Source: Saccharothrix deserti
Lineage (GTDB): Bacteria > Actinomycetota > Actinomycetes > Mycobacteriales > Pseudonocardiaceae
NCBI RefSeq assembly: GCF_009769385.1
Contig: NZ_VKAB01000002.1
Coordinates: 1 to 64,000 of the forward strand
Length of the DNA stretch: 64,000 nt
Direction: 5' to 3'
Of the stretch, positions 1 through 64,000 are shown one piece after another (within the stretch, counting starts at the first letter, position 1; every line of letters starts with the position of its first letter). A program made the position numbers and the translations under genes. The notes under the pieces were generated by a model. The model was not told the DNA's origin. It did no database searches and was given only the letters and a program-made list of their open reading frames with translations.

Positions 1-99
1 GCGGCAGTGGTCCGTAACCGCCTCAAACGCATGCAGTATCGACCCGACCTGCTCGACGGGTTCATCGCACAAACCGGACTGATCACGACACCACCGTGA
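1..99 (+). CDS. C-terminal end of an unidentified protein (partial)
   Basis: An open frame enters at the left edge and stops at TGA 97-99. Only 32 residues are visible (…NRLKRMQYRPDLLDGFIAQ…), too few to name a family. The GTG of the next gene (96-98) overlaps this stop as GTGA, so the two were probably translationally coupled. The gene therefore belonged to the same operon as the split phosphotransferase downstream. Confidence 0.6.
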   Translation, partial: AAVVRNRLKRMQYRPDLLDGFIAQTGLITTPP

Positions 100-607
100 C
101 GTCACCCCGAACCGAAAAGGTCAGTAAGCGCGCTCATACCGATGAGCGAGTACCTGCGAGGATCCACGTTGTGGAGGCGGAGATCGTTTCGCGTGCGATG
201 GCCGCGGCAACAGCACTGGCCGGAGAGCTGCATCTGCGGGTCGATGACGCAGTCGTGATTCACAATTCGAACAAGCTCGCCCTCCATCTGCTGCCGTGTG
301 GCGTCTTCGCCCGAGTAGCACTGGTGGGGCAGGAGGTAGCCGCGCTCGAGGTCGAACTCGCTCTGCGACTCACTGCGACCTCGAGCCCCGTCGCAGCGCT
401 GGAGCCTCGGGGTGAGCCGCGGGTCTACGAACGCGACGGCTTCGCCGTGACGTTGTGGACTTACTACGACGTTGTGACTCCTGATCTGGACTTCCCTGGC
501 GCATATGCGGACGCTCGCCAACGCCTGCACACCGGTATGCGAAGCGTCGAGATCTCAACCCCGCACTTCCTGGACCGAGCCGCAGAGGCTGAACGGCTGG
601 TTGAGGA
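96..607 (+). pseudogene. Aminoglycoside phosphotransferase-like protein, N-lobe fragment
   Basis: The frame opens at GTG 96 and runs into the insertion sequence, stopping at 662 on element-derived codons. Residues 1-170 resemble the kinase N-lobe of actinobacterial APH-family proteins (…VVIHNSNKLALHLLP, then ARVAL, then a conserved Glu in EVELA, then YYDVV). The missing C-lobe with the catalytic HGEPHPGN loop and FIDFETC metal site is at 6141-6580 in the same orientation. The fragment reads LVED at the junction and the C-part resumes with SRTETKPPTLTEADR, so almost nothing of the gene seems lost. No clean target-site duplication is visible. The family assignment is from remembered APH patterns. 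Confidence 0.7.
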
Positions 608-637
608 TGTCAGCCTGTTCTGGCCCCACCGTGACGG
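608..637 (+). repeat. Left terminal inverted repeat of the IS21-type element
   Basis: This 30-bp end matches the reverse complement of 6111-6140 at 23 of 30 positions. Conserved blocks are TGTCA, CCT, CTGGCCCC and GTGACGG. It overlaps the first internal repeat unit. Confidence 0.75.
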
Positions 638-743
638 TCTGATCTGGCTCCACCGGGGTTAGCTCGCCGGGAGGTTGTGACGGTTCGAGTTGGCCCCACC
701 TGCCGACACGCCGGGTGTTGTGACGGCTTGAAGTGGCCCCACC
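631..743 (+). repeat. Three direct 24-bp repeats at the IS21 left end
   Basis: Copies lie at 631-654, 677-700 and 720-743 (steps of 46 and 43 bp). Each follows the pattern GTGACGG, about ten variable bases, then GG(C/T)(T/C)CCACC. IS21-family left ends normally carry such repeats as transposase-binding sites; the last copy ends 18 bp before the istA start. Confidence 0.75.
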
Positions 744-761
744 TGGCGAAGATCGCTGGGC

Positions 762-2470
762 ATGACACGGGTCGGGTTGGAGTCATCGAGGGTGGAACTG
801 TTCGAGGCGATCCGGCGCGACGCCCGGCGCGAGGACGCTGGGGTGCGCGAGCTCGCCCGCCGCTATGGGGTGCACCGGCGCACGGTTCGCCAGGCGCTGG
901 CCTCGGCGGTCCCACCGCCGCGCAAGACGCCGGTGCGTGCTGCGCCGCGGCTGGATCCGGTGAAGCCGTTGATCGACGCCATGCTGCGCGAGGACCTGAG
1001 CGCGCCGCGCAAGCAGCGCCACACCGCCCGCCGGGTGCTGGCGCGGCTGGTCGACGAGCACGGCCACGCCGACATGAAGTACCCGACCGTGCGTGACTAC
1101 GTCGCCCGGCGTCGCGCCGAGATCGCCCTCGAGGCCGGTGCCCCGCTGGTTGAGGCGATGGTGCCGCAGTCCCACGAGCCCGGAGCGGAGGCGGAGGTCG
1201 ACTTCGCCGAGCTCTACGTCGATCTCGGGCCGGACGCGGTCCGCACGAAGGTCTTCCTGTTCACGCTGCGGTTGTCCTACTCCGGGCGGGCGGTGCACCG
1301 GGTGTTCGCCACCCAGGCTCAGGAAGCGTTCCTTGAGGGCCATGTCCACGCTTTCGCGCGGCTCGGTGGGGTGCCGTGGGACCGCATCCGCTACGACAAT
1401 CTCAAGGCCGCGGTCTCCCGAGTCCTATTCGGCCGCGACCGTGAGGAATCGACCCGGTGGGTGGCGTTCCGCTCCCATTACGGTTCGACGCCTTCTACTG
1501 CCGTCCCGGCATCGAAGGCGCCCACGAGAAAGGCGGGGTCGAGGGCGAGGGCGGCCGGTTCCGCCGCACCCACCTCGTCCCCGTCCCACGCGTCGCGTCG
1601 CTCGCGGAGCTCAACGAGCACCTCGCCGCGTTCGACGACGCCGACGACGCCCGTCGGATCGCCAACCGCGCCCGAACCGTGGGCGACGACTTCGCCACCG
1701 ACGCCACCATGCTGCGCCCCCTACCGAACGAGGCGTTCGAGCCCGGCCTGATGCTGAACCCGCGGGTCGACCAGCACGCCCGGGTCACCATCCGCCAGTG
1801 CCGCTACTCGGTCCCGGCGCAACTGATCGGGCGACGGGTGCGGGTCCTCCTGCGCGCGGCCGAGGTGATCGTGCTCGACGGCCGCCGTGAGGTCGCCCGC
1901 CACCCACGCGCGGTCACCAAGGGCGCGGTCGTCCTCGAACTCGACCACTACCTCGAGGTCCTGGCCCGCAAGCCCGGAGCCCTGCCGGGAGCGACCGCGC
2001 TCAAGCAGGCCAGGGCGTCGGGCGCGTTCGCGGTCGAACACGAGGCGTTCTGGGCCGCGGCCCGCGCCGCGCACGGTGACGCCGGTGGCACCCGCGCCCT
2101 GGTCGAGGTCCTGTTGCTGCACCGCCACCTCCAGCGCTCACATGTGCTCGCCGCGCTGCGCGCCGCCGCCAGCGTCGGGGCGACCCACCCCGACGTCGTC
2201 GCGGTCGAAGCCCGCCGCATTGCCGAGCACCACGGCGACGACAGCGAGACCACCCACGACGGCGCCACTCCCACCGCACCGGCCGGGCGGGTGGTGAGCC
2301 TGACCGAGCGCCGGCTGGCCGATCCGACCGCCACCATCGCTGCGCTGCCTGCCGACACCCGGCCGCTTCCGAGTGTCGAGGCCTATGACGAACTGCTCGC
2401 GCGCCGCCGCGACCCACACCCGCCGAACGTCCCGGACGATCCGGCAACTACCAAGAACGAGGTGTCATGA
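762..2470 (+). pseudogene. istA: IstA transposase of an IS21-family element, frameshifted
   Basis: Start ATG 762. The N-terminus has a helix-turn-helix (VRELARRYGVHRRTVRQAL, residues about 28-46), followed by an integrase-core DDE domain: D146 in EVDFAELY, D212 in RIRYDNLKA and the Glu of HEKGGVEGEGG. The reading frame breaks near 1487, where HYG-FDAFYCRPG would need one more T in a GGTTCG stretch; the first frame instead runs on to a stop at 1751. The second frame carries the final catalytic Glu and the C-terminal region, ending at 2470. The shift separates two catalytic Asp residues from the Glu, so no active transposase is expected unless frameshifting occurs. The stop overlaps the istB start as ATGA. 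Confidence 0.85.
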
Positions 2471-5400
2471 CCAGCCCGACCCGCCCACCGGCCCGACCAC
2501 GCCGGCGCCGCCAGGGATTGTCCGACCAGGCCGCCGCGACCGCGATCGACCAGGCATGCCGAGCGCTGCGGCTGCCGACGGTCCGGACCTCGGTCGAGGA
2601 CATGGTCACCGCGGCTGAGCACGAGCAGATGTCCTACCGCGGCTTCCTCGCCGAGATCCTGCTCGGCGAGTGCGACGACCGCGACCGTCGCCGCTCCGCC
2701 CGCCGGGTCAAGGCCGCCGGGTTCCCACGCGAGAAGTGGCTCGAGGACTTCGACTTCGGCGCGAATCCGAACATCAACCCGGCCACGATCAACACCCTCG
2801 CCACCGGCGCCTGGATCACCGCGGGTGAGCCGCTCTGCCTGATCGGCGACTCCGGGACCGGCAAGTCGCACCTGCTCATCGGCCTGGGCACCGCCGCCGC
2901 CCAGCAAGGGTTCCGGGTCCGCTACGCGCTGGCCACGAAGCTGGTCAACGAACTCGTCGAGGCCGCCGACGAACGCCAACTCGCCAAGACCATCGCCCGC
3001 TACGGCCGGGTTGACCTGCTCTGCATCGACGAGCTCGGCTGTGCGCCACGAGGCGCTGAGAACCTTGCGGAAGGAGGAGTCCGCCGCCGGTCATCGCAGT
3101 GACCGGTTGAAGCTGGAGGCAGGCCGAGCCCCGGGTCGGGGGCAAGGCCGGGAGCAGCCTCGACAACGTAGGGATGGGCCGACACCACCAGACGGTCCAT
3201 GCCCGCAAGCGAAGACGGAATGGGTGTAAGGAAACTGAACCAGTGGTTGACGCCCCGTGAGTCATCAGCAGCCTGCCGAACCTGGTGGATGGGCTGCTTC
3301 GCGGTGCTGGAGAGCGCCCTAGCCAATGGACTCTCCTCTCGCATCGCCTGCTGTGGATGGGCGATGCGGGGTCCGGGCCAAGACTGCGATGTGCGGCCCG
3401 TGACGATGCCGCCGGGGTATAGCTGGGCACCGAAGTCGTCACAAAGGTTCTCAGTGAACGTGGGAAGCGATCTGGCATCGCCCTTCCCGTCCGGCAGCCG
3501 GCCGGGCGGCGGGCAGGTGCGACGCCGGCCGATGGTGCCAGGTCGTGGCGGAGTCGCCGTAGTACTCGGAGGGCGGGAAAGCCGTCCACATGGGGAAGGG
3601 CGACAGCGTGAGAGCAGCAGCGCTGCGATCGGGAAGGGACGTTGTTGAACAACGACGCGCCGCAGGCGTGGCCGGGGAGTTTCGCGGCCGGGCAGCGGGT
3701 ACTTGAGCACCAGCGCAAGCTGCACCGATGGGCAAGGACCGAACCGGGTCGCCGGTTCGGCGACGTGTTCAACTTGATCTGCGACCGGGCCACCTTGCTG
3801 GTGGCCTGGGAGCGGGTGTCAGGCAACCGGGGCGCCAGGACAGCAGGCGTGGACGCGGTCACCCGCTACCACGTCGAGACACGCCAGGGAGTGATCCCGT
3901 TCCTGGAGGAGCTCCGCTCCTCGCTCAAGGACGGGACGTTCACCGCGCTGCCGGTCAAGCAGGCGGTCATCCCGAAGAAGAACGGAAAGGTCCGTTACCT
4001 CGGGATTCCCACACTGCGTGACCGGGTCGCGCAGATGGCACTCAAGCTGGTCCTGGAACCGATTTTCGAGGTCGACTTTTACCCGTCCAGTTACGGGTAT
4101 CGGCCCGGGCGTCGGGCTCAGGACGCCATCGCCGAGATCCACCACTTCACCTGCAAGCCGTCGACCTACGAGTGGGTCATCGAGGGCGACATCAAGGCTT
4201 GCTTCGACAACGTCGACCACCACGTCCTGATGGAACTGGTGGCCGAACGGATCAAGGACCGCAAGGTCCTGAAGCTGGTCAGCGCGTTCCTGCGCGCTGG
4301 AGTTGTCGAGCTGCACGGTGGGTTCGCGGAGACCCTGACGGGCACTCCGCAAGGAGGCGTCGCATCACCGCTACTGGCCAACATCTATCTGTCCGTGCTG
4401 GACCGGCACTTCGCACGGATCTGGGACGAGCAGATGAACCCGGCGTGGCGTCGGCGATACCGACGTCGCATGGGACGGCCGAACTTCCGGCTCGTGCGTT
4501 ACGCCGATGACTTCGTCGTGCTCGTGCACGGCACCAAGTCCGAGGCCGAAGCGCTGAAGATGGAGATCGGCCAGGTGCTGGCCAGCAAGCTGAAGATGAC
4601 CCTCTCGGTCGAGAAGACCCACATCAACGACGGTTTCGTCTTCCTCGGCTTCCACATCCAGGCGAAGACCCGAGGCGACGGACGCCGCGTCGTGCTCACC
4701 ATCCCCGCCAAGCAAGCCTTGGCGTCGGTGATGCACAAGATCAAGAAGTTGACGGCACGAGGCACCACCTCCCTGTCGTTGGCAGAGATCCTGCGGACGG
4801 TCAACCCGGTCCTTCGCGGCTGGGCGGCCTACTTCCGCTACGGCGCGTCGAAGAGGACCTTCTCCTACGTGGGTTGGTACGCGTGGTGGAGGGTTCTCCT
4901 CTGGATTCGCCGGAAACGGCCTCACCTGACTTGGAAGCAGTTGCGGCGGCTCTACTACGGGGCCGACCGCATCGGCGCAGAGGGTTTGGTCCTCTACAAC
5001 CCGGCGAAGATGCGGGTCGAGCGCTACCGCTTCCGCGGAGCGCAGATCAGCACGCCCTACAACGTCGACGAGGTCAACCCGGACGGAGCGCGTTTCCGCC
5101 GGACCAACCACGACGACATGGGCTTCGTCGGCCAGGTCAGCGAATACCTCGCCTAACCCATCGCCTCACGTGGAGAGCCGGATGCTCGGCCAACGGGCAC
5201 GTCCGGTTCGGCGGGCGGGGGCGGGGAAACCGACGCTGGAAACAGCGCACGGCGTCCCGTCCCCGACCCAACACATGGAACTTGACCGCCGCGGCGCCGA
5301 ACTCCTCTTCCAGGTGCTGACCGAGCGCGAGGAGACCAACTCCATCGCCATCGCCTCCAACCAGCCCTTCTCTGGCTGGACCCGCACCTTCACCGACCCG

Positions 5401-5508
5401 CGGCTCTGCGCCGCGATCATCGACCGACTCACCTTCGCCGGGAACATCCTCGAGACCGGCACCACCTCCTACCGCCTCGCTCACGCCCGGTCGGCGACTG
5501 CGCACTGA
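2467..5508 (+). CDS. istB: IstB transposition helper ATPase, split by a group II intron
   Basis: Exon 1 is 2467-3040 and exon 2 is 5273-5508; joined they give exactly 270 codons (269 aa), a normal IstB length. Exon 1 has the AAA+ Walker A GDSGTGKS (residues about 126-133) and Walker B LLCIDELG (about 184-191). The Tyr codon after DELG is split T|AC by the intron. Exon 2 continues MELDRRGAELLFQVLTEREE and NQPFSGW, the usual IstB C-terminal region. ATG 2467 overlaps the istA stop. IstB would assist IstA in target choice and strand transfer. Without splicing, translation runs about 20 codons into the intron and stops, so activity depends on the intron splicing. Confidence 0.9.
3642..5156 (+). 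CDS. ltrA: Group II intron reverse transcriptase/maturase (LtrA-like)
   Basis: TTG 3642 follows GGGAAGGGA with good spacing and gives 504 aa. Reverse transcriptase signatures include KKNGKVRYLGIPTLRDRV, the palm Asp in GDIKACFDN, GTPQGGVASPLLANIYL and the catalytic RYADDFVVL (near residue 287). A maturase (X) domain follows with LRGWAAYFRYG and TWKQLRRLYYG. No HNH endonuclease is visible at the C-terminus, so it is an En-minus type. Such proteins bind their own intron RNA, promote splicing and copy the intron into new DNA sites. The whole frame is open with no disabling mutation visible. Confidence 0.95.
   Translation: MLNNDAPQAWPGSFAAGQRVLEHQRKLHRWARTEPGRRFGDVFNLICDRATLLVAWERVSGNRGARTAGVDAVTRYHVETRQGVIPFLEELRSSLKDGTFTALPVKQAVIPKKNGKVRYLGIPTLRDRVAQMALKLVLEPIFEVDFYPSSYGYRPGRRAQDAIAEIHHFTCKPSTYEWVIEGDIKACFDNVDHHVLMELVAERIKDRKVLKLVSAFLRAGVVELHGGFAETLTGTPQGGVASPLLANIYLSVLDRHFARIWDEQMNPAWRRRYRRRMGRPNFRLVRYADDFVVLVHGTKSEAEALKMEIGQVLASKLKMTLSVEKTHINDGFVFLGFHIQAKTRGDGRRVVLTIPAKQALASVMHKIKKLTARGTTSLSLAEILRTVNPVLRGWAAYFRYGASKRTFSYVGWYAWWRVLLWIRRKRPHLTWKQLRRLYYGADRIGAEGLVLYNPAKMRVERYRFRGAQISTPYNVDEVNPDGARFRRTNHDDMGFVGQVSEYLA
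5175..5209 (+). ncRNA. Group II intron domain V (catalytic hairpin)
   Basis: A 35-nt hairpin begins GAGCCGGATG and ends CACGTCCGGTTC, the bacterial domain V pattern (GAGCCGTATG…CACGTACGGTTC) with a compensated A-U to G-C change in the lower stem. A longer hairpin at about 5210-5268 fits domain VI before the 3' splice site. Confidence 0.9.
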
Positions 5509-5532
5509 GCCGACACTGTCGGTGGGAGCTGA

Positions 5533-6084
5533 TTGACTAGCCGAATGTTCGAAACTCCCGACGAGCTCCACAGCCTCCAAGTCCTGCTCGACACGTCTTG
5601 GGCTGGCTCCAGCAGCCATCTCAAGTCGATCATCCGGCCAGGTGAAAGCACCTTGGACGCCGAGCAGGTCGTCCGAGTCTGCCAAGGCATGTGCACCCTG
5701 GCTATTGCCACGGTCACCCGGCGCGGTGAGCCACGCATCAGCGGCGCCGACGGGCACCTCCTGCACGGCCGTTGGATCGTCGGCACCCACCGTCAGGCCG
5801 CTAAAGCCCGTCATCTCGCGGCGCGGCCCGGCATCAGCGCGACCTTCATGCGCGGCGAGCAGCTCGGCATTTTCACGCATGGACACGCCGTTCCGCTGAA
5901 CCCCGAGGAGACGAGCAGCGACCCGACGTGGCCGACAATCCGCGACTACCTCGTCAACCACTACGACGGCGACGGCGACGATCCGTTCTGGGACGAGAAC
6001 GTCTGGTATCGCATCGACCCCAGCTGGATGGTCGCCTACAGCGCCGACCCCGTCGGGCTCCTCGACCAACAACCGCCAGCCTGA
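5533..6084 (+). CDS. Pyridoxamine 5'-phosphate oxidase-like split-barrel protein
   Basis: 183 aa from TTG 5533; ATG 5545 is an alternative. The N-terminal half (TLAIATVTRRGEPRISGADGHLLHGRWIVGTHRQAAKARHLAARP) has the split beta-barrel pattern of PNPOx-like FMN- or F420-binding proteins. The ATFMRGEQLGIFTHG strand and a DPFWDENVWYRIDPSW C-terminal region follow. It begins 25 bp after the istB stop and lies inside the right inverted repeat, so it is a passenger gene of the element or is trapped between two element ends. A GGTGGGAG just upstream is the only ribosome-binding candidate. The substrate is unknown. Confidence 0.7.
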   Translation: MTSRMFETPDELHSLQVLLDTSWAGSSSHLKSIIRPGESTLDAEQVVRVCQGMCTLAIATVTRRGEPRISGADGHLLHGRWIVGTHRQAAKARHLAARPGISATFMRGEQLGIFTHGHAVPLNPEETSSDPTWPTIRDYLVNHYDGDGDDPFWDENVWYRIDPSWMVAYSADPVGLLDQQPPA

Positions 6085-6110
6085 AAGACCTCGAGCGGGT
6101 CCACCTCAGG

Positions 6111-6140
6111 CCGTCACTCCGGGGCCAGTCGAGGTTGACA
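6111..6140 (-). repeat. Right terminal inverted repeat of the IS21-type element
   Basis: Reverse complement starts TGTCAACCTCGACTGGCCCC and matches the left end at 23/30 positions. It lies directly before the resumed APH C-lobe. Confidence 0.7.
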
Positions 6141-6580
6141 TCTTCAGCTGGTCACGCACCGAGACGAAACCCCCCACGCTCACTGAGGCCGACCGGCATC
6201 TCCTCCTCAGCACGCTGCAGAGCGCTCGTGAACGGATCCGCAGCCGCGGTGCCGCCGAGCAGCTGCTGCACGGCGAACCGCATCCCGGCAACCTCCTCAG
6301 TACCCGTGACGGCCTGCTGTTCATCGACTTCGAGACGTGCTGCCGCGGCCCCATCGAGTTTGACGTGGCCCATGTGCCAGAGGAGGTCAGCGCGCGTTGT
6401 CCGGACATCGATCAAGTTCTGCTCGCGGAGTGCCGGCGGCTCGTGCTCGCGATGGTCGCCGCCTGGCGTTGGGACCTCCGCGATGAATTCCCGGATGGGC
6501 ATCAGCACGGCCGAAACATCCTTTCCTTGCTCCGCCAGGGTCCCCCGTGGCCCGCACTCGGCGCTCTCGTCGCCGAGTAG
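6141..6580 (+). pseudogene. Aminoglycoside phosphotransferase-like protein, C-lobe fragment
   Basis: An open frame without its own start reads SRTETKPPTLTEADRHLLL and then the kinase catalytic loop LLHGEPHPGNLL and the metal-binding FIDFETCCRGPIEFDVAH, ending in the helical VLAMVAAWRWDLRDEF region and TAG 6578-6580. This is the missing half of the N-lobe at 96-607. No start codon or ribosome-binding site is visible at the junction, so the protein is probably not made. Confidence 0.8.
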
Positions 6581-6883
6581 CGGAACGCACTCACATGCCG
6601 CGATGCGGGTGCTTGCGGGCGACCGCCGCTGCAGGGCTGTCAGCAGCCCTGGTGTCTGGGCCGCCGACGCCGTGACCGCACGGTGGTCGACGGGCCGGCG
6701 AGACGAACAACCGGCCGACGGTCGGCGATCACTTGCCGCTGCCTCCGCATGCGACGAGGGCCCGTCGGAGTGGGACACCGGCTGGTAGGACGGAACCGCG
6801 AACAGCCGAAACGACTGGTACTCACACCGGGTAGGTGCCTTCGAGTACCAGCCGCTCGGCTGTCGATGTTGCCCATGTTTTAG
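6581..6883. other. Non-coding junction between mobile segments
   Basis: No credible gene is seen. Besides the hairpin at 6632-6651 there is a perfect 9-bp inverted repeat, CTGGTACTC (6815-6823) and GAGTACCAG (6843-6851), with a 19-nt centre, about 30 bp before the left att-like repeat. It could be a recombinase-binding site or remnant. Confidence 0.5.
6632..6651 (+). terminator. Hairpin after the phosphotransferase remnant
   Basis: CAGGGCTG and CAGCCCTG form an 8-bp stem with a TCAG loop, about 50 bp after the stop. No T-run follows, as is common in actinobacteria. Confidence 0.45.
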
Positions 6884-6906
6884 GTGCCCCCGGTAAGGCA
6901 CGAACC
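6884..6906 (+). repeat. Left att-like 23-bp repeat of the serine-recombinase unit
   Basis: GTGCCCCCGG, three bases, GGCACGAACC. The same ten-base arms recur at 9932-9954 (20/23 identity, only the central TAA/AGG differs). The reverse complement (GGTTCGTGCC…GGGGGCACC) vaguely resembles a tRNA 3' end. The two copies bracket the cargo genes and the recombinase. Confidence 0.5.
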
Positions 6907-7768
6907 TGCGTCGTTCAGCCAGGCGTGCGACGCCAGCGGCCGTGACCAGATAGGGCTTGACCTGCTTGAACAGCTTGGCCGCTCTGTGGGAGGTCCGGTA
7001 GGGCTGGACGTAGTCGACCGTCTGGCGAGTGAACTCGGAGAAGAGCGGCGTTCTCGCGACGCTGTTGTTGATCTCGCCGCGTTGGGCGTGACACGCCTGG
7101 CGTGGCGGGACGGCCTGGTGGAGGAATGGCATCAGCAAGGTCAGTTCAGGCCGAGCGATCTGATGAGAGCGAACGCGGCCACGAGCCGCTTGGTACGCGA
7201 GTCACTTGTCGAACACCTCCCAGAACACTGGTGGCGCTGGACAAAACGTCCTCATCCAGGAGAGAACGCAAGCCGGTGGTTGTCGGCCGTTGTAGGGGAG
7301 GTCAGTGCGTGGCAACGGCGCCTTCCTGACGGCAGAACGGTCGCCGACGTTGCCGAGGATCGTGGGCGTCTACTCGTGTACCAGCGCCATGTGGACGGAT
7401 GTCGTGATCGGTGGCGGTGGCTGACGGTTCGGTGTGGCGTACGGGCGACGCTGGTGATGCTGGCCTGCGCGGGGGCGTGGTTGTGCCCGCGGTGGTGGCT
7501 GCACCCGGCGTGGTCGTTGTTGGTTGCCGAGTTCGCCATCCGTGCATCCGAGCCAATGGATTACCGGAGTCGATCAGATCTGCGTCGTCAATTGCTTCTC
7601 GGTCCGGATCGGCTGGATTCTGCGATTGCTGTCGCGTGTTGGCCTGGTTTGGCCGACATCGCGCTGGCCGAGGTTGGGTTCAGGCACCTCGGCACTCGGC
7701 CGCACTTCCTTGCGATGCTCGATCATCGCGCACCGCTGCCCGGTGCTCTGCTGGGTGGTCCGCGATGA
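6884..7768 (+). CDS. Unknown Trp-rich protein, possible cargo gene
   Basis: 294 aa if translated from GTG 6884; that start lies inside the left att-like repeat, so an internal start such as ATG 7162 (LMRANAATSRLV) is more natural. The N-terminal part is charged and helical. A central stretch is rich in Trp and Arg (EHWWRWTKR, RDRWRWLTVR). Residues about 188-220 (ATLVMLACAGAWLCPRWWLHPAWSLLVAEF) are hydrophobic and may be membrane-associated. I do not recognise the family. Its stop overlaps the next start as ATGA, and the recombinase follows, suggesting a three-gene unit. Confidence 0.5.
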   Translation: MPPVRHEPASFSQACDASGRDQIGLDLLEQLGRSVGGPVGLDVVDRLASELGEERRSRDAVVDLAALGVTRLAWRDGLVEEWHQQGQFRPSDLMRANAATSRLVRESLVEHLPEHWWRWTKRPHPGENASRWLSAVVGEVSAWQRRLPDGRTVADVAEDRGRLLVYQRHVDGCRDRWRWLTVRCGVRATLVMLACAGAWLCPRWWLHPAWSLLVAEFAIRASEPMDYRSRSDLRRQLLLGPDRLDSAIAVACWPGLADIALAEVGFRHLGTRPHFLAMLDHRAPLPGALLGGPR

Positions 7769-8046
7769 CCGGCGCGAACCGTCCACGTGGGAGGGCCGAT
7801 GCGTCAGGGCCGGCGCGCAGCCGCGACGGCAGTGCTGTGTCGTCGCGTCGTGCGCATGGCCGCGACGATCGGGGCAATGGAGAGCGCTGGCAGTTCAGTA
7901 CCCAGGTCCGCGAGATCGATGGTCCTGAGGGCGAGTGGCTACGCGGTGAACTGGCCGCTGTCGTCCGGGACCTCTTGGTGTGGGCACGTGAGGACAGGTC
8001 TGTTGGAAGTTCTCCCGAGCGAGAAGAAGGGGAGCAGGCCGCATAA
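7765..8046 (+). CDS. Small charged unknown protein coupled to the upstream cargo gene
   Basis: ATG 7765 overlaps the previous stop (ATGA) and gives 93 aa. The N-terminal half is rich in Arg, Ser and Gly and probably disordered. The C-terminal half (EWLRGELAAVVRDLLVWAREDRSVGSSPEREEGEQAA) is helical and acidic. Its position directly before the serine recombinase recalls small accessory proteins such as recombination directionality factors, but nothing in the sequence proves this. Frame choice rests on the coupling. Confidence 0.5.
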   Translation: MTGANRPRGRADASGPARSRDGSAVSSRRAHGRDDRGNGERWQFSTQVREIDGPEGEWLRGELAAVVRDLLVWAREDRSVGSSPEREEGEQAA

Positions 8047-8078
8047 GTGTTGACGAGTCGAATCCACCTCGGCCGGCT

Positions 8079-10172
8079 GTGGAGTCTCGTGTTGGTCGCG
8101 GTGGGTTGAGCGATCTGGCGCGTTCGCCGTTCGGGTTGCCGTTGGCGTTGCACGCCAAAGAGGTCCGTGCCGCGTGGGTCGGCAGGACCTCGACGGAGGA
8201 GCATCAGGATCCTCGGCAGTCGTTGCTGCGGCAGTTGGAGCGCTGCAAGGTCGTGCTGCCCGAGTCGTGGGTGATCGTGTGTCACTTCTACGACGTGGAG
8301 TCCGGTCGGATGGAGTTGGAGCGGCGTGGCCGGGGCACCGACTACGAGCGGTTCGACATCCCGATCGCCCGGGACGGCGGTATAGCCGACCTCCTGGTGG
8401 AGGCGGCGCGGCCGGCTCGGCGGTTCGACGTGGTGATCTGCGAGTCGATGTCGCGGATCGCGCGGAAGATGTTCGAGACGTTGTCGGTGGAGCGGGAGTT
8501 GGAGCGGGCCGAGGTGCCGGTGTTCGCCTCGAACGAACCGATCCTGCTCACCGGCGGGCGTGCGCAGCAGATCCTGCAACGGCGGATCAACCAGTCGGTG
8601 GCCGAGTACGAAGTGCTGAACATGCTGGAGCTGTCGTGGGGTGGGACCTGCACCCATATCCGGGAGGGCTACAACATCGGCAAGCCGCCCTACGGGTACC
8701 GGGCGAAGACGATGCGGCACCCAAACGCGGCCAAGGCGGAGAAGGGGGTCACGAAGACCCGACTGGAGCCGGACGGGGCACACGCGGAGACGGTGACGCT
8801 GATCGCGAAGTGGCGCTACCACGAGCAGCTCGGGTTCGACACCATCGCCGAACGACTCAACCAGGACCTCGACCGGTACCCGCCACCGATGCCACCCGGT
8901 GGGACTCGGGCGCGCGGGGCATGGTCGAAGTCGAGCGTGGCGGAGGTGTTGAAGAACCCGAAGTACACCGGTTACCAGGTCTACAACCGGCGTGCCCGTC
9001 GCAGCCGCGGAGCCCGCAACCGGCACAACCCGCCCGAGCTGTGGGTGTGGTCGACCGAACCCGCCCACGAGCCGCTGATTCCGAAGTGGATGTTCGACGA
9101 GCTGATCGCCACCCGCACCCAACGCCAGGGATCGCGGGACGGGACCGGCCTGAAGAAGGACCCGCGCGTGCGCCGCACCTACCTGCTGCGCCGCCGGGTG
9201 CTGTGCGACTGCGGACGCAGCATGATCGGCATGGTCCGCTCGGCCGGGATCATTTACTACCGCTGCCATCCAGCGGGCAACAACCGCGGGCGCCCCGACA
9301 AGCACGAGGGACACCCGCCCACGGTCTACGTACGCGAGGACCTCATCCTCGACCGACTCGACGCCTTCTTCACCGAACGGGTTTTCGGCCCCCGACGACG
9401 CGAACTGCTACTCGCCGACATCAACAACGGCGACGACACCCGGAGCCAGGAACTGGCCACCCAGCGGCAACGCCTGCAACGCAAGATCGCCGATGCCACC
9501 CGCAAGCAGGACAACCTCCTGCACCAGGCCGAAGACGCCGACCCGCGTGACCCGTTCGCCCAAGGGCTCCGACAGCGTTACAACGACCTGGAAAACGAAC
9601 GCCAAGCCCTGCTCGCGACGCTCCACGAACTCGACAACAGCCAGCCGGAGACCATCCATCCCACGACCGGCCAGGCCGACCTGCTGGACGCCCTGCCCCA
9701 CCTGGTAACCAACCTGCGTCGTGCGCCCACCGATCTACTCAACCGGCTGTTCGACCTGACCAAGCTGACGATCCAGATCCACTACGGAACCGATCAGGCC
9801 ACCATCACCGCCAGCCTGCCCGCCGACAACGGCTCGATCGCCGCTATAGGGGAAGCCGTCGCCGAGAAGCCGGAACCACATGCCCCGGAATGCAACGAAC
9901 CAGCAGGTCAGGAACTGTGTGCATCCTGTGAGTGCCCCCGGAGGGGCACGAACCGACAGTCGGGTTGTTGTTCCGACGGTTTCCGTAGCAACTCGACTAT
10001 CACATCGGACCTGATCGAAGCGGACTCTGCTCGCGAGCGGAGAAGCCTCGACGACGGCCTGCTCGACCGCCTGCTGGATCGGACCATCCATGCACTCGCG
10101 GGGAAGACGTGGACGCCTCGAACACCTTCGCGGCGTCCACGGGACCATCCCCGCACGGGCGGGGAAGACTAG
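8079..10172 (+). CDS. Large serine recombinase (site-specific integrase)
   Basis: 697 aa from GTG 8079. The resolvase domain has the catalytic Ser in VGRTSTEEHQDPRQSL (S38) and FDVVICESMSRIARK. A recombinase domain follows (GYNIGKPPYGYRAK, KWRYHEQLGFDTIAERLN, VLKNPKYTGYQVYNRR), then a zinc ribbon (CDCGRSMIGMV…YYRCHP) and a coiled-coil (ELATQRQRLQRKIADATRKQ) typical of large serine integrases. From about residue 618 the sequence is encoded by the right att-like repeat, and the last 30 residues by CRISPR-like repeats, so the natural protein may have ended differently before integration. It would catalyse directional integration or excision of its unit. Confidence 0.9.
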   Translation: MESRVGRGGLSDLARSPFGLPLALHAKEVRAAWVGRTSTEEHQDPRQSLLRQLERCKVVLPESWVIVCHFYDVESGRMELERRGRGTDYERFDIPIARDGGIADLLVEAARPARRFDVVICESMSRIARKMFETLSVERELERAEVPVFASNEPILLTGGRAQQILQRRINQSVAEYEVLNMLELSWGGTCTHIREGYNIGKPPYGYRAKTMRHPNAAKAEKGVTKTRLEPDGAHAETVTLIAKWRYHEQLGFDTIAERLNQDLDRYPPPMPPGGTRARGAWSKSSVAEVLKNPKYTGYQVYNRRARRSRGARNRHNPPELWVWSTEPAHEPLIPKWMFDELIATRTQRQGSRDGTGLKKDPRVRRTYLLRRRVLCDCGRSMIGMVRSAGIIYYRCHPAGNNRGRPDKHEGHPPTVYVREDLILDRLDAFFTERVFGPRRRELLLADINNGDDTRSQELATQRQRLQRKIADATRKQDNLLHQAEDADPRDPFAQGLRQRYNDLENERQALLATLHELDNSQPETIHPTTGQADLLDALPHLVTNLRRAPTDLLNRLFDLTKLTIQIHYGTDQATITASLPADNGSIAAIGEAVAEKPEPHAPECNEPAGQELCASCECPRRGTNRQSGCCSDGFRSNSTITSDLIEADSARERRSLDDGLLDRLLDRTIHALAGKTWTPRTPSRRPRDHPRTGGED
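9932..9954 (+). repeat. Right att-like 23-bp repeat, inside the recombinase ORF
   Basis: Shares both ten-base arms with 6884-6906. It also contains a perfect inverted repeat (GTGCCCC, CGGA, GGGGCAC). Translation through it gives ECPRRGTN, where normal recombinase sequence ends. Confidence 0.5.
10080..10169 (+). CRISPR. Two-repeat type I-E-like CRISPR relic
   Basis: Repeat 2 (10141-10169, 29 nt) begins GGGACCATCCCCGC and ends GCGGGGAAGAC, very close to actinobacterial type I-E repeats. Repeat 1 (10080-10108) matches it at 24/29 positions and is degenerate in its centre. The spacer (10109-10140) is 32 nt, giving the 61-bp period of type I-E arrays. A partial third copy (GGGCGGAGAAGAC) is at 10202-10214 at a shortened distance. 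No cas gene is in the window. The spacer is itself a near-perfect palindrome (GTGGACGCC…GGCGTCCAC). Confidence 0.75.
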
Positions 10173-10217
10173 AAGGTGGTGGGCTTGTTCTCGAAGGTCA
10201 TGGGCGGAGAAGACAGC

Positions 10218-11768
10218 CTATCGAGACCCCACCCAAGCTCGGATAGCGGCGACGATCGTGTCAACATCCCGGACCGACATCCTGGGCTTACCGCCGACCC
10301 GCTGCCGCGGAGGACTTGGCGCAGGAATGTTGAGCTTCCACAACGCCTGCCCCAGCCGCTTGGGATCCCAGCCGATGCGGCCGGCGAGGTCGGCGGTGGC
10401 CACGATGCCGGTCTCGTCCTGGCCGATGACCTCGGCCAGCAGCACCAGCACCTCGGGCAGGTACGCAACGGTGTCGACGTCGACGGGCTCGAAGTCGGCG
10501 GTGGCGGTGGCGGCGACCGGTGCGGTGAGCCGGTCCGTGTCTACGGGCACGGCCAGGGCGGTAACGGCATCACCGGTGGGCGGGCCGAGGGTGAGACGGT
10601 GTTCCGCATCGGCGTCGGCAGCAGTCCTGGCGGACGTGAGGTCCACCAGGGCGGTGCGGACGATCGCGTCCTCGGCCGGTAGGGCCACCAACTCCTCCGA
10701 TACGGCCAGCGGATGCCGCTCGCCGGTCAACGCCTGCACCGCCGTGGCGATCTCGGTGAGACTGGCCTTGACGTAGGTGGAGGTCACCCCGTACCTGTTC
10801 GACGTGGGCTCGGCGTGTCCGGCGAAGGCCCGCGCGACCGCATACCCGAAGTTGCGCTCCACCCAGGTCAATGTGGTGTGCCGCAACCAGTGGGTGCTGA
10901 TCATCTGGGTATGCACGCTGTCCACGTGTTTGCCCAGCCGGCTCCAGAGCATCGTGTAGCGCCGCCGGCCCATCGGCATGCCATTGTGGTAGCGCAACAC
11001 CTGGCTGTCCGGATCACAGGCGCCCCGCGCACGGGCGTGGTGTCGCAGGTGCGCCATCAGCGTCGGCGACACCGGCTGCCACCGCGAAGCGCCCCCTTTC
11101 TCCCGCAGCAGGATCAAACACTGCTTCGTGTCCAGGTCCCGCACCCGCAACGCCAGCGCACCACCACGCCGGCACGCGGTCTCGATGTGCAACCGCAACA
11201 GCAGCGCGTCCAACGCGGGATCGTTGCCCGTCGACGAGGCCACCTCGACGATCCGCGCGACCAGCGCGGCGTCCAGGCCGTGACGGCGCGAGTGCGGCCG
11301 TGGGGGCTTGGCCACCCGCGACATCACGTTCTGCCGACCGGTGATCACTTCCTCGTCCACCGCATACCGGTAGACGCACAACAACGCGTTGTAGGTGTGC
11401 TGCACCGCACTCCGACCGCCGTTGGCGGAACGGCGGACCACGACATCGGCCTTAACGTACTCGAACAACGACTGGACGTCGGGCACCGTGATCTCGTCCA
11501 ACCGGCGTTCACCCCAGACCGCGACGATCTTCTTCCAATAGGCGCGGTACGACTCCCTCGACGGCGCCGGAACGGCCTTGGTCACCACCGGCACGATCTC
11601 GGCGAAGGTCGGCACGTGCCGCCCCGTCGACACCGAATCGTCGTCCGGGACGACCTGGCCGGCCGCCGACGCCTCCACGTCGATGAGGTCCTGCGGCCGC
11701 AGTTTCATGTGCTTCAGTAGTTGGATCGCCATCGCGACATCGGAGGAACGGGGACCACCGTCAACCAC
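10218..11768 (-). CDS. Tyrosine recombinase / phage-type integrase
   Basis: 516 aa from GTG 11768, preceded by GGGGGAAGG; this start overlaps the stop of the upstream gene by 8 bp. The SAM-like core-binding domain (SRESYRAYWKKIVAVWGERRLDEITVPDV) is followed by the catalytic domain with Arg in ETACRRGGALALRVRDLD, HWLRHTTLTWV (HxxR), GHAEPTSNRYG and a candidate nucleophilic Tyr in TSTYVKASL. The C-terminal 130 residues (GQDETGIVATADLAGRIGWDPKRLGQALWKLNI) form an extra winged-helix-like region. Its 3' end abuts the CRISPR relic. It may be the integrase of an old integrated element whose other genes are gone. Confidence 0.88.
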   Translation of the reverse strand: MVDGGPRSSDVAMAIQLLKHMKLRPQDLIDVEASAAGQVVPDDDSVSTGRHVPTFAEIVPVVTKAVPAPSRESYRAYWKKIVAVWGERRLDEITVPDVQSLFEYVKADVVVRRSANGGRSAVQHTYNALLCVYRYAVDEEVITGRQNVMSRVAKPPRPHSRRHGLDAALVARIVEVASSTGNDPALDALLLRLHIETACRRGGALALRVRDLDTKQCLILLREKGGASRWQPVSPTLMAHLRHHARARGACDPDSQVLRYHNGMPMGRRRYTMLWSRLGKHVDSVHTQMISTHWLRHTTLTWVERNFGYAVARAFAGHAEPTSNRYGVTSTYVKASLTEIATAVQALTGERHPLAVSEELVALPAEDAIVRTALVDLTSARTAADADAEHRLTLGPPTGDAVTALAVPVDTDRLTAPVAATATADFEPVDVDTVAYLPEVLVLLAEVIGQDETGIVATADLAGRIGWDPKRLGQALWKLNIPAPSPPRQRVGGKPRMSVRDVDTIVAAIRAWVGSR

Positions 11769-12393
11769 GGCCGCCTTCCCCCAGCGCGAAGTCCGCCACC
11801 GATTCCCCGACCACCGCCGCGTCGGACCCGACACCGGCCCCACCGGACGGCACCGAACCGATTCCGGTCACCAGCCCGTCGGGATCCGGCAGCACCTGAT
11901 CCAGCCACTCCTGGCCGAAGATCAGCAAAGTCGCGGACTCCGGCACCGCCCGCACCAGCACCGACTCCCGCTCACCAAACGAACACCACCGCCGGAATCG
12001 GGCCGGAATGTGCAAAAACCGCCGACCGTTCAATGCGAACACACCGCTATCGGCGTGACGCACGACGATCACTCCGCCGCGTACGGCGATGTCCACCGGC
12101 GTTCCCGCTTCCCAGTCGAGAACGTCGAACAACATGCCGCACGTCAACCGACCCCGGTGGTCGAACACCGCCGTCGCGTAGCGACGCGGGTGCGGTGAGC
12201 GCATCGGCGGGAGTTCGACCGGCTCGGGCGCCGGAGTACGCCGCAGATCCAATTGCCGGGGTTTGAGCGGTCGCCCGTCCGGTGCGTCCACGCCGCCGGC
12301 CGAGAGGGGCCGGCCCGGCGGAACCGGGAGATCTCCGGACCCGGAATGGGTCGCGAAACCGGGGACGACGGCGGGGACAACCTGGTTACGCAC
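11761..12393 (-). CDS. AbrB/SpoVT-like DNA-binding protein
   Basis: 210 aa from GTG 12393, chosen because GGAGGT lies 4 bp upstream; the longer frame from 12438 would start inside a palindrome. After a proline-rich N-terminus, residues about 80-165 contain two swapped-hairpin-like units (ATAVFDHRGRLTCGMLFDVLDWEAGTPVDIAVRGGVIVV and ALNGRRFLHIPARFRRWCSFGERESVLVRAVPE) like AbrB/MazE/SpoVT folds. It is transcribed together with, and overlaps, the tyrosine recombinase, so it may regulate or assist it. The family call comes from the pattern alone. Confidence 0.65.
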   Translation of the reverse strand: MRNQVVPAVVPGFATHSGSGDLPVPPGRPLSAGGVDAPDGRPLKPRQLDLRRTPAPEPVELPPMRSPHPRRYATAVFDHRGRLTCGMLFDVLDWEAGTPVDIAVRGGVIVVRHADSGVFALNGRRFLHIPARFRRWCSFGERESVLVRAVPESATLLIFGQEWLDQVLPDPDGLVTGIGSVPSGGAGVGSDAAVVGESVADFALGEGGRG

Positions 12394-12418
12394 GGTCACC
12401 TCCACCGTCGGGGGTTGA

Positions 12419-12440
12419 CCGTGCCCGAATCCGGGCACGG
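12419..12440. promoter_or_regulatory. Perfect palindrome between divergent genes (candidate operator)
   Basis: CCGTGCCCG, AATC, CGGGCACGG: a 9-bp perfect inverted repeat 26 bp upstream of the AbrB-like start and 28 bp upstream of the small gene at 12468. Its position fits an operator for the AbrB-like protein controlling both directions. Confidence 0.5.
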
Positions 12441-12467
12441 CAGTTGATCCGGTGGTTGGCTGTGGTC

Positions 12468-12788
12468 ATGCTGGAGTCCGTGGAGGACGTTCGCCGGTCT
12501 GATGAACGGTGGGAAGAACCCCACATTGGAGTGTCGGAGGAACTGCTCCGGCACGTGGTCAGGACTACCGGCCTGCCTCCCGCGCTCGCGCGGCGGGTGG
12601 TGTCCGACGTCATGGGCTACTTCGTCGAGACGGCGGAGGAGTACGTGCTGCGCCGGCACGCGGAGCTGCGGCGGGACGGGTTGGCCAACGCGAAGATCTG
12701 GAGCTTGCTGCGGGCGGAACTGGACGTGCGGCCGGTCGCCGCGCCGCCCCTGTCCGAACGCCAGCTGCGCCGGATCGTCTACGGCTAG
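12468..12788 (+). CDS. Small conserved helical protein upstream of glmS
   Basis: 106 aa from ATG 12468. Predicted mainly helical (LLRHVVRTTGLPPALARRVVSDVMGYFVETAEEYVLRRHAELRRDGLANAKIWSLLRAELDVRPV) and ending LSERQLRRIVYG. I recall similar short proteins ending in RQ(I/L)RR(L/I)VYG in other bacteria but cannot name a function. It ends 14 bp before glmS with GAGGAGA between them, so the two are probably co-transcribed. Confidence 0.7.
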   Translation: MLESVEDVRRSDERWEEPHIGVSEELLRHVVRTTGLPPALARRVVSDVMGYFVETAEEYVLRRHAELRRDGLANAKIWSLLRAELDVRPVAAPPLSERQLRRIVYG

Positions 12789-12802
12789 AGGAGACAGCGA
12801 GC

Positions 12803-14632
12803 ATGTGCGGAATCGTCGGTTACGTCGGCCCAAGGGACGCGGTCCCCGTGCTGCTGGAGGGCCTGCACCGGCTCGAATACCGGGGTTACGACTCGGCGGG
12901 CATCGCGGTCGAGGACGCGGGCGGCGGCGGGGTCCGGGTCGCCAAGACCGCCGGACGCGTCGCCGACCTGCGGCGGGCCGTGCCCGACGACATGGCGGGC
13001 GCGACCGGTATCGCGCACACCCGGTGGGCCACCCACGGCGAGCCCAGCGACCGCAACGCGCACCCGCACGTGGACGCCGCCGGGCGCATCGCGATCGTGC
13101 ACAACGGCGTCTTCGAGAACTCCGACCGGCTCCGCGCCCAACTCGTCGCGGACGGTGTCGCGCTCGCCTCCGACACCGACAGCGAAGTCCTCGCGCACCT
13201 CGTCGCCCGCAGCACGGGCGAGACCCTCGAAGACGCCGTGCGCGAGGCGTTGGCGCAGGTCGAGGGCACCTACGGGGTGATCGTGATGGACGCCGAACGG
13301 CCTGGTGAGCTGGTCGCGGCCCGCCGGGGCAGCCCGGTCGTGCTCGGTGTCGGCGAGCAGGAGATGCTGGTCGCCTCCGACGTCGCCGCGCTGGTCCGCT
13401 ACACCCAGCAGGTGATCTACCTGGACGACGACGAGATCGCCACGGTCACCGCCGACGGCTACCGCACGTCCACCATGGGCGCCCGCGCCACCAGCACCAC
13501 CCGCTCCCCCACGTCGATCGACGCCGCGAGCGCCGAGTACGAGCTGGGCGACCACCCGGACTTCATGTACAAGGAGATGCGCGAGCAGCCGGACGCCGTC
13601 GACCGGTGCCTGCGCGGCCGGCTGGACCACCGGTTCTCCTCCGCCCGACTGGACGGCGTCGGCCTCACCCCGCAGGACTACCAGCGCATCCGCCGGGTCA
13701 AGCTCCTCGGCTGCGGTTCGGCGTACTACGCCGGGCAGCTGGGCGCGCAGCTGATCGAGGAGCTGGCCCGCATCCCCGCCGACGCCGAGCCCGCGTCCGA
13801 GTTCCGCTACCGCAACCCGGTCGTGGACCCCGACACGCTGTACGTCGTGCTCAGCCAGTCGGGTGAAACGCTGGACACGCTCGCCGCCGTGCAGGAGCTC
13901 AAGCGCAAGGGCGGTCACGTCATCGGCGTGGTCAACGCGGTCGGCAGCACGATCGCCCGCGAGTGCGGCCACGGGCTCTTCCTGCACGCCGGTCCCGAGG
14001 TGTCGGTGGCGGCGACCAAGTCGTTCACCACGATGGGCGTCGCGCTGGCGATGCTCGCGCTGGACCTGGGCCGGGTGCGTGACCTGTCGATCACCGAGGG
14101 TCGTCGGCTGGTCGGCGGCCTGTCGCAGCTGCCGGACCAGATCGCGCGGATCCTCGCCGCCGAGGACGAGATCGCGGAGATCGCCCGGAAGTACGCGGAC
14201 GCGCGGCACATGTTCTTCGTCGGCCGGGTGCGCGCCTGGCCGGCGGCGCGGGAGGGCGCGCAGAAGCTCAAGGAGATCTCGTACGTGCACGCCGAGGCCT
14301 ACCAGGCGTCCGAGCTGAAGCACGGGCCGTTGGCGCTGATCAACCCGGAGATGCCGACCGTGGTGCTGGTGCCGGACGACGAGCTGCTCACCAAGAACAC
14401 CGGCACCATCGAGGAGATCAAGGCGCGCGGCGGGCCGGTCATCGCGGTCACCGACGCCGAGCTGCCCGCCGGTCTGGCCACGGACGTCATCCGGGTGCCC
14501 AAGGCGCACGAGGCCCTGTCCCCGATCACGTTGTCGGTGCCGTTGCAGCTGTTCGCCTACCACCTCGCCCACGCCCTGGGCCGGGACGTCGACCGGCCGC
14601 GCAACCTGGCGAAGAGCGTGACCGTCGAGTAG
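12803..14632 (+). CDS. glmS: Glutamine--fructose-6-phosphate aminotransferase (isomerizing)
   Basis: 609 aa, the usual GlmS length, from ATG 12803 after GAGGAGACAGCG. The N-terminal glutaminase domain starts with the nucleophilic Cys2 (MCGIVGYVGPRDAVPVLLEGLHRLEYRGYDSAG) and includes TRWATHGEPSDRNAHPH. Two SIS sugar-isomerase domains follow (KLLGCGSAYYAGQLGAQLIEELA, VLSQSGETLDTLAA, VAATKSFTT, GRVRAWPAAREGAQKLKEISYVHAEAY, ELKHGPLALI). It ends in the canonical KSVTVE. It makes glucosamine-6-phosphate for peptidoglycan and other amino sugars in the cytoplasm. No glmS riboswitch was recognised upstream. Confidence 0.97.
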   Translation: MCGIVGYVGPRDAVPVLLEGLHRLEYRGYDSAGIAVEDAGGGGVRVAKTAGRVADLRRAVPDDMAGATGIAHTRWATHGEPSDRNAHPHVDAAGRIAIVHNGVFENSDRLRAQLVADGVALASDTDSEVLAHLVARSTGETLEDAVREALAQVEGTYGVIVMDAERPGELVAARRGSPVVLGVGEQEMLVASDVAALVRYTQQVIYLDDDEIATVTADGYRTSTMGARATSTTRSPTSIDAASAEYELGDHPDFMYKEMREQPDAVDRCLRGRLDHRFSSARLDGVGLTPQDYQRIRRVKLLGCGSAYYAGQLGAQLIEELARIPADAEPASEFRYRNPVVDPDTLYVVLSQSGETLDTLAAVQELKRKGGHVIGVVNAVGSTIARECGHGLFLHAGPEVSVAATKSFTTMGVALAMLALDLGRVRDLSITEGRRLVGGLSQLPDQIARILAAEDEIAEIARKYADARHMFFVGRVRAWPAAREGAQKLKEISYVHAEAYQASELKHGPLALINPEMPTVVLVPDDELLTKNTGTIEEIKARGGPVIAVTDAELPAGLATDVIRVPKAHEALSPITLSVPLQLFAYHLAHALGRDVDRPRNLAKSVTVE

Positions 14633-14636
14633 CCGG

Positions 14637-14846
14637 TCACATCGGCGGAGCCGGCCGCGCGGAGTTCGCCCGCCAGGCTCGCCAGGCGGCGGTTCGTCGG
14701 GCCACGAGGATCAGGTCGCGGTCCACCGCGAGCAGACGGGCGCAAGCGGCGCCGATGCCGGGCGCGGTGCCGGCGACGAGCGCAAGGGGTGATGCACGCC
14801 CCCAGCTTGCTCCAAACACCTGATCAGTGTCAAACGTTTGCTTCAC
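14637..14846 (-). pseudogene. Short-chain dehydrogenase N-terminal remnant
   Basis: A 69-codon frame from GTG 14846 contains LALVAGTAPGIGAACARLLAVDRDLILVARR, the Rossmann TGxxxGIG nucleotide-binding start of SDR enzymes. It stops just after the second strand, so all catalytic residues are missing. It overlaps no other gene and sits between glmS and the deleted iorA. Confidence 0.5.
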
Positions 14847-14919
14847 GTAGCCGACATGACACCTGTCAAGTTACTGAGGGTTCCTTGCCGGCCGTCGGGC
14901 GTGTCGTCAGGATCGGTGG

Positions 14920-15196
14920 ATGGCCGATCGAACGATTCGCTTGAACGGCAAGCAGGTCTCGGCCCCGTACCGGTCGGTGGGAACGGGTGAGGCGGAAAGT
15001 TCCGAGCAGTTGCTCTACTGGTTGCGGGAACGGCATGGCCAGCACGGGCCGCGCTTCGGTTGCGGCGTCTCACAGTGCGGGGCGTGCACGGTCCTTCTCG
15101 ACGGCAGCCCGGCGAGATCGTGCACTCGGCAGATGCAGTGCGCACGCCCGGATCGTGGCCGCGATTTCGTCAGCGGCCAAGGAGATGGTCCGATGA
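14920..15196 (+). pseudogene. iorA: [2Fe-2S] subunit of an isoquinoline-oxidoreductase-like enzyme, internally deleted
   Basis: ATG 14920 opens a plant-type ferredoxin domain ([13 protein letters not shown]…[10 protein letters not shown]…[17 protein letters not shown]). After about 70 residues homology ends. In the +1 frame the last 23 codons ([25 protein letters not shown] 15194-15196) match the CRCxxYxRIxxAI C-terminus of such subunits. Roughly 70-80 residues, including the helical domain with the second cluster, are therefore missing. The old stop still overlaps the iorB ATG as ATGA. The original frame now runs through into iorB, so a fusion protein could in principle be made. Confidence 0.75.
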
Positions 15197-17439
15197 CGAC
15201 GACACGCAGACAGTTTCTCGCGGGCGCCGTCGCGGTCGGGTTCACCCTGACCGCGGGCAGCGCTTCGGCACAGGGCGCGGGCCGGATCCGGGTGACCGCG
15301 GCGGGCGCCACGACCGAGTCCTGGCTGGTCCTCACGCCCGGCAAGATCACGCTGTACAGCGGCAAAGTGGATATCGGGACCGGGATCCGGACCGCGTTGA
15401 CCCAGATCATGGTCGAAGAGCTGCGGCTCGGCGTGGCCGACGTCGACTACGTCGAAGGCGACACCATGCTCAGCGTCGGCCAGGGTCTCACGGCCGGCTC
15501 GAAGAGCATCCAGAACGGCGGTGTCCAGCTGCGGCAGGCAGCCGCGACCGCGTTCGCCGAACTACGACGCCGCGCGGCCTCGCACTTCGGCGTCGATCCG
15601 TCGCGACTGCGCGCGGAACGCGGCAAGTTCCGGGTCGATCGGCGGGCCGTCAGTTACTCCCGGCTGCTGGCCGGCGAGGTCACCGCCCTGCCTCTGGACA
15701 CGCAGATCCCAGTGATGCGGCCGGCCGACTACGTCGTCGTCGGCAAGTCCGAGCCGCGGGTCGACCTGCCCGCCAAGCTCGACGCGACCTATCGGTACCT
15801 CGTCGACGTCGACCTGCCGGGCATGCTGCACGGTCGTGTCGTCCGGCCACCGGGGCGCAATTCCCGCGATCCCGTGATCGGCGACCTCGACCGGGCACGC
15901 GCGATCGACGGGTTCGTCGACGTGGTGCGGCGTGACCGGTTCATCGGCGTGGTCGCCGCATCCGAATGGGCGGCAGCCCGCGCGGCGGCGCCCGCCACCG
16001 GGATCACCGTCGACTGGACCGCGGGCGCGAAGCTCATCCCCCAGGCCGATCTGCCTGTCGCGCTGAGGGATCCGGTGAACCACTACCGGACCGTCGTCGA
16101 AATCGACACCGATCTCGACCCGTTGTTCGAGGCCGGGCCGACCGTGTTGGACGCGCAGTACTTCACCCCGTTCTACATGCACGGCGCGATGGGGCCGTCG
16201 ACCGCGGTCGCCGACGTGCGCGACGCGCCCGACCCGGCGACCGGGATCCAGGTGACGATCTGGTCGAACACCCAGCGCGTCGGCACGTTGCGTGCTGTCA
16301 TCGCCGTGTTGCTCGGCCTGGACCAGACGAAGGTCCGGGTCGTCTACACAGAGGGGTCCGGCGGTTACGGCCAGAGCGGCGCGGACGACGACGCGGCCGA
16401 CGCGGCGCTGTTGTCGCAAGCCGTCCGGCGTCCGGTCCGCGTCCAGTGGACCCGGCAGAACGAGCACGGCTGGGAGCCGTTGGGCAGTGCGCAGGCGCAC
16501 GACATGAAAGGAGCGGTCGGCCCCGACGGAATCACCGCCTGGTCGCACCTCTTCTACGCGCCACCGGCCATCGGCGGCGGCAACCTCGCGGGCGCCCTGG
16601 TAGGCGTCCTCCCCGGGCCGCTGCCGGGATCGTCGGTCAACTCGTCCGGCCGTAATGCGCCGGTCGCTTATGGCTTCCCGCAACGGGTCGAGGCCCGGCT
16701 GGTCAAGACGTTCGACACCACCGGGCCGGACTCCGCGACTCCGGCGAGTCCGCTGACGTACCGGATTCCGCGCACGACCTCGTTGCGCTCGCTGGGTGGC
16801 TTCTCCAACAGCTTCGCCAACGAGTCCTTCTTCGACGAGCTGGCGCATGCCGCCGGGCAGGATCCGCTGGAGCTGCGGATCAAGTCCCTGCCGGATCCCC
16901 GTGCGGTCGCGGTGTGCGAGGCGCTGCGGGAGGTCTGGCGGTCCAGGCCACCTGGTGGCAACGGAATCGGTGCGGGCGTGGCGTTCCAGCAGTACGAAGT
17001 GGAGAACGCCTACGTCGCGGCCTATGTGGAGCTGCGGGTCGACCTGTCGACCGGGCAGATCCGTGTCACCAAGGTCGTCGTCGCGCACGACTGCGGCCTG
17101 ATCATCAATCCGGACGGGGTGCGCAACCAGATCGAAGGCAATGTCGTGCAAGGGATCAGCCGCACCGTGAAGGAGGAGGTGCACTACAACGACGACCGGG
17201 TCACCTCGGTGGTGTGGCAGTCCAGCCGGTTCAACCCCGGGCCGCAGTACGAGGTGCTCCGGTTCAACGAAGTGCCTTCGATCGAGACGATCCTGATCAA
17301 TCACGTCGACGAGCCCGCGCTCGGCGCCGGGGAGCCGACGATCGGCGCGATTCCCGGCGCGATCGGCAACGCGGTCTTCGCCGCCACCGGCAAGCGAATT
17401 CGGACCCTGCCGTTGACACCGGATCGCATCAGGGCCTGA
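15193..17439 (+). CDS. iorB: Molybdopterin-binding subunit of an isoquinoline-1-oxidoreductase-like hydroxylase
   Basis: 748 aa from ATG 15193, which follows AAGGAG at 15179-15184. A twin-arginine signal is present ([26 protein letters not shown]), as in many IorB/AldH-type subunits. Xanthine-oxidase-family features include [46 protein letters not shown] and the active-site Glu in [25 protein letters not shown] (near residue 714). Such enzymes hydroxylate N-heterocycles or aldehydes using a molybdenum cofactor and pass electrons to the [2Fe-2S] subunit. That partner gene is broken here, so function is doubtful unless another IorA is supplied. Confidence 0.88.
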
Positions 17440-17445
17440 ACGCGC

Positions 17446-17484
17446 GAGTCGAACGTTCGACTCTCGGGTTGTCGAATGTTCGAC
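17446..17484. promoter_or_regulatory. Twin palindromes upstream of the lectin-esterase gene
   Basis: An 18-bp perfect palindrome (GAGTCGAACGTTCGACTC, 17446-17463) is followed by GTCGAATGTTCGAC (17471-17484). The 14-bp cores start 23 bp apart, about two helical turns, which suggests a dimeric repressor bound on one face. Resembles half of an actinobacterial LexA box (TCGAAC…GTTCGA) but lacks the 4-bp centre. Confidence 0.5.
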
Positions 17485-17595
17485 GGGGGTGGTTTTGCCG
17501 TGCCCCAAACAAGATGCGGGAATTGACGGCGATCACCGGCCGGCCGGATGGTGCCACCGGGAACGCTCCCGGTGCACCTCCGGAAGGGGAGAGCA

Positions 17596-19041
17596 ATGAA
17601 GCTCACAGCCACGCTCACGGGACTCGCGCTCGTCGCGGGTGCCGTGACCGCCGTAGCCCAACCGGCCGCCGCCGCGACCGTCGACACCTCCGCCACCTAC
17701 GTGCTGGTCTCCCGGTACAGCGGCAAGGCGGTCCAGGTCGGGTCCACGGCGGACGGTGCGGCGGTCGTGCAGGCCACCCGGGTCGACTCCGCCGCCCAGC
17801 AGTGGCAGTTCGTCGACTCCGGCGGCGGCTACTACCGGCTGAAGTCGCGCCTGAGCGGGAAGGTCGTGGACATCGCGTCCTCGTCCACCGCCAACGGCGC
17901 GAACGTCGTGCAGTGGACCGACAAGAACGCCACCAACCAGCAGTTCAGCCTGGCCGACTCGGACGGCGGCCACGTCCGGTTCGTCAACCGCAACAGCGGC
18001 AAGGCGCTGGACCTCTGGGAGCGCTCCACCGCCGACGGCGCCCGCATCTCCCAGTACGACGACAACGGCGGTACCAACCAGCAGTGGCAGCTGGTCCGCC
18101 TGGCCGCGGCCACCGTCGGCTCGCCCACCGACCCGAACATCAGGTACTTCGGCCGCTGGAACTACAGCAACCCGGCCGCGTACGTGTCGGAGTGGGCGGG
18201 CGCGTACGTGGTGGTCGGCTTCACCGGCCGCACCATCAAGCTGCGCCAGCGCAACGCGATCGACTTCTTCGTCAGCATCGACGGCGGGCCGGACGTGTCG
18301 TACACCAACCGGAGCGGCACGGTCGACCTCACGCCCACCCCGTTGGCGAGCGGCAACCACACGATGCGGGTGTCCTACCGGCCGATCGCCGGGTCGTACC
18401 GGGGTGACGCGGTGTTCCAGGGCGTCGAGCTGGAGGCGGGTGCGCGGACGTTCGCGCCCACCGTGCCGTCGAAGATCGTCGAGTTCGTCGGCGACTCGAT
18501 CACCGTGGGCCAGCTGTCGTCCAAGCAGGCGCTCACCGCGTACGGGTGGCTGGTCGGCGAACGGCTCGGCGCGGGCCACACGCAGATCGCGGTCGGCGGC
18601 GCGTGCCTGGTGTCGGCGGCGGACGGCTGCATCGGGATGAGCGACCGGTTCCTCCGCACCGGTCTGCAGGCGGACGCGTCGAACTGGGACTTCTCCCGGT
18701 ACCGCGCGGACGTCGTGGTGATCAACCTGGGCACCAACGACGTCGGGCACAGCGTGACCGGGCCGCAGTTCCAGAGCGCGTACGTGACGCTGCTGCGGCG
18801 GGCGCGGGAGAAGTACCCGACCGCGACCGTGCTGGCGATGCAGACGTTCCGCAAGCGCTTCATCCCGGAGACGCAGGCGGCGGTGCAGACCGTGAACGAC
18901 CCGAAGATCCGGTTCGTCGACACCACCGGCTGGATCGTGGAGTCCACCGACACGTCGGACAACGTGCACCCGAACGACCAGGGGCACCGCAAGATCGCCG
19001 ACCGGCTGGCCCCGCTCGTCTCGGCCGCGCTGGGTTCCTGA
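17596..19041 (+). CDS. Secreted ricin-type lectin / CE2-like SGNH esterase
   Basis: 481 aa from ATG 17596 after GGAAGGGGAGAG. A signal peptide (MKLTATLTGLALVAGAVTAVAQPAAA) precedes a beta-trefoil ricin-type lectin (repeated QQW motifs: AQQWQF, NQQFSL, NQQWQL). A jelly-roll (FGRWNYSNPAAYVSEWAGAYVVVGFTG) typical of carbohydrate esterase family 2 follows, then an SGNH hydrolase with GDSITVG (Ser301), LGTNDVG and DNVH (Asp455, His458). It probably deacetylates plant polysaccharides such as acetyl-xylan or acetyl-mannan outside the cell, with the lectin binding sugar. The next feature is a strong terminator. Confidence 0.85.
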   Translation: MKLTATLTGLALVAGAVTAVAQPAAAATVDTSATYVLVSRYSGKAVQVGSTADGAAVVQATRVDSAAQQWQFVDSGGGYYRLKSRLSGKVVDIASSSTANGANVVQWTDKNATNQQFSLADSDGGHVRFVNRNSGKALDLWERSTADGARISQYDDNGGTNQQWQLVRLAAATVGSPTDPNIRYFGRWNYSNPAAYVSEWAGAYVVVGFTGRTIKLRQRNAIDFFVSIDGGPDVSYTNRSGTVDLTPTPLASGNHTMRVSYRPIAGSYRGDAVFQGVELEAGARTFAPTVPSKIVEFVGDSITVGQLSSKQALTAYGWLVGERLGAGHTQIAVGGACLVSAADGCIGMSDRFLRTGLQADASNWDFSRYRADVVVINLGTNDVGHSVTGPQFQSAYVTLLRRAREKYPTATVLAMQTFRKRFIPETQAAVQTVNDPKIRFVDTTGWIVESTDTSDNVHPNDQGHRKIADRLAPLVSAALGS

Positions 19042-19053
19042 GGTTCCCGACCG

Positions 19054-19090
19054 TCGGGCCGGGTGGTCGCGCTCCGACCACCCGGCCCGA
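19054..19090. terminator. Strong bidirectional terminator
   Basis: A perfect 16-bp stem (left arm TCGGGCCGGGTGGTCG, right arm at 19075-19090) with a 5-nt loop, lying between the esterase (+) and the protease-nuclease gene (-), whose stops are at 19041 and 19216. Confidence 0.85.
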
Positions 19091-19215
19091 TATCAGGTCG
19101 ACGTGCCGGGGCGCCGGGTCCGGGGTGACGCCCAGTTCGGCCGCGAGCGCGTCGAACGCCGCCGTCATCGCCTCGGACATGGCGCCCGACGACACCCGGA
19201 CGGGCGCTCACCAGC

Positions 19216-21039
19216 TCACCACTGGATGTCGCTCAACCCCTCCAACGGCGCGCGCTCCTCCAACGACTCCGGCAGCACCAGCGTGTCGGCCGCCTTCAAG
19301 GCCGCCGGGAACGTGAAGCCGCACCGCTCCTCGACCTCGCCCAACGCCACCTGGAACACCCGGAACTCGTCCAGTTCCAGCGACTCCAACTGGTCCAGGT
19401 TCTGCGTCAGCACGAACGCCCGCGCCTTCAGCTCCCCGGCCGACGCGAACGCGAGCACCTTCCAGTACTCGCGCGGCAACGGCACGCCGCGGAACACCCG
19501 GTCGTCGGACCGGAACACCGGGCCGCCGTAGACGCTGACCTTCAGGTCGTCCACGTCCGCGTCCTCCAGCACCGCGTCCTCCAGCCGACCCCACAGCCCG
19601 CGCCGCGCGCTCTGGTTGAAGTCGTCCATCTGGGGCGTGATGTTGGTGAAGAAGAACGAGTCCTTGTTGGCCCGCTCCGCGACCGCCTTCGGCCCCCACA
19701 GCAGGTCCGCGCGCCGGGCCAGGTGCCCGCGGTCCAGCCGGTTGTCCCGGTACAGCTCGTCGCCGATCTGGAACTCCCCCGGGATGCGCGGGTCGAGCAG
19801 GAACGGGATGCCGCTGCGGTTGATCTTCTTCAGCCCGCCGCCGTCGATGTTCCACGCCACCCAGAACGCGAACCGCCGCGACTTGCTCTGCGCCAGCGAG
19901 AAGTGCGTGTAGTCGATCACCGTCGACCCGTTCAGCTCGACCGCGTCGGCCCGCGCCTCCTGACCAAGCTCCGGCACGCCCACCGGCACACCGAGGAAGT
20001 CCCCGTCGAACCCGGCCAGCGCCACCTCGAGCTTCTTCGGCCGATCGAGCGTGATGTCCAGCTTCTCGAACACCGACGCCGGCAGGCACGCCAGCGCGTG
20101 CTCGTCCGGGCTGTCACCGGCCTCGCCCGCGAAGTGCAGGCCCGCCATCGTCTTGCCGGTCTTGCCGTTGGACGCCTTGAACATCCACGCCGCGCCGGAG
20201 TCGCCGCCCATGCTGATCTCGCCGTCGGCGGCGGGGTGCGACGGGTCCGGTCCGATCTCGAAGCAGCCGATCTGCCGCTGCCCCACACCGGGGCCGTAGT
20301 CGATCTTGGCGAGGGTGTCCACGCGCCGGACCACGCCGTGCGTCACGGCGGTCGTCCGGCCGCTCTTCACGACCTTGTCGCCCAGCTCCGGCTCGCCCAG
20401 CTTGTCCACCGCGACGCCCAGGTCCAGGATCTCCGGCTCGAACCCGCGGCCCTCGACGGTGGCGATGGCGCAGTCGCCCGCCGCGCCCAGGTGCGACCGG
20501 ACGAGCCGGCCGAGCCGGTTGCGGTCGGTGCGGTTGTCGTCGTGCACGCCGGGCTGGACGACGTCCTCACCCAGCGCGCCCTGCGGCCCGTGCAGGACGT
20601 GCCAGTTGCTCAGGGTGTACGGGGTGCCGTCGACCCGGTCGTACACGACGCAGCCGATCGTGCCCGCGGACACCCGCACGTGGCCCACGCTCACCCCCGG
20701 CACCACCGGGTCGATCCGCGTCTTGCGCACGCTGCTGACCGGCTCCTCCACCACGTGGAAGTCGATCCGGTAGTCGCGTTGCAGCACGTCGGTGGGCACC
20801 GGGACGCCGTCCACCTCGATCGTCTCGGGCAGCAGCGAGGTGCCGAGCGCGCCCAGCGCCTCGGGCGCGGCCTTCTGCCGGACGGTGAACTGGACGGCGA
20901 TCTCGTTCGTCGGCTTGCCGTCGACGACCTTGTAGCCGATCCCGATCGAGGACACGTTCGGGTCCCGCAGGTAGTCGGCGCCCTTCGTGCGCACGAACCG
21001 CCGGAGCGAAGCCTGCAAATCGTTCGTCTTCTTGGCCAT
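19216..21039 (-). CDS. Trypsin-like protease fused to DNA/RNA non-specific endonuclease
   Basis: 607 aa from ATG 21039, no signal peptide. Residues 1-60 form a small N-terminal module (YLRDPNVSSIGIGYKVVDGKPTNEIAVQFTV) seen before some bacterial trypsin-like domains. Residues about 100-330 are a chymotrypsin-fold protease with His147 (LSNWHVLHG), Asp189 (GDCAIATV) and Ser281 (MGGDSGAAW). Residues about 350-600 are a NUC1/endonuclease-G-type nuclease with DRGH (436-439, LDRGHLARRADL), FFFTNITPQ for the metal site, and VSVYGGPVF. All key residues of both activities are present. A cytoplasmic protease joined to an indiscriminate nuclease suggests a suicidal or defence role; that is inference. Confidence 0.85.
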   Translation of the reverse strand: MAKKTNDLQASLRRFVRTKGADYLRDPNVSSIGIGYKVVDGKPTNEIAVQFTVRQKAAPEALGALGTSLLPETIEVDGVPVPTDVLQRDYRIDFHVVEEPVSSVRKTRIDPVVPGVSVGHVRVSAGTIGCVVYDRVDGTPYTLSNWHVLHGPQGALGEDVVQPGVHDDNRTDRNRLGRLVRSHLGAAGDCAIATVEGRGFEPEILDLGVAVDKLGEPELGDKVVKSGRTTAVTHGVVRRVDTLAKIDYGPGVGQRQIGCFEIGPDPSHPAADGEISMGGDSGAAWMFKASNGKTGKTMAGLHFAGEAGDSPDEHALACLPASVFEKLDITLDRPKKLEVALAGFDGDFLGVPVGVPELGQEARADAVELNGSTVIDYTHFSLAQSKSRRFAFWVAWNIDGGGLKKINRSGIPFLLDPRIPGEFQIGDELYRDNRLDRGHLARRADLLWGPKAVAERANKDSFFFTNITPQMDDFNQSARRGLWGRLEDAVLEDADVDDLKVSVYGGPVFRSDDRVFRGVPLPREYWKVLAFASAGELKARAFVLTQNLDQLESLELDEFRVFQVALGEVEERCGFTFPAALKAADTLVLPESLEERAPLEGLSDIQW

Positions 21040-21171
21040 GAGCGCAAACCCCCTGGTGTGTGCGCGCTGGTGGCCTTGCTGTCGGCCTCGCCCGATCCAG
21101 TGTTAACCCAGACCCGTTGCGTTCACCCTTTCGGGCTAATGTCGGCCACCGAATGCAGTGTCCACCCCCGA

Positions 21172-21211
21172 GACGGCTGAAAGTTGACCATCGGACGGCT
21201 GATGGTTGAAC
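21172..21211. promoter_or_regulatory. Direct repeats in the divergent promoter region
   Basis: GACGGCTGAAAGTTGACC (21172-21189) and GACGGCTGATGGTTGAAC (21194-21211) match at 15/18 positions, 22 bp apart. They lie between the protease-nuclease gene (start 21039, -) and the subtilase-like gene (start 21306, +). The first copy contains a TTGACC that could be a -35 element. Confidence 0.4.
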
Positions 21212-21305
21212 TCTGATCGGACCTGTCGTCGGCCCCGCCGTCGTGCTGTGGTTCAGGGGCACGTCGAGCACGTTCCCCGACGACCCCCTGCATGTTGGAG
21301 GAGCT

Positions 21306-22559
21306 GTGAAGATCAGACACGTGGCGGTGGCGAGCGCGCTGTTATCCGGGCTGGTCGCCGCGCCCGCGCACGCCGCCCCGGTCGGCGCGGTGCTCTACAG
21401 CGGGCACCCGCAGGCCGTGGCGGACAGCTACATCGTGGTGCTGAAGCGGCACGAGGACCTGGCCGCCGCCCGGTCCGCCGCAACCGGCGTCACGTTCACC
21501 TACCGGTCGGCGTTGGCCGGGTTCGCGGTGCGGGCGAGCGCGAAGGAGGCCAGGCGGCTCGCCGCCGATCCGCGCGTCGCCTACGTCGCGCAGGACGTGC
21601 GGGTGCGGTTGGCGCCCCACGATCTGACTGCGCAGGACGTCACCGCGCGAGACGTCACCGCGCGAGACGTCACCGCGCAGGACGTCACCGCGCAGGCCGT
21701 GGTCGTGCAGCCGAACCCGCCGTCGTGGGGCCTGGACCGGATCGACCAGCGCTCCCTGCCGCTGGACACCAAGTACTTCCACCCGAACACCGCCTCCACC
21801 GTGCGGGCGTACATCTTCGGCACCGGCATCCGGTACTCCCACCAGGAGTTCAACGGCGCGGCCGTGCCCGGCCTGGACACCGTCGGCGGCGTCAACCCGC
21901 CCGGCAACGACTGCAACGGCCACGGCACGCACATGGCGGGCACGGTCGGCGGGCAGACCACCGGTGTGGCGAAGGACGTGACCCTGGTGTCCGTGCGGGT
22001 GCTCAACTACCAGGGCTCCGGCACGTACGCGCAGATCATCGCGGGTATCGACTGGGCGACCAGCGACGCGGCGGCCAGCGGCAAGAAGGCGGTCGCGCTG
22101 ATGACCCCCGGCGGCGGGCTGCACCAGGCGTTCAACGACGCCATCACCGCGTCGATCAACGCGAACGTGCACTACTCGGTCGTGTCGGGCGGCTCCAACT
22201 CCAACGCGTGCAACTACTCCCCCGGCAGCACGCCGCTCGCCACCACCGTCGGCGCGACGGACGTCAACGACGCGAAGGCGAGCTTCTCCAACTACGGGCC
22301 GTGCATCGACGTGTGGGCGCCGGGCGTGAACATCACGTCGGCGTGGGGCACGTCCGACAACGCGTACTCGACCATCAGCGGCTCCACGGCGTCCGCGCAC
22401 GCGGCGGGCGTGGCGGCGTTGTGGCGGCACCGGTTCCCCGGCGACTCGGCGGTGGCCGTGGCCGAGGCGTTGCGGGCCAACGCCACACCGGGCGTGATCA
22501 CCAATCCGGGCGCGGGATCGTCGAACCTGCTGCTGTTCATGGGCATGATCCCGGTCTGA
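21306..22559 (+). CDS. Secreted subtilase-like protein with a degenerate active site (pseudoprotease)
   Basis: 417 aa from GTG 21306 after GGAGGAGCT. Signal peptide (VKIRHVAVASALLSGLVAAPAHA), then an I9-type propeptide (DSYIVVLKRHEDL…FTYRSALAGFAVRAS), a five-fold TAQDV/TARDV repeat and an S8 fold (WGLDRIDQRSLPLD). The catalytic Asp of the usual IDTGI motif is Gly172 (IFGTGI). His209 is kept (GHGTHMAGT). The oxyanion Asn of AAGN is Gly (VSGGSN). The GTSMASPH serine motif reads SGSTASAH, one residue short. It therefore probably does not cleave peptides and may bind or inhibit instead. The frame is otherwise intact. Confidence 0.85.
   Translation: MKIRHVAVASALLSGLVAAPAHAAPVGAVLYSGHPQAVADSYIVVLKRHEDLAAARSAATGVTFTYRSALAGFAVRASAKEARRLAADPRVAYVAQDVRVRLAPHDLTAQDVTARDVTARDVTAQDVTAQAVVVQPNPPSWGLDRIDQRSLPLDTKYFHPNTASTVRAYIFGTGIRYSHQEFNGAAVPGLDTVGGVNPPGNDCNGHGTHMAGTVGGQTTGVAKDVTLVSVRVLNYQGSGTYAQIIAGIDWATSDAAASGKKAVALMTPGGGLHQAFNDAITASINANVHYSVVSGGSNSNACNYSPGSTPLATTVGATDVNDAKASFSNYGPCIDVWAPGVNITSAWGTSDNAYSTISGSTASAHAAGVAALWRHRFPGDSAVAVAEALRANATPGVITNPGAGSSNLLLFMGMIPV
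21627..21701 (+). repeat. 15-bp tandem repeat coding for TA(Q/R)DV units
   Basis: About five in-frame copies of a 15-bp unit (pattern ACCGCGC(A/G)(A/G)GACGTC) encode TAQDVTARDVTARDVTAQDV between the propeptide and the S8-like domain, forming a variable-length linker. Confidence 0.8.
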
Positions 22560-22572
22560 GGTCGCGCGGCCC

Positions 22573-23211
22573 TCACAGCAGTCCGTGGTCGCGGGCGTAG
22601 ACGGCGGCCTGCGTGCGGTCGCGCAGGCCGAGCCGGCCCAGGATGCGGGAGACGTGGTTCTTCACCGTGCCCTCGCTCAGGTGGAGGCGTCCGGCGATCT
22701 CCCGGTTGGTGGAGCCGGTGGCGACCAACCGCAGCACGTCCACCTCGCGATCGGTGAGGTCGAGGTTCCCGTCGGCGACCTGGCGTTCGTGCCCCAGTGC
22801 GGACGCCAGTCGAGCCGCCGCGGCCGGGTCGAACTGGACGACGCCGGAGTGCGCGAGCCGGACGGCGGCGGCCAGTTCGACCGCGGGCCGGTCCTTGAGC
22901 AGGTAGCCGCTCGCCCCTGCTCTCAGGGCCCGCACCACGTACTCCTCGTCGTCGAACGTGGTCAGCATGACCACCCTCGTGCGCGGATTTCGGTGTCGGA
23001 GCACGCCGAGCGCGTCGATACCGTCCAGCACCGGCATCCGCACGTCCATCAGGACGACGTCCGGGTCCTCGCTCACGGCCAGGTCGACCGCGGCCCTGCC
23101 GTCACCGGCCGTGCCGACCACCGAGATGCCCGGCTGGATGTCGAGCAGGGCGGCGATGCCCTCCCGGATGAGCTGCTGGTCGTCCACCACGATCACGCGC
23201 ACGTCGCTCAC
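22573..23211 (-). CDS. NarL/LuxR-family response regulator
   Basis: 212 aa from GTG 23211, overlapping the kinase stop by 4 bp. The receiver domain has VVDDQQ, the phosphorylated Asp in VVLMDVRMPVLDG, the conserved Thr in VMLTTFDDEEYV and Lys in YLLKD. The C-terminal LuxR helix-turn-helix reads LTDREVDVLRLVATGSTNREIAGRLHLSEGTVKNHVSRILGRLGL. Partner of the kinase encoded directly upstream. Its targets cannot be read from the sequence; its 3' end converges with the subtilase-like gene 14 bp away. Confidence 0.93.
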   Translation of the reverse strand: MSDVRVIVVDDQQLIREGIAALLDIQPGISVVGTAGDGRAAVDLAVSEDPDVVLMDVRMPVLDGIDALGVLRHRNPRTRVVMLTTFDDEEYVVRALRAGASGYLLKDRPAVELAAAVRLAHSGVVQFDPAAAARLASALGHERQVADGNLDLTDREVDVLRLVATGSTNREIAGRLHLSEGTVKNHVSRILGRLGLRDRTQAAVYARDHGLL

Positions 23212-24212
23212 GCCGTCCCCCTCGGCACGACCACGGTGAGCCGGGTGCCCGCGCCCGCGACGACCTCGACCGACCCGCCGGCCTGCGCGATCCGCTCCCG
23301 CAGGCCGTTCAGCCCGAAGCCTTCCCGTTCCGGCGGGAAACCGGGCCCGTCGTCGGCCACCACCAACCGCGCTTCGCGCTGTCCACAGTGGACGGTGACC
23401 CGCACGTCCGAACCCCGGGCGTGGCGCATCGCATTGGTGATCCCCTCCTGGGCGGCCCGGTAGAGCGCCAGCAGAGCCGCCGGGGCGTAACGGGATTCGT
23501 CACCCGTGCAGTCGACCGACACCCCGAGCCCACGGGTCAACCCGGCCAACGACTCGGCCAGCCGGAAGGGCTCGCGCAGTGCGCGGACCGAAGTCCGCAC
23601 GTCCTCCAACGCCCGCCGGGCCGACTCACGCGCGTCCTCGATCGCCCGATCCGCCACCTCGGGGTCGAGGTCGCGGAACGCCGACGCCTTCTCCAGCAGC
23701 ACCGACACCGCCGTGAGGTGGTGGCCGAGACCGTCGTGGATGTCGCGCGCCACCCGGTTCCGCTCGGCCGCCGCCGACAGTTCGGCCATGGCCAACGCCA
23801 GGACCAGCCCGATGCCGAACATCAGCAGGTCGGACACGTGCTCGACGGACCGCGCCCACCCCGGCACGGTGAGCTGGAAGGCGACCACGAGGAAGACCGC
23901 GCTCGCCGCCCCGACACCCACCGCGACCACGCGCCCGAACGCGAAGTAGGCGCTGAACGGCAGGAGCAGGAACAACACCCGCGCCATCCCGGACCCGTCG
24001 GAGAACGCGACCAACACCACCAGCCCGGCCTGAACCGCCAACACCGCCGCCGCCGGAAACCGCGAGCCGACCACGTCGACCAGGACGAGCGCGGCGAGGC
24101 CGAGCACGAACGGCACCCACAGCGTCACCCCGAGCCCGGCCAGCCCCGCGTAACCGCCGGCCACCAACACGGCCCCGCACAGCAGGGGCGACAACCACGA
24201 CAGAGGACGCAC
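23208..24212 (-). CDS. NarL-type sensor histidine kinase (HisKA_3)
   Basis: 334 aa from GTG 24212. The N-terminal 140 residues hold several hydrophobic segments (LLCGAVLVAGGYAGLAGLGVTLWVPFVLGLAALVLVDVV…VLFLLLPFSAYFAFGRVVAVGVGAASAVFLVVAFQL), so the sensor part is membrane-embedded with no large outside domain. The dimerisation helix carries the phospho-His in RVARDIHDGLGHHLTAVSV. The ATPase domain has VVADDGPGFPP and GFGLNGLRERI. It is co-transcribed with the regulator downstream. The signal is unknown. Confidence 0.92.
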   Translation of the reverse strand: MRPLSWLSPLLCGAVLVAGGYAGLAGLGVTLWVPFVLGLAALVLVDVVGSRFPAAAVLAVQAGLVVLVAFSDGSGMARVLFLLLPFSAYFAFGRVVAVGVGAASAVFLVVAFQLTVPGWARSVEHVSDLLMFGIGLVLALAMAELSAAAERNRVARDIHDGLGHHLTAVSVLLEKASAFRDLDPEVADRAIEDARESARRALEDVRTSVRALREPFRLAESLAGLTRGLGVSVDCTGDESRYAPAALLALYRAAQEGITNAMRHARGSDVRVTVHCGQREARLVVADDGPGFPPEREGFGLNGLRERIAQAGGSVEVVAGAGTRLTVVVPRGTA

Positions 24213-24245
24213 ACCGGCAGGCTACGTCCCGCAACCCCTTTGAGG

Positions 24246-24305
24246 GCGCGGCCGATCAGCGCACAGCCAGGCCAGTCAACGCGCGGCCGATCAGCGCACA
24301 GCCAG
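24246..24305 (+). repeat. Tandem 25-bp duplication
   Basis: Two identical 25-bp copies at 24246-24270 and 24281-24305 (35-bp period), starting GCGCGGCCGATCAGCG. They form the 3' end of the short remnant at 24256-24417. Confidence 0.9.
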
Positions 24306-24417
24306 TCGCCGGGTCGTCGAGGAACGGCCGGTGGGCGACGCCTTCGAGACCGCGGAACCTCCGCACGGCCGCGTCCAACAACACCCCGTCACCGGCCGTC
24401 AGCCGCACCACGCGCAC
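24256..24417 (-). pseudogene. Possible acetyltransferase N-terminal remnant
   Basis: A 53-residue frame (VRVVRLTAGDGVLLDAAVRRF, …FLDDPATGCALIGRALTGLAVR) from GTG 24417 resembles the first third of GNAT acetyltransferases. It ends inside a 25-bp duplicated sequence, so the rest of the gene seems lost in that rearrangement. The family call is weak. Confidence 0.3.
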
Positions 24418-24529
24418 CGGGCCACCGTACCGATCGCCAGGGCGTCACCCGGCACGTGCCGATCGGCACCCCCAAGTCTGGCCGCCCGGCACTCCCGGTG
24501 CCGTGACCTGCGCCGATAACGTCGCCGCC

Positions 24530-25111
24530 ATGACCTTCCTGCTGCGTTTCGGCGCCGTCAGCGGCGCGTTGTCGGGCCTGTTCATCGCCCTGCCGGGAGC
24601 GGTCGAGGGGTTTGTCGGGGAGACGACCGCGACGAGTCTGGTGATCGGTGTGTCGCCCGCCCTGGCCGCCCCGCTGCTCACGGCCCTCTACCTCAAGCAG
24701 CCGCGCACCACGCTCGGCACCGTCGGCTACGTGGTGAACTTCCTGGGCCTCGGCCTGTTCGGCGCGGCGGCGTACGCGTTGAACGTCGTCCTGTTCCACC
24801 TCGACCAACCGGTGCTCGCCGCCCCGACCAAGATCGTCCTCTCGGCCAGCGCCCTGGTCTTCGCGGTCGGCACGGTCCTGTTCGCGGTGGGCATGCTCAG
24901 ATCCCGCGCCCACCCGCCCGTTCCGGTGTGGACCTACGCGATCGCGCTGCCGCTCTTCACCTTCGCCGCACGCCTGCCGGACACGCCGCTGACCAGCGCG
25001 CTGCACGTCATCGTCGGCGGCACGCTGGTGTGGCTGGCCCGATCGGTCTACCCGGCGGCGAGCCGACCGGCCACGTACAGCAGCACCAAAATCGACACGA
25101 TCCCCGCGTAG
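24530..25111 (+). CDS. Multi-pass membrane protein of unknown function
   Basis: 193 aa from ATG 24530. About six hydrophobic segments are visible (FGAVSGALSGLFIALPGAV, TSLVIGVSPALAAPLLTALY, LGTVGYVVNFLGLGLFGAAAYAL, IVLSASALVFAVGTVLFAVGML, VWTYAIALPLFTFAA, LHVIVGGTLVWLA). No motif is recognised. Its 3' end overlaps the convergent gene at 25048-25347 by 64 bp, so one of the two C-termini may be misjudged. Confidence 0.7.
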   Translation: MTFLLRFGAVSGALSGLFIALPGAVEGFVGETTATSLVIGVSPALAAPLLTALYLKQPRTTLGTVGYVVNFLGLGLFGAAAYALNVVLFHLDQPVLAAPTKIVLSASALVFAVGTVLFAVGMLRSRAHPPVPVWTYAIALPLFTFAARLPDTPLTSALHVIVGGTLVWLARSVYPAASRPATYSSTKIDTIPA

Positions 25112-25347
25112 GGCACGAACACCCTCGGCCTGCCGCGGGTGCCGGCCCAGGTCACCACCACCGCCACCGCCCACACCAACGCCGTCCCGCCGGCCGCCAC
25201 GACCATCGGCAGCTGCCCGTACGTGCAGACGCCCCTCACCGAGTGCTCGCAACTGACCGTCGGCGTGAACGCCATCAGCCCGTACACCAGGGCGACCGGC
25301 GCGAACAAGCAGAGCAGCACCGTACCGACCACGGCCAGACCCTTCAT
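25048..25347 (-). CDS. Small membrane protein of unknown function
   Basis: 99 aa from ATG 25347. Three hydrophobic segments (MKGLAVVGTVLLCLFAPVALVYGLMAF; LPMVVAAGGTALVWAVAVVVTWA; YAGIVSILVLLYVAGRLA) flank an outside loop with two Cys (SCEHSVRGVCTYGQ). It converges with and overlaps the previous gene. No family recognised. Confidence 0.6.
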   Translation of the reverse strand: MKGLAVVGTVLLCLFAPVALVYGLMAFTPTVSCEHSVRGVCTYGQLPMVVAAGGTALVWAVAVVVTWAGTRGRPRVFVPYAGIVSILVLLYVAGRLAAG

Positions 25348-25391
25348 GGACCCGCACGGTAGCAGCACCACCGTGCGGGTCCACAAAGGAC

Positions 25392-28115
25392 TCAAGGTGC
25401 CCAGGGCGCGGTGACGGCCCAGCTCACGTCCTCGTCGTAGGACGCGGGGCTGTCGAACGCGTGGGCGCCGCCGTTCACCGCCACCCACACCTCCTCCGCG
25501 TAGTGCCGCACGCTCGAACCCAGCTCGTTGACCGACGCCAGCCGCACGCCACCGGTCCCCGGCTGGGCGCAGAACGTCGCGTCCCTCCGGAACAGGTCGG
25601 TGCCGTCCGACGGGGCCAGCCGCACCCGGAACGCCGCGTGACGCAGGTACTGCCCGGGGTAGTTGCGCGACTCCAACGAGTAGCAGGACGGCTCCGCCAG
25701 ACCACGCCGCACCACGAACGTCGCGTCCGCCTTCAGCAGGTCCGGGCTGCCCGCGTCCACCACGTCCGTCCGGGCCAGGCTGTCCCGGTGCCGCAGGTAC
25801 CGGTCGGTGAACCCCGGCGTGGTCACCCGGAACGACCGCGCCTGGTCCAGCGGCAGGTCGGCGCCGCTGCGCCACAGCGGAACGACCGCCGCCCACGTGG
25901 TGTCCGCTGCGAAGCCCGTCGCGCCGTCCCACGGGTTCGGCCCACCGGACCGCGCCAGGTACACGCCCTCGGCGTAGTGCCGGACGAAGTGACCGGGCAG
26001 GTTGCGCGACTCCAACGCCGTGCCGCCCGAACCGGCACGCGCGCAGAACGTCGCGTCCCCGGCGAACCCGGCCGACCCGTCGTTCACCTCGGACCGCACC
26101 CGGAACGCGGAGTGCCGCAGGAACCGTCCCGGGAAGTTGCGCGATTCGAACGACAGGCACGCCGCGTCCGACAGACCCGGCCGGGCCCAGAACGTGGCGT
26201 CCAACCGGCCCGTGTCGTCACCGATCACGTCGGTGCGCGCCACGCCGTCACGGTGCCGCAGGTGCCGGTCCGTGAAACCGGCCGTGGTGACCCGCAGCGA
26301 GATCGCCTCGCCGCGCCCGACCTCGGTGCCGGCGGCCAGCGCGAGCACCCGCCGGTTGACCTCCCGCACCCGCGCCTCGGACACCTTCAGCACCTGCCGG
26401 TCGTAGGTGTAGAAGCCGTTGACCTCGTTCTCCACGTCGTAGGGCTCGGTGTAGACGGACGCGGACAGCCCGCGCGTGTGCACGAACCGGCCGACCTCCT
26501 CGGTGATCTCCGCGTACCGGTTGGTCAACGACGTCTCGTCGGGGAACAGCTCGCCGTACGCGAACCCCGCGCCCGGCTGCCACTCGTGGCCGACGACGCG
26601 CCGGCCCAGCCCGCCGAACTCGCCGAGCACCGCCACCCGGTTCGCGTCGGGCTGCCGCGTGCCACTGGACATCTGGTAGGCGTGGTCGTCGATGATGTCG
26701 CCGTTGCCCGGATCGGGGTCGGAGACGCAGCAGTTGGAGCCCGAGTTGTGGTTGATCAGCCGGGTGTCGTCGATCGAGCGGACCAGGTCCACGATCCGGC
26801 CGGCGTCGTACTCGCCCCAGCCCTCGTTGAACGGCACCCACTGCACGATCGACGTGATGCCCTTGAGCTGGTCGATCATCCGCCGCAACTCGGACTCGAA
26901 GTGGGTGCGCCCGTTGGGCACGTCGTCGACCGCGTCCAGCGACGGCATGTCCTGCCACACCATCAGGCCGAGCCGGTCGGCGTGGTAGTACCAGCGGGCG
27001 GGTTCGACCTTGATGTGCTTGCGGACCATGTTGAAGCCGAGCGCCTTCTGCCGTTCCAGGTCGAACCGCAGGGCGGCGTCGGTGGGCGCGGTGTAGATGC
27101 CGTCCGGCCAGTAGCCCTGGTCCAGGGTGCCGAGTTGGAACACGAACTCGCCGTTGAGCAGCGGGCGCATCACGCCGCCGACCACCGCCTTGCCCAGCGA
27201 CCTCATGCCGAAGTAGCCCTTGACCACGTCGCCGCCCATGGTGACCCGCAGGTCGTAGAGGAACGGGTCGTCCGGCGACCACAACCGGGCGTCGGGCACG
27301 GGCACCCGCAGGTGAGCGCCCGTCCTGCCGACAGCCGTGCCGACGACCCGACCGCCGGACAGCACCTCGGCGCGCACTCGTTGACCGGCCGTGCCCCGCA
27401 CGACCAGGTCGAGCACGCCCGCCGCGACGTCCGGGGTGGTGTCCAGGCGCGTGATGTGGTTGGCCGCCACCGGTTCCAGCCATACCGTCTGCCAAATACC
27501 GGACGCGGCGGTGTAGAAGATGCCGCTCGGATCGCGTCGCTGTTTGCCGATCGGATGCGAAGCACCGTCCACGGTCGACCGCACGCCGACGATCACCTCG
27601 TTCACGCCGCCGCGCAGGGCGTTGGTGATGTCGAACGAGAACGCGTCGAACCCGCCGGTGTGCGTGCCGACGGCGACGCCGTTGGCCCAGACGCGGGTCT
27701 CCCAGGTGACCGCGCCGAAGTTGAGCTTCACCCGGCGGCCGTTCCAGCCGGCCGGGACGGTGAACGTGCGGCGGTAGAACATGTGGTCCTCGTGCCGCTT
27801 GATACCGGAGAGCGCGGACTCGATCGGGTAAGGCACCAGCACGCCCTCGGCGAGCGGCCGGCCGAACGGCGGCGAGGACAGGTTCGGCGCGCCGGTGAAC
27901 TCCCAGACGCCGTTGAGGTTGAGCCAGTCCGACCGCACCAGCTGCGGGCGCGGGTACTCGGGTAACGCGTTGGTCGGTGACACCTGGCCGGTCCACGGCG
28001 TGGTCAGGGGCGCCGGTTTGGGCTGCCAGACGGCCGCGGACGCGGTGCCGGGCAGGGCGATGACGAGGGTGCTCAGGACGAGGAGTCCGGTCAGCCCGGA
28101 CAACAGCTTGCGCAT
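25392..28115 (-). CDS. Secreted GH2 glycoside hydrolase with two CBM42 (AbfB) modules
   Basis: 907 aa from ATG 28115. Signal peptide (MRKLLSGLTGLLVLSTLVIALPGTASA). GH2 sugar-binding domain (WLNLNGVWEFTGAP…MFYRRTFTVPAGWNGRRVKLNFGAVTWETRVWANG), immunoglobulin-like domain and TIM barrel with acid/base Glu in VPFNEGWGEYD and nucleophile Glu in VLGEFGG. The last about 330 residues are two AbfB/CBM42 arabinose-binding trefoils with repeated FTDRxLRHRD and ESRNxPGxxxRH motifs. It likely removes terminal galactose or arabinopyranose from arabinan-type side chains. It is divergent from a lacI-galK operon, which supports a galactoside substrate. Confidence 0.88.
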   Translation of the reverse strand: MRKLLSGLTGLLVLSTLVIALPGTASAAVWQPKPAPLTTPWTGQVSPTNALPEYPRPQLVRSDWLNLNGVWEFTGAPNLSSPPFGRPLAEGVLVPYPIESALSGIKRHEDHMFYRRTFTVPAGWNGRRVKLNFGAVTWETRVWANGVAVGTHTGGFDAFSFDITNALRGGVNEVIVGVRSTVDGASHPIGKQRRDPSGIFYTAASGIWQTVWLEPVAANHITRLDTTPDVAAGVLDLVVRGTAGQRVRAEVLSGGRVVGTAVGRTGAHLRVPVPDARLWSPDDPFLYDLRVTMGGDVVKGYFGMRSLGKAVVGGVMRPLLNGEFVFQLGTLDQGYWPDGIYTAPTDAALRFDLERQKALGFNMVRKHIKVEPARWYYHADRLGLMVWQDMPSLDAVDDVPNGRTHFESELRRMIDQLKGITSIVQWVPFNEGWGEYDAGRIVDLVRSIDDTRLINHNSGSNCCVSDPDPGNGDIIDDHAYQMSSGTRQPDANRVAVLGEFGGLGRRVVGHEWQPGAGFAYGELFPDETSLTNRYAEITEEVGRFVHTRGLSASVYTEPYDVENEVNGFYTYDRQVLKVSEARVREVNRRVLALAAGTEVGRGEAISLRVTTAGFTDRHLRHRDGVARTDVIGDDTGRLDATFWARPGLSDAACLSFESRNFPGRFLRHSAFRVRSEVNDGSAGFAGDATFCARAGSGGTALESRNLPGHFVRHYAEGVYLARSGGPNPWDGATGFAADTTWAAVVPLWRSGADLPLDQARSFRVTTPGFTDRYLRHRDSLARTDVVDAGSPDLLKADATFVVRRGLAEPSCYSLESRNYPGQYLRHAAFRVRLAPSDGTDLFRRDATFCAQPGTGGVRLASVNELGSSVRHYAEEVWVAVNGGAHAFDSPASYDEDVSWAVTAPWAP

Positions 28116-28134
28116 GGTGGCTCCACGATCGGCA

Positions 28135-28179
28135 GGGTGCTGGTGACGTGGTGCTGGGTGACCCGGTGCTGGGTGACCT
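28135..28179 (-). repeat. 15-bp tandem repeat in the GH2 leader
   Basis: Three copies of a 15-bp unit (GGTGCTGGGTGACCC and variants) lie 20-64 bp upstream of the GH2 start, in its likely untranslated leader. Confidence 0.8.
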
Positions 28180-28207
28180 GGGTCACTTCCTGTTCTTACA
28201 TCGTTGA

Positions 28208-28219
28208 TACAACGTTGTA
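28208..28219. promoter_or_regulatory. LacI-type operator between GH2 and lacI genes
   Basis: TACAACGTTGTA is a perfect 12-bp palindrome with the central CG typical of LacI-family sites. It lies between the divergent GH2 gene and the LacI-family gene and is the best candidate site for that regulator. Confidence 0.65.
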
Positions 28220-28292
28220 AAGCGGTCGGGCGGCCGGCTACGATCCCGGTCGTTCCCGAGACCCACCTCGGCCAGGACCCGGAGGCGCCGCT

Positions 28293-29290
28293 TTGGCCAC
28301 GCTCAAGGACGTCGCCGCGCTGGCCGGCGTGTCGGTGAAGACGGTGTCGAACGTGGTCAACGGCTACGCGTTCGTGAAACCGGAGAACCGCCGCCGGGTC
28401 GAGGAGGCGCTGGTCACCACGGGCTACCGGCCGAACCTGGGCGCGCGCAACCTGCGCCGGGGCCGGACCGGGTTCGTCGCCCTGGTGCTGCCGGAACTGG
28501 TCGTGCCGTACTTCGCGGAGCTGGCCGGGCTGGTGCTCGGCGCGGCCCAGGAGCACGAGTGGAACGTGCTGATCGAGCAGACCCTCGGCACCCGCGAGGG
28601 CGAACGGGACACGCTCGCGTCGCTCGGCCCGCACATGATCGACGGCGCGATCGTGAGCCCGGAGGCGTTGCAGGCGCGGGACTTCGGCGAGCTGGCGCCC
28701 GGCATCCCGGTGGTGATGCTCGGCGAGCACTCGGTCGACCTGCCGATGGACCACGTCGGCATCGACAACGTGGAGGCGGCGCGGGCGGCCGTGGCGCACC
28801 TGGTCGGTCTCGGCCGCACCCGGATCGCGGCGATCGGCGCGCACCCGCACCGCGGCACGGCCGCGCAACGCCTGGAGGGCTACCGGCTCGCGTTGACCGA
28901 GGCGGGCCTGCCGGTGCGCGACGAGCTGGTGGCGACCGCGTTGAACTACCACCGACGGGACGGCGCGGAGGCGATGACGAGGCTGCTGGCCGCCGCCGAG
29001 CCGCCGGACGCGGTGTTCTGCTTCAACGACCTGCTGGCCGTCGGCGCGGTGCGCGCGGCGGTGGAGCGGGGCCTGCGCGTGCCCGCCGACGTGGCGGTCG
29101 TCGGGTTCGACAACACCGAGGAAGGCGCGTACAGCCTGCCGTCGCTCACCACGGTCGCACCGGACAAGGCCGCCATCGCGCGGGCCGCGGTGGACCTGCT
29201 GCGACGGCGCGTGGAAGACCCGGAACGGCCGCCGGAGCACGTGCGGACGCCGTTCTCGTTGGAGGTTCGAGAGAGCACGAGAGGTGACGC

Positions 29291-29294
<4 letters not shown>
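28293..29294 (+). CDS. LacI-family transcriptional regulator (galactose/galactoside locus)
   Basis: 333 aa from TTG 28293 after GGAGG. LacI helix-turn-helix and hinge: ATLKDVAALAGVSVKTVSNVVNGYAFVKPENRRRVEEAL. The periplasmic-binding-like effector domain follows (GFVALVLPELVVPYFAELAGLVLGAAQ; VVGFDNTEEGAYSLPSLTTV). It overlaps galK by 4 bp and is divergent from the GH2 gene, so it probably represses both until a galactose- or arabinose-type inducer appears. The palindrome at 28208-28219 is the likely site. Confidence 0.93.
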
Positions 29295-30412
<1,118 letters not shown>

Positions 30413-30419
30413 CTGTGGT

Positions 30420-30737
30420 CTAGGCGCCGGGTACCCGGTAGTCCGGGATCCTGGTCCGCGCCTCGTCCATCTCTGCCGCGGTCAGCAGCGGGGTCGTGCG
30501 GATTTGGACGCTGCCGCTCTGGTTGATGACGAGCGACATAGCTGCGGCCGCCGAGGGGTCGGCGTCGATGACGACGATCACGTCGTCATCGCCGTAGGCG
30601 AAGTAGAACGCCTCGACCTTCCCCCCGATGGACTCCACGAGGCTGCGGATGTAGGCCTCACGCGCGACGAAGCCCTCTTTGACTACGCCCTGGAAGCCGG
30701 CCTGCGTGTACTTGGCGTGGATCAGGAATTTCGCCAT
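30420..30737 (-). CDS. GYD-domain protein
   Basis: 105 aa from ATG 30737. The sequence MAKFLIHAKYTQAGFQGVVKEGFVAREAYIRSLVESIGGKVEAFYFAYGDDDVIVVIDADPSAAAAMSLVINQSG is characteristic of the GYD family (ferredoxin-like fold, GDDDV signature). Function of the family is poorly defined. It converges with galK with only 7 bp between stops. Confidence 0.88.
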   Translation of the reverse strand: MAKFLIHAKYTQAGFQGVVKEGFVAREAYIRSLVESIGGKVEAFYFAYGDDDVIVVIDADPSAAAAMSLVINQSGSVQIRTTPLLTAAEMDEARTRIPDYRVPGA

Positions 30738-31115
30738 GGTGCACCTCGTCGGTCACAAGTCGTTCCGGCGCTCCCCCACTGCAAGGTAAGTCCGCCGTCG
30801 AGTGATCACCACTCGAACCCCGGCCGCACGCACGACCTCTTTCCCACGGGTTCCCACGGGTTCCCATGGGAATTCCGCATCGGCCGGGGCCGGACCCATT
30901 CGCCGAGTTTATCGGTAACCAATACATCTCCTAGTTGGACAGACGTTCACCAGCAACGGAGGCGCGATCGTCTCGCGAGGGCCTGTCATCCCACCTCCGG
31001 CGAGGCCTCTCCCGCTCCATCGGCCGGACACGTCGGGGATGGCCGCTGATCACCTCCGCCGTGTACGCAGGTACCCGAAACGCGTTCTTCCCGGCCCTGC
31101 ACGGAAGGAGAGCCG
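30738..31115. other. Intergenic region with repeats and a possible PHO box
   Basis: No gene seen. Three 10-bp tandem units (TTCCCACGGG twice, then TTCCCATGGG, 30841-30870) end in the palindrome TTCCCATGGGAA. Further right, GTTGGACAGAC-GTTCACCAGCA (30934-30955) are adjacent 11-bp units. Confidence 0.6.
30934..30955 (+). promoter_or_regulatory. Weak candidate PHO box upstream of phoD
   Basis: Two adjacent 11-bp units, GTTGGACAGAC and GTTCACCAGCA. The second matches the actinobacterial PhoP direct-repeat consensus (GTTCACC); the first is poor. About 160 bp before phoD. Confidence 0.3.
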
Positions 31116-32627
31116 ATGTCCCCACTGACTCGACGAACGCTCATCGCCGGCGGCATCGCGAGCGCCGGCGTGACGGTTCTCGCCCCCACCACCGCGAACG
31201 CCATCTCCTACCCGTTCACGCTGGGAGTCGCCTCCGGTGAGCCCGCCGCGGACGGCTTCGTGATCTGGACGCGCCTCGCGCCGAGCCCGCTCAACGCCGA
31301 CGGCCTCGGCGGCATGACCAGCGCCTCGGTCGCGGTGGAGTGGCAGGTCGCGACCGACCAGCGGTTCGCCCAGATCGTGCGCAGCGGCACGGCGACCGCG
31401 ACGCAGACGTGGGCGCACAGCGTGCACGTCGAGGTGGACGGCCTGGAGCCCGGCCGCGAGTACTTCTACCGGTTCCGCGCCGCCGGGCACATCTCCCCCG
31501 TCGGCCGGGGCGTCACCGCGCCCGCGCCCGGCACCAGCCCGGCGCTGACCATGCTGTTCGCCTCCTGCTCGCACTTCGAGGAGGGCTACTTCACCGCGTA
31601 CCGGCGGATGGCCGAGGAGAACCCGCACCTCATCCTGCACCTGGGCGACTACATCTACGAGGGCGCGGCGACCACCACGAAGGTGCGCAAGTTCGCGCCC
31701 GGCACCGAGATCGACGGCCTCGCCGACTACCGGATCCGGCACGCGCAGTACAAGACGGACGTGGACCTCCAGGCCGCGCACGCCGCCGCGCCGTGGCTGG
31801 TCGTCTGGGACGACCACGAGGTGGAGAACAACTACGCCAAGCTGGTGCGCAACGACTCCTCGCCCGCGGGCGACTTCCGCGCCCGCCGTGCGGCGGCGTA
31901 CAAGGCGTACTACGAGCACATGCCGCTGCGCGCCGCACAGGCGCCGGTCGCGGAGAACATGCAGCTGTACCGCCGGGTCCGCTGGGGCAGCCTGGCCACG
32001 TTCCACATGCTCGACACCCGCCAGTACCGCGACGACCAGGCGTGCGGCGACGGCTCGAAGGTGTGCCCGGAGGCCGACGACCCGGCCCGCACGCTGATCG
32101 GCGCGACGCAGGAGTCCTGGCTCCTCGACGGGATGCGGCAGAAGCTCGGCACGTGGGACTTCCTCGGCCAGCAGGTGTTCTTCGCGCAACGCCTGAACTC
32201 CGCCGACGGCGCGAAGTCCATGGACGCGTGGGACGGCTACAGCGCCAACCGCGGCCGGTTGCAGCGCGGCTGGGACGCGGCGGGCCTGCGCAACACCGTG
32301 GTGCTGACCGGTGACGTGCACCGGTCGTGGGCGGCGAACCTGATGAACAACTACAGCACCCAGGACCGGATCGTCGGCACCGAACTGGTGACCACGTCGA
32401 TCACGTCCGGCGGCGACGGCAACGCGGCCGACACCGGCCTGAACTCCCTCAACCCGCACGTGAAGTTCTTCAAGAACCTGCGCGGCTACGTCCGCACCGT
32501 CACCTCCCCCACCCAGATGAACGTGGACTTCCGCTTCGTCGACCGGGTCACCGCGCGCGACTACCCGATCAGGACGTTGCAGAGCTACGTCATCCAGGCA
32601 GGCAACCCGGGATTGCAGGCGCCATGA
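31116..32627 (+). CDS. phoD: Alkaline phosphatase D (phosphodiesterase), Tat-exported
   Basis: 503 aa from ATG 31116 after AAGGAGAG. Twin-arginine signal (LTRRTLIAGGIASAGVTVLAPTTANA). N-terminal PhoD domain (FTLGVASGEPAADGFVIWTRLAP), then metal-binding motifs ASCSHFEEGY, LHLGDYIYEG, WDDHEVENNYA and LTGDVHRSW. Secreted PhoD enzymes release phosphate from phosphodiesters such as teichoic acids. The next gene's ATG overlaps this stop (ATGA), so both are made together. Phosphate control is plausible; the upstream PHO box is weak. Confidence 0.94.
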   Translation: MSPLTRRTLIAGGIASAGVTVLAPTTANAISYPFTLGVASGEPAADGFVIWTRLAPSPLNADGLGGMTSASVAVEWQVATDQRFAQIVRSGTATATQTWAHSVHVEVDGLEPGREYFYRFRAAGHISPVGRGVTAPAPGTSPALTMLFASCSHFEEGYFTAYRRMAEENPHLILHLGDYIYEGAATTTKVRKFAPGTEIDGLADYRIRHAQYKTDVDLQAAHAAAPWLVVWDDHEVENNYAKLVRNDSSPAGDFRARRAAAYKAYYEHMPLRAAQAPVAENMQLYRRVRWGSLATFHMLDTRQYRDDQACGDGSKVCPEADDPARTLIGATQESWLLDGMRQKLGTWDFLGQQVFFAQRLNSADGAKSMDAWDGYSANRGRLQRGWDAAGLRNTVVLTGDVHRSWAANLMNNYSTQDRIVGTELVTTSITSGGDGNAADTGLNSLNPHVKFFKNLRGYVRTVTSPTQMNVDFRFVDRVTARDYPIRTLQSYVIQAGNPGLQAP

Positions 32628-33826
32628 GAAAACTGACGATCGTGATCGCGGCGGCGCTCATGCTGCTGGGCGCCGGCACCGCGTCTGCGGCGGCCACGTG
32701 GACCGCCGTGAACAGCACCGCCACCGGCGACCAGGACAACGCCGCCGTGTCCGCGGTGCGCAACGGCTGGACCGCCGTGGTGTGGGAGGACGACCGCGAC
32801 GACGCGACGCCCACCGACCCCGCGCACAGCGACGTGTGGGTCCGCATGTTCAAGGACGGCGTGTCCCGCTACGAGAAGAAGCTGTCCGAAGGCGGCACCA
32901 GCGGCACCACTTGGCGGCACGTGCAGCCGGACGTCGCGGTGCACGACAACGGCAGCGCGGTCGTGGTGTGGGCCGATGACCCCGACGGCAACGGCTACTA
33001 CAACATCCAGGTGCGGGTCCTCGGCACCGACGGCGCGGTCACCGGTTCCGCGCGGGCCAACGCGAACGCCGACGGGCAGCAGATCGACCCGGCCGTGGCC
33101 GCCGATCCCGACACGGGTGGTTTCGCGGTGGCGTGGGAGGACAAGCAGACCGGCGTCAACGCGACCGTGCGGGTGGCCGGGTTCGCGTCCGTGACGTCGA
33201 AGACCTACGAGGCGCAGGTGCACACGACCGGCGGCACGCACCAGCGGCCGGACGTGGCCATGGGCGCGGCGGGCAACGCGATCGTGGTGTGGGACGAGGA
33301 CGGCGACGGCAACGGGTTCTTCAACGTCGGCCGCAAGATCCTCACCCCGTCCGGTGGCGTGAAGCTGGCGCAGGGCGTGGCCAACGTGAGCGGTGACGGG
33401 CAGCAGCGGCGGGCGGTCGTGGCGGCGAACTTCAACGGCGACTTCACGGTGGCCTGGGAGACCGACCACACCGGCACGGCACAGGTTGGCGCGCGGTCGT
33501 TCAACGCCGCCGGGACCGCCCGGACGGCCGCCGACACGCTGCTGCCGGGAACCGACCCGCAGATCGGCATCGACGACCAGCTCAACGTCGTGGTGACGTG
33601 GGTAGAGGCGTCGGACGTGCACACGCAGGGCCTGAATCCGGACGGCACGGTCGCGGGCAGGCTGCCGCGCCAGCCGACCGTGTCCACCGCGACGGGCAGG
33701 CAGGACGAGCCCGCGCTGGGCGTCGACGCGTGGGGCCAGATCACCGTCGTCTACACCGACGACAACGACGGCAACGGGTTCGACCAGGTCTACCTCGGCA
33801 CCGGGCTGGTCAACAGCACCTGGTGA
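32624..33826 (+). CDS. Secreted propeller-like protein of unknown function, coupled to phoD
   Basis: 400 aa from ATG 32624 (ATGA overlap with phoD). Signal peptide (MRKLTIVIAAALMLLGAGTASA). The mature protein has about seven repeats with VVVW/VAWE strands followed by DDxDGNGxx loops (WADDPDGNGYYNIQVR, WDEDGDGNGFFNVGRK, YTDDNDGNGFDQVYL), consistent with a calcium-binding beta-propeller. No catalytic motif seen. Translational coupling suggests it works with PhoD, perhaps in substrate binding or anchoring. A strong terminator follows. Confidence 0.75.
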   Translation: MRKLTIVIAAALMLLGAGTASAAATWTAVNSTATGDQDNAAVSAVRNGWTAVVWEDDRDDATPTDPAHSDVWVRMFKDGVSRYEKKLSEGGTSGTTWRHVQPDVAVHDNGSAVVVWADDPDGNGYYNIQVRVLGTDGAVTGSARANANADGQQIDPAVAADPDTGGFAVAWEDKQTGVNATVRVAGFASVTSKTYEAQVHTTGGTHQRPDVAMGAAGNAIVVWDEDGDGNGFFNVGRKILTPSGGVKLAQGVANVSGDGQQRRAVVAANFNGDFTVAWETDHTGTAQVGARSFNAAGTARTAADTLLPGTDPQIGIDDQLNVVVTWVEASDVHTQGLNPDGTVAGRLPRQPTVSTATGRQDEPALGVDAWGQITVVYTDDNDGNGFDQVYLGTGLVNSTW

Positions 33827-33829
33827 GGT

Positions 33830-33880
33830 CATGCTCGCGGCGCGCCCGGCACCCCTTCCCCGGAGCGCGCCGCGAGCATG
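33830..33880. terminator. Terminator between convergent genes
   Basis: A perfect 16-bp stem (CATGCTCGCGGCGCGC and its complement at 33865-33880) with a 19-nt loop, between the propeller gene (+) and the PHP hydrolase gene (-). Confidence 0.8.
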
Positions 33881-33897
33881 TCGGCCACGGATGCGTC

Positions 33898-35139
33898 CTA
33901 CCGGGGCGCGGGCACCAGGAAGAACGGACTCAGGTAGGCGACCGTCCGGCCTGCCGAGCGGTAGTCGGCGAACGGGGCAGCCCGGCGGTCGGCCGGGCGC
34001 GCCGGGTCGCTCACCCGCACCACCACCCAGTCGCCCGCCTCGCGGTCCAGTCGTACCGTCAGCGACACCAGCCCGGTCTCGGACACGGTGAAGTCCATCT
34101 CGCTGACGACGGTCGGGAGCGGCCGCCCGGTGCGCAGGACCTGCAGTCGCAGCGGGTGCCCGACCCAGTCGGCGCCACCGTCGAAGTGGACCACGATGTC
34201 CACATCGCCTCGATCGATGGCCAGCTGCGAGCCCATCGCCTGTCCGTTGGCGGCGCCGTCGACCAGCAGGCCGCGCTCCCGGGTTGCGAACATCCTCCTG
34301 CGCAGCATCGCCTCCCGCACAGCCTGCCGGGACCGCCCCCTGGTCCACAGACCGGTCCGCCCGAGGCCTTCCGGGAACCCCCAGTGCGATCCGTGCTCGT
34401 CGGTGACTCCCGTCAGGCCGACTCGCCAGCCCTTGTCCAGGCACTCCACCAGCGGCGACACCTCACCGGTGTCCACCCGCTCGAACAGGTAGTCCTCGTC
34501 GCGGTTGAACATCTCGAAGGCGACCATGCGTTCGGCCAACTCGCGGTCGTAGCGGAAGATCCCGAAGCGGCCCACCTCCCGGCCGGGGTGGTTGAACCCG
34601 ATCAGGCCGTCCAGCCCGCCGCCCTTGCCCCGCCGATCCGGGTCGGCGCGGAGCCATTCGTAGAACTCGGCCATGGCGGCCGGATCGTCCGGCGGACCCG
34701 GGTCGCCGATCGCGAGCTGCGCCGGTACGCCATCGGCGGTCAGCGGCAGCGGTTCCGTCCAAGTGCTGGAGCCCCAGACATTCATGTGCCCCAGCGAGGG
34801 GCTCGACCACTCGAAGCCGCGGATCGCGACGAACTCGCCGGGTGCGTCGGCCGCGTCGGCGATGGCGCCCAGCTTTTGCCAGCCCGCGTCGTCGATGGTC
34901 TTCGCGGGCTCGCAGATCCCGTACGCGTGGTCGGTCACGGCCGCGACGTCGAGGCCGGCGGCGCGCATCGATGCGTACGCGTCCTCGGCCCAACCGGCCC
35001 CGTCCGAGAACTGGGTGTGATTGTGCAGATCGGCGTGGAGCAGGCGGTCCTGACCGTCCGGGAAGAGCCGCGACCGGTCGCGCGCCCCCGGTCCGGTCCG
35101 CTTTCCGATCAGCAGCGCTCGGGTGGGATCGCCGCTCAC
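33898..35139 (-). CDS. CehA/McbA-type PHP-domain metallohydrolase
   Basis: 413 aa from GTG 35139, overlapping the glgA stop. PHP metal-binding motifs: LLHADLHNHTQFSDGAGW, VAAVTDHAYG, RGFEWSS, IGFNHPGREVG and TGVTDEHGSHWGF. No signal peptide. PHP proteins hydrolyse phosphoesters, and CehA/McbA relatives act on carbamates; the substrate here is unknown. Coupling to a glucan synthase suggests a sugar-phosphate or oligosaccharide substrate, but that is only context. Confidence 0.85.
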   Translation of the reverse strand: MSGDPTRALLIGKRTGPGARDRSRLFPDGQDRLLHADLHNHTQFSDGAGWAEDAYASMRAAGLDVAAVTDHAYGICEPAKTIDDAGWQKLGAIADAADAPGEFVAIRGFEWSSPSLGHMNVWGSSTWTEPLPLTADGVPAQLAIGDPGPPDDPAAMAEFYEWLRADPDRRGKGGGLDGLIGFNHPGREVGRFGIFRYDRELAERMVAFEMFNRDEDYLFERVDTGEVSPLVECLDKGWRVGLTGVTDEHGSHWGFPEGLGRTGLWTRGRSRQAVREAMLRRRMFATRERGLLVDGAANGQAMGSQLAIDRGDVDIVVHFDGGADWVGHPLRLQVLRTGRPLPTVVSEMDFTVSETGLVSLTVRLDREAGDWVVVRVSDPARPADRRAAPFADYRSAGRTVAYLSPFFLVPAPR

Positions 35140-36305
35140 CGCGCGTCCCCGTTCAGGACGCGCCGGTAGACATCGACCGTCCGGCGGGCCACATCGGTCC
35201 AGGAGAACATTTCCCCGGCCCGCTTGCGGCCCGCACGGCCCAGTTCCGCGGCCCAGGCCGGGTCGTCGAGGACGGCGTTCACCGACTCGGCCAGTTCGCC
35301 GACGTAGCTGTCATCCGAATACGGCACCAGCACTCCCGTCTCGCCGTGTACGACGACTTCCGGTATCCCCCCGACCTTTGCCGCGACAACCGCCGTCCCG
35401 CAGGCCATGGCCTCCAGGTTCACGATGCCCATCGGTTCGTACACCGACGGGCAGACGAACACCGTCGCCGCCGCGTAGAGCTGACGCAGGACCGCGGTGT
35501 CGTGCAGGTCGGGAATCCACAGCACGCTGTCGCGTTCGGTGCGCAGCTCGGCGATCGCCCGTGCCACCTCGTCCGCGAGTTCGGGTGTGTCCGGAGCGCC
35601 CGCGCAGAGCACGAACTGCGCGTCCGGGTTGAACCGGTGTGCCGCCGCGAGCAGCGGAAGAATCCCCTTCTGCCGGGAAACCCTGCCCACGAACAGGACC
35701 AACGGCCGGTCCACGTCGATCCCGTACCGGACCAGGGCCGACCGCTCCTCGGTCGGGTGAAACTCCTCGGTGTCTATTCCGTTGCGGACGACGAAGACGC
35801 GTTCGGGATCGAGGTAGGGGTTGCACTCGAGGACATCGCCGCGCATCCACTCGCTCACCGCGATCACCGCGTCCGCGCTGCGGTAGGCGGTGTCCTCGAT
35901 CCAAGACGACACACCGTAACCGCTGTCCAGTTGCTCGGCCTTCCAAGGTCTGCGCACCTCCAACGAGTGCGCTGTGATCACGTGGGGCACTCCGTACATG
36001 GTCTTGGTGAGGTGGCCCGCCATGTTCGTGTACCAGGTGTGGGAGTGCACCAAGTGGACGTCGCCCAGCCGCGCGGTCATGTCCGCGTTCACCGACAGCG
36101 TCCGCAGCGCCATGTTCGCGTCGGCGACGGCGGCGGGCCACTGGTAGCGGTGGACGTGGGCGGGATCGTCGGCGGCCCTTTCCCCGAACCCGTGCACATC
36201 GACGTCGATCAGGCGGCGTAGTCGCGGCACCAGGTTGCCCACATGCGCCCCTCCTCCGCCGTACACCTCGGGCGGATACTCACGCGTCAGGAGTCCGATT
36301 CGCAC
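35136..36305 (-). CDS. glgA: Actinobacterial-type glycogen/maltose-1-phosphate synthase (GT4)
   Basis: 389 aa from ATG 36305. GT-B glycosyltransferase with N-terminal MRIGLLTREYPPEVYGGGGAHVGNLVPRL, the VHSHTWYTNMAGHL acceptor region, FVGRVSRQKGILPLL, the nucleotide-sugar motif VCPSVYEPMGIVNLEAMACGTAVVA and VGGIPEVV. This is the actinobacterial GlgA/GlgM form, which makes maltose-1-phosphate or extends alpha-glucans from ADP-glucose. The usual partner glgC is not adjacent. It is co-transcribed with the PHP hydrolase. Confidence 0.88.
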   Translation of the reverse strand: MRIGLLTREYPPEVYGGGGAHVGNLVPRLRRLIDVDVHGFGERAADDPAHVHRYQWPAAVADANMALRTLSVNADMTARLGDVHLVHSHTWYTNMAGHLTKTMYGVPHVITAHSLEVRRPWKAEQLDSGYGVSSWIEDTAYRSADAVIAVSEWMRGDVLECNPYLDPERVFVVRNGIDTEEFHPTEERSALVRYGIDVDRPLVLFVGRVSRQKGILPLLAAAHRFNPDAQFVLCAGAPDTPELADEVARAIAELRTERDSVLWIPDLHDTAVLRQLYAAATVFVCPSVYEPMGIVNLEAMACGTAVVAAKVGGIPEVVVHGETGVLVPYSDDSYVGELAESVNAVLDDPAWAAELGRAGRKRAGEMFSWTDVARRTVDVYRRVLNGDAR

Positions 36306-36537
36306 GACACCACGATATGTACGACAGCGGGCGAGGAGGCGGGCGAGTCCGGCGGCTCCACGATCATTATCCTCGAAGCAATGACATGTTTACCCGAGTG
36401 TAACGTCTCCGGGAGCGGTACCACTGATTCGGGCGCGTCACCCGGTTGGCGGTAGGTCGCCGTTAGTCTCGAAGCTAGCGTCGTTTGACATAACGAATCT
36501 GTCTTGTTGGGGGTTATCTCGCGCTCACTGAGGGGCG

Positions 36538-37488
36538 GTGCGAGTAGTGCTAAAGCTGGGGGGCCAGAGAGTCAGGCTGGCGCTCGTCGGACTTGGACTA
36601 TGGGGTCGCCGCTATCCGGAGATAATTTCTCGACTCGGCGCGGAGCTGGTCGTTTGCCATACCCGGCGAATTGGCGACAATGCCGATTGGCTGGCTGAGA
36701 ACTGTCCGGGAACACAGCACACGACGTCACTCCCGGCCGCGCTCGACCATGATCTCGACGGCGTCGTCATCGCGACGCCGAGGCAGACGCACGGACCTTT
36801 GGTGATCCAGTGTCTCCGCCGGGATCTGCACGTTCTCGTGGAGAAGCCCGCGGCGACCCGACTTGTCGACGCCCGGTCGGCGGATGCCGAGGCGTCAGCC
36901 CGCGGCCTGGTCCTGCGCACCGGCTACACGCACTGCTACGACGCCACCCTGCGGGCACTGGCCGGCTTGGTGTCGACCACCGCGGCGCCGAACTGGCGAC
37001 TGGTGTGGCACAAACCCGCGCCGGGCACCGGGCCTTCCGACATCGTCTGGGAGTACTTCCCGCACGTACTCGGTATCGCCCATCTCCTGGGCGGCGGTAT
37101 CGACCCGGCGTTATTGGCGGACACCTGGTTCCGCGTCACGCGAGAGCCATCGGGAACGGGTACGATCGAGGCTGCACTGCCTTTGAAGGCGGGCGTCGGA
37201 AAGGTCGAGGTGTCCACTCGGCCCGGCATACCGCGGCGCAAGCAGATCACGCTGTTCGATGGTGACGACCTGGTCGCCGAATGGACTGACCGACATTTGC
37301 TCGACAGGCGGAACGGTCTGGCCGTCGAGGCGACCGAAGAACCGCTGGCGAACCAGGTCCGAAGTTTTCTTGACGCCGTCGCGGCACCGGGTCAACCGCG
37401 GTCGTCATTCATTCCATCCGATGTGTCCACAACCGAACTGCTGGTGGCGCTCGTTTCCAAGATTCAGCCGGTAGCGACGCCGAACTGA
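36538..37488 (+). CDS. Gfo/Idh/MocA-family oxidoreductase
   Basis: 316 aa from GTG 36538 (GTG 36547 is an alternative). Rossmann motif LALVGLGLWGRRYPEII, VIATPRQTHGPLVIQCL and the family signature VEKPAA. These NAD(P)-dependent enzymes oxidise or reduce sugar or cyclitol hydroxyls; several act as 3-ketoreductases in NDP-deoxysugar pathways. First gene of a five-gene cassette. The promoter region 36306-36537 is unusually AT-rich for this genome and contains TTGACA at 36487-36492. Confidence 0.85.
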   Translation: MRVVLKLGGQRVRLALVGLGLWGRRYPEIISRLGAELVVCHTRRIGDNADWLAENCPGTQHTTSLPAALDHDLDGVVIATPRQTHGPLVIQCLRRDLHVLVEKPAATRLVDARSADAEASARGLVLRTGYTHCYDATLRALAGLVSTTAAPNWRLVWHKPAPGTGPSDIVWEYFPHVLGIAHLLGGGIDPALLADTWFRVTREPSGTGTIEAALPLKAGVGKVEVSTRPGIPRRKQITLFDGDDLVAEWTDRHLLDRRNGLAVEATEEPLANQVRSFLDAVAAPGQPRSSFIPSDVSTTELLVALVSKIQPVATPN

Positions 37489-37550
37489 GGTCGCATCGCG
37501 CTCGCCGATGTCGCGGAGCGCGCTATTCATCCTGGGGAAAGGCAGAATGA

Positions 37551-38576
37551 ATGAAAGTGCTCCTGGCGGGCAACCGCGGATATCTGGGCAGCGTGCTGCA
37601 GGATCTGCTGCAGCGGGACGGCCACGAGGTCGTCGGGCTCGACACCGGGTTCTTCGACCCGGTGCCGATGCAGCCCCGGCAGGACGTCCGGGACGTCACC
37701 GGAGTCGATCTCGACGGCTGCGACGCGGTGGTGAACCTCGCGGCGATGTGCAACGACGCGTGCGGGGATCTCTCGGAGTCGGTCACGCATGAGATCAACA
37801 GCGAGGCGGGCGCACGACTGGCCCGGCTGGCGCGGGCGTTGGGGGCGCGGACCTACGTCCTCGCGTCCTCGTGCAGCGTCTACGGTGCCGCCGCGGGCGC
37901 CGAAATGCTGGACGAGACCGACCCGGTGGCCCCGGAGACGGCCTACGCGGCGAGCAAAGTCGTGGCTGAGCGCGAGATGCTGGCTCTGCGGAGTGAGTCG
38001 TTCGCCCCGGTCGCGTTGCGGTTCGCCACGCTGTTCGGCGATTCGCCTTCCTTTCGCAGCGACATCGTGGTGAACCGCATCGCGGGAACGGCCGTGCGCT
38101 GGGGTGCGGTCCGGGTCAACGGAACCGGTGAACTCTGGCGGCCGCTCCTGCACGTGCGCGATGCCGCGCGGGCGATCGCGCTCGTCCTGGCCGCCGATCC
38201 CGCCGCGGTGTCCGGGGAGGTCTTCAACGTCGGCTTCCCCGACCAGAACCACCAGATCACCGAAGTGGTGAACATGGCACGCGACCTGGTGCCCTCGGTG
38301 TCCGTCTCACACACCGCCGCTGTGGACAGCCGCAGCTACGCGGTGTGCTTCGACAAGTTCCTGGACAGGTTCGGCGGGTTCGCCTCGACTTGCTCGGTGA
38401 GCGACGGGATGCGCGAGGTCGTGGAGGCCTACCAGGGCAAGTTGCAGCTGCGGATGCGTGCGGCCCGGGACGGGTGGGCGGGCACCGACCGGCGTGAGTT
38501 CCTGCTCGCCATGCGCGCGGGTGGGCAGTTGGACACCGACTTCCGGTGGAACGTCGACTCACTCGTCGTGGCGTAG
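37551..38576 (+). CDS. NAD-dependent epimerase/dehydratase (extended SDR)
   Basis: 341 aa from ATG 37551 after GGGGAAAGG. Nucleotide-binding AGNRGYLGSVLQDLL (a slightly atypical GxxGxxG), NLAAMCNDA, catalytic Ser/Tyr/Lys in SSCSVYG and YAASK, and LLHVRDAARAI with EVFNVG. Probably acts on an NDP-sugar with the neighbouring cupin and C-methyltransferase. It ends 26 bp before the cupin start. Confidence 0.88.
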   Translation: MKVLLAGNRGYLGSVLQDLLQRDGHEVVGLDTGFFDPVPMQPRQDVRDVTGVDLDGCDAVVNLAAMCNDACGDLSESVTHEINSEAGARLARLARALGARTYVLASSCSVYGAAAGAEMLDETDPVAPETAYAASKVVAEREMLALRSESFAPVALRFATLFGDSPSFRSDIVVNRIAGTAVRWGAVRVNGTGELWRPLLHVRDAARAIALVLAADPAAVSGEVFNVGFPDQNHQITEVVNMARDLVPSVSVSHTAAVDSRSYAVCFDKFLDRFGGFASTCSVSDGMREVVEAYQGKLQLRMRAARDGWAGTDRREFLLAMRAGGQLDTDFRWNVDSLVVA

Positions 38577-38602
38577 CCGCGATGCCGAACTGGAGGGACG
38601 GA

Positions 38603-39055
38603 ATGTCCGAGCAGATCATTCTCCCCGAGGCCGTGCACGCCGACGACCGCGGCCGGATCATCGCCCTTCCGCCCTTCGCCGCGGCGGGGGCGATGGTGAT
38701 CGAGTCGGTCGCGGGCGCCGTGCGCGGCAACCACTACCACGTCAACGAGAGCCACCTGATGTACGTCGTGTCAGGTCTGATGATCTACATCGAAGAAGGT
38801 CTGGACAAGTCGCTCATGGTGACCGAGGTCGGCCCCGGTCAATCGGTGATCAGCCCGCCCGGTGCTTCCCACTGCACGGTGTTCGCCGCGGACACCGTGT
38901 TCGTCGCCTTGTCCGACCGGGACCGCAGGGGCGACAAGTACGAGGGCGAGGTCGTCCGAGTAGCGCCGATGGAGCGCAGGCCGGAGGTCGCCGACCACCT
39001 GACCGGCATCGACCGGCTGATCCTCGCTCCCACCCACTTGCGGAACGCGACATGA
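38603..39055 (+). CDS. Cupin-domain protein (possible sugar isomerase/epimerase)
   Basis: 150 aa from ATG 38603; TGGAGGG at 38591-38597 decides this start over ATG 38582. Single cupin with the first motif RGNHYHVNESHLMYVVSGLMIYI and second motif GPGQSVISPPGASHCTVF. The arrangement with an SDR and a sugar C-methyltransferase recalls NDP-ketosugar isomerases/epimerases (FdtA/RmlC-like), but the fold alone does not fix the reaction. Its stop overlaps the methyltransferase start as ATGA. Confidence 0.75.
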   Translation: MSEQIILPEAVHADDRGRIIALPPFAAAGAMVIESVAGAVRGNHYHVNESHLMYVVSGLMIYIEEGLDKSLMVTEVGPGQSVISPPGASHCTVFAADTVFVALSDRDRRGDKYEGEVVRVAPMERRPEVADHLTGIDRLILAPTHLRNAT

Positions 39056-40293
39056 CCGACCGTGAACCGGACTCCTGCCTGCTGTGCTCGGCGCAAGCGC
39101 TCGAAGAGGTCGTGACGCTGCGTCCCACCCCACCCGCGAACGCCCTCGCCGTCACCGCAGAGGAAGCGCGGACCGCCGCGACCTACCCACTCCGGCTGGT
39201 CCGGTGCGGCGCCTGCGGACTGGTGCAACTGGCCGACCGGGTGTCCCGCGACCTGCTGTTCCGCGACTACAAGTACGCCACCGGCGCGGCTCCCGGGCTG
39301 GTCCGGCACTTCCGCGCGCTCGCCACGTCCCTCGTCGCCAAACACGCGCTCCCACCCGGTTCGGCTGTCGTCGAGGTCGGGTCCAACGACGGCACGCTGC
39401 TGCGCGCTTTCGCCGACGAGGGGATGCGTGTGCTGGGCGTCGACCCGGCTGTGGAACTCGCCCGGCAGGCCACGGAGTCGGGGGTTCCGACACTTCCGGA
39501 GCACTTCGACGAGCGGGTGGCCGAGCGTGTCCTGGCCGAGTTCGGATCGGCCGACATCGTGCTGGCGAACAACGTCCTCGCGCACGTCGGCGATCTGAAC
39601 AGCACACTGCGCGGAGTGCGCAGACTGCTCACACCGACGTCACACGGCGTGTTCGAGGCCGCACACCTGTTGCCCATGGCCGCCGAGGGAATGTACGAGT
39701 TCATCTACCACGAGCACGTCTCCTACTTCTCCCTGCACACCTTGCGTGCTGCGGTGAGCCGGCACGGCATGGACATCGTGGACGTTGAGGAAGTGCCCAC
39801 CCAGGGCGGATCGATCCGGTGCTGGGTGCGGCTCGCCGACGCGCTCACCCCGGCGGACATCGGCCCGAGGGTGGCGGACCTCCTGCGCAGGGAGGACGAG
39901 GCCGGGCTGACCGACGGCAGTCTCCTGCGCCAGTTCGCCGACCGCGTCTCGCGGGTCAACACGATGCTGGGCGACGTGGTCGGCGGCCTGCACGCCAAGG
40001 GCAAGCGCATCTGCGGCTACGGGGCCTCGGCCAGAGCGGTCACGCTCATGTCCCAGGCGGGCATCGGCGGCGCCGTGGACTGGATCGCCGACGACAACCC
40101 GAGGAAGATCGGACTGTACGTCCCGGGCTCGGGCATCCAGATCCGGCCGTCGAGCAAGCTGACCTCTGACGCGGCCGACTACTGCGTGCTGTTCGCGTGG
40201 AACTTCGGCTCGGACATCGCCGCCAGGACAGCGGGATTCACCGACGGCGGCGGGATGTTCATCGTGCCTTTCCCCGAGTTGACCGTGCGCTGA
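39052..40293 (+). CDS. Sugar C-methyltransferase (NovU/TylC3-type, SAM-dependent)
   Basis: 413 aa from ATG 39052. N-terminal zinc-binding module (CLLC…VRCGACGLVQL), SAM-binding core AVVEVGSNDGTLLRAFADEG with VLGVDPA, catalytic-region FEAAHLLPMAAEGMYEFIYHEHVSYFSL, and a C-terminal domain (GYGASARAVTLMSQAGIGG…VDWIADDNPRKIGLYVPGSGIQI) typical of TDP-sugar C-methyltransferases. Expected to put a methyl branch on a 4-ketosugar nucleotide. No NDP-sugar synthase or glycosyltransferase is nearby. Confidence 0.9.
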   Translation: MTDREPDSCLLCSAQALEEVVTLRPTPPANALAVTAEEARTAATYPLRLVRCGACGLVQLADRVSRDLLFRDYKYATGAAPGLVRHFRALATSLVAKHALPPGSAVVEVGSNDGTLLRAFADEGMRVLGVDPAVELARQATESGVPTLPEHFDERVAERVLAEFGSADIVLANNVLAHVGDLNSTLRGVRRLLTPTSHGVFEAAHLLPMAAEGMYEFIYHEHVSYFSLHTLRAAVSRHGMDIVDVEEVPTQGGSIRCWVRLADALTPADIGPRVADLLRREDEAGLTDGSLLRQFADRVSRVNTMLGDVVGGLHAKGKRICGYGASARAVTLMSQAGIGGAVDWIADDNPRKIGLYVPGSGIQIRPSSKLTSDAADYCVLFAWNFGSDIAARTAGFTDGGGMFIVPFPELTVR

Positions 40294-40314
40294 TGTGTCG
40301 CACATCCGCGTTTG

Positions 40315-40350
40315 CGCCTGACAAGACGCCTGACGAGACGCCTGACAAGA
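40315..40350 (+). repeat. 12-bp tandem repeat x3 before the transporter gene
   Basis: CGCCTGACAAGA, CGCCTGACGAGA, CGCCTGACAAGA directly precede the MFS start at 40358. They leave no obvious ribosome-binding site. Confidence 0.85.
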
Positions 40351-40357
40351 GCTGCCG

Positions 40358-41548
40358 ATGACACAAGTGGACGAAGTCGCGCCAACCGCGTTGCGACGGG
40401 CCCGGACGGCGCTGGCGGTCGCGTTCGCGGTCAAGGGAGTGGCGTTCGCCGCCATGATCGCCCGCGTGCCCGCCATCCGTGAGACCCTCGGGCTGTCATC
40501 CGGCGAGCTCGGCCTGCTGCTGCTCTGCTTCTCCGGAGGGGCGATCGCGGGTTTGCCCATCGCGGGGCCTGTCGTGCACCGCGTCGGCGCGACCCCCGCG
40601 GTCGTGCTGGGCGGGCTGACCGTCGGCGTGGGGCTGGGCGTTCTCGGCACGGGGCTCGTCGTGGTGTCGGTGCCGCTCGCCGCGGTCGGCCTGGTCATGA
40701 TCGGCTTGGGCAACGGGCTCTGGGACGTCGCGATCAACGTCGAGGGTGTCGACATCGAGCGGCATTCCGGAGCCTCGCTGCTGCCCAGGCTGCACGCGGT
40801 TTTCAGCGTCGGCACGATGGCGGGCGCGGGAATCGGCACGGCCTGCGCGGCTGCGGGGATTCCGCTGTCCGGGCAGCTCTTCGTGTTGGCTGTTGTCGTG
40901 TCGTCCGTTCTCGTGCTGGTCAGCAGGCGGTTCCTCACCGCGCGGCGCCGAGCGCGCGAGGCAGCGGGGAAATCAGGGCTGTTGGCTGCCTGGCGCGAGC
41001 CGCGCACGCTGGCGATCGGCCTGCTGGTGCTCGGCTTCGCGTTCACCGAGGGTGCGGCGAACGACTGGATCGCGATCGCGTTCGTCGACGGCTATCAGGT
41101 CGACGAGACCGTCGGCGCGGTGGCCTACGCGGTGTTCGTCACGGCCGTGACCATCGGCAGGCTGACCGGCGGATGGGCACTACGGCGTTTCGGCCGGACA
41201 ACGGTGCTGCGCGCGTCGGCGGTGGTGGCGATGCTCGGCCTGCTGCTCGTGCTGTTGGGCGGCTCGACCGCCGTCGCCGTCACCGGAGCACTGCTGTGGG
41301 GCCTGGGCGCGGCCCTGGGCTTCCCGGTGGGGATCAGCGCGGCGGGCGACGGAGACCCGGCCCGGTCGGCAGCCCGGGTCTCCGTGGTGAGTTCGCTGGG
41401 CTACACCGCGTTCCTGGCCGGGCCGCCCGTGCTCGGCCTGCTCGCGGGCGAGGTCGGCATTTTGAACGCTCTCCTGCTCGTCCCGGCCGCGTTGGTGGTG
41501 GCGTTCCTCGCCGCTGCCGCCACCAGGACGCCGGAGGGTGACCGCTGA
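40358..41548 (+). CDS. MFS transporter
   Basis: 396 aa from ATG 40358, twelve hydrophobic segments in two groups of six with a central loop (SRRFLTARRRAREAAGKSGLLAAWREP). Motifs include GGAIAGLPIAGPVVHRVG and VTIGRLTGGWALRRFGR after TM2 and TM8. Related by pattern to the FucP/YbjJ-like branch of sugar or drug exporters. Last gene of the cassette, so it may export the cassette's product. Confidence 0.85.
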   Translation: MTQVDEVAPTALRRARTALAVAFAVKGVAFAAMIARVPAIRETLGLSSGELGLLLLCFSGGAIAGLPIAGPVVHRVGATPAVVLGGLTVGVGLGVLGTGLVVVSVPLAAVGLVMIGLGNGLWDVAINVEGVDIERHSGASLLPRLHAVFSVGTMAGAGIGTACAAAGIPLSGQLFVLAVVVSSVLVLVSRRFLTARRRAREAAGKSGLLAAWREPRTLAIGLLVLGFAFTEGAANDWIAIAFVDGYQVDETVGAVAYAVFVTAVTIGRLTGGWALRRFGRTTVLRASAVVAMLGLLLVLLGGSTAVAVTGALLWGLGAALGFPVGISAAGDGDPARSAARVSVVSSLGYTAFLAGPPVLGLLAGEVGILNALLLVPAALVVAFLAAAATRTPEGDR

Positions 41549-41567
41549 CCCGCCCGTGACCTACGGA

Positions 41568-41957
41568 TCAGTGATCGACCTCGTACTGCTTCGCGAGACG
41601 TTTCGGCGCGCGGCACAGCCACGCCTCGGTCAGCAGCTCCTCCAGTTCCTCCGGGGTGATCTCGTCCAACCGGACCAGGATCGCGGGGAAACCGTCGAAG
41701 TGCGGGGTGGTGAAGTAGACGGCCGGGTCGTCGGCGAGCAGCGCCTCTTTCGCACCGAGGTCGGGCACGCGGGCCGCGAGCACCGGGCCGTCCGGCGCGG
41801 CCGGGCCCAGGGCGGCCAGGTCGCCCTTGCGCAGCGGCCGGTCCCAGGCGAACGCCTTGTCCTTGACCCGCCACGCGGGTCGCCCGTCGTAGGAGGCGCG
41901 CTCGGTGACCTCCGGCAGCGCCGTGGCGATGCGGCGGACGTCGTCCCAGGTGGCCAT
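41568..41957 (-). CDS. MmcQ/YjbR-family protein
   Basis: 129 aa from ATG 41957. The sequence MATWDDVRRIATALPEVTERASYDGRPAWRVKDKAFAWDRPL and the downstream YFTTPHFDGFPAILVRLDEITPEELEELLTEAW fit the MmcQ/YjbR (CyaY-like) family. Function is not well established; some members are annotated as DNA-binding. It stops 19 bp after the convergent MFS gene. Confidence 0.88.
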   Translation of the reverse strand: MATWDDVRRIATALPEVTERASYDGRPAWRVKDKAFAWDRPLRKGDLAALGPAAPDGPVLAARVPDLGAKEALLADDPAVYFTTPHFDGFPAILVRLDEITPEELEELLTEAWLCRAPKRLAKQYEVDH

Positions 41958-42008
41958 GGGTGCAAACGATAGACCGGGGGTCTGACACTCACACGGTCAA
42001 CCGTTGGC

Positions 42009-42040
42009 GTTGCCAACATATCTGCTGTAACGTTGGCAAC
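42009..42040. promoter_or_regulatory. Inverted-repeat operator upstream of the epoxide hydrolase
   Basis: GTTGCCAAC (42009-42017) and GTTGGCAAC (42032-42040) are a perfect 9-bp inverted pair with a 14-bp centre. An outer pair CCGTTGG (42001) / CCAACGG (42056-42062) surrounds them. The layout suggests a TetR/MarR-type site; no such regulator is adjacent. Confidence 0.55.
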
Positions 42041-42071
42041 CCCAACATTGGTGAGACCAACGGAGCTGGCG

Positions 42072-43148
42072 ATGATCAAGCCCTTCACCCTCGACGTCCC
42101 CCAGGCCGACCTGGACGACCTGACCGACCGGCTGACCCGCACCCGCTGGCCCGAGGAACTGCCCGACGCCGGGTTCGACTACGGCTTCCCGCTGGCCCGC
42201 GTCCGCGAGCTGGCCGACCACTGGCTGCACGCCTACGACTGGCGGAGGCACGAGGCGGAGCTGAACGCGTTGCCGCAGTTCACCACCGAGATCGACGGCC
42301 AGCGCGTGCACTTCCTCCACGTCCGCTCGGCCAAGCCCGACGCCCTGCCGCTCGTGCTGGTCCACGGCTGGCCGGGGTCGTTCCTGGAGTTCCTGGACGT
42401 CATCGAGCCGCTGTCACGGGACTTCCACCTGGTCATCCCGTCGATCCCCGGTTTCGGCCTGTCCGGCCCGACGACCTCGCGCGGCTGGGACGTCCACCGC
42501 GTGGCGCGGGCGTTCGCCGAGTTGATGAACCGGCTCGGCTACCGGCGTTACGGCACGCAGGGCGGCGACTGGGGTTCGGGCATCGCCCAGGCCATGGCCG
42601 TCGCCGCGCCCGAGCACGTGGTCGCCGTGCACGTGAACTACCTGCCCACACCGCCCGCCGAGGGCGTCGAACTGTCCGAAGAGGACAACCGACGGCTGGA
42701 CCGGATCAAGGGCATGATGCGGAACCGGCCGGGTTACCAGGTGCTGCAAGCCACCCGGCCGCAGACGATCTCGTACGCGTTGACCGACTCGCCGGTCGGG
42801 CAGCTGGCGTGGATCGCGGAGAAGTTCACCGAGTGGACGGACCCGGACTCGAAGATCGACGTGGACCGGGTCCTGACCAACGTGATGCTGTACTGGCTCA
42901 CCGGCACGGCCGGTTCGTCGGCCCGACTGAGCCGCGAGACCAGCTACGGAGCGACACCGCCCTGCCCCGCGCCGCTCGGTGTGGCCGTGTTCGCGCACGA
43001 CATCGTGCAGGCCGTGCGGCCGTTGGCGGAGCTGCGCTACCCGATCGAGCACTGGAGCGAGTTCGACCGGGGCGGTCACTTCGCCGCGATGGAGGTGCCC
43101 GAGCTGCTGGCCGCCGACATCCGTGAGTTCTTCACCGGCCGCTCGTAG
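42072..43148 (+). CDS. Epoxide hydrolase (alpha/beta-hydrolase, EHN type)
   Basis: 358 aa from ATG 42072 after GGAG. The N-terminal epoxide-hydrolase lid region (FTLDVPQADLDDLTDRLTRTRWPEELPD…DYGFPLARVRELADHW) precedes the oxyanion motif VHGWPGSFLEFLDVI and the nucleophile Asp in GTQGGDWGSGIAQ. The cap region follows and the His is in RGGHFAAMEVPELL. Converts epoxides to diols, perhaps in detoxification. A large inverted repeat upstream suggests inducible expression. Confidence 0.92.
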   Translation: MIKPFTLDVPQADLDDLTDRLTRTRWPEELPDAGFDYGFPLARVRELADHWLHAYDWRRHEAELNALPQFTTEIDGQRVHFLHVRSAKPDALPLVLVHGWPGSFLEFLDVIEPLSRDFHLVIPSIPGFGLSGPTTSRGWDVHRVARAFAELMNRLGYRRYGTQGGDWGSGIAQAMAVAAPEHVVAVHVNYLPTPPAEGVELSEEDNRRLDRIKGMMRNRPGYQVLQATRPQTISYALTDSPVGQLAWIAEKFTEWTDPDSKIDVDRVLTNVMLYWLTGTAGSSARLSRETSYGATPPCPAPLGVAVFAHDIVQAVRPLAELRYPIEHWSEFDRGGHFAAMEVPELLAADIREFFTGRS

Positions 43149-43186
43149 GCCGGCGACCGACCGAGGACCCCGCCACTCGGACACCA

Positions 43187-43252
43187 CGAACGGCGACTTC
43201 ACGGTGTCCGAACGGCAAGTTCACCGTGCCCGAGCAGCGGGTTCACCGTGCC
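43187..43252. repeat. 22-bp tandem repeat array at the NRPS 3' end
   Basis: Three 22-bp units (first CGAACGGCGACTTCACGGTG…, second with AAGTTCAC, third with GGGTTCAC) plus a partial fourth at 43253. The NRPS frame ends inside the array (stop 43243-43245). Confidence 0.85.
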
Positions 43253-46104
43253 CGAGCGGCCGGCTCGCGCGGCTTCGCCCGGTCGTCGCGGCGGCCCGCG
43301 AACCGCAGCCGGCCGCGGGTGTCGATGCGCACCACGTCGCCGGTGCGGTAGAGCCGTTCGGGGATCTCGGGCGAGAAGTGCCCGAACGCCCGCGCGGTCT
43401 CCGCCTCGTCGTCCAGGTAGCCGACGGCCAGGCCCTCACCCGCCGCGTACAGCTCGCCGAACGCGCCGGGCGGCACCCGTCGGCCGCGCTCGTCCAGCAC
43501 GTAGACGCGGGTGCCGGGCAGCGGGGCGCCGATGGGCAGCGGCCCCCGGACGTCCTCGGCGTCGGTGACCGAGTAGGTGGTGGTGAACGTGGTGTTCTCG
43601 GTCGGCCCGTAGCCGTTGGTGACGACCAGGCCGGGGTGGCGGGCGAGCACGCGGGCGACGTGGTCGTGCGGCACGACGTCACCGCCGGACAGCAGCTGCC
43701 GCATCCCCGCGAACGAGTACGGGGCGCACTCCTCGACCAGCCGGAACAGGTCCGCGCTCAGCCACGCCACGGTGACCTCGCGTGCCAGCAGGAAGTCGCC
43801 GAGCTCGCCGGGCGTCGGCGGACCGGCCGGGTGCACTTCGAGGGTGGCGCCGGTGAGCAGCGCGCCCCACAGCTCCAAAGTGGACGCGTCGAACGCCAGC
43901 GGCGACAGCCGGAGGACCCGCTCGCCCGCGCCGAGGCGCACGAAATCGGCGTCGTGGACCAGCCGCACGACCGCGCGGTGCGGGATGGTGACACCCTTCG
44001 GCTGCCCGGTCGCGCCGGACGTGAAGGCCACGTACGCCAGCCGATCGGGATCGGCGGGCAGCACCTCGACCTCACCCGCGGTCCACGATTCGTCCCAAGT
44101 GGACACCACGGGGGTTCCCGGCACGCGCCAGGCGGCCCCGGGTGGGATCAACGCCGCCGTCGGCGCGGCCTTCGCCACGATCTTCTCCGTGTGCGCGGCG
44201 GGCAGGCCCAGGTCGATGCCCACGTAGGCGGCCCCGGCCCAGACCACGCCCAGCACCGCGACGACCTCGGCGACCGACCGCTCCACGCCGACCAGCACCC
44301 GGTCACCCGGCCACACCCCGGCTTCCCGCAGCAGCCGCGCCTGTTCCGCCGCCGCGCCGGCCAACTGCCGGTAGGTCAGCTCCACGTCGCCCTCGCGCAC
44401 CGCCACCGCGTCGGGCGTGCTGCGCGCGACGTCCCGGAACAGCTCGTCCAGCGACGCCACCGGGAAATCACGCCGGGTCTCGTTGATCCGGTCCAGCAGC
44501 GCCCACCGCTCGGGCGCCACGCAGCGCACTTCCTCCAGCTTTCCGTCGGCCGCGGCCAGTTCCGCCACCGCCGTCTGGAAGTCGCAGACGAACCCCTCGA
44601 CCTCGGCCACACCCCACACGCCGGTCGCGTACTCGGCGTGCCCGGCCAGCGCCGGGTCGGACTGGCGGATCAGCAGGGACAGGTCGAACCGCGAGCCGCC
44701 GGTGTGCTCCTCCTCGACCCGGATCTCCAGGCCCGCCGACTCCAGCAGCTGCGGCACGAGCTGGTCGTGCATGCCGAACGTCACCTGCACCAGCGGGTGG
44801 CGGTCCGGGCCGCGCTCGACACCCAGCCGGGACAGCAGTTCCTCGAACGGCAGGTCGCCCGCGTCGATGCTCTGCGCCGACGAGTGGTGCACCGCGCGCA
44901 GGTAGTCCGCGACGGACGCGTCGTCGTCCACGTCGACCAGCACCGGCACCAGGTTGCCCGCCACCGCGACCAGTTCCTCCAGCTCGGAGGTGCCCCGCCC
45001 GGACAGCGGCACGCCCACCAGCAGCCGGCGCGCGCCGGTCCACCGGCTCAGCGTCAGTCCGTACGCGCCGAGCAGGAACGCGAACGGCGTGATGCCCAGT
45101 TCCCGTGCCCGCCGGACCACCGCGGCACTCGTGTCCACGCCGAAGTCGACCGCCGTGCGGTCACCGGCGACGTCCCGCACCGCGGGCCGCTCGCAGTCGG
45201 CGGGCAGTTCCAGCACGGTCGGCACGCCGTCGAGGTGCTTGATCCAGAACTCGGCCTGCCGCTCCCACTCGCCGGACGCGCGGGACGCCTCCTGGTGCCG
45301 GAGCAGCGCCCGCGGCGACGGGCCGACCCCGGTCAACGGCGCGGGCAGGCCCAGCGCCAGGGCGTCGTAGTGCGCGAACAGCTCGTCGAGCAGCAGACCG
45401 GCCGCCCACGTGTCGAGCACCATGTGGTGTGCCATCAGCACGACGGCGTCCTGCCGCGTGCCGGTCACCCGCAGGAACCGGAACGCGGGCGCGTCCGCCA
45501 GGTCGAACGGCAGCCTGCCGCACTCGGCGGCCAACGCCCGCACGTGCTCCTCGAACCCGTCGCCCTCGTGCTCCGCCACCTCGATGTGCGCCGTCACCGG
45601 GATTTCGGGGTTGTGCGCGTCGAGGACTTCGGGCACCACGTCGCCGTCCACCTCGCGGTACACGGTGCGCAGGCCGGGGTGGCGGGCGACGGTCGCGGCC
45701 ACGGCCCGTTCGAACGCCCCGCCCTTCAGCCGACCCTCGGTGCCGGGGACCACGAAGCAGGCGAACACCAGGTTGTACGGCGAGCCGCCGGTGACCCGCT
45801 CGGTCAGCCACATGCCGCGCTGCGCGTGGGACAGCGACTCCGCCACGGCCTCGTCGACCGCCGCGACCGGGGTGGGCCCGGCGGGCGCGGTGACCACGCC
45901 CGCCTCGGCGAAGACCTCGGCCAGCGGCGCGTCACCGAGCAGCGCGGCCACCGGGATCCGCACCCCCGACCGCTCCCGCACCAGCGCGGCCAGGCGCATG
46001 GCGCGCAGCGAGTCGCCGCCGAGCCCGATGAAACTGCGGGTGGTGAACGCCGAGGTGTCGACCTCCGGACCGAGAACAGCGGTCGCGAATTGGTTGAACG
46101 TCAT
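43243..46104 (-). CDS. Non-ribosomal peptide synthetase fragment (T-C-A, A domain truncated)
   Basis: 953 aa from ATG 46104. Residues about 1-70 are a carrier protein (FIGLGGDSLRAMRLAALV). A condensation domain follows with AHHMVLDTW, then an adenylation domain with TYRQLA, FTSGATGQPKG, FDASTLELWG, NGYGPTENTTFTT, GELYAAGEGLAVGYL and YRTGDVVR. It ends just after GRLRFAGRRDD, so cores A9-A10, any following carrier and any thioesterase are missing. By hand alignment the specificity residues read about D-A-L-W-L-G-G-T-F, close to valine-type codes. The end lies in a 22-bp repeat array. The gene looks like a 3'-deleted remnant. Confidence 0.85.
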   Translation of the reverse strand: MTFNQFATAVLGPEVDTSAFTTRSFIGLGGDSLRAMRLAALVRERSGVRIPVAALLGDAPLAEVFAEAGVVTAPAGPTPVAAVDEAVAESLSHAQRGMWLTERVTGGSPYNLVFACFVVPGTEGRLKGGAFERAVAATVARHPGLRTVYREVDGDVVPEVLDAHNPEIPVTAHIEVAEHEGDGFEEHVRALAAECGRLPFDLADAPAFRFLRVTGTRQDAVVLMAHHMVLDTWAAGLLLDELFAHYDALALGLPAPLTGVGPSPRALLRHQEASRASGEWERQAEFWIKHLDGVPTVLELPADCERPAVRDVAGDRTAVDFGVDTSAAVVRRARELGITPFAFLLGAYGLTLSRWTGARRLLVGVPLSGRGTSELEELVAVAGNLVPVLVDVDDDASVADYLRAVHHSSAQSIDAGDLPFEELLSRLGVERGPDRHPLVQVTFGMHDQLVPQLLESAGLEIRVEEEHTGGSRFDLSLLIRQSDPALAGHAEYATGVWGVAEVEGFVCDFQTAVAELAAADGKLEEVRCVAPERWALLDRINETRRDFPVASLDELFRDVARSTPDAVAVREGDVELTYRQLAGAAAEQARLLREAGVWPGDRVLVGVERSVAEVVAVLGVVWAGAAYVGIDLGLPAAHTEKIVAKAAPTAALIPPGAAWRVPGTPVVSTWDESWTAGEVEVLPADPDRLAYVAFTSGATGQPKGVTIPHRAVVRLVHDADFVRLGAGERVLRLSPLAFDASTLELWGALLTGATLEVHPAGPPTPGELGDFLLAREVTVAWLSADLFRLVEECAPYSFAGMRQLLSGGDVVPHDHVARVLARHPGLVVTNGYGPTENTTFTTTYSVTDAEDVRGPLPIGAPLPGTRVYVLDERGRRVPPGAFGELYAAGEGLAVGYLDDEAETARAFGHFSPEIPERLYRTGDVVRIDTRGRLRFAGRRDDRAKPREPAARAR

Positions 46105-46421
46105 CGCCTGCCCGCCCCTCGAACGCAGAGCATCAAAAGCGCAGCACAATTGCACAAGACGAGCACAGGCCCCACGATTACCCCTCGACGTTCCCCAGAC
46201 TCACCTGCCAGTCCCCAGTTCTCCCGGCAGGCCGTGACCAACGGTGACACGACGGACACAACGCGTCAAGGGAGCTTCCGGATACTCGCGTCAACTCACT
46301 ACGAGAAGGCGAAACGAGCACATTCGGACTTCATCGCGCGCAACTGGTTGACGACGGTTTTGTGCCGACCGGATTTCCCCGAGTGGCGCCTGCTGGACGA
46401 CCCGCCCACTGGACGAGCCCG
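46105..46421. other. Intergenic region upstream of the NRPS fragment
   Basis: No gene is supported. The first 100 bp beyond the NRPS start are relatively AT-rich (GCACAATTGCAC) and probably hold its promoter. No earlier NRPS module or MbtH-like gene is present. Confidence 0.5.
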
Positions 46422-47003
46422 CTAGAGGACGAGCGAGACGCCGGTCACCGTGACCACCACGGCGACCGCCGCGTCCAGCACCCGCCACGCCGAGGGCCGG
46501 GTGAACGTCCCGGACAGCCACCGCGCGCCGAAGCCGAGCGCGGTGAACCACAGCACGCTGCCCGCCATCGCACCCGCCGCGAACCACCACCGGTCGCCGC
46601 CGAACCCGGTGGACGCGGTGCCCAGCAGCAGCACGGTGTCCAGGTACACGTGCGGGTTGAGCCAGGTGAGCGCGAGGCAGGTGACGATCGCCGCCGACGC
46701 CGCGCCGCCGAGTTGCAACGCGGACGGCCGCAGCACCCGGCGTGCGGCCAGGACTCCGTAGCCGACCAGGAACGCCGCGCCGATCCACCGCACCGCCGTC
46801 AACGCGGCCGGCCACGCGCTCAGCGCCGCGCCGACACCGCCGACGCCGAGCGCGATGAGCAGCGCGTCCGAGCCCGCGCAGATGGCCACGATCGCCGGCA
46901 CCTGTTGTCGCAGCACCCCTTGGCGCAGCACCAGGGCGTTCTGGGCGCCGATCACGACGATGAGGGACAGTCCTGTGCCGAGTCCGGCGATGAGCGCGTA
47001 CAT
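46422..47003 (-). CDS. LysE/ArgO-family basic amino acid exporter
   Basis: 193 aa from ATG 47003 (a GTG lies one codon upstream). Five to six transmembrane segments. N-terminal family signature ALIAGLGTGLSLIVVIGAQNALVLRQGV, then GGVGAALSAWPAALTAVRWIGAAFLVGYG and the conserved LTWLNPHVYLDTVLLLG. LysE-type proteins export lysine or arginine in exchange for protons. Divergent from an ArgP/LysG-type regulator, the usual pairing. Confidence 0.93.
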   Translation of the reverse strand: MYALIAGLGTGLSLIVVIGAQNALVLRQGVLRQQVPAIVAICAGSDALLIALGVGGVGAALSAWPAALTAVRWIGAAFLVGYGVLAARRVLRPSALQLGGAASAAIVTCLALTWLNPHVYLDTVLLLGTASTGFGGDRWWFAAGAMAGSVLWFTALGFGARWLSGTFTRPSAWRVLDAAVAVVVTVTGVSLVL

Positions 47004-47072
47004 CACACCGCCGAACGTACGAATCCCGTCGTGATAAGGCCAGCTACATTTTCTTACGTATCATTAGCACTC
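47004..47072. promoter_or_regulatory. Divergent lysE/argP promoter region
   Basis: 69 bp between the two starts, AT-rich for this genome (CTACATTTTCTTACGTATCA). It must hold both promoters and the regulator site. Confidence 0.5.
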
Positions 47073-47936
47073 ATGATGCTGGATCCGGAGTGCGTGCGCA
47101 CCCTGCTGTCCGTCGTGGACGAAGGCACGTTCGACGCCGCCGCCAAAGCACTGCACGTCACACCGTCGGCCGTGAGCCAGCGCATCAAGCTGCTGGAACA
47201 GCGCACCGGCCGCGTGCTGCTGGTGCGCTCCAAGCCCGCGAAGCTCACCGACTCGGGCGCGGTGATCGCCCGCTACGGGCGGCAGCAGGCGCTGCTGGAC
47301 CGGGACGCACGCGAGGCGCTGGGCCTGATCGAGGACCCGACGACGATCCCGGTCGCGGTCAACGCCGACTCGCTGGCCACCTGGTTCCGCCGCGTGGTCA
47401 AGGAGTTGGCGACCGACGAGAGCCTCGTGTTGACCGTGCGGCGGGAAGACCAGGACCACACCGCCGAACTCCTCCGCCAAGGCGTGGTCGTGGGCGCGGT
47501 GACCTCGTCGCCGCAGCCGGTGCAGGGCTGCGTCGTCCGTCCGCTCGGGAGCATCCGCTACCACGCCGTGGCCACCAAGCGGTTCACCCGGCGCTGGCTG
47601 GACGGCGGCCTGCCGCTGCACGAGGCGCCGGTCATCGTGTTCGACGAGAAGGACGACCTGCAGGACCGGTTCTGCCGCCAACTCACCGGGCACAACGCCT
47701 CGGCCCACCGCCACCACCTGCCCGACGGGCACGTGTTCGAGGACGCCGTGGTCGCCGGCGCGGGCTGGGCGCTGCTCACCGAACACCAGATCGCCGCACA
47801 CCGCAGGCTCGTCCACCTGGCGCCCGAGAAACCCGTGGACGTGCTGCTGCACTGGCAGCAGTGGAAGCTCGACTCACCGCCGCTGGCCCGCGTCGCCGAC
47901 GCCGTCTTCCGCGCCGCCGCGGCGGAATTGCACTGA
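47073..47936 (+). CDS. LysR-type regulator of the ArgP/LysG group
   Basis: 287 aa from ATG 47073. LysR helix-turn-helix at the N-terminus (LLSVVDEGTFDAAAKALHVTPSAVSQRIKLLEQRTGRVLLVRSKPAKLTDSG). Effector domain with the ArgP-group pattern VNADSLATWF and GAVTSSPQPVQGCVVRPLGSIRYHAVAT. Such proteins activate a divergent lysE/argO gene when lysine or arginine accumulates; that arrangement is present here. Confidence 0.93.
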   Translation: MMLDPECVRTLLSVVDEGTFDAAAKALHVTPSAVSQRIKLLEQRTGRVLLVRSKPAKLTDSGAVIARYGRQQALLDRDAREALGLIEDPTTIPVAVNADSLATWFRRVVKELATDESLVLTVRREDQDHTAELLRQGVVVGAVTSSPQPVQGCVVRPLGSIRYHAVATKRFTRRWLDGGLPLHEAPVIVFDEKDDLQDRFCRQLTGHNASAHRHHLPDGHVFEDAVVAGAGWALLTEHQIAAHRRLVHLAPEKPVDVLLHWQQWKLDSPPLARVADAVFRAAAAELH

Positions 47937-48112
47937 CCCGCACAGCCCTCGCGAGCACCTCTCACGAGCCTTCTTCACCTGCACTGATCAAGGCGCGAGC
48001 GGTTCGCCGGTCGTTCACCAACCCGCCGTGCGGCCAACACCACACAGTGTCCACACCTGCCTACTGTCTGCGAGGCTCTTGTAGCCGCCGTTCGACAAAC
48101 GAAGGGTTTCGC

Positions 48113-49510
48113 ATGTCAGGTCGCAGAGCTCCCCTGGCGGTGCTCGCCATCGGTGTCCTCACCGCCGCCACCCTCACCGTCGTCGCCTCGTCCGACCGGG
48201 TGCCGACCGCCACGGCCGCCACCAGCACGTTCACCCCTTCCGCCGACACCTACGTCGACAACTCCGCCACCGGCACGAACCACGGCACCTCCGGCCAGCT
48301 CGGCGTGGACGGCTCGCCGACCAAGCGGATGTTCCTGAAGTTCACCGTCTCCGGCGTCTCCGGCACGGTCAGCAGCGCCAAGCTCCGCGTGCACACCGAC
48401 GACGTGTCGGGCGCCAACAGCCCGGCCGGCGGCGCGTTCCGGGCCATGACCAACACCACCTGGTCCGAGACCGCGGTGACCTGGAACAACCAGCCCGCCG
48501 TCGACGGCGCGACCCTAGGCACCCTCGGCTCCGTCGCCCGCAACGCCTGGTACGAGGTCGACGTGACCTCGCACGTCGCCGGCAACGGCACCTTCAGCTT
48601 CGGCGTCACCTCCACCAACGGCGACGGCGCCGACTACGACTCGCGGGAAACCGGCGCCACCGCGCCGCAACTCCTCGTCACCACCGGCACCACGCCGACC
48701 ACGACGACGACCCAGCCCCCGAGCGGCGACCCCGTGCTCGTCGGCGCGGGCGACATCTCCAACTCCGGCTCCGGCGACAGCGCGACCGCCGCACTGCTCG
48801 ACAACATCCCCGGCACCGTCTTCACCACCGGCGACAACGTCTACAACGACGGCACCGCCGCGGAGTTCACCAACTACTACAACCCGACCTGGGGCAGGCA
48901 CAAGGCGCGCACCCGCCCGTCACCCGGCAACCACGACTACCACACCAGCGGCGCGACCGGGTACTACGACTACTTCGGCTCGCTCGCCGGACCGTCCGGT
49001 CAGGGCTACTACTCCTACGACCTCGGCAACTGGCACATCGTCTCGCTGAACTCCAACATCAGCATGGCGGCAGGCTCCGCCCAGGAGCAGTGGCTGCGCG
49101 CCGACCTGGCCGCGAACACCAAGCCGTGCACGGCGGCGTACTGGCACCACCCGCTGTTCACCTCCGGCGCCAACCACGCGCCGTCCACGGCGACGCGCCC
49201 GCTGTTCCAGGCGCTGTACGACAACAACGCCGACCTGGTGCTGTTCGGCCACAACCACCAGTACGAGCGGTTCGCGCCGCAGAACCCGAGCGGCGGCCTG
49301 GACACCACCCGCGGCATCCGCACGTTCGTCGCGGGCATGGGCGGCGCCAGCCACTACGGCTTCGGCACCATCCGCGCCAACAGCGAGGTCCGCAACAGCG
49401 ACACCTACGGCGTGCTGAAGCTGACCCTGCACAGCAACAGCTTCGACTGGCAGTTCGTCCCCGAGGCGGGCAAGACCTTCACCGACAGCGGCACCACCGC
49501 CTGTCACTGA
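48113..49510 (+). CDS. Secreted calcineurin-like phosphoesterase with DNRLRE/CBM96-type domain
   Basis: 465 aa from ATG 48113. Signal segment, then a beta-sandwich (FTPSADTYVDNSATGTNHGTSGQLGVDG…TWSETAVTWNNQP…VDVTSHV) of the DNRLRE/CBM96 type, and a Thr-rich linker (TTGTTPTTTTTQPPSGDP). The metallophosphoesterase domain has GAGDISNSGSGD, TTGDNVY, PGNHDYH, YWHHPLF and FGHNHQYER, all metal ligands present. Similar to purple-acid-phosphatase-like secreted enzymes. Substrate unknown. Confidence 0.88.
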   Translation: MSGRRAPLAVLAIGVLTAATLTVVASSDRVPTATAATSTFTPSADTYVDNSATGTNHGTSGQLGVDGSPTKRMFLKFTVSGVSGTVSSAKLRVHTDDVSGANSPAGGAFRAMTNTTWSETAVTWNNQPAVDGATLGTLGSVARNAWYEVDVTSHVAGNGTFSFGVTSTNGDGADYDSRETGATAPQLLVTTGTTPTTTTTQPPSGDPVLVGAGDISNSGSGDSATAALLDNIPGTVFTTGDNVYNDGTAAEFTNYYNPTWGRHKARTRPSPGNHDYHTSGATGYYDYFGSLAGPSGQGYYSYDLGNWHIVSLNSNISMAAGSAQEQWLRADLAANTKPCTAAYWHHPLFTSGANHAPSTATRPLFQALYDNNADLVLFGHNHQYERFAPQNPSGGLDTTRGIRTFVAGMGGASHYGFGTIRANSEVRNSDTYGVLKLTLHSNSFDWQFVPEAGKTFTDSGTTACH

Positions 49511-49531
49511 CCCGCCCGTCACTGCCAAGTC

Positions 49532-49566
49532 GGCGCCGCACCCGGCCCCGTGCCGGGTGCGGCGCC
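49532..49566. terminator. Terminator after the phosphoesterase gene
   Basis: A perfect 15-bp stem (GGCGCCGCACCCGGC, complement at 49552-49566) with a 5-nt loop, between the phosphoesterase stop and the MFS ribosome-binding site. Confidence 0.8.
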
Positions 49567-49583
49567 CCGCCCGGAGGTGTGCC

Positions 49584-50810
49584 GTGTACCTGTCCACGAT
49601 CACCCGCACCAAGACCGCCGGCCGGAAAGGACCCGGCTGGAAAGGCCTGAGCGCCAACGTCTTCGCGCTCGGCGCGGTCAGCCTGGTCACCGACATCTCG
49701 TCCGAGATGGTCACCGCCGTCCTGCCGCTCTACCTCGTCGTCGGACTCCAGCTCAGCCCCGCCGCCTACGGCGTCATCGACGGCGTCTACACCGGCGCCA
49801 CCACCCTGCTCCGACTCGTCGGCGGCTACCTCGCCGACCGGAGCAGCAAGCGCAAGACCGTGGCCGGGTTCGGCTACGCCATGTCCGCGGTCGCCAAGCT
49901 CGGGCTCCTGCTGGCCGGCAGCTCCACCGCCGCGCTCGGCGCCGTGATCACCCTCGACCGGGCGGGCAAGGGACTGCGCACCGCACCACGTGACGCCCTG
50001 ATCACCTTGTCCACGCCGTCGGGCGACCTCGGACGGGCGTTCGGCGTGCACCGGGCGATGGACGGCGTGGGCGCGTTCGCCGGGCCGCTCGTCGCCCTCG
50101 CCGTGCTCGCCGCCGCCGGGGAGTCGTTCGACTCGGTGTTCATGACCAGCTTCTGCATCGCCGCGCTCGGCGTGGTGATCCTGGTGCTGTTCGTGCGCGA
50201 CCACCGTTCACCGGTGCCGGCGGAACCGGTGCGGGTGAAGGCGATCGGCGGGCTGTGGCGCGACGCGGGCGTGCGGCGGGTCGTGCTCGCCGCGTCACTG
50301 CTGGGGTTGGCCACGATCGGCGACGGGTTCGTGTACCTGCTGCTGCAGAAGCGGGAGGGCCTGGCCATCGGTTGGTTCCCGCTGCTGGCCGTCGGCACCA
50401 GCCTGGTGTACCTGCTGCTGGCCGCGCCGCTCGGGGCGCTGGCCGACCGGGTGGGCAGGCTGCCGGTGATGCTGGGCGGGTACGTGGCGCTGGGCGCGGT
50501 GTACCTGCTGCTGTTCGGGCCGCTGGGCGGGTGGGCGCTGGTCGTCGTCGTGGTCGCGCTGTACGGGGTGTTCTACGCGGCCACCGACGGGGTGCTGATG
50601 GCGTTGGCCGGGCCGCTGCTGCCGGAGCGGTTGCGCACGACCGGTATCGCGTTGATCCAAAGTGGACAAGCCCTGGCGTACCTCGGGTCGTCCGTGCTGT
50701 TCGGCCTGGCCTGGCAGTTCTGGGGGCCGGAGGCCGCCACCCGCCTGGCCGCCGCGGGCGTCGCGCTCACGTTGGCCGCCACCGTCGCACTCCTGGGGCG
50801 TCGCTCATGA
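49584..50810 (+). CDS. MFS transporter
   Basis: 408 aa from GTG 49584 after GGAGGT. Twelve hydrophobic segments; N-terminal motif LVTDISSEMVTAVLPLYLVVGLQLSPAAYGVIDGVYTGATTLLRLVGGYLADRSSKRK and LDRAGKGLRTAPRDALI, which recur in a conserved but uncharacterised MFS branch. Its stop overlaps the following gene's start, so the two proteins probably act together. Confidence 0.87.
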   Translation: MYLSTITRTKTAGRKGPGWKGLSANVFALGAVSLVTDISSEMVTAVLPLYLVVGLQLSPAAYGVIDGVYTGATTLLRLVGGYLADRSSKRKTVAGFGYAMSAVAKLGLLLAGSSTAALGAVITLDRAGKGLRTAPRDALITLSTPSGDLGRAFGVHRAMDGVGAFAGPLVALAVLAAAGESFDSVFMTSFCIAALGVVILVLFVRDHRSPVPAEPVRVKAIGGLWRDAGVRRVVLAASLLGLATIGDGFVYLLLQKREGLAIGWFPLLAVGTSLVYLLLAAPLGALADRVGRLPVMLGGYVALGAVYLLLFGPLGGWALVVVVVALYGVFYAATDGVLMALAGPLLPERLRTTGIALIQSGQALAYLGSSVLFGLAWQFWGPEAATRLAAAGVALTLAATVALLGRRS

Positions 50811-51778
50811 CCACTCGGACCCGTCTCCTGATCACCGCTCTGGTCGCGGTACTGCTCGGTGTCGTCGCCGTCGGGTACACCGCGTTGTCCGCATCCGATG
50901 ACTCCGACGACCCCGGCGAGGTCGCGTCGTCGTCCACCGTCAGCGGGCCTCGCTTGATGGTGCTGAGCAACGGCAGACTGTCCACAGTGTCCCGTTCGGA
51001 CCCCGGCGGACCGCGTGAGGTGACCGAGCAGCGGTGCGACCGGGTGTACAGCGCCGCCGGGACCACGTCCTGCCTGCGGCCGGTCGGCGCGTTCAAGGCC
51101 GGTGAGCTGGCCGTGCTGGACGCCACGTTCCGCGAGGTGCGGACCGTGCCGCTGACCGGCTTCCCGAACCGCACGCGGGTGTCGCCGAGCGGGCGGATGG
51201 TGGCGTGGACGCTGTTCGTCGACGGCCACTCGTACGCGGCGAACGGCTTCTCCACCAGCACCGGCATTCTGGATGCGAAAACCGACACCCTGGTCACGTC
51301 ACTGGAGGAGTTCACGTCCTCTGTGGACGGCACGGTGACCACCGCGGTGGACCGCAACTTCTGGGGCGTGACCTTCACCTCCGACGACAACCGCTTCTAC
51401 GCCACCATGTCCACCGGCGGCCACCGCTACCTGATGGAAGGCGATTTCGCGGCCCGCACCCTGCGGTCGATCGCAAAGAACGTGGAATGCCCGTCCCTGT
51501 CGCCCGACGGAAAGCGCATCGCATACAAAATGGCGATCAACAACGACCCGCAGCAAGGCTGGCGATTGTCTACAATGGACCTGGCCACCCGGGCGGCCAC
51601 CCCACTGGCGGAGACGCGCAGCGTGGACGACCAACCGACCTGGCTGGACCAGCAGACAATCGCATACAGCATCCAACGCAGCGACGGTGTCAACGACATT
51701 TGGACCGTGCCCGCCGACGGCACCGGCTCCCCGGCCGTTCTCGTCCCGGAGGCCAACTCGCCCGCCCCGATCGGGTGA
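50807..51778 (+). CDS. Membrane-anchored TolB-like propeller protein
   Basis: 323 aa from ATG 50807 (ATGA overlap with the MFS gene). A single N-terminal transmembrane anchor (LLITALVAVLLGVVAVGYTALS) precedes WD40/TolB-like blades such as NRTRVSPSGRMVAWTLF, VECPSLSPDGKRIAYKM and GVNDIWTVPADGTG. It is probably anchored outside the membrane, in contact with the co-translated transporter. No enzymatic motif. Confidence 0.8.
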   Translation: MTTRTRLLITALVAVLLGVVAVGYTALSASDDSDDPGEVASSSTVSGPRLMVLSNGRLSTVSRSDPGGPREVTEQRCDRVYSAAGTTSCLRPVGAFKAGELAVLDATFREVRTVPLTGFPNRTRVSPSGRMVAWTLFVDGHSYAANGFSTSTGILDAKTDTLVTSLEEFTSSVDGTVTTAVDRNFWGVTFTSDDNRFYATMSTGGHRYLMEGDFAARTLRSIAKNVECPSLSPDGKRIAYKMAINNDPQQGWRLSTMDLATRAATPLAETRSVDDQPTWLDQQTIAYSIQRSDGVNDIWTVPADGTGSPAVLVPEANSPAPIG

Positions 51779-51861
51779 ACTTTGGTCCACACTGAAGCAA
51801 TAGTGGCCACAGAGTGCTAGGGGACGGCGCAGTCCGGTACGCGGGCAAGTGCCAAGTAATT

Positions 51862-51901
51862 GGCCGGTCGTCACGGCTCTCCCATCACGTGACGACCGGC
51901 C
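51862..51901. terminator. Hairpin terminator
   Basis: GGCCGGTCGTCAC (51862-51874) pairs perfectly with 51889-51901 around a 14-nt loop, between the TolB-like gene (+) and the permease remnant (-). Confidence 0.7.
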
Positions 51902-51919
51902 GATGAAACCGTCAGGCGG

Positions 51920-52075
51920 TTACTTCACACCACCTGCGGTCAAGCCTGCGATGATCCTCCGCCGGAACAGCAGCACCACCACGACCGGCGGCACGGTCAC
52001 GATCACACCGGCCGCCATCGGGGTGCCGAACGGCTGGTCGAAACCATACGCCCCGGTGAACCGGGAGATCGCGGC
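51920..52075 (-). pseudogene. C-terminal remnant of a carbohydrate ABC transporter permease
   Basis: The frame ends with FTGAYGFDQPFGTPMAAGVIVTVPPVVVVLLFRRRIIAGLTAGGVK, the last transmembrane helix and conserved (I/V)AGLTAGxVK end of MalG-type sugar permeases. Upstream of about 52075 the homology stops. The rest of the transporter operon (binding protein, other permease) is absent, so this is a leftover of a deletion. Confidence 0.75.
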
Positions 52076-52432
52076 GGATCGTCGCCGGACCACCGGGACG
52101 CGCCATCGCCTGCACCCTCCCCAGATCACACAACTGCGCAGATCGCACGTCTGCGCACGGAACATGCCCGCCGGCACACTGCACGCTCATTGACCGATCA
52201 TTTGACCGATCAAATCGGCGGTCACTGTGTCCCGTGCCACAGCGCGGTGTCAAGGAGTCGGAGGGTTGACGTGACCGGACCGCAACTGACCACCGTCCTG
52301 CGCGCACCGTCGGTGTCGTGGACCAGGGCATCGTCACGTACCCGGCGGCGTGCAGCCCGCGCGTGGTCGGCCGCCGCCGCCGTGCGCGCCTGCCTGCACC
52401 TCTCCCCCAAATGACCTCACACCCGGATGACC
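52076..52432. other. Non-coding region upstream of the permease remnant
   Basis: No supported gene. Base composition is less biased than in neighbouring genes, with several TGACCGATCA-like stretches near 52191-52215. Probably decayed sequence left by the deletion that removed a sugar transporter. Confidence 0.45.
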
Positions 52433-53218
52433 TCATACGCGGATGACCTCGACGCCGCGTTCGCGGAACCGGCGCACGTCCTCCTCGTCCGCGTCGGTGT
52501 CCGTGACCAGGGCGTGCACCAGGCCGATCGGGCAGATCTCGGCGAACGCCCTGGTGCCGATCTTCGACGAATCCGCGACCACCACCACCCGCCGGGCGCG
52601 CTCGGCGAGCATCCGGTCCACGTCCGCCGCGCCCTCGTGGTGCGCGTAGGCGCCCGAGTCGGGGTCGATCGCGTCCACCCCGAGGAACGTCACGTCGAGG
52701 CTCAGCCCGCTGAGGATCTTCCCGGCCAGCGGGCTGGTCAGCTCGTAGGACTGCGGCCGCGCGACCCCGCCGGTCACCACCAGCTTCACCTGCGGCCGCA
52801 CCGCGAGTTCGTTGGCGATGTTCAACGCGTTGGTGACCACGGTGATCAGCCCGTCACCGGCCGCGCCGCCGAACTCGGGGCTCGTCATCAACGCCCGCGC
52901 GACTTCCGTCGTGGTGGTGCCGCCGTTGATGCCGACGACCGCGCCGCGGGTGACCTGCTCGGCCGCCGCACGGCCGATGCGCTGCTTCTCCCCCGCGCGC
53001 AGAACGGTCTTGTAGCGCAACGGCAGGCCGTAGGCGACCGAGTGCGCCACCGCGCCGCCGCGCGTGCGGGTGAGGAGTTGTTGGTTCGCCAGGTTGTCGA
53101 GGTCGCGGCGGATGGTCGCGCCGGAGACGTCCAACTCGGCCGCGATGTCGTCCACCTCGACCCGGCCCCGCTCGGCCAGCAGTTCCAACAGCAGGTTCAG
53201 CCGCTCGTACCGGTTCAC
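52433..53218 (-). CDS. DeoR-family transcriptional regulator
   Basis: 261 aa from GTG 53218 after GGGGAGGTGG. DeoR helix-turn-helix (RYERLNLLLELLAERGRVEVDDIAAELDVSGATIRRDLDNLANQQLL, TRTRGGAV), then a phosphosugar-binding domain with GINGGTTTTEVARAL and VVVVADSSKIGTRAF. These regulators respond to sugar phosphates. Its target could have been the sugar ABC operon whose remnant lies downstream. Confidence 0.93.
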   Translation of the reverse strand: MNRYERLNLLLELLAERGRVEVDDIAAELDVSGATIRRDLDNLANQQLLTRTRGGAVAHSVAYGLPLRYKTVLRAGEKQRIGRAAAEQVTRGAVVGINGGTTTTEVARALMTSPEFGGAAGDGLITVVTNALNIANELAVRPQVKLVVTGGVARPQSYELTSPLAGKILSGLSLDVTFLGVDAIDPDSGAYAHHEGAADVDRMLAERARRVVVVADSSKIGTRAFAEICPIGLVHALVTDTDADEEDVRRFRERGVEVIRV

Positions 53219-53288
53219 CGCGCCACCTCCCCCGAGGTCAACGCACACTACAGATGCCGGGATACGAACGGAACCGCTTCAGATGACC

Positions 53289-53326
53289 TCGGCCGGGACG
53301 GGACAACGACATCCCGTCCCGGCCGA
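53289..53326. terminator. Terminator of the beta-helix gene
   Basis: A perfect 15-bp stem (TCGGCCGGGACGGGA with its complement at 53312-53326) and an 8-nt loop, 8 bp beyond the beta-helix stop. Confidence 0.85.
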
Positions 53327-53333
53327 AATCGTG

Positions 53334-54455
53334 CTAGCAGATGCTCTGGCTGCTGTTGACCAGGGTGTTGTTGCGGAACGTGGTGTTGGTGCCGCACGGG
53401 CTCTCGCGGATGGCCGAGTTCGTCACCCGCAGGTTCTGGATGACGATGTCCCGGGTCACCGGGAACTCGGAGCGCGCCGCAAGCCGGATTTCACCCCCAC
53501 CGGTGACGCTGCCGCTCTGCGCGGCGAGGTTCACGTTGTAGCAGTTCTCGATCAGGATGGAGTTGTTGCCGGTGTTGGCGATGTCGATCCGGTCGATCTG
53601 GAGGCCGCCGCTCTCCGACACGCAGAAGATGCCCCGGCCGCCGCCGCGGGCGATGACCTGGCCGACCCGGATGTTGGTCGGGTAGCTGCTGCCGACCCGG
53701 CCGTTGCGGTTGGCGGTGCGGAACGCGGCGTAGCCGGTGCCCGCGCCCGCGTTCTCGGCGTCGACGGTGCCCACGGTGGCGTTGATCGTCTGGTTGAGCA
53801 GCAGGCCCGACTCGCCGACGCTGCGCGCCACCACCGTGCCGATGGTAAGGCCGTCCACGCCGTAGGTCTCCACGGCGTGTGAGCTGGCGCCCTGCACATA
53901 GGCGTAGTCGATGCGGATGTTGCGGCTCCACTGGCTGGTGTCGCCGCGGTTGTCGATGCGCACGCCCAGGCCCCTGGACAGGCGCATGTTCACGTTGCCG
54001 ATCACCACGTTGGTGACGTTGCGCATGAAGATGCCGTACAGCGGGGTGCCGGTGAGGGTGAGGTTCTGGACCTCGATATCACGGACGCCACGTGCGTAGA
54101 CCGGGGCGTAGTCGCCCGATCCGGAACCGGTGACGTTGATGGTGCCGCACACGTCGATCGTGGTGTAGCTGCGCATCGAGTAGCGCTCACCCGCGGGGAT
54201 GGAGCCGGACGCCCGGACGACGATCCGCTCCTTGGAGGTGCGGTTGGCGGTGAGGCTGTCGTTGGCCGCCTGCAGCGCGGCGCGCAGGCTGTTGCCGGTG
54301 TAGACCGTGCTGCTGCCCCGGCGGGCCGTGAAGCTGCTGCCGGACCCGGTCACCTCGGCGTGGTACGAGCCGTCGCCGCAGGCCGCCTGCGCCTCCGGCG
54401 CGGTGACCTGCAACAACGCCGCTGTCAACGCTGACACGGCGAGTAGTGCTTTCAT
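53334..54455 (-). CDS. Secreted right-handed parallel beta-helix protein (candidate pectate-lyase-like)
   Basis: 373 aa from ATG 54455 after GGAGATC. Signal peptide (MKALLAVSALTAALLQVTAPEAQA), then a ladder of short strands with NV/NI turns (VRDIEVQNLTLTGTPLYGIFMRNVTNVVIGNVNM, NIRIDYAYVQGASSHAVETYGVDGLTIGTVVARS, NNSILIENCYNVNLAAQSG), as in pectate lyases and related polysaccharide lyases. The cysteines near both ends may form disulfides. LacI-type operators upstream resemble CebR boxes, fitting induction by plant sugars. Catalytic residues cannot be assigned. Confidence 0.75.
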   Translation of the reverse strand: MKALLAVSALTAALLQVTAPEAQAACGDGSYHAEVTGSGSSFTARRGSSTVYTGNSLRAALQAANDSLTANRTSKERIVVRASGSIPAGERYSMRSYTTIDVCGTINVTGSGSGDYAPVYARGVRDIEVQNLTLTGTPLYGIFMRNVTNVVIGNVNMRLSRGLGVRIDNRGDTSQWSRNIRIDYAYVQGASSHAVETYGVDGLTIGTVVARSVGESGLLLNQTINATVGTVDAENAGAGTGYAAFRTANRNGRVGSSYPTNIRVGQVIARGGGRGIFCVSESGGLQIDRIDIANTGNNSILIENCYNVNLAAQSGSVTGGGEIRLAARSEFPVTRDIVIQNLRVTNSAIRESPCGTNTTFRNNTLVNSSQSIC

Positions 54456-54473
54456 GTGGTGATCTCCTGAGGT

Positions 54474-54488
54474 TGGTAAGCGCTTTCC
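54474..54488. promoter_or_regulatory. Second LacI-type operator near the beta-helix start
   Basis: GGTAAGCGCTTTCC with the perfect core AAGCGCTT, about 20 bp upstream of the ATG. Has the central CG of LacI-family sites. Confidence 0.45.
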
Positions 54489-54581
54489 TGTGGCGGCGGA
54501 GATCTGCGGGATTCCCTGTTCGGTCGGTGGAGGGTGGCGGCCCGCCGGGGGACGAGGCGGGCCACCACCCGAGGACGCTGC

Positions 54582-54595
54582 TGGGAGCGTTCCCA
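54582..54595. promoter_or_regulatory. CebR-like operator upstream of the beta-helix gene
   Basis: TGGGAGCGTTCCCA differs at one position from the CebR cellobiose-repressor consensus TGGGAGCGCTCCCA. About 130 bp upstream of the beta-helix start. Confidence 0.6.
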
Positions 54596-54631
54596 GGGTC
54601 AATCGGTAGTGAATCGGACATCCGAAAACGA

Positions 54632-54668
54632 GTCAAGGGCCTGTCCGGGAGTCGGACAGGCCCTTGAC
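54632..54668. terminator. Terminator of the arabinose operon
   Basis: A perfect 15-bp stem (GTCAAGGGCCTGTCC with its complement at 54654-54668) and a 7-nt loop, 17 bp beyond the permease stop. Confidence 0.88.
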
Positions 54669-54684
54669 CGCGAGAACCGAACGG

Positions 54685-55901
54685 TCAGGCACGACCCCTG
54701 CGCTTGGTCCACACGTCGTAGGCGACGGCGGCCAGCAGGACGAGGCCCTTCACCAGCATGACCCGCTCACTGGGCGCGCCGATCAACGACATGCCGTTGT
54801 TGATCACACCCATGATCAGGCCGCCGGTGATCGCGCCGACCACCTTGCCCACGCCGCCCTGCACCGCCGCGCCGCCGATGAACGCCGCCGCGATCGCGTC
54901 CAGCTCGAACGCGTTGCCCGCGGTCGGACCGGCCTGGTTGAGCCGCCCGGCGAAGATGACGCCGGCCAGCGCGGCCAGCACGCCCATGTTCACGAACACC
55001 CAGAACGTGACCTGCTTGACCTTCACGCCCGACAGCGTGGCCGCCTGGAGGTTGCCGCCGATGGCGTAGATGTGCCGGCCGAACACCGACCGGTTGGCCA
55101 TCACCGAGTAGCCCAGCGCCAGCACCGCGAGCAGCACGAGCACCCACGGCAGGTTGCGGAACCGGGCCAGCTGCACCACCACGGCCAGCACGATCAGCGC
55201 GGCCAGCGCGATCTTCGCCACGAAGATCGGGAACAGGTCCACGGTCTGCCCGTAGTTCAGCCGCGCCTTGCGCTTGCGCCACTCGTTGAACGCGAACCCG
55301 GCCACCACCGCGACACCGACCAGGAGGCTGACCAGGTCCGCGCCGCCCAGCGCGCCGAGACCGACGTTGCCGAGGTAGCCCTCGGTGAAGCCGTTGGCCA
55401 GGGTGCGGATCTGCTCCGGGAACGGCCCGATGCCCTGGTTGCCCAGCACGGTCAGGGTCAGCGCCCGGAACACCAGCATGCCCGCCAGCGTCACGATGAA
55501 CGCCGGGATGCCGAAGAACGCCACCCAGTAACCCTGGGCCGCGCCGATCACCGCACCCGCGAGCAGCGTGATCAGCACCGCCAGCGGCCACGGCAGGTCC
55601 AGCTGCACGGTCAGCACCGCGCAGATCGCGCCGGTCAACGCGACCACCGACCCGACGGACAGGTCGATGTGCCCGCCGATGATCACCAGGATCATCCCGA
55701 TGGCCAGGATCAACACGTACGAGTTCTGCACGATGATGTTGGAGATGTTCTGCGGTGTCAGCAGAGCGCCGTCCGTCATCACCGTGAAGAGCACCACGAT
55801 CAGCGCGAACGCCATGTAGATGCCGGACTGTCGCAGGTTGATCGTGAACCGGCGCTGCGGTGCGGCGGATTTCGCCACGGGCGCCGGTGCCAGTTCAGTG
55901 C

Positions 55902-55905
<4 letters not shown>
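54685..55905 (-). CDS. gguB: Sugar ABC transporter permease (GguB/XylH-type)
   Basis: 406 aa from ATG 55905, overlapping the ATPase stop by 4 bp. About ten hydrophobic segments with the BPD_transp_2 family pattern ([97 protein letters not shown]). Single homodimer-forming permease of an arabinose/xylose-type importer. Last gene of the operon. Confidence 0.93.
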
Positions 55906-57428
<1,523 letters not shown>

Positions 57429-57435
57429 GAGCCAA

Positions 57436-58551
57436 TTACCTCAGCTGATCTGCGGTGTAGTAGCCGCTGTCGACGAGCACCTTCTGGTAGTTGCTCTTGT
57501 CCACGATGACCGACTCGAGCAGGTACGACGGGACGACCTTGTTGCCGTTGTCGTAGTCCTTCTCGTTGTTGACCTCGGGCTTCTCGCCCTTCAGCACCGA
57601 GTCCGCCATCTTGACCGTGGTGGCGGCCAGCTCGCGGGTGTCCTTGTAGATGGTCGAGTACTGCTCGTTGCCGATGATCGACTTCACCGAGGCGACCTCG
57701 GCGTCCTGGCCGGTGACGATCGGGTACGGGTTGCCGCCGGTGCCGTAGCCGCTGCTCTTGAGCGCGGACAGGATGCCGATGGACAGACCGTCGTAGGGCG
57801 AGAGCACGCCGTGCACCTGGGCGCCACCGTAGGTGGAGGTCAGCAGGTCTTCCATGCGCTTCTGGGCCGTGGCCGGGTCCCAACGCAGGATGGCGACCGT
57901 CTTGAAGTCGGTCTGGCCGCTCTTGACCACCAGCGTGCCCTTGTCGATGTGCGGCTGGAGCACCGACATCGCGCCGTTGAAGAAGAACGTCGCGTTGTTG
58001 TCGTCCGGCGAACCGGCGAACAGCTCGATGTTCAGCGGGCCGGTCGCGGTGCCCGGGGTGCCGTCGGCGTTGAGCACCTTCAGCCCGGTCAGCAGCGAGG
58101 TCGCCTGCTGCACGCCGACCTTGAAGTTGTCGAACGTCGCATAGTAGTCGACGCTGTCGGTGTTGCGCAGGAGGCGGTCGTAGGCGATGACCGGGATCTT
58201 CGCGTCCTCGGCCTGCTGCAGCTGCGACGTGATCGCGGTGCCGTCGATCGAAGCCACGATGAGCAGCTTCGCGCCCTTGGTGATCTGGTTCTCGATCTGG
58301 TTGGCCTGCGTCGGGATGTCGTTCTCGGCGTACTGGAGGTCGACCTTGTAGCCCTTGTCCTCCAGCGCCTTCTTGATGTTGTCGCCGTCGTGGATCCAGC
58401 GCTCGGACGACCGGGTCGGCATGGTCACGCCGACCAGCGCGCCCTCGGTGGTGCCGGTCTGGGTGTCGACGGACTTCTCCGCCGAACCGCAGGCGGTCAA
58501 AGTTAGGGCTGCTGCCGCCACGGTGACGGCGGCGAACCGTGGAAACTTCAT
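57436..58551 (-). CDS. chvE: Monosaccharide-binding lipoprotein (ChvE-type)
   Basis: 371 aa from ATG 58551. Lipoprotein signal with lipobox LTAC (Cys21). Periplasmic-binding type 1 fold: [63 protein letters not shown] and [14 protein letters not shown]. ChvE-type proteins bind arabinose, galactose or xylose. Operon context with araBAD favours L-arabinose. Confidence 0.93.
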
Positions 58552-58590
58552 CGTTTCTCTCTCCTCGGGGTGGTGCCAAGCCCAGATCTG

Positions 58591-60099
58591 CTAACGCAGG
58601 CCCTGCGCGAGTCGGAAGTACGCCTGGTTCCAGCGCAGGCGATCGCTGAACGACGTGGTCGTCGTGTCCTGGTCGATGACCACCAGTTCGGTGTTCACCA
58701 TGTTCGCGAAATCGCGCAGCACGTCCGCGCCCACCGCCTGCGTCATGACGGTGTGGTGCGGACCACCAGCGGTCAGCCACGATTCAGCCGACGTGGACAG
58801 CGACGGTGCGGGCTTCCACACCGCGCGTGCCACCGGCAGATTCGGCAGCGGCTCGTCCGGCGGCACGACCTCGACCTCGTTGGCCACCAGACGGAACCGC
58901 TCCCCCAGGTCGGCCAAGCCGACAACCACGGCGGGACCCTCCGCCGCGTCGAACACCAGCCGCACCGGGTCCTCCCGACCCCCGATGCCCAGCGGGTGGA
59001 TCTCGCACGAGGGCTGGTCGGCCGCGATGCTCGGGCAGACCTCCAGCATGTGCGCACCCAGGATCTTCGGCTCCCCAGGCCCGAAGTGGTACGTGTAGTC
59101 CTCCATGAACGACGTGCCGCGGCCGGTGCCGGTGCCCATCGCCTTGACCGCGGCCAGCAGCGCCGACGTCTTCCAGTCGCCCTCGCCGCCGAAGCCGTAG
59201 CCGTCGCCCATCAGCCGCTGCACGGCCAGACCCGGCAGCTGCCGCAGCCCGCCCAGGTCCTCGAAGTTCGTGGTGAAGGCGCCGAAGCCGCCCTCGGTGA
59301 GGAACCGGCGCAGGCCGGCCTCGATGCGGGCCGCGTAGCGCAGCGACTCGTGCCGCTCCGCGCCGCGGTGCAGCGCGGGCGCGAGCCGGTAGGTGTCGGC
59401 GTAGTCCGCGACCAGGACGTCGATCTCCTCGTCGGACACCGCGTCCACGACCTCGACCAGGTCGTTCACGCCGTAGGTGTTCACCGAGACGCCGAAGCGC
59501 AGCTCCGCTTCCACCTTGTCACCCTCGGTGACGGCGACGCCCCGCATGTTGTCGCCGAACCGCGCCAGCTTCATCCCGTTCAGGTGGCTGTAGCCGGTGG
59601 CCGCGCGCACCCAGCCGTCGATCCGCTCGGCCAGCAGCGGGTCGCTCGCGTGACCCGCGACGGTCTTGCGCGGCACACCCAGCCTGGTCTGGATGAAACC
59701 GAACTCGCGGTCGCCGTGGGCGGCCTGGTTGAGGTTCATGAAGTCCATGTCGATGGTGGACCACGGTAGCGCCTCGTTCAGCTGCGTGTGCAGGTGCAGC
59801 AGCGGTTTGCGCAGCGCGTCCAGCCCGGTGATCCACATCTTGGCGGGCGAGAACGTGTGCATCCACGCGATCACGCCGATGCACGACGGGTCGGAGTTGG
59901 CCGCGAGCATCACGTTCCGGATGGCGGCGGTGTCGGTCAGCACCGGCTGCCACACCACCTCCGCGGTGATCCTCCCCGACTCGGTGAGCATCCGCTGGAT
60001 CTGCTGCGACTGCTGGGCGACCTGCTCGAGCGTTTCCGGGCCGTAGAGGTGCTGGCTCCCGGTGAGGAACCAGACTTGCGGCTTCCCAGCAGGCGACAT
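58591..60099 (-). CDS. araA: L-arabinose isomerase
   Basis: 502 aa from ATG 60099, which follows GAGGGGAG and matches homologue starts ([18 protein letters not shown]); an ATG at 60123 overlapping the araD stop is possible. Family features: [54 protein letters not shown] with conserved Glu, and [12 protein letters not shown] with metal-binding Glu and His. Converts L-arabinose to L-ribulose in the cytoplasm. Confidence 0.97.
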
Positions 60100-60119
60100 G
60101 CGGGGCTCCCCTCGTGGGC

Positions 60120-60773
60120 TCATTGCCCGTAGACGTTCTGGTAACGCGCGTGAAGGCTGTCGATGTGGTGCTGTTCGATCGGGTCGGGCTTGCCGAGCTG
60201 GTGTGCGAAGTGGACGGTGCGCGCCACGTCCTCCAGCATCACCGCGGCCTTCACCGCCGACCGCGCGTCCTTGCCGACCGTGAACGGGCCGTGGTTGCGC
60301 ATCAGCACGGCCGGCGACCGGCTCTCGCGCAGCGTCTCCACGATCCCCTGGCCGATCGAGTCGTCACCGATGAGCGCGAACGGCCCCACCGGGATGTCGC
60401 CGCCGAACTCGTCGGCGATCATCGTGAGCACGCACGGGATCGGCTCGCCGCGTGCCGCCCACGCCGTGGCGTACGGGGAGTGAGTGTGCACCACGCCGTT
60501 CACCTCGGGCATGTGCCGGTACACGTAGGCGTGCGCGGCGGTGTCCGAGGACGGCGAGTAATCACCCTCCAGGAGGTTGCCGTACAGGTCGGTGACGACC
60601 ATGGCCTCAGGGGTCAGCTCGTCGTAGGACACGCCGGACGGCTTGATGACCATCAGGTCCTGGCCGGGCACGCGCGCCGAGACGTTGCCCGCGGTCCAGA
60701 TGACCAGCTCGTAGCGGGTCAGCTCGCGGTGCAGGTCGGAGACCGTGCGGCGCAGGTCGGAGACGACGGACAT
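60120..60773 (-). CDS. araD: L-ribulose-5-phosphate 4-epimerase
   Basis: 217 aa from ATG 60773. Class II aldolase fold: [43 protein letters not shown] with zinc-binding His residues, [11 protein letters not shown] with the third zinc His, and a catalytic-region [16 protein letters not shown]. Converts L-ribulose-5-phosphate to D-xylulose-5-phosphate for the pentose phosphate pathway. Only 4 bp separates it from araB. Confidence 0.96.
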
Positions 60774-60777
60774 GGAC

Positions 60778-62433
60778 TCACTCCCCCTTGGCGGCGCGAC
60801 GCCGCGCCTTGAGCCGGTGCATGACCTCGTTGACGCCGCGCCCGAAGTAGTCGTGCAGCTCCTGGTACTCGACGAACATCCGCTCGTAGGCCTCGACGTT
60901 CGACGGGATCGGCAGGTAGACGCCGCGCTTGACCGAGCCCATCGCCTTGGCGGCGGCGCGGATGTCCTCGTAGGCCTTCGCGGCGACGGCGGCGTGCATC
61001 GCCGAGCCGAGCGCGGGACCCTGCTCGGAGCCGATCACCGACAGCGGCAGGTTCGTCACGTCGGCGTAGATCTGCATCAGCAGCGGGTTGCGCAGCAGGC
61101 CGCCCGCGATCACCAGCTCGGTCACCGGGATGCCCGCGTCGGTGTAGGAGTCCACGATCACGCGGGTGCCGTAGGCCGTGGCCTCCAGCAGCGCCCGGTA
61201 GGTGTCCTCGGCGCGGGTGGCCAGCGTCTGCCCGACCACCACGCCCGACAGCTCGTGGTCCACCAGCACCGAGCGGTTGCCGCTGTGCCAGTCCAGCGCG
61301 ATCAGGCCGTGCTCGCCGATGCGCTGCTGCGCGGCCAGCTCGGTCAGCAGCTCGTGCACCGAGATGCCTCGCTCGCGGGCCGTCTCGTGGTACTCGGCGG
61401 GCACGTTGTGCTCCACGAACCAGGCGAAGATGTCGCCGACACCGCTCTGGCCCGACTCGTAGCCCCACAGGCCGGGCACGATCCCGCCGTCCACCACGCC
61501 GCACATGCCGGGCACGTCGCGCAGGATGTCGCCGTTCATCACGTGGCACGTGGAGGTGCCCATGATCGCGACCATCTGGCCGGGTTCCACGGCCTGCGCG
61601 GCGGGCGCGGTCACGTGCGCGTCGACGTTGCCGACGGCCACCGCGATGCCCGGCCTCAGGCCGGTCCACTCGGCGGCCTGCTCGGTGAGCCCGCCGGCGC
61701 GGTCGCCCAGCTGGCCGAGCGGGTGCTCCAGCTTGTCGGTGACGAAGTCCTTGAAGTCCGGGTTCAGCGCCGCCAGGAACTCGTCGGACGGGTAGCCGTC
61801 CTGGTAGATGCCCTTGTAGCCGGCCGTGCACGCGTTGCGCACGTAGACACCGGCGAGCTGCCAGACGATCCAGTCCGCGGCCTCGACCCAGTGGTCCATC
61901 TCCGCGTAGACCTCGGGGGCCTCTTCGAGCAGCTGGAGGCCCTTGGCGAACTCCCACTCCGAGGAGATCAGGCCGCCGTAGCGGGGCAGCCAGCTCTCGC
62001 CGCGCTGTTCCGCGAGGTGGTTGATCCGGTCCGCCTGCGGCTGGGCCGCGTGGTGCTTCCACAGCTTCACGTACGCGTGCGGGTTGCTCTCGAACTCCGG
62101 CAGCTCGTTGAGCGGCGTGCCGTCCGCCTTGACCGGGACCATGGTGCACGCGGTGAAGTCGGTGCCGATGCCGACCACGTCCGCCGGGTCCACCCCGGCG
62201 TCGGCGATGGCCGCGGGGACCGCGTGGCGCAGCACGTCCACGTAGTCCTGGGGCACCTGCAACGCCCAATCGGGGGGCAACGCGCGGCCGCCGGGCAGGG
62301 CCCGGTCCAGCACGCCGTGCTTGTAGTCGTGCACCGCTGTGCCCAACTCGAGGCCGTCGCGCACCCGCACGACGACCGCGCGGCCCGACAACGTGCCGAA
62401 GTCGACACCCACCACCAACGGATCGCTCGCCAT
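60778..62433 (-). CDS. araB: L-ribulokinase
   Basis: 551 aa from ATG 62433 (start by family pattern MASDPLVVGVDFGTLSGRAVVV; a longer frame from ATG 62457 lies inside the operator). FGGY kinase: VGIGTDFTACTMVPV, GIAVAVGNVDAHV, MVAIMGTSTCHVM, VIAGGLLRNPLLMQIYADV. Phosphorylates L-ribulose. No ribosome-binding site is seen before ATG 62433, and the operator sits only 10 bp upstream, so the mRNA may be leaderless. First gene of the operon. Confidence 0.95.
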   Translation of the reverse strand: MASDPLVVGVDFGTLSGRAVVVRVRDGLELGTAVHDYKHGVLDRALPGGRALPPDWALQVPQDYVDVLRHAVPAAIADAGVDPADVVGIGTDFTACTMVPVKADGTPLNELPEFESNPHAYVKLWKHHAAQPQADRINHLAEQRGESWLPRYGGLISSEWEFAKGLQLLEEAPEVYAEMDHWVEAADWIVWQLAGVYVRNACTAGYKGIYQDGYPSDEFLAALNPDFKDFVTDKLEHPLGQLGDRAGGLTEQAAEWTGLRPGIAVAVGNVDAHVTAPAAQAVEPGQMVAIMGTSTCHVMNGDILRDVPGMCGVVDGGIVPGLWGYESGQSGVGDIFAWFVEHNVPAEYHETARERGISVHELLTELAAQQRIGEHGLIALDWHSGNRSVLVDHELSGVVVGQTLATRAEDTYRALLEATAYGTRVIVDSYTDAGIPVTELVIAGGLLRNPLLMQIYADVTNLPLSVIGSEQGPALGSAMHAAVAAKAYEDIRAAAKAMGSVKRGVYLPIPSNVEAYERMFVEYQELHDYFGRGVNEVMHRLKARRRAAKGE

Positions 62434-62442
62434 GGAGAGGAG

Positions 62443-62456
62443 TGTTATCGCTAACA
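62443..62456. promoter_or_regulatory. LacI-family operator at araB
   Basis: TGTTATCGCTAACA, a palindrome around a central CG. The same site in reverse orientation (TGTTAGCGATAACA) lies upstream of the regulator gene at 63726-63739. Confidence 0.85.
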
Positions 62457-62621
62457 TTCACGACGTCAAGACCCGCCTGCAACGTGGTCTTAACGACTTG
62501 GTGAGCGTGCACAAAACGAGGTGCTCAGCAGGGTGTCGACCGGCACGGCCCACAGCCCAAGCCTAGGGGTGTCCGCGCGCCGTGCGGAGACGTGGATACG
62601 GGGGAGAGGGTACGGAAGTGT

Positions 62622-62645
62622 GACGCCGCCTACACAGGCGGCGTC
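62622..62645. terminator. Terminator of the LacI-family gene
   Basis: GACGCCGCC, TACACA, GGCGGCGTC: a 9-bp stem 20 bp beyond the regulator's stop, separating it from the arabinose operon promoter. Confidence 0.75.
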
Positions 62646-62664
62646 CACTACGAGCCGGACGACG

Positions 62665-63693
62665 TCACTCCGAGGGCGGAGCGACGCTGTCCCGTTGCAC
62701 CAGCGACGGCGCGATGGTGCGCTGCGGTGCGCCCACGTCGCCGTCGGAGACCTGGGCCAGCAGCAGCTCCAGGGTCTCCTTGGCGACCGCGTCGAAGTCC
62801 GGCTTGATGGTCGTCAGCGGCGGGATGAAGTACGCCGCCTCCGGCACGTCGTCGAACCCCACGATGCTCACGTCGTGCGGCACCCGGCGACCGCGTTCGC
62901 TCATCGCCCGCAGGATGCCGAGCGCCAGGTGGTCGTTCGCCGCGAAGATCGCGCTGACCTCCGGCATCCGGGCCAGCATCTGGCCCGCCCGGTAGCCGGA
63001 GGACGCGCTCCAGTCCGCCGGCACGACCGGCGGCACCTCCAGGCCGGCCGTCTCCAGCGCCGACCGCCAACCCCTTATGCGACCGAGGCTGTCGAACCAG
63101 TCCGACGGGCCCGACACGTGCCACACCGTGCGGTGGCCCGCGCTGAGCAGGTGCGTGGTGGCCGCGAAGGCGCCCGCCGCCTGGTCGACCGTCACCAGCG
63201 GGGTGGACCGCTCCGGGTCGCCGTCCACGGTGACCAGCGGGATGCCGGCGGACACGTCCCCGACGGCGTCGTTGGCCGACGCCGTCGGCGCGATGACCAC
63301 TATTCCGGCGACCCGCTGGTCACGGTGCCGTTCGACGGCGTCCGAGATGGAATTGCGGTCCAGCACGTTGACCCGGCCGACGCTCACCGCGAACCCGGCC
63401 TCGGCCGCCGCCGCCTCGAACGCGGCGAGCAGCGACGCGGGGCCGTAGAGCGTCGAGTTCTGGGCCACCACGCCGATCAGCTGGGATCGGCCGGTGACCA
63501 GCGCGCGGGCCGCCTTGTTGGGCCGGTAGCCCAGCTCGGCGATGGCCGCGCGCACCCGCAGCCGGGTCTGCTCCCGGACGTTGGGGTGCCCGTTGAGCAC
63601 CCGCGACACCGTCTGGTGCGAGACCCCGGCGAGCCGGGCGACATCCGTCATCGCGGGATCGCGCGAGGTCCTGTGGTCCACTTGCTGCTCCAT
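62665..63693 (-). CDS. LacI-family repressor of the arabinose operon
   Basis: 342 aa from ATG 63693 after CCGGGAG. Helix-turn-helix and hinge (TDVARLAGVSHQTVSRVLNGHPNVREQTRLRVRAAIAELGYRPNKAARALVTGRS), then an effector domain (GVVAQNSTLYGPASLLAAFEAAA, IFAANDHLALGILRAM, VSIVGFDDVPEAAYFIPPLTTI). Identical operators upstream of araB and of this gene predict repression of the araBDA-chvE-gguAB operon and of itself, relieved by arabinose or a derivative. Family and site logic are known; the inducer is inference. Confidence 0.93.
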   Translation of the reverse strand: MEQQVDHRTSRDPAMTDVARLAGVSHQTVSRVLNGHPNVREQTRLRVRAAIAELGYRPNKAARALVTGRSQLIGVVAQNSTLYGPASLLAAFEAAAAEAGFAVSVGRVNVLDRNSISDAVERHRDQRVAGIVVIAPTASANDAVGDVSAGIPLVTVDGDPERSTPLVTVDQAAGAFAATTHLLSAGHRTVWHVSGPSDWFDSLGRIRGWRSALETAGLEVPPVVPADWSASSGYRAGQMLARMPEVSAIFAANDHLALGILRAMSERGRRVPHDVSIVGFDDVPEAAYFIPPLTTIKPDFDAVAKETLELLLAQVSDGDVGAPQRTIAPSLVQRDSVAPPSE

Positions 63694-63725
63694 CTCCCGG
63701 GGGGGAACTACGCCTTCGATTTCGA

Positions 63726-63739
63726 TGTTAGCGATAACA
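63726..63739. promoter_or_regulatory. LacI-family operator upstream of its own gene
   Basis: TGTTAGCGATAACA, the reverse complement of the araB site, 33 bp upstream of the regulator start. Suggests autoregulation. Confidence 0.85.
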
Positions 63740-63760
63740 GCCCCTGGTCACGCAGGTTCT

Positions 63761-63789
63761 ACCGGTCCCATTGTCCATCAGGGACCGGT
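63761..63789. terminator. Terminator of the partial gene at the right edge
   Basis: ACCGGTCCC and GGGACCGGT form a perfect 9-bp stem with an 11-nt loop, 24 bp beyond the stop at 63813. Confidence 0.7.
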
Positions 63790-63812
63790 TCCCACCCGAT
63801 CAGGGGACGCGA

Positions 63813-64000
63813 TCATCCCAGCCGGAATGTCGCCCGTTCGCGGGCGCGCCGGTCGTCGCCCGGCTTGGACACCACGAGCCGCCCGTTGTCGTGCGCGAGG
63901 TACGCCTCCGGGTCGCCCGCCAACCGCAGCGACACCGCGCCGCGATCGGTCAGGCCCGGCACCCGGACGAACGACGCGGCCCGCCCGTAGGCGTCGGTGT
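63813..64000 (-). CDS. C-terminal part of a secreted glycosidase with an AbfB-like module (partial)
   Basis: An open frame enters from the right edge and stops at TGA (63815-63813). The 61 visible residues (TDAYGRAASFVRVPGLTDRGAVSLRLAGDPEAYLAHDNGRLVVSKPG, …ATFRLG) resemble a single blade of the AbfB/CBM42 arabinose-binding trefoil seen twice in the GH2 enzyme at 25392-28115. It is thus probably an arabinan-degrading enzyme, consistent with the adjacent arabinose operon. The catalytic domain is outside the window. Confidence 0.6.
   Translation of the reverse strand, partial: TDAYGRAASFVRVPGLTDRGAVSLRLAGDPEAYLAHDNGRLVVSKPGDDRRARERATFRLG

Follow-up and report, generated by a model that had tools for sequence, protein, structure and literature searches.

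The locus and its product

The window analysed here is a stretch of 64,000 nucleotides from Saccharothrix deserti. On its minus strand, positions 19216..21039 hold a gene of 607 codons, starting with ATG, in which a NAL1-type serine protease is fused to a NUC1 nuclease. The ORF list, gene calling and full-length relatives mark it as a genuine gene; its GC3 is 0.977 and its coding score of 305 is the third highest among the genes called in the window. Hydropathy and the reading frame agree with the original prediction of a single 607-residue protein without a signal peptide: the best 19-residue Kyte-Doolittle mean is 0.09 in the first 40 residues and 1.25 over the whole chain, and no transmembrane segment is found by this measure. 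Among 83 relatives, values above 1.6 occur in the first 45 residues of none and somewhere in the chain of eight. The sequence predicts that one polypeptide unites, inside the cell, an enzyme that cuts proteins and one that cuts DNA or RNA. The fusion is the sole PF01223 match in its genome, and its protease half is matched three more times elsewhere, clearly in one case (E 1.2e-17) and weakly in the other two.

Directly 5′ of the gene, a region conserved in Saccharothrix (21040..21170, minus strand) is a possible promoter or regulator site. It is kept in all nine aligned upstream regions from this genus, even where the upstream neighbour differs, and the blocks GGGTGA, TAAC and CGACAGCA are identical in all nine. 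An S8 subtilase gene with an I9 propeptide and a hydrophobic N-terminus follows at 21306-22559; it is divergent from the fusion and shares the intergenic region with it in the window and at five Saccharothrix loci. Farther away, the window carries a Mu/IS21-type transposase fragment and IstB, then a group II intron reverse transcriptase with a maturase domain (1457-5156), and an element encoding two recombinases, one of the large serine and one of the tyrosine type (8106-11732), upstream of a glmS-like gene (12803-14632, named by eye). This integrated element lies about 7.5 kb from the fusion, and its insertion looks strain-specific because a 91% relative (L039) shares no cluster beyond the glmS-like gene. 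A PADLOC search with 47 window proteins gave matches to 58 families; among the 25 listed, many are models of reverse transcriptases, as expected from the group II intron ORF.

A NAL1-type protease

For the protease half, residues 1-336 with the N-terminal module included (20032..21039, minus strand), neither Pfam nor NCBIfam nor PADLOC gives a match; it matches PHROG 20754 ('protease') over residues 10-302 (E 5.2e-32). An AlphaFold2 model of the fusion, built from 57 aligned relatives, has a mean pLDDT of 82.3 and a pTM of 0.60, at which the packing of the domains is unreliable. Its best structural match is rice NAL1 (NARROW LEAF 1; Foldseek E 3.6e-17). With VIA-align, residues 1-336 of the model superimpose on residues 86-456 of NAL1 (PDB 8pmi/7y77) with Z scores of 25.9/25.7, over 309 residues at an rmsd of 4.0 and 18% identity; the aligned plant chains have no nuclease. 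Bacterial chymotrypsin-fold proteases form the next structural group and cover only about residues 110-334. Since NAL1 spans the whole of 1-336, the N-terminal DPNVSSIGIGYK stretch belongs to the NAL1 unit. The module there (residues 1-106; 20722-21039, minus strand), for which the original prediction considered ligand sensing or restraint of the enzyme, is therefore, on the model, the N-terminal portion of the protease fold and no separate sensor; it may hold the enzyme inactive.

What kind of protease is this? The catalytic residues His147 (20599..20601), Asp189 (20473..20475) and Ser281 (20197..20199, in a GGDSG motif), all on the minus strand, have exactly the numbering first given for them, as does the DRGH motif of the nuclease. 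The term 'trypsin-like' describes the fold. An isoleucine stands six residues before Ser281, and Arg/Lys specificity is therefore unlikely. NAL1 structures have been deposited in 'open' and 'close' forms, according to the titles of the PDB entries.

Three proteins (L173, L174 and L175) are NAL1-type proteases of about 500-640 aa with no nuclease; each has a long C-terminal extension, and by eye these extensions are alike. A viral origin was considered and rejected, with a single weak, protease-only match (28% identity) among viral contigs. Phage records gave six matches on the nuclease side. Among the BFVD matches listed, two viral proteins, A0A0N9MU75 (E 7e-19) and A0A7S9XDX3 (E 8e-18), strongly match the protease side of the model, and viruses may also carry NAL1-type proteases.

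The nuclease, the linker and the tail

Residues 343-582 (19294..20013, minus strand; about 337-592 in wider limits) form an Endonuclease_NS (NUC1/EndoG) domain recognised by Pfam, fold and profile. The Pfam match covers residues 365-582 (E 3.6e-43), the PDB profile matches are to nuclease 2o3b, Serratia nuclease and EXOG/EndoG, and the modelled fold aligns with Serratia nuclease at Z 16.8, with pLDDT below 50 at the DRGH loop. This motif occupies residues 436-439 (19723..19734, minus strand), and Asn475 (19615..19617, minus strand) is, by analogy, presumably the metal ligand. By eye, no gating insertion was noticed in the nuclease. The domain content first described, a protease and a NUC1 nuclease with both sites intact, is confirmed.

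Conservation was assessed over 84 full-length rows, comprising 80 loci, three plasmid copies and the window protein. H147, D189, S281, D436, R437, G438, H439, N466, N475 and E487 are invariant in 84/84, and the invariance of the catalytic residues exceeds chance. Mean identity to the window protein is 0.59 for the N-terminal module, 0.70 for the protease, 0.67 for the nuclease and 0.53 for the tail, and drops to 0.24 in the linker (residues 332-342; 20014..20046, minus strand), the least conserved stretch. The span 329-344 measures 13-29 residues in the 84 rows. With so variable a linker there is no conserved candidate cleavage site. In five Saccharothrix comparisons, NG86 dN/dS lies between 0.20 and 0.38 in the protease, 0.25 and 0.46 in the nuclease, and 0.30 and 0.53 in the N-terminal module, which indicates purifying selection on both enzymes.

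The C-terminal tail (residues 583-607; 19219..19293, minus strand) ends in DIQW, and W607 is present in 83 of the 84 rows. Its last 7-8 residues are modelled with a pLDDT of 90 in the whole protein. A role of this tryptophan tail as a protease-docking or autoinhibitory peptide was rejected, because the nuclease modelled alone still places the last eight residues (mean pLDDT 92); protease-less relatives also keep DIKW or DIRW.

Distribution and genomic context

The full-length fusion is found in 17 of 200 genomes of the family, its own included, and in 8 of 11 in the genus. Across the phylum, among 296 genomes, it is full-length in its own genome only, and 20 others match a part. Searches confirmed 288 relatives in genome contigs, of which the best 80, ranked by likeness to the actinobacterial query, were analysed; 79 of these 80 matches extend to residue 607. 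These best 80 of 288 are mostly actinobacterial, then from acidobacteria and Bacteroidota, and include one MAG placed in Thermodesulfobacteriota and two in Nitrososphaerota; the Nitrosocosmicus copies, on short MAG contigs, may be contamination. The closest named relative among them is Saccharothrix sp. ALI-22-I (91% identity, full length). Five plasmid records cover at least 80% of the protein, from Streptomyces canus (66% identity), Tsukamurella (62%) and Rhizobium (three, 50%). On the Streptomyces canus plasmid, the copy is flanked on one side by a patatin-like/IS5 pair and on the other by a block containing a baseplate J protein. Neighbours are kept within Saccharothrix, Actinokineospora and Umezawaea and are unlike between genera. 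The distribution fits horizontal spread followed by stable residence.

The 80 loci were sorted under 29 labels taken from record titles, seven of them acidobacterial MAGs. No gene family recurs at a fixed position beyond a few genera. The most widespread families within 10 kb are common ones with changing offsets: LuxR-type response regulators under 9 of the 29 labels, short-chain-dehydrogenase-like proteins under 7 and S8 subtilases under 6 (names partly assigned by eye). The subtilases, candidate partners of the fusion, number 12 members, five of which represent one Saccharothrix context. Same-strand neighbours less than 100 bases away are found upstream at 6 of the 80 loci and downstream at 11, so that the fusion is mostly a lone gene. 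The occasional close neighbours, judged by eye, are hydrolases or oxidases; by the same means, a matrixin-type protease was seen near four loci (Arthrobacter, Pseudarthrobacter, Rhodococcus and Nocardia), an S41-type protease near four Streptomyces loci and a heme-peroxidase-like protein near three acidobacterial MAG loci.

Are defence genes nevertheless over-represented nearby? Random subsets of near proteins (offsets 1-2; 147 of 207 dereplicated) and far proteins (offsets 5-8; 148 of 336), limited to 80 to 1500 aa, matched 162 versus 208 Pfam families and 39 versus 37 PADLOC families, and among the first 25 families listed per tally no defence enrichment is apparent. The fusion protein itself has no PADLOC match at E 1. 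The neighbours at the 80 loci thus come close to contradicting the role in biological conflict that was first proposed, since no defence or mobile neighbour recurs; yet plasmid copies exist. The lineage's own context gives a conflict role no support. What remains of that proposal is a published prediction for trypsin-NucA systems and the presence of some relatives with other proteases in such operons.

One nuclease lineage, several proteases

When relatives are aligned by their nucleases, the regions N-terminal to them fall into three clusters of S1 proteases with no BLAST link between them (more than 100 residues, 1e-4). The NAL1-type cluster comprises 85 rows, one of them doubtful. Another 13 carry a Trypsin_2 type with kinship to V8/Spl proteases: nine rows belong to the same family as the window, and the others come from one further actinobacterium, Paenibacillus, Nostoc and Sinorhizobium fredii. 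The second Trypsin_2 type is longer by an N-terminal stretch and has five, from Rhizobium phaseoli, Bradyrhizobium, Pseudomonas aeruginosa, Paraburkholderia and one actinobacterium. The protease precedes the nuclease in all three types in the rows examined. Within its own clade, the NAL1 protease is conserved to the same degree as the nuclease, so that exchange of proteases seems a better explanation than fast drift for the lack of likeness between types.

A nuclease tree of 84 rows (unrooted, with no outside NUC1 rows) bears on this history. Four labels, the three protease types and 'alone', need 8 changes on it, where the minimum possible is 3. L038 was entered as NAL1-type by N-terminal clustering, though no GDSG was seen, and L163, L164 and L167 were counted as 'alone' on inspection by eye, as the upstream ORF extension looks spurious. 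The NAL1 clade (support 100/99) holds 43 NAL1-labelled rows and 12 nucleases without a protease, 12 of 55 in all. The NAL1 label changes four times on the tree, three changes being forced by starred branches, and one of these is the base of the clade; losses of the protease would thus number two as a forced minimum and three on the best tree, with regain as an alternative to repeated loss. Ten protease-less nucleases of one genus (g8) are nested in the clade and joined with Umezawaea at 99/88. The L031 nuclease is still preceded by a remnant of the NAL1 N-terminal module (score 61; none of 500 shuffles as high, the best 45), which is good evidence for loss of the protease from a fusion, a natural protease deletion. 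The nuclease has thus been kept without a protease in cis and seems to be the lasting payload, the protease being usual but dispensable. Has another protease taken its place? In seven 19.5-kb contexts of the g8 nucleases, clusters c23-c25 aside, none was recognised by eye beside them, and the recurring neighbours recognised are housekeeping genes, e.g., pyruvate-kinase-like.

Relatives of the third type are found in an operon with further trypsins in Bradyrhizobium and, in Paraburkholderia, in one that also encodes a trypsin and an AAA_16/NPHP3_N ATPase. In Rhizobium phaseoli (L178), genes for a MoxR ATPase, a SAV_2336-type protein and further trypsin-like and patatin-like proteins adjoin, and the neighbourhood looks like a ternary conflict locus. 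Another protein, L159 (899 aa), begins with a region that by eye resembles an alpha/beta-hydrolase and continues with a Trypsin_2-type protease and the same nuclease.

A possible role in cell death

What might such an enzyme do? The reading that we prefer, tentatively and with our confidence still short of even, is that of a cytoplasmic executioner nuclease, restrained and released via its NAL1-type protease and used in cell death, with infection, damage or development as the trigger. The NAL1 module, tied by a variable linker to a non-specific nuclease of the EndoG/Serratia type, would most likely form an oligomer that holds the attached nuclease in check. A signal, be it infection, damage or programmed hyphal death, would alter this assembly; the protease would then cleave its own chain or other cellular proteins, and nucleic acids would be destroyed by the nuclease, so that the cell is killed or cleared. 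We infer activity, oligomer, restraint, trigger and cell-death role alike. In its favour are the invariance of both active sites, the purifying selection on both enzymes, the combination of one nuclease lineage with three protease types, the operons of third-type relatives with a System 3 layout, and the 'open' and 'close' forms of NAL1. Protease-gated suicide nucleases of Hachiman and AVAST, in which a trypsin is paired with an MBL nuclease (Tuck et al. 2025; PMC12799240), would favour this reading by analogy. Against it stand the missing consistent association with defence or mobile genes, the unconserved linker, the 12 of 55 nucleases without a protease and the lack of a noticed gating insertion. 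Proteolytic self-activation, suggested at the outset, is weakened and finds no support in the sequence, as the linker is variable and the protease appears to have been lost while the nuclease stayed. It is rather unlikely that the fusion is a complete cell-death switch in one polypeptide, in which an allosteric NAL1-type oligomer would serve as sensor, restraint and activator with no sensor gene, inhibitor gene or operon, and which would as such have spread by transfer across bacterial phyla.

Alternatively, though this is rather less probable than the executioner reading, the fusion could be a developmental or post-mortem recycling enzyme of ageing or dying hyphae, whose protease digests generally and whose nuclease is not gated. 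Neighbours that are kept within genera and differ between them would suit such a role, as would the divergent S8 subtilase beside the gene and the persistence of protease-less descendants of the nuclease. However, the fusion also occurs in Arthrobacter, Tsukamurella, Hymenobacter and Rhizobium, none of which is known to be filamentous, and the S8 neighbour is present under only 6 of the 29 labels. In Streptomyces natalensis, programmed cell death is marked by loss of DNA and by a nuclease band near 25 kDa (PMC4530454), in line with recycling.

The original prediction pointed to an effector of abortive infection in the strict sense, directed against phages or plasmids, which infection would trigger and which would activate itself by cleavage. 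Such a role has been predicted for trypsin-NucA systems (PMC7159879), the relatives with other proteases sit in conflict-like loci, and a distribution across phyla and plasmids with some 50-70% identity would be expected of it. We nevertheless consider it unlikely, given that no neighbour family keeps a fixed place beyond a few genera at the 80 loci, that about as many PADLOC families are matched far away as nearby (37 versus 39), and that positions are conserved within genera, the linker is variable and the protease appears to have been lost. Least probable is delivery as a weapon, in which the fusion would be exported by a contractile injection system or another secretion system and both enzymes would act inside the target cell. 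A baseplate J block follows the plasmid copy in Streptomyces canus, a contractile system of Streptomyces davawensis has a nuclease effector of the DNA/RNA non-specific type (PMC11126660) and phage-sheath genes (PF04984) occur in 16/17 fusion-bearing genomes versus 71/183 others in the family, but the other two annotated plasmid loci read show no tail genes, and the sheath association may be one of genus, because congeners without the fusion also carry sheath genes (G021, G059 and G143 in its own genus; G045, G136 and G179 in genus g45).

Comparison with known systems

The nuclease half has the fold and the DRGH motif of EndoG, EXOG and Serratia nuclease, and both DRGH and the Asn of EndoG/NUC1 nucleases are present in 84/84 rows. 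Those enzymes are mitochondrial or secreted and, unlike the fusion, carry no protease in cis. One protein of Fusobacterium nucleatum has been listed as Tryp-Endonuclease_NS, with no functional analysis in the relevant passage (PMC2605481); by Pfam name its domain order equals that of the fusion, but its protease matched Pfam Trypsin, which the window protease does not. The Hachiman, AVAST and canu pairs have in common with the fusion a protease and a DNase in one system and the idea of a protease-controlled suicide DNase (PMC12799240, excerpt). According to the same excerpt, however, trypsin activates a pro-nuclease of the metallo-beta-lactamase (MBL) fold that is encoded by a separate gene and carries gating insertions, and the protease is fused to a defence enzyme (HamA, Avs or LmuA). 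Here, a NUC1 nuclease with no insertion noticed is fused in cis, and the protein has no such defence partner and no PADLOC match.

The closest counterpart is 'System 3' of Kaur et al. (2020; PMC7159879), in which a trypsin and NucA, fused or in one operon, were predicted to form a conflict system whose nuclease is deployed by proteolysis. Its optional features are additional trypsin paralogues, partners of the EAD1 or STAND kind and TM segments. A 2021 sequel also names NucA-trypsin systems in the part available (PMC8195603). The Bradyrhizobium and Paraburkholderia operons match the System 3 layout, and the window nuclease shares a tree, unrooted and with no outside NUC1 rows, with members of System-3-like operons. 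The window protein likewise joins an Endonuclease_NS/NucA domain to a trypsin-fold peptidase. It differs in that its protease is NAL1-type, without a Pfam Trypsin_2 match, that it has no TM segment by hydropathy, and that its lineage is mostly a lone gene, with no extra trypsin or STAND NTPase recurring at a fixed place in the 80 loci. Its full-length relatives are mainly actinobacterial and acidobacterial in a list ranked by likeness to an actinobacterial query. In the open-licence literature we found no report of a NAL1-type protease joined to a nuclease, which is weak evidence of absence as NAL1 and nuclease were never queried jointly. We class the fusion as a NucA-trypsin variant that carries a NAL1-type protease; the wider pairing has already been published as a prediction. 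In many bacteria, an EndoG-like nuclease is fused to a protease of the type encoded by a plant gene for growth and yield. Together with the pairing of one nuclease lineage with three serine protease types, this turns the control of NUC1 nucleases by proteases into a general principle open to test, for which the natural protease-less descendants offer a ready control.
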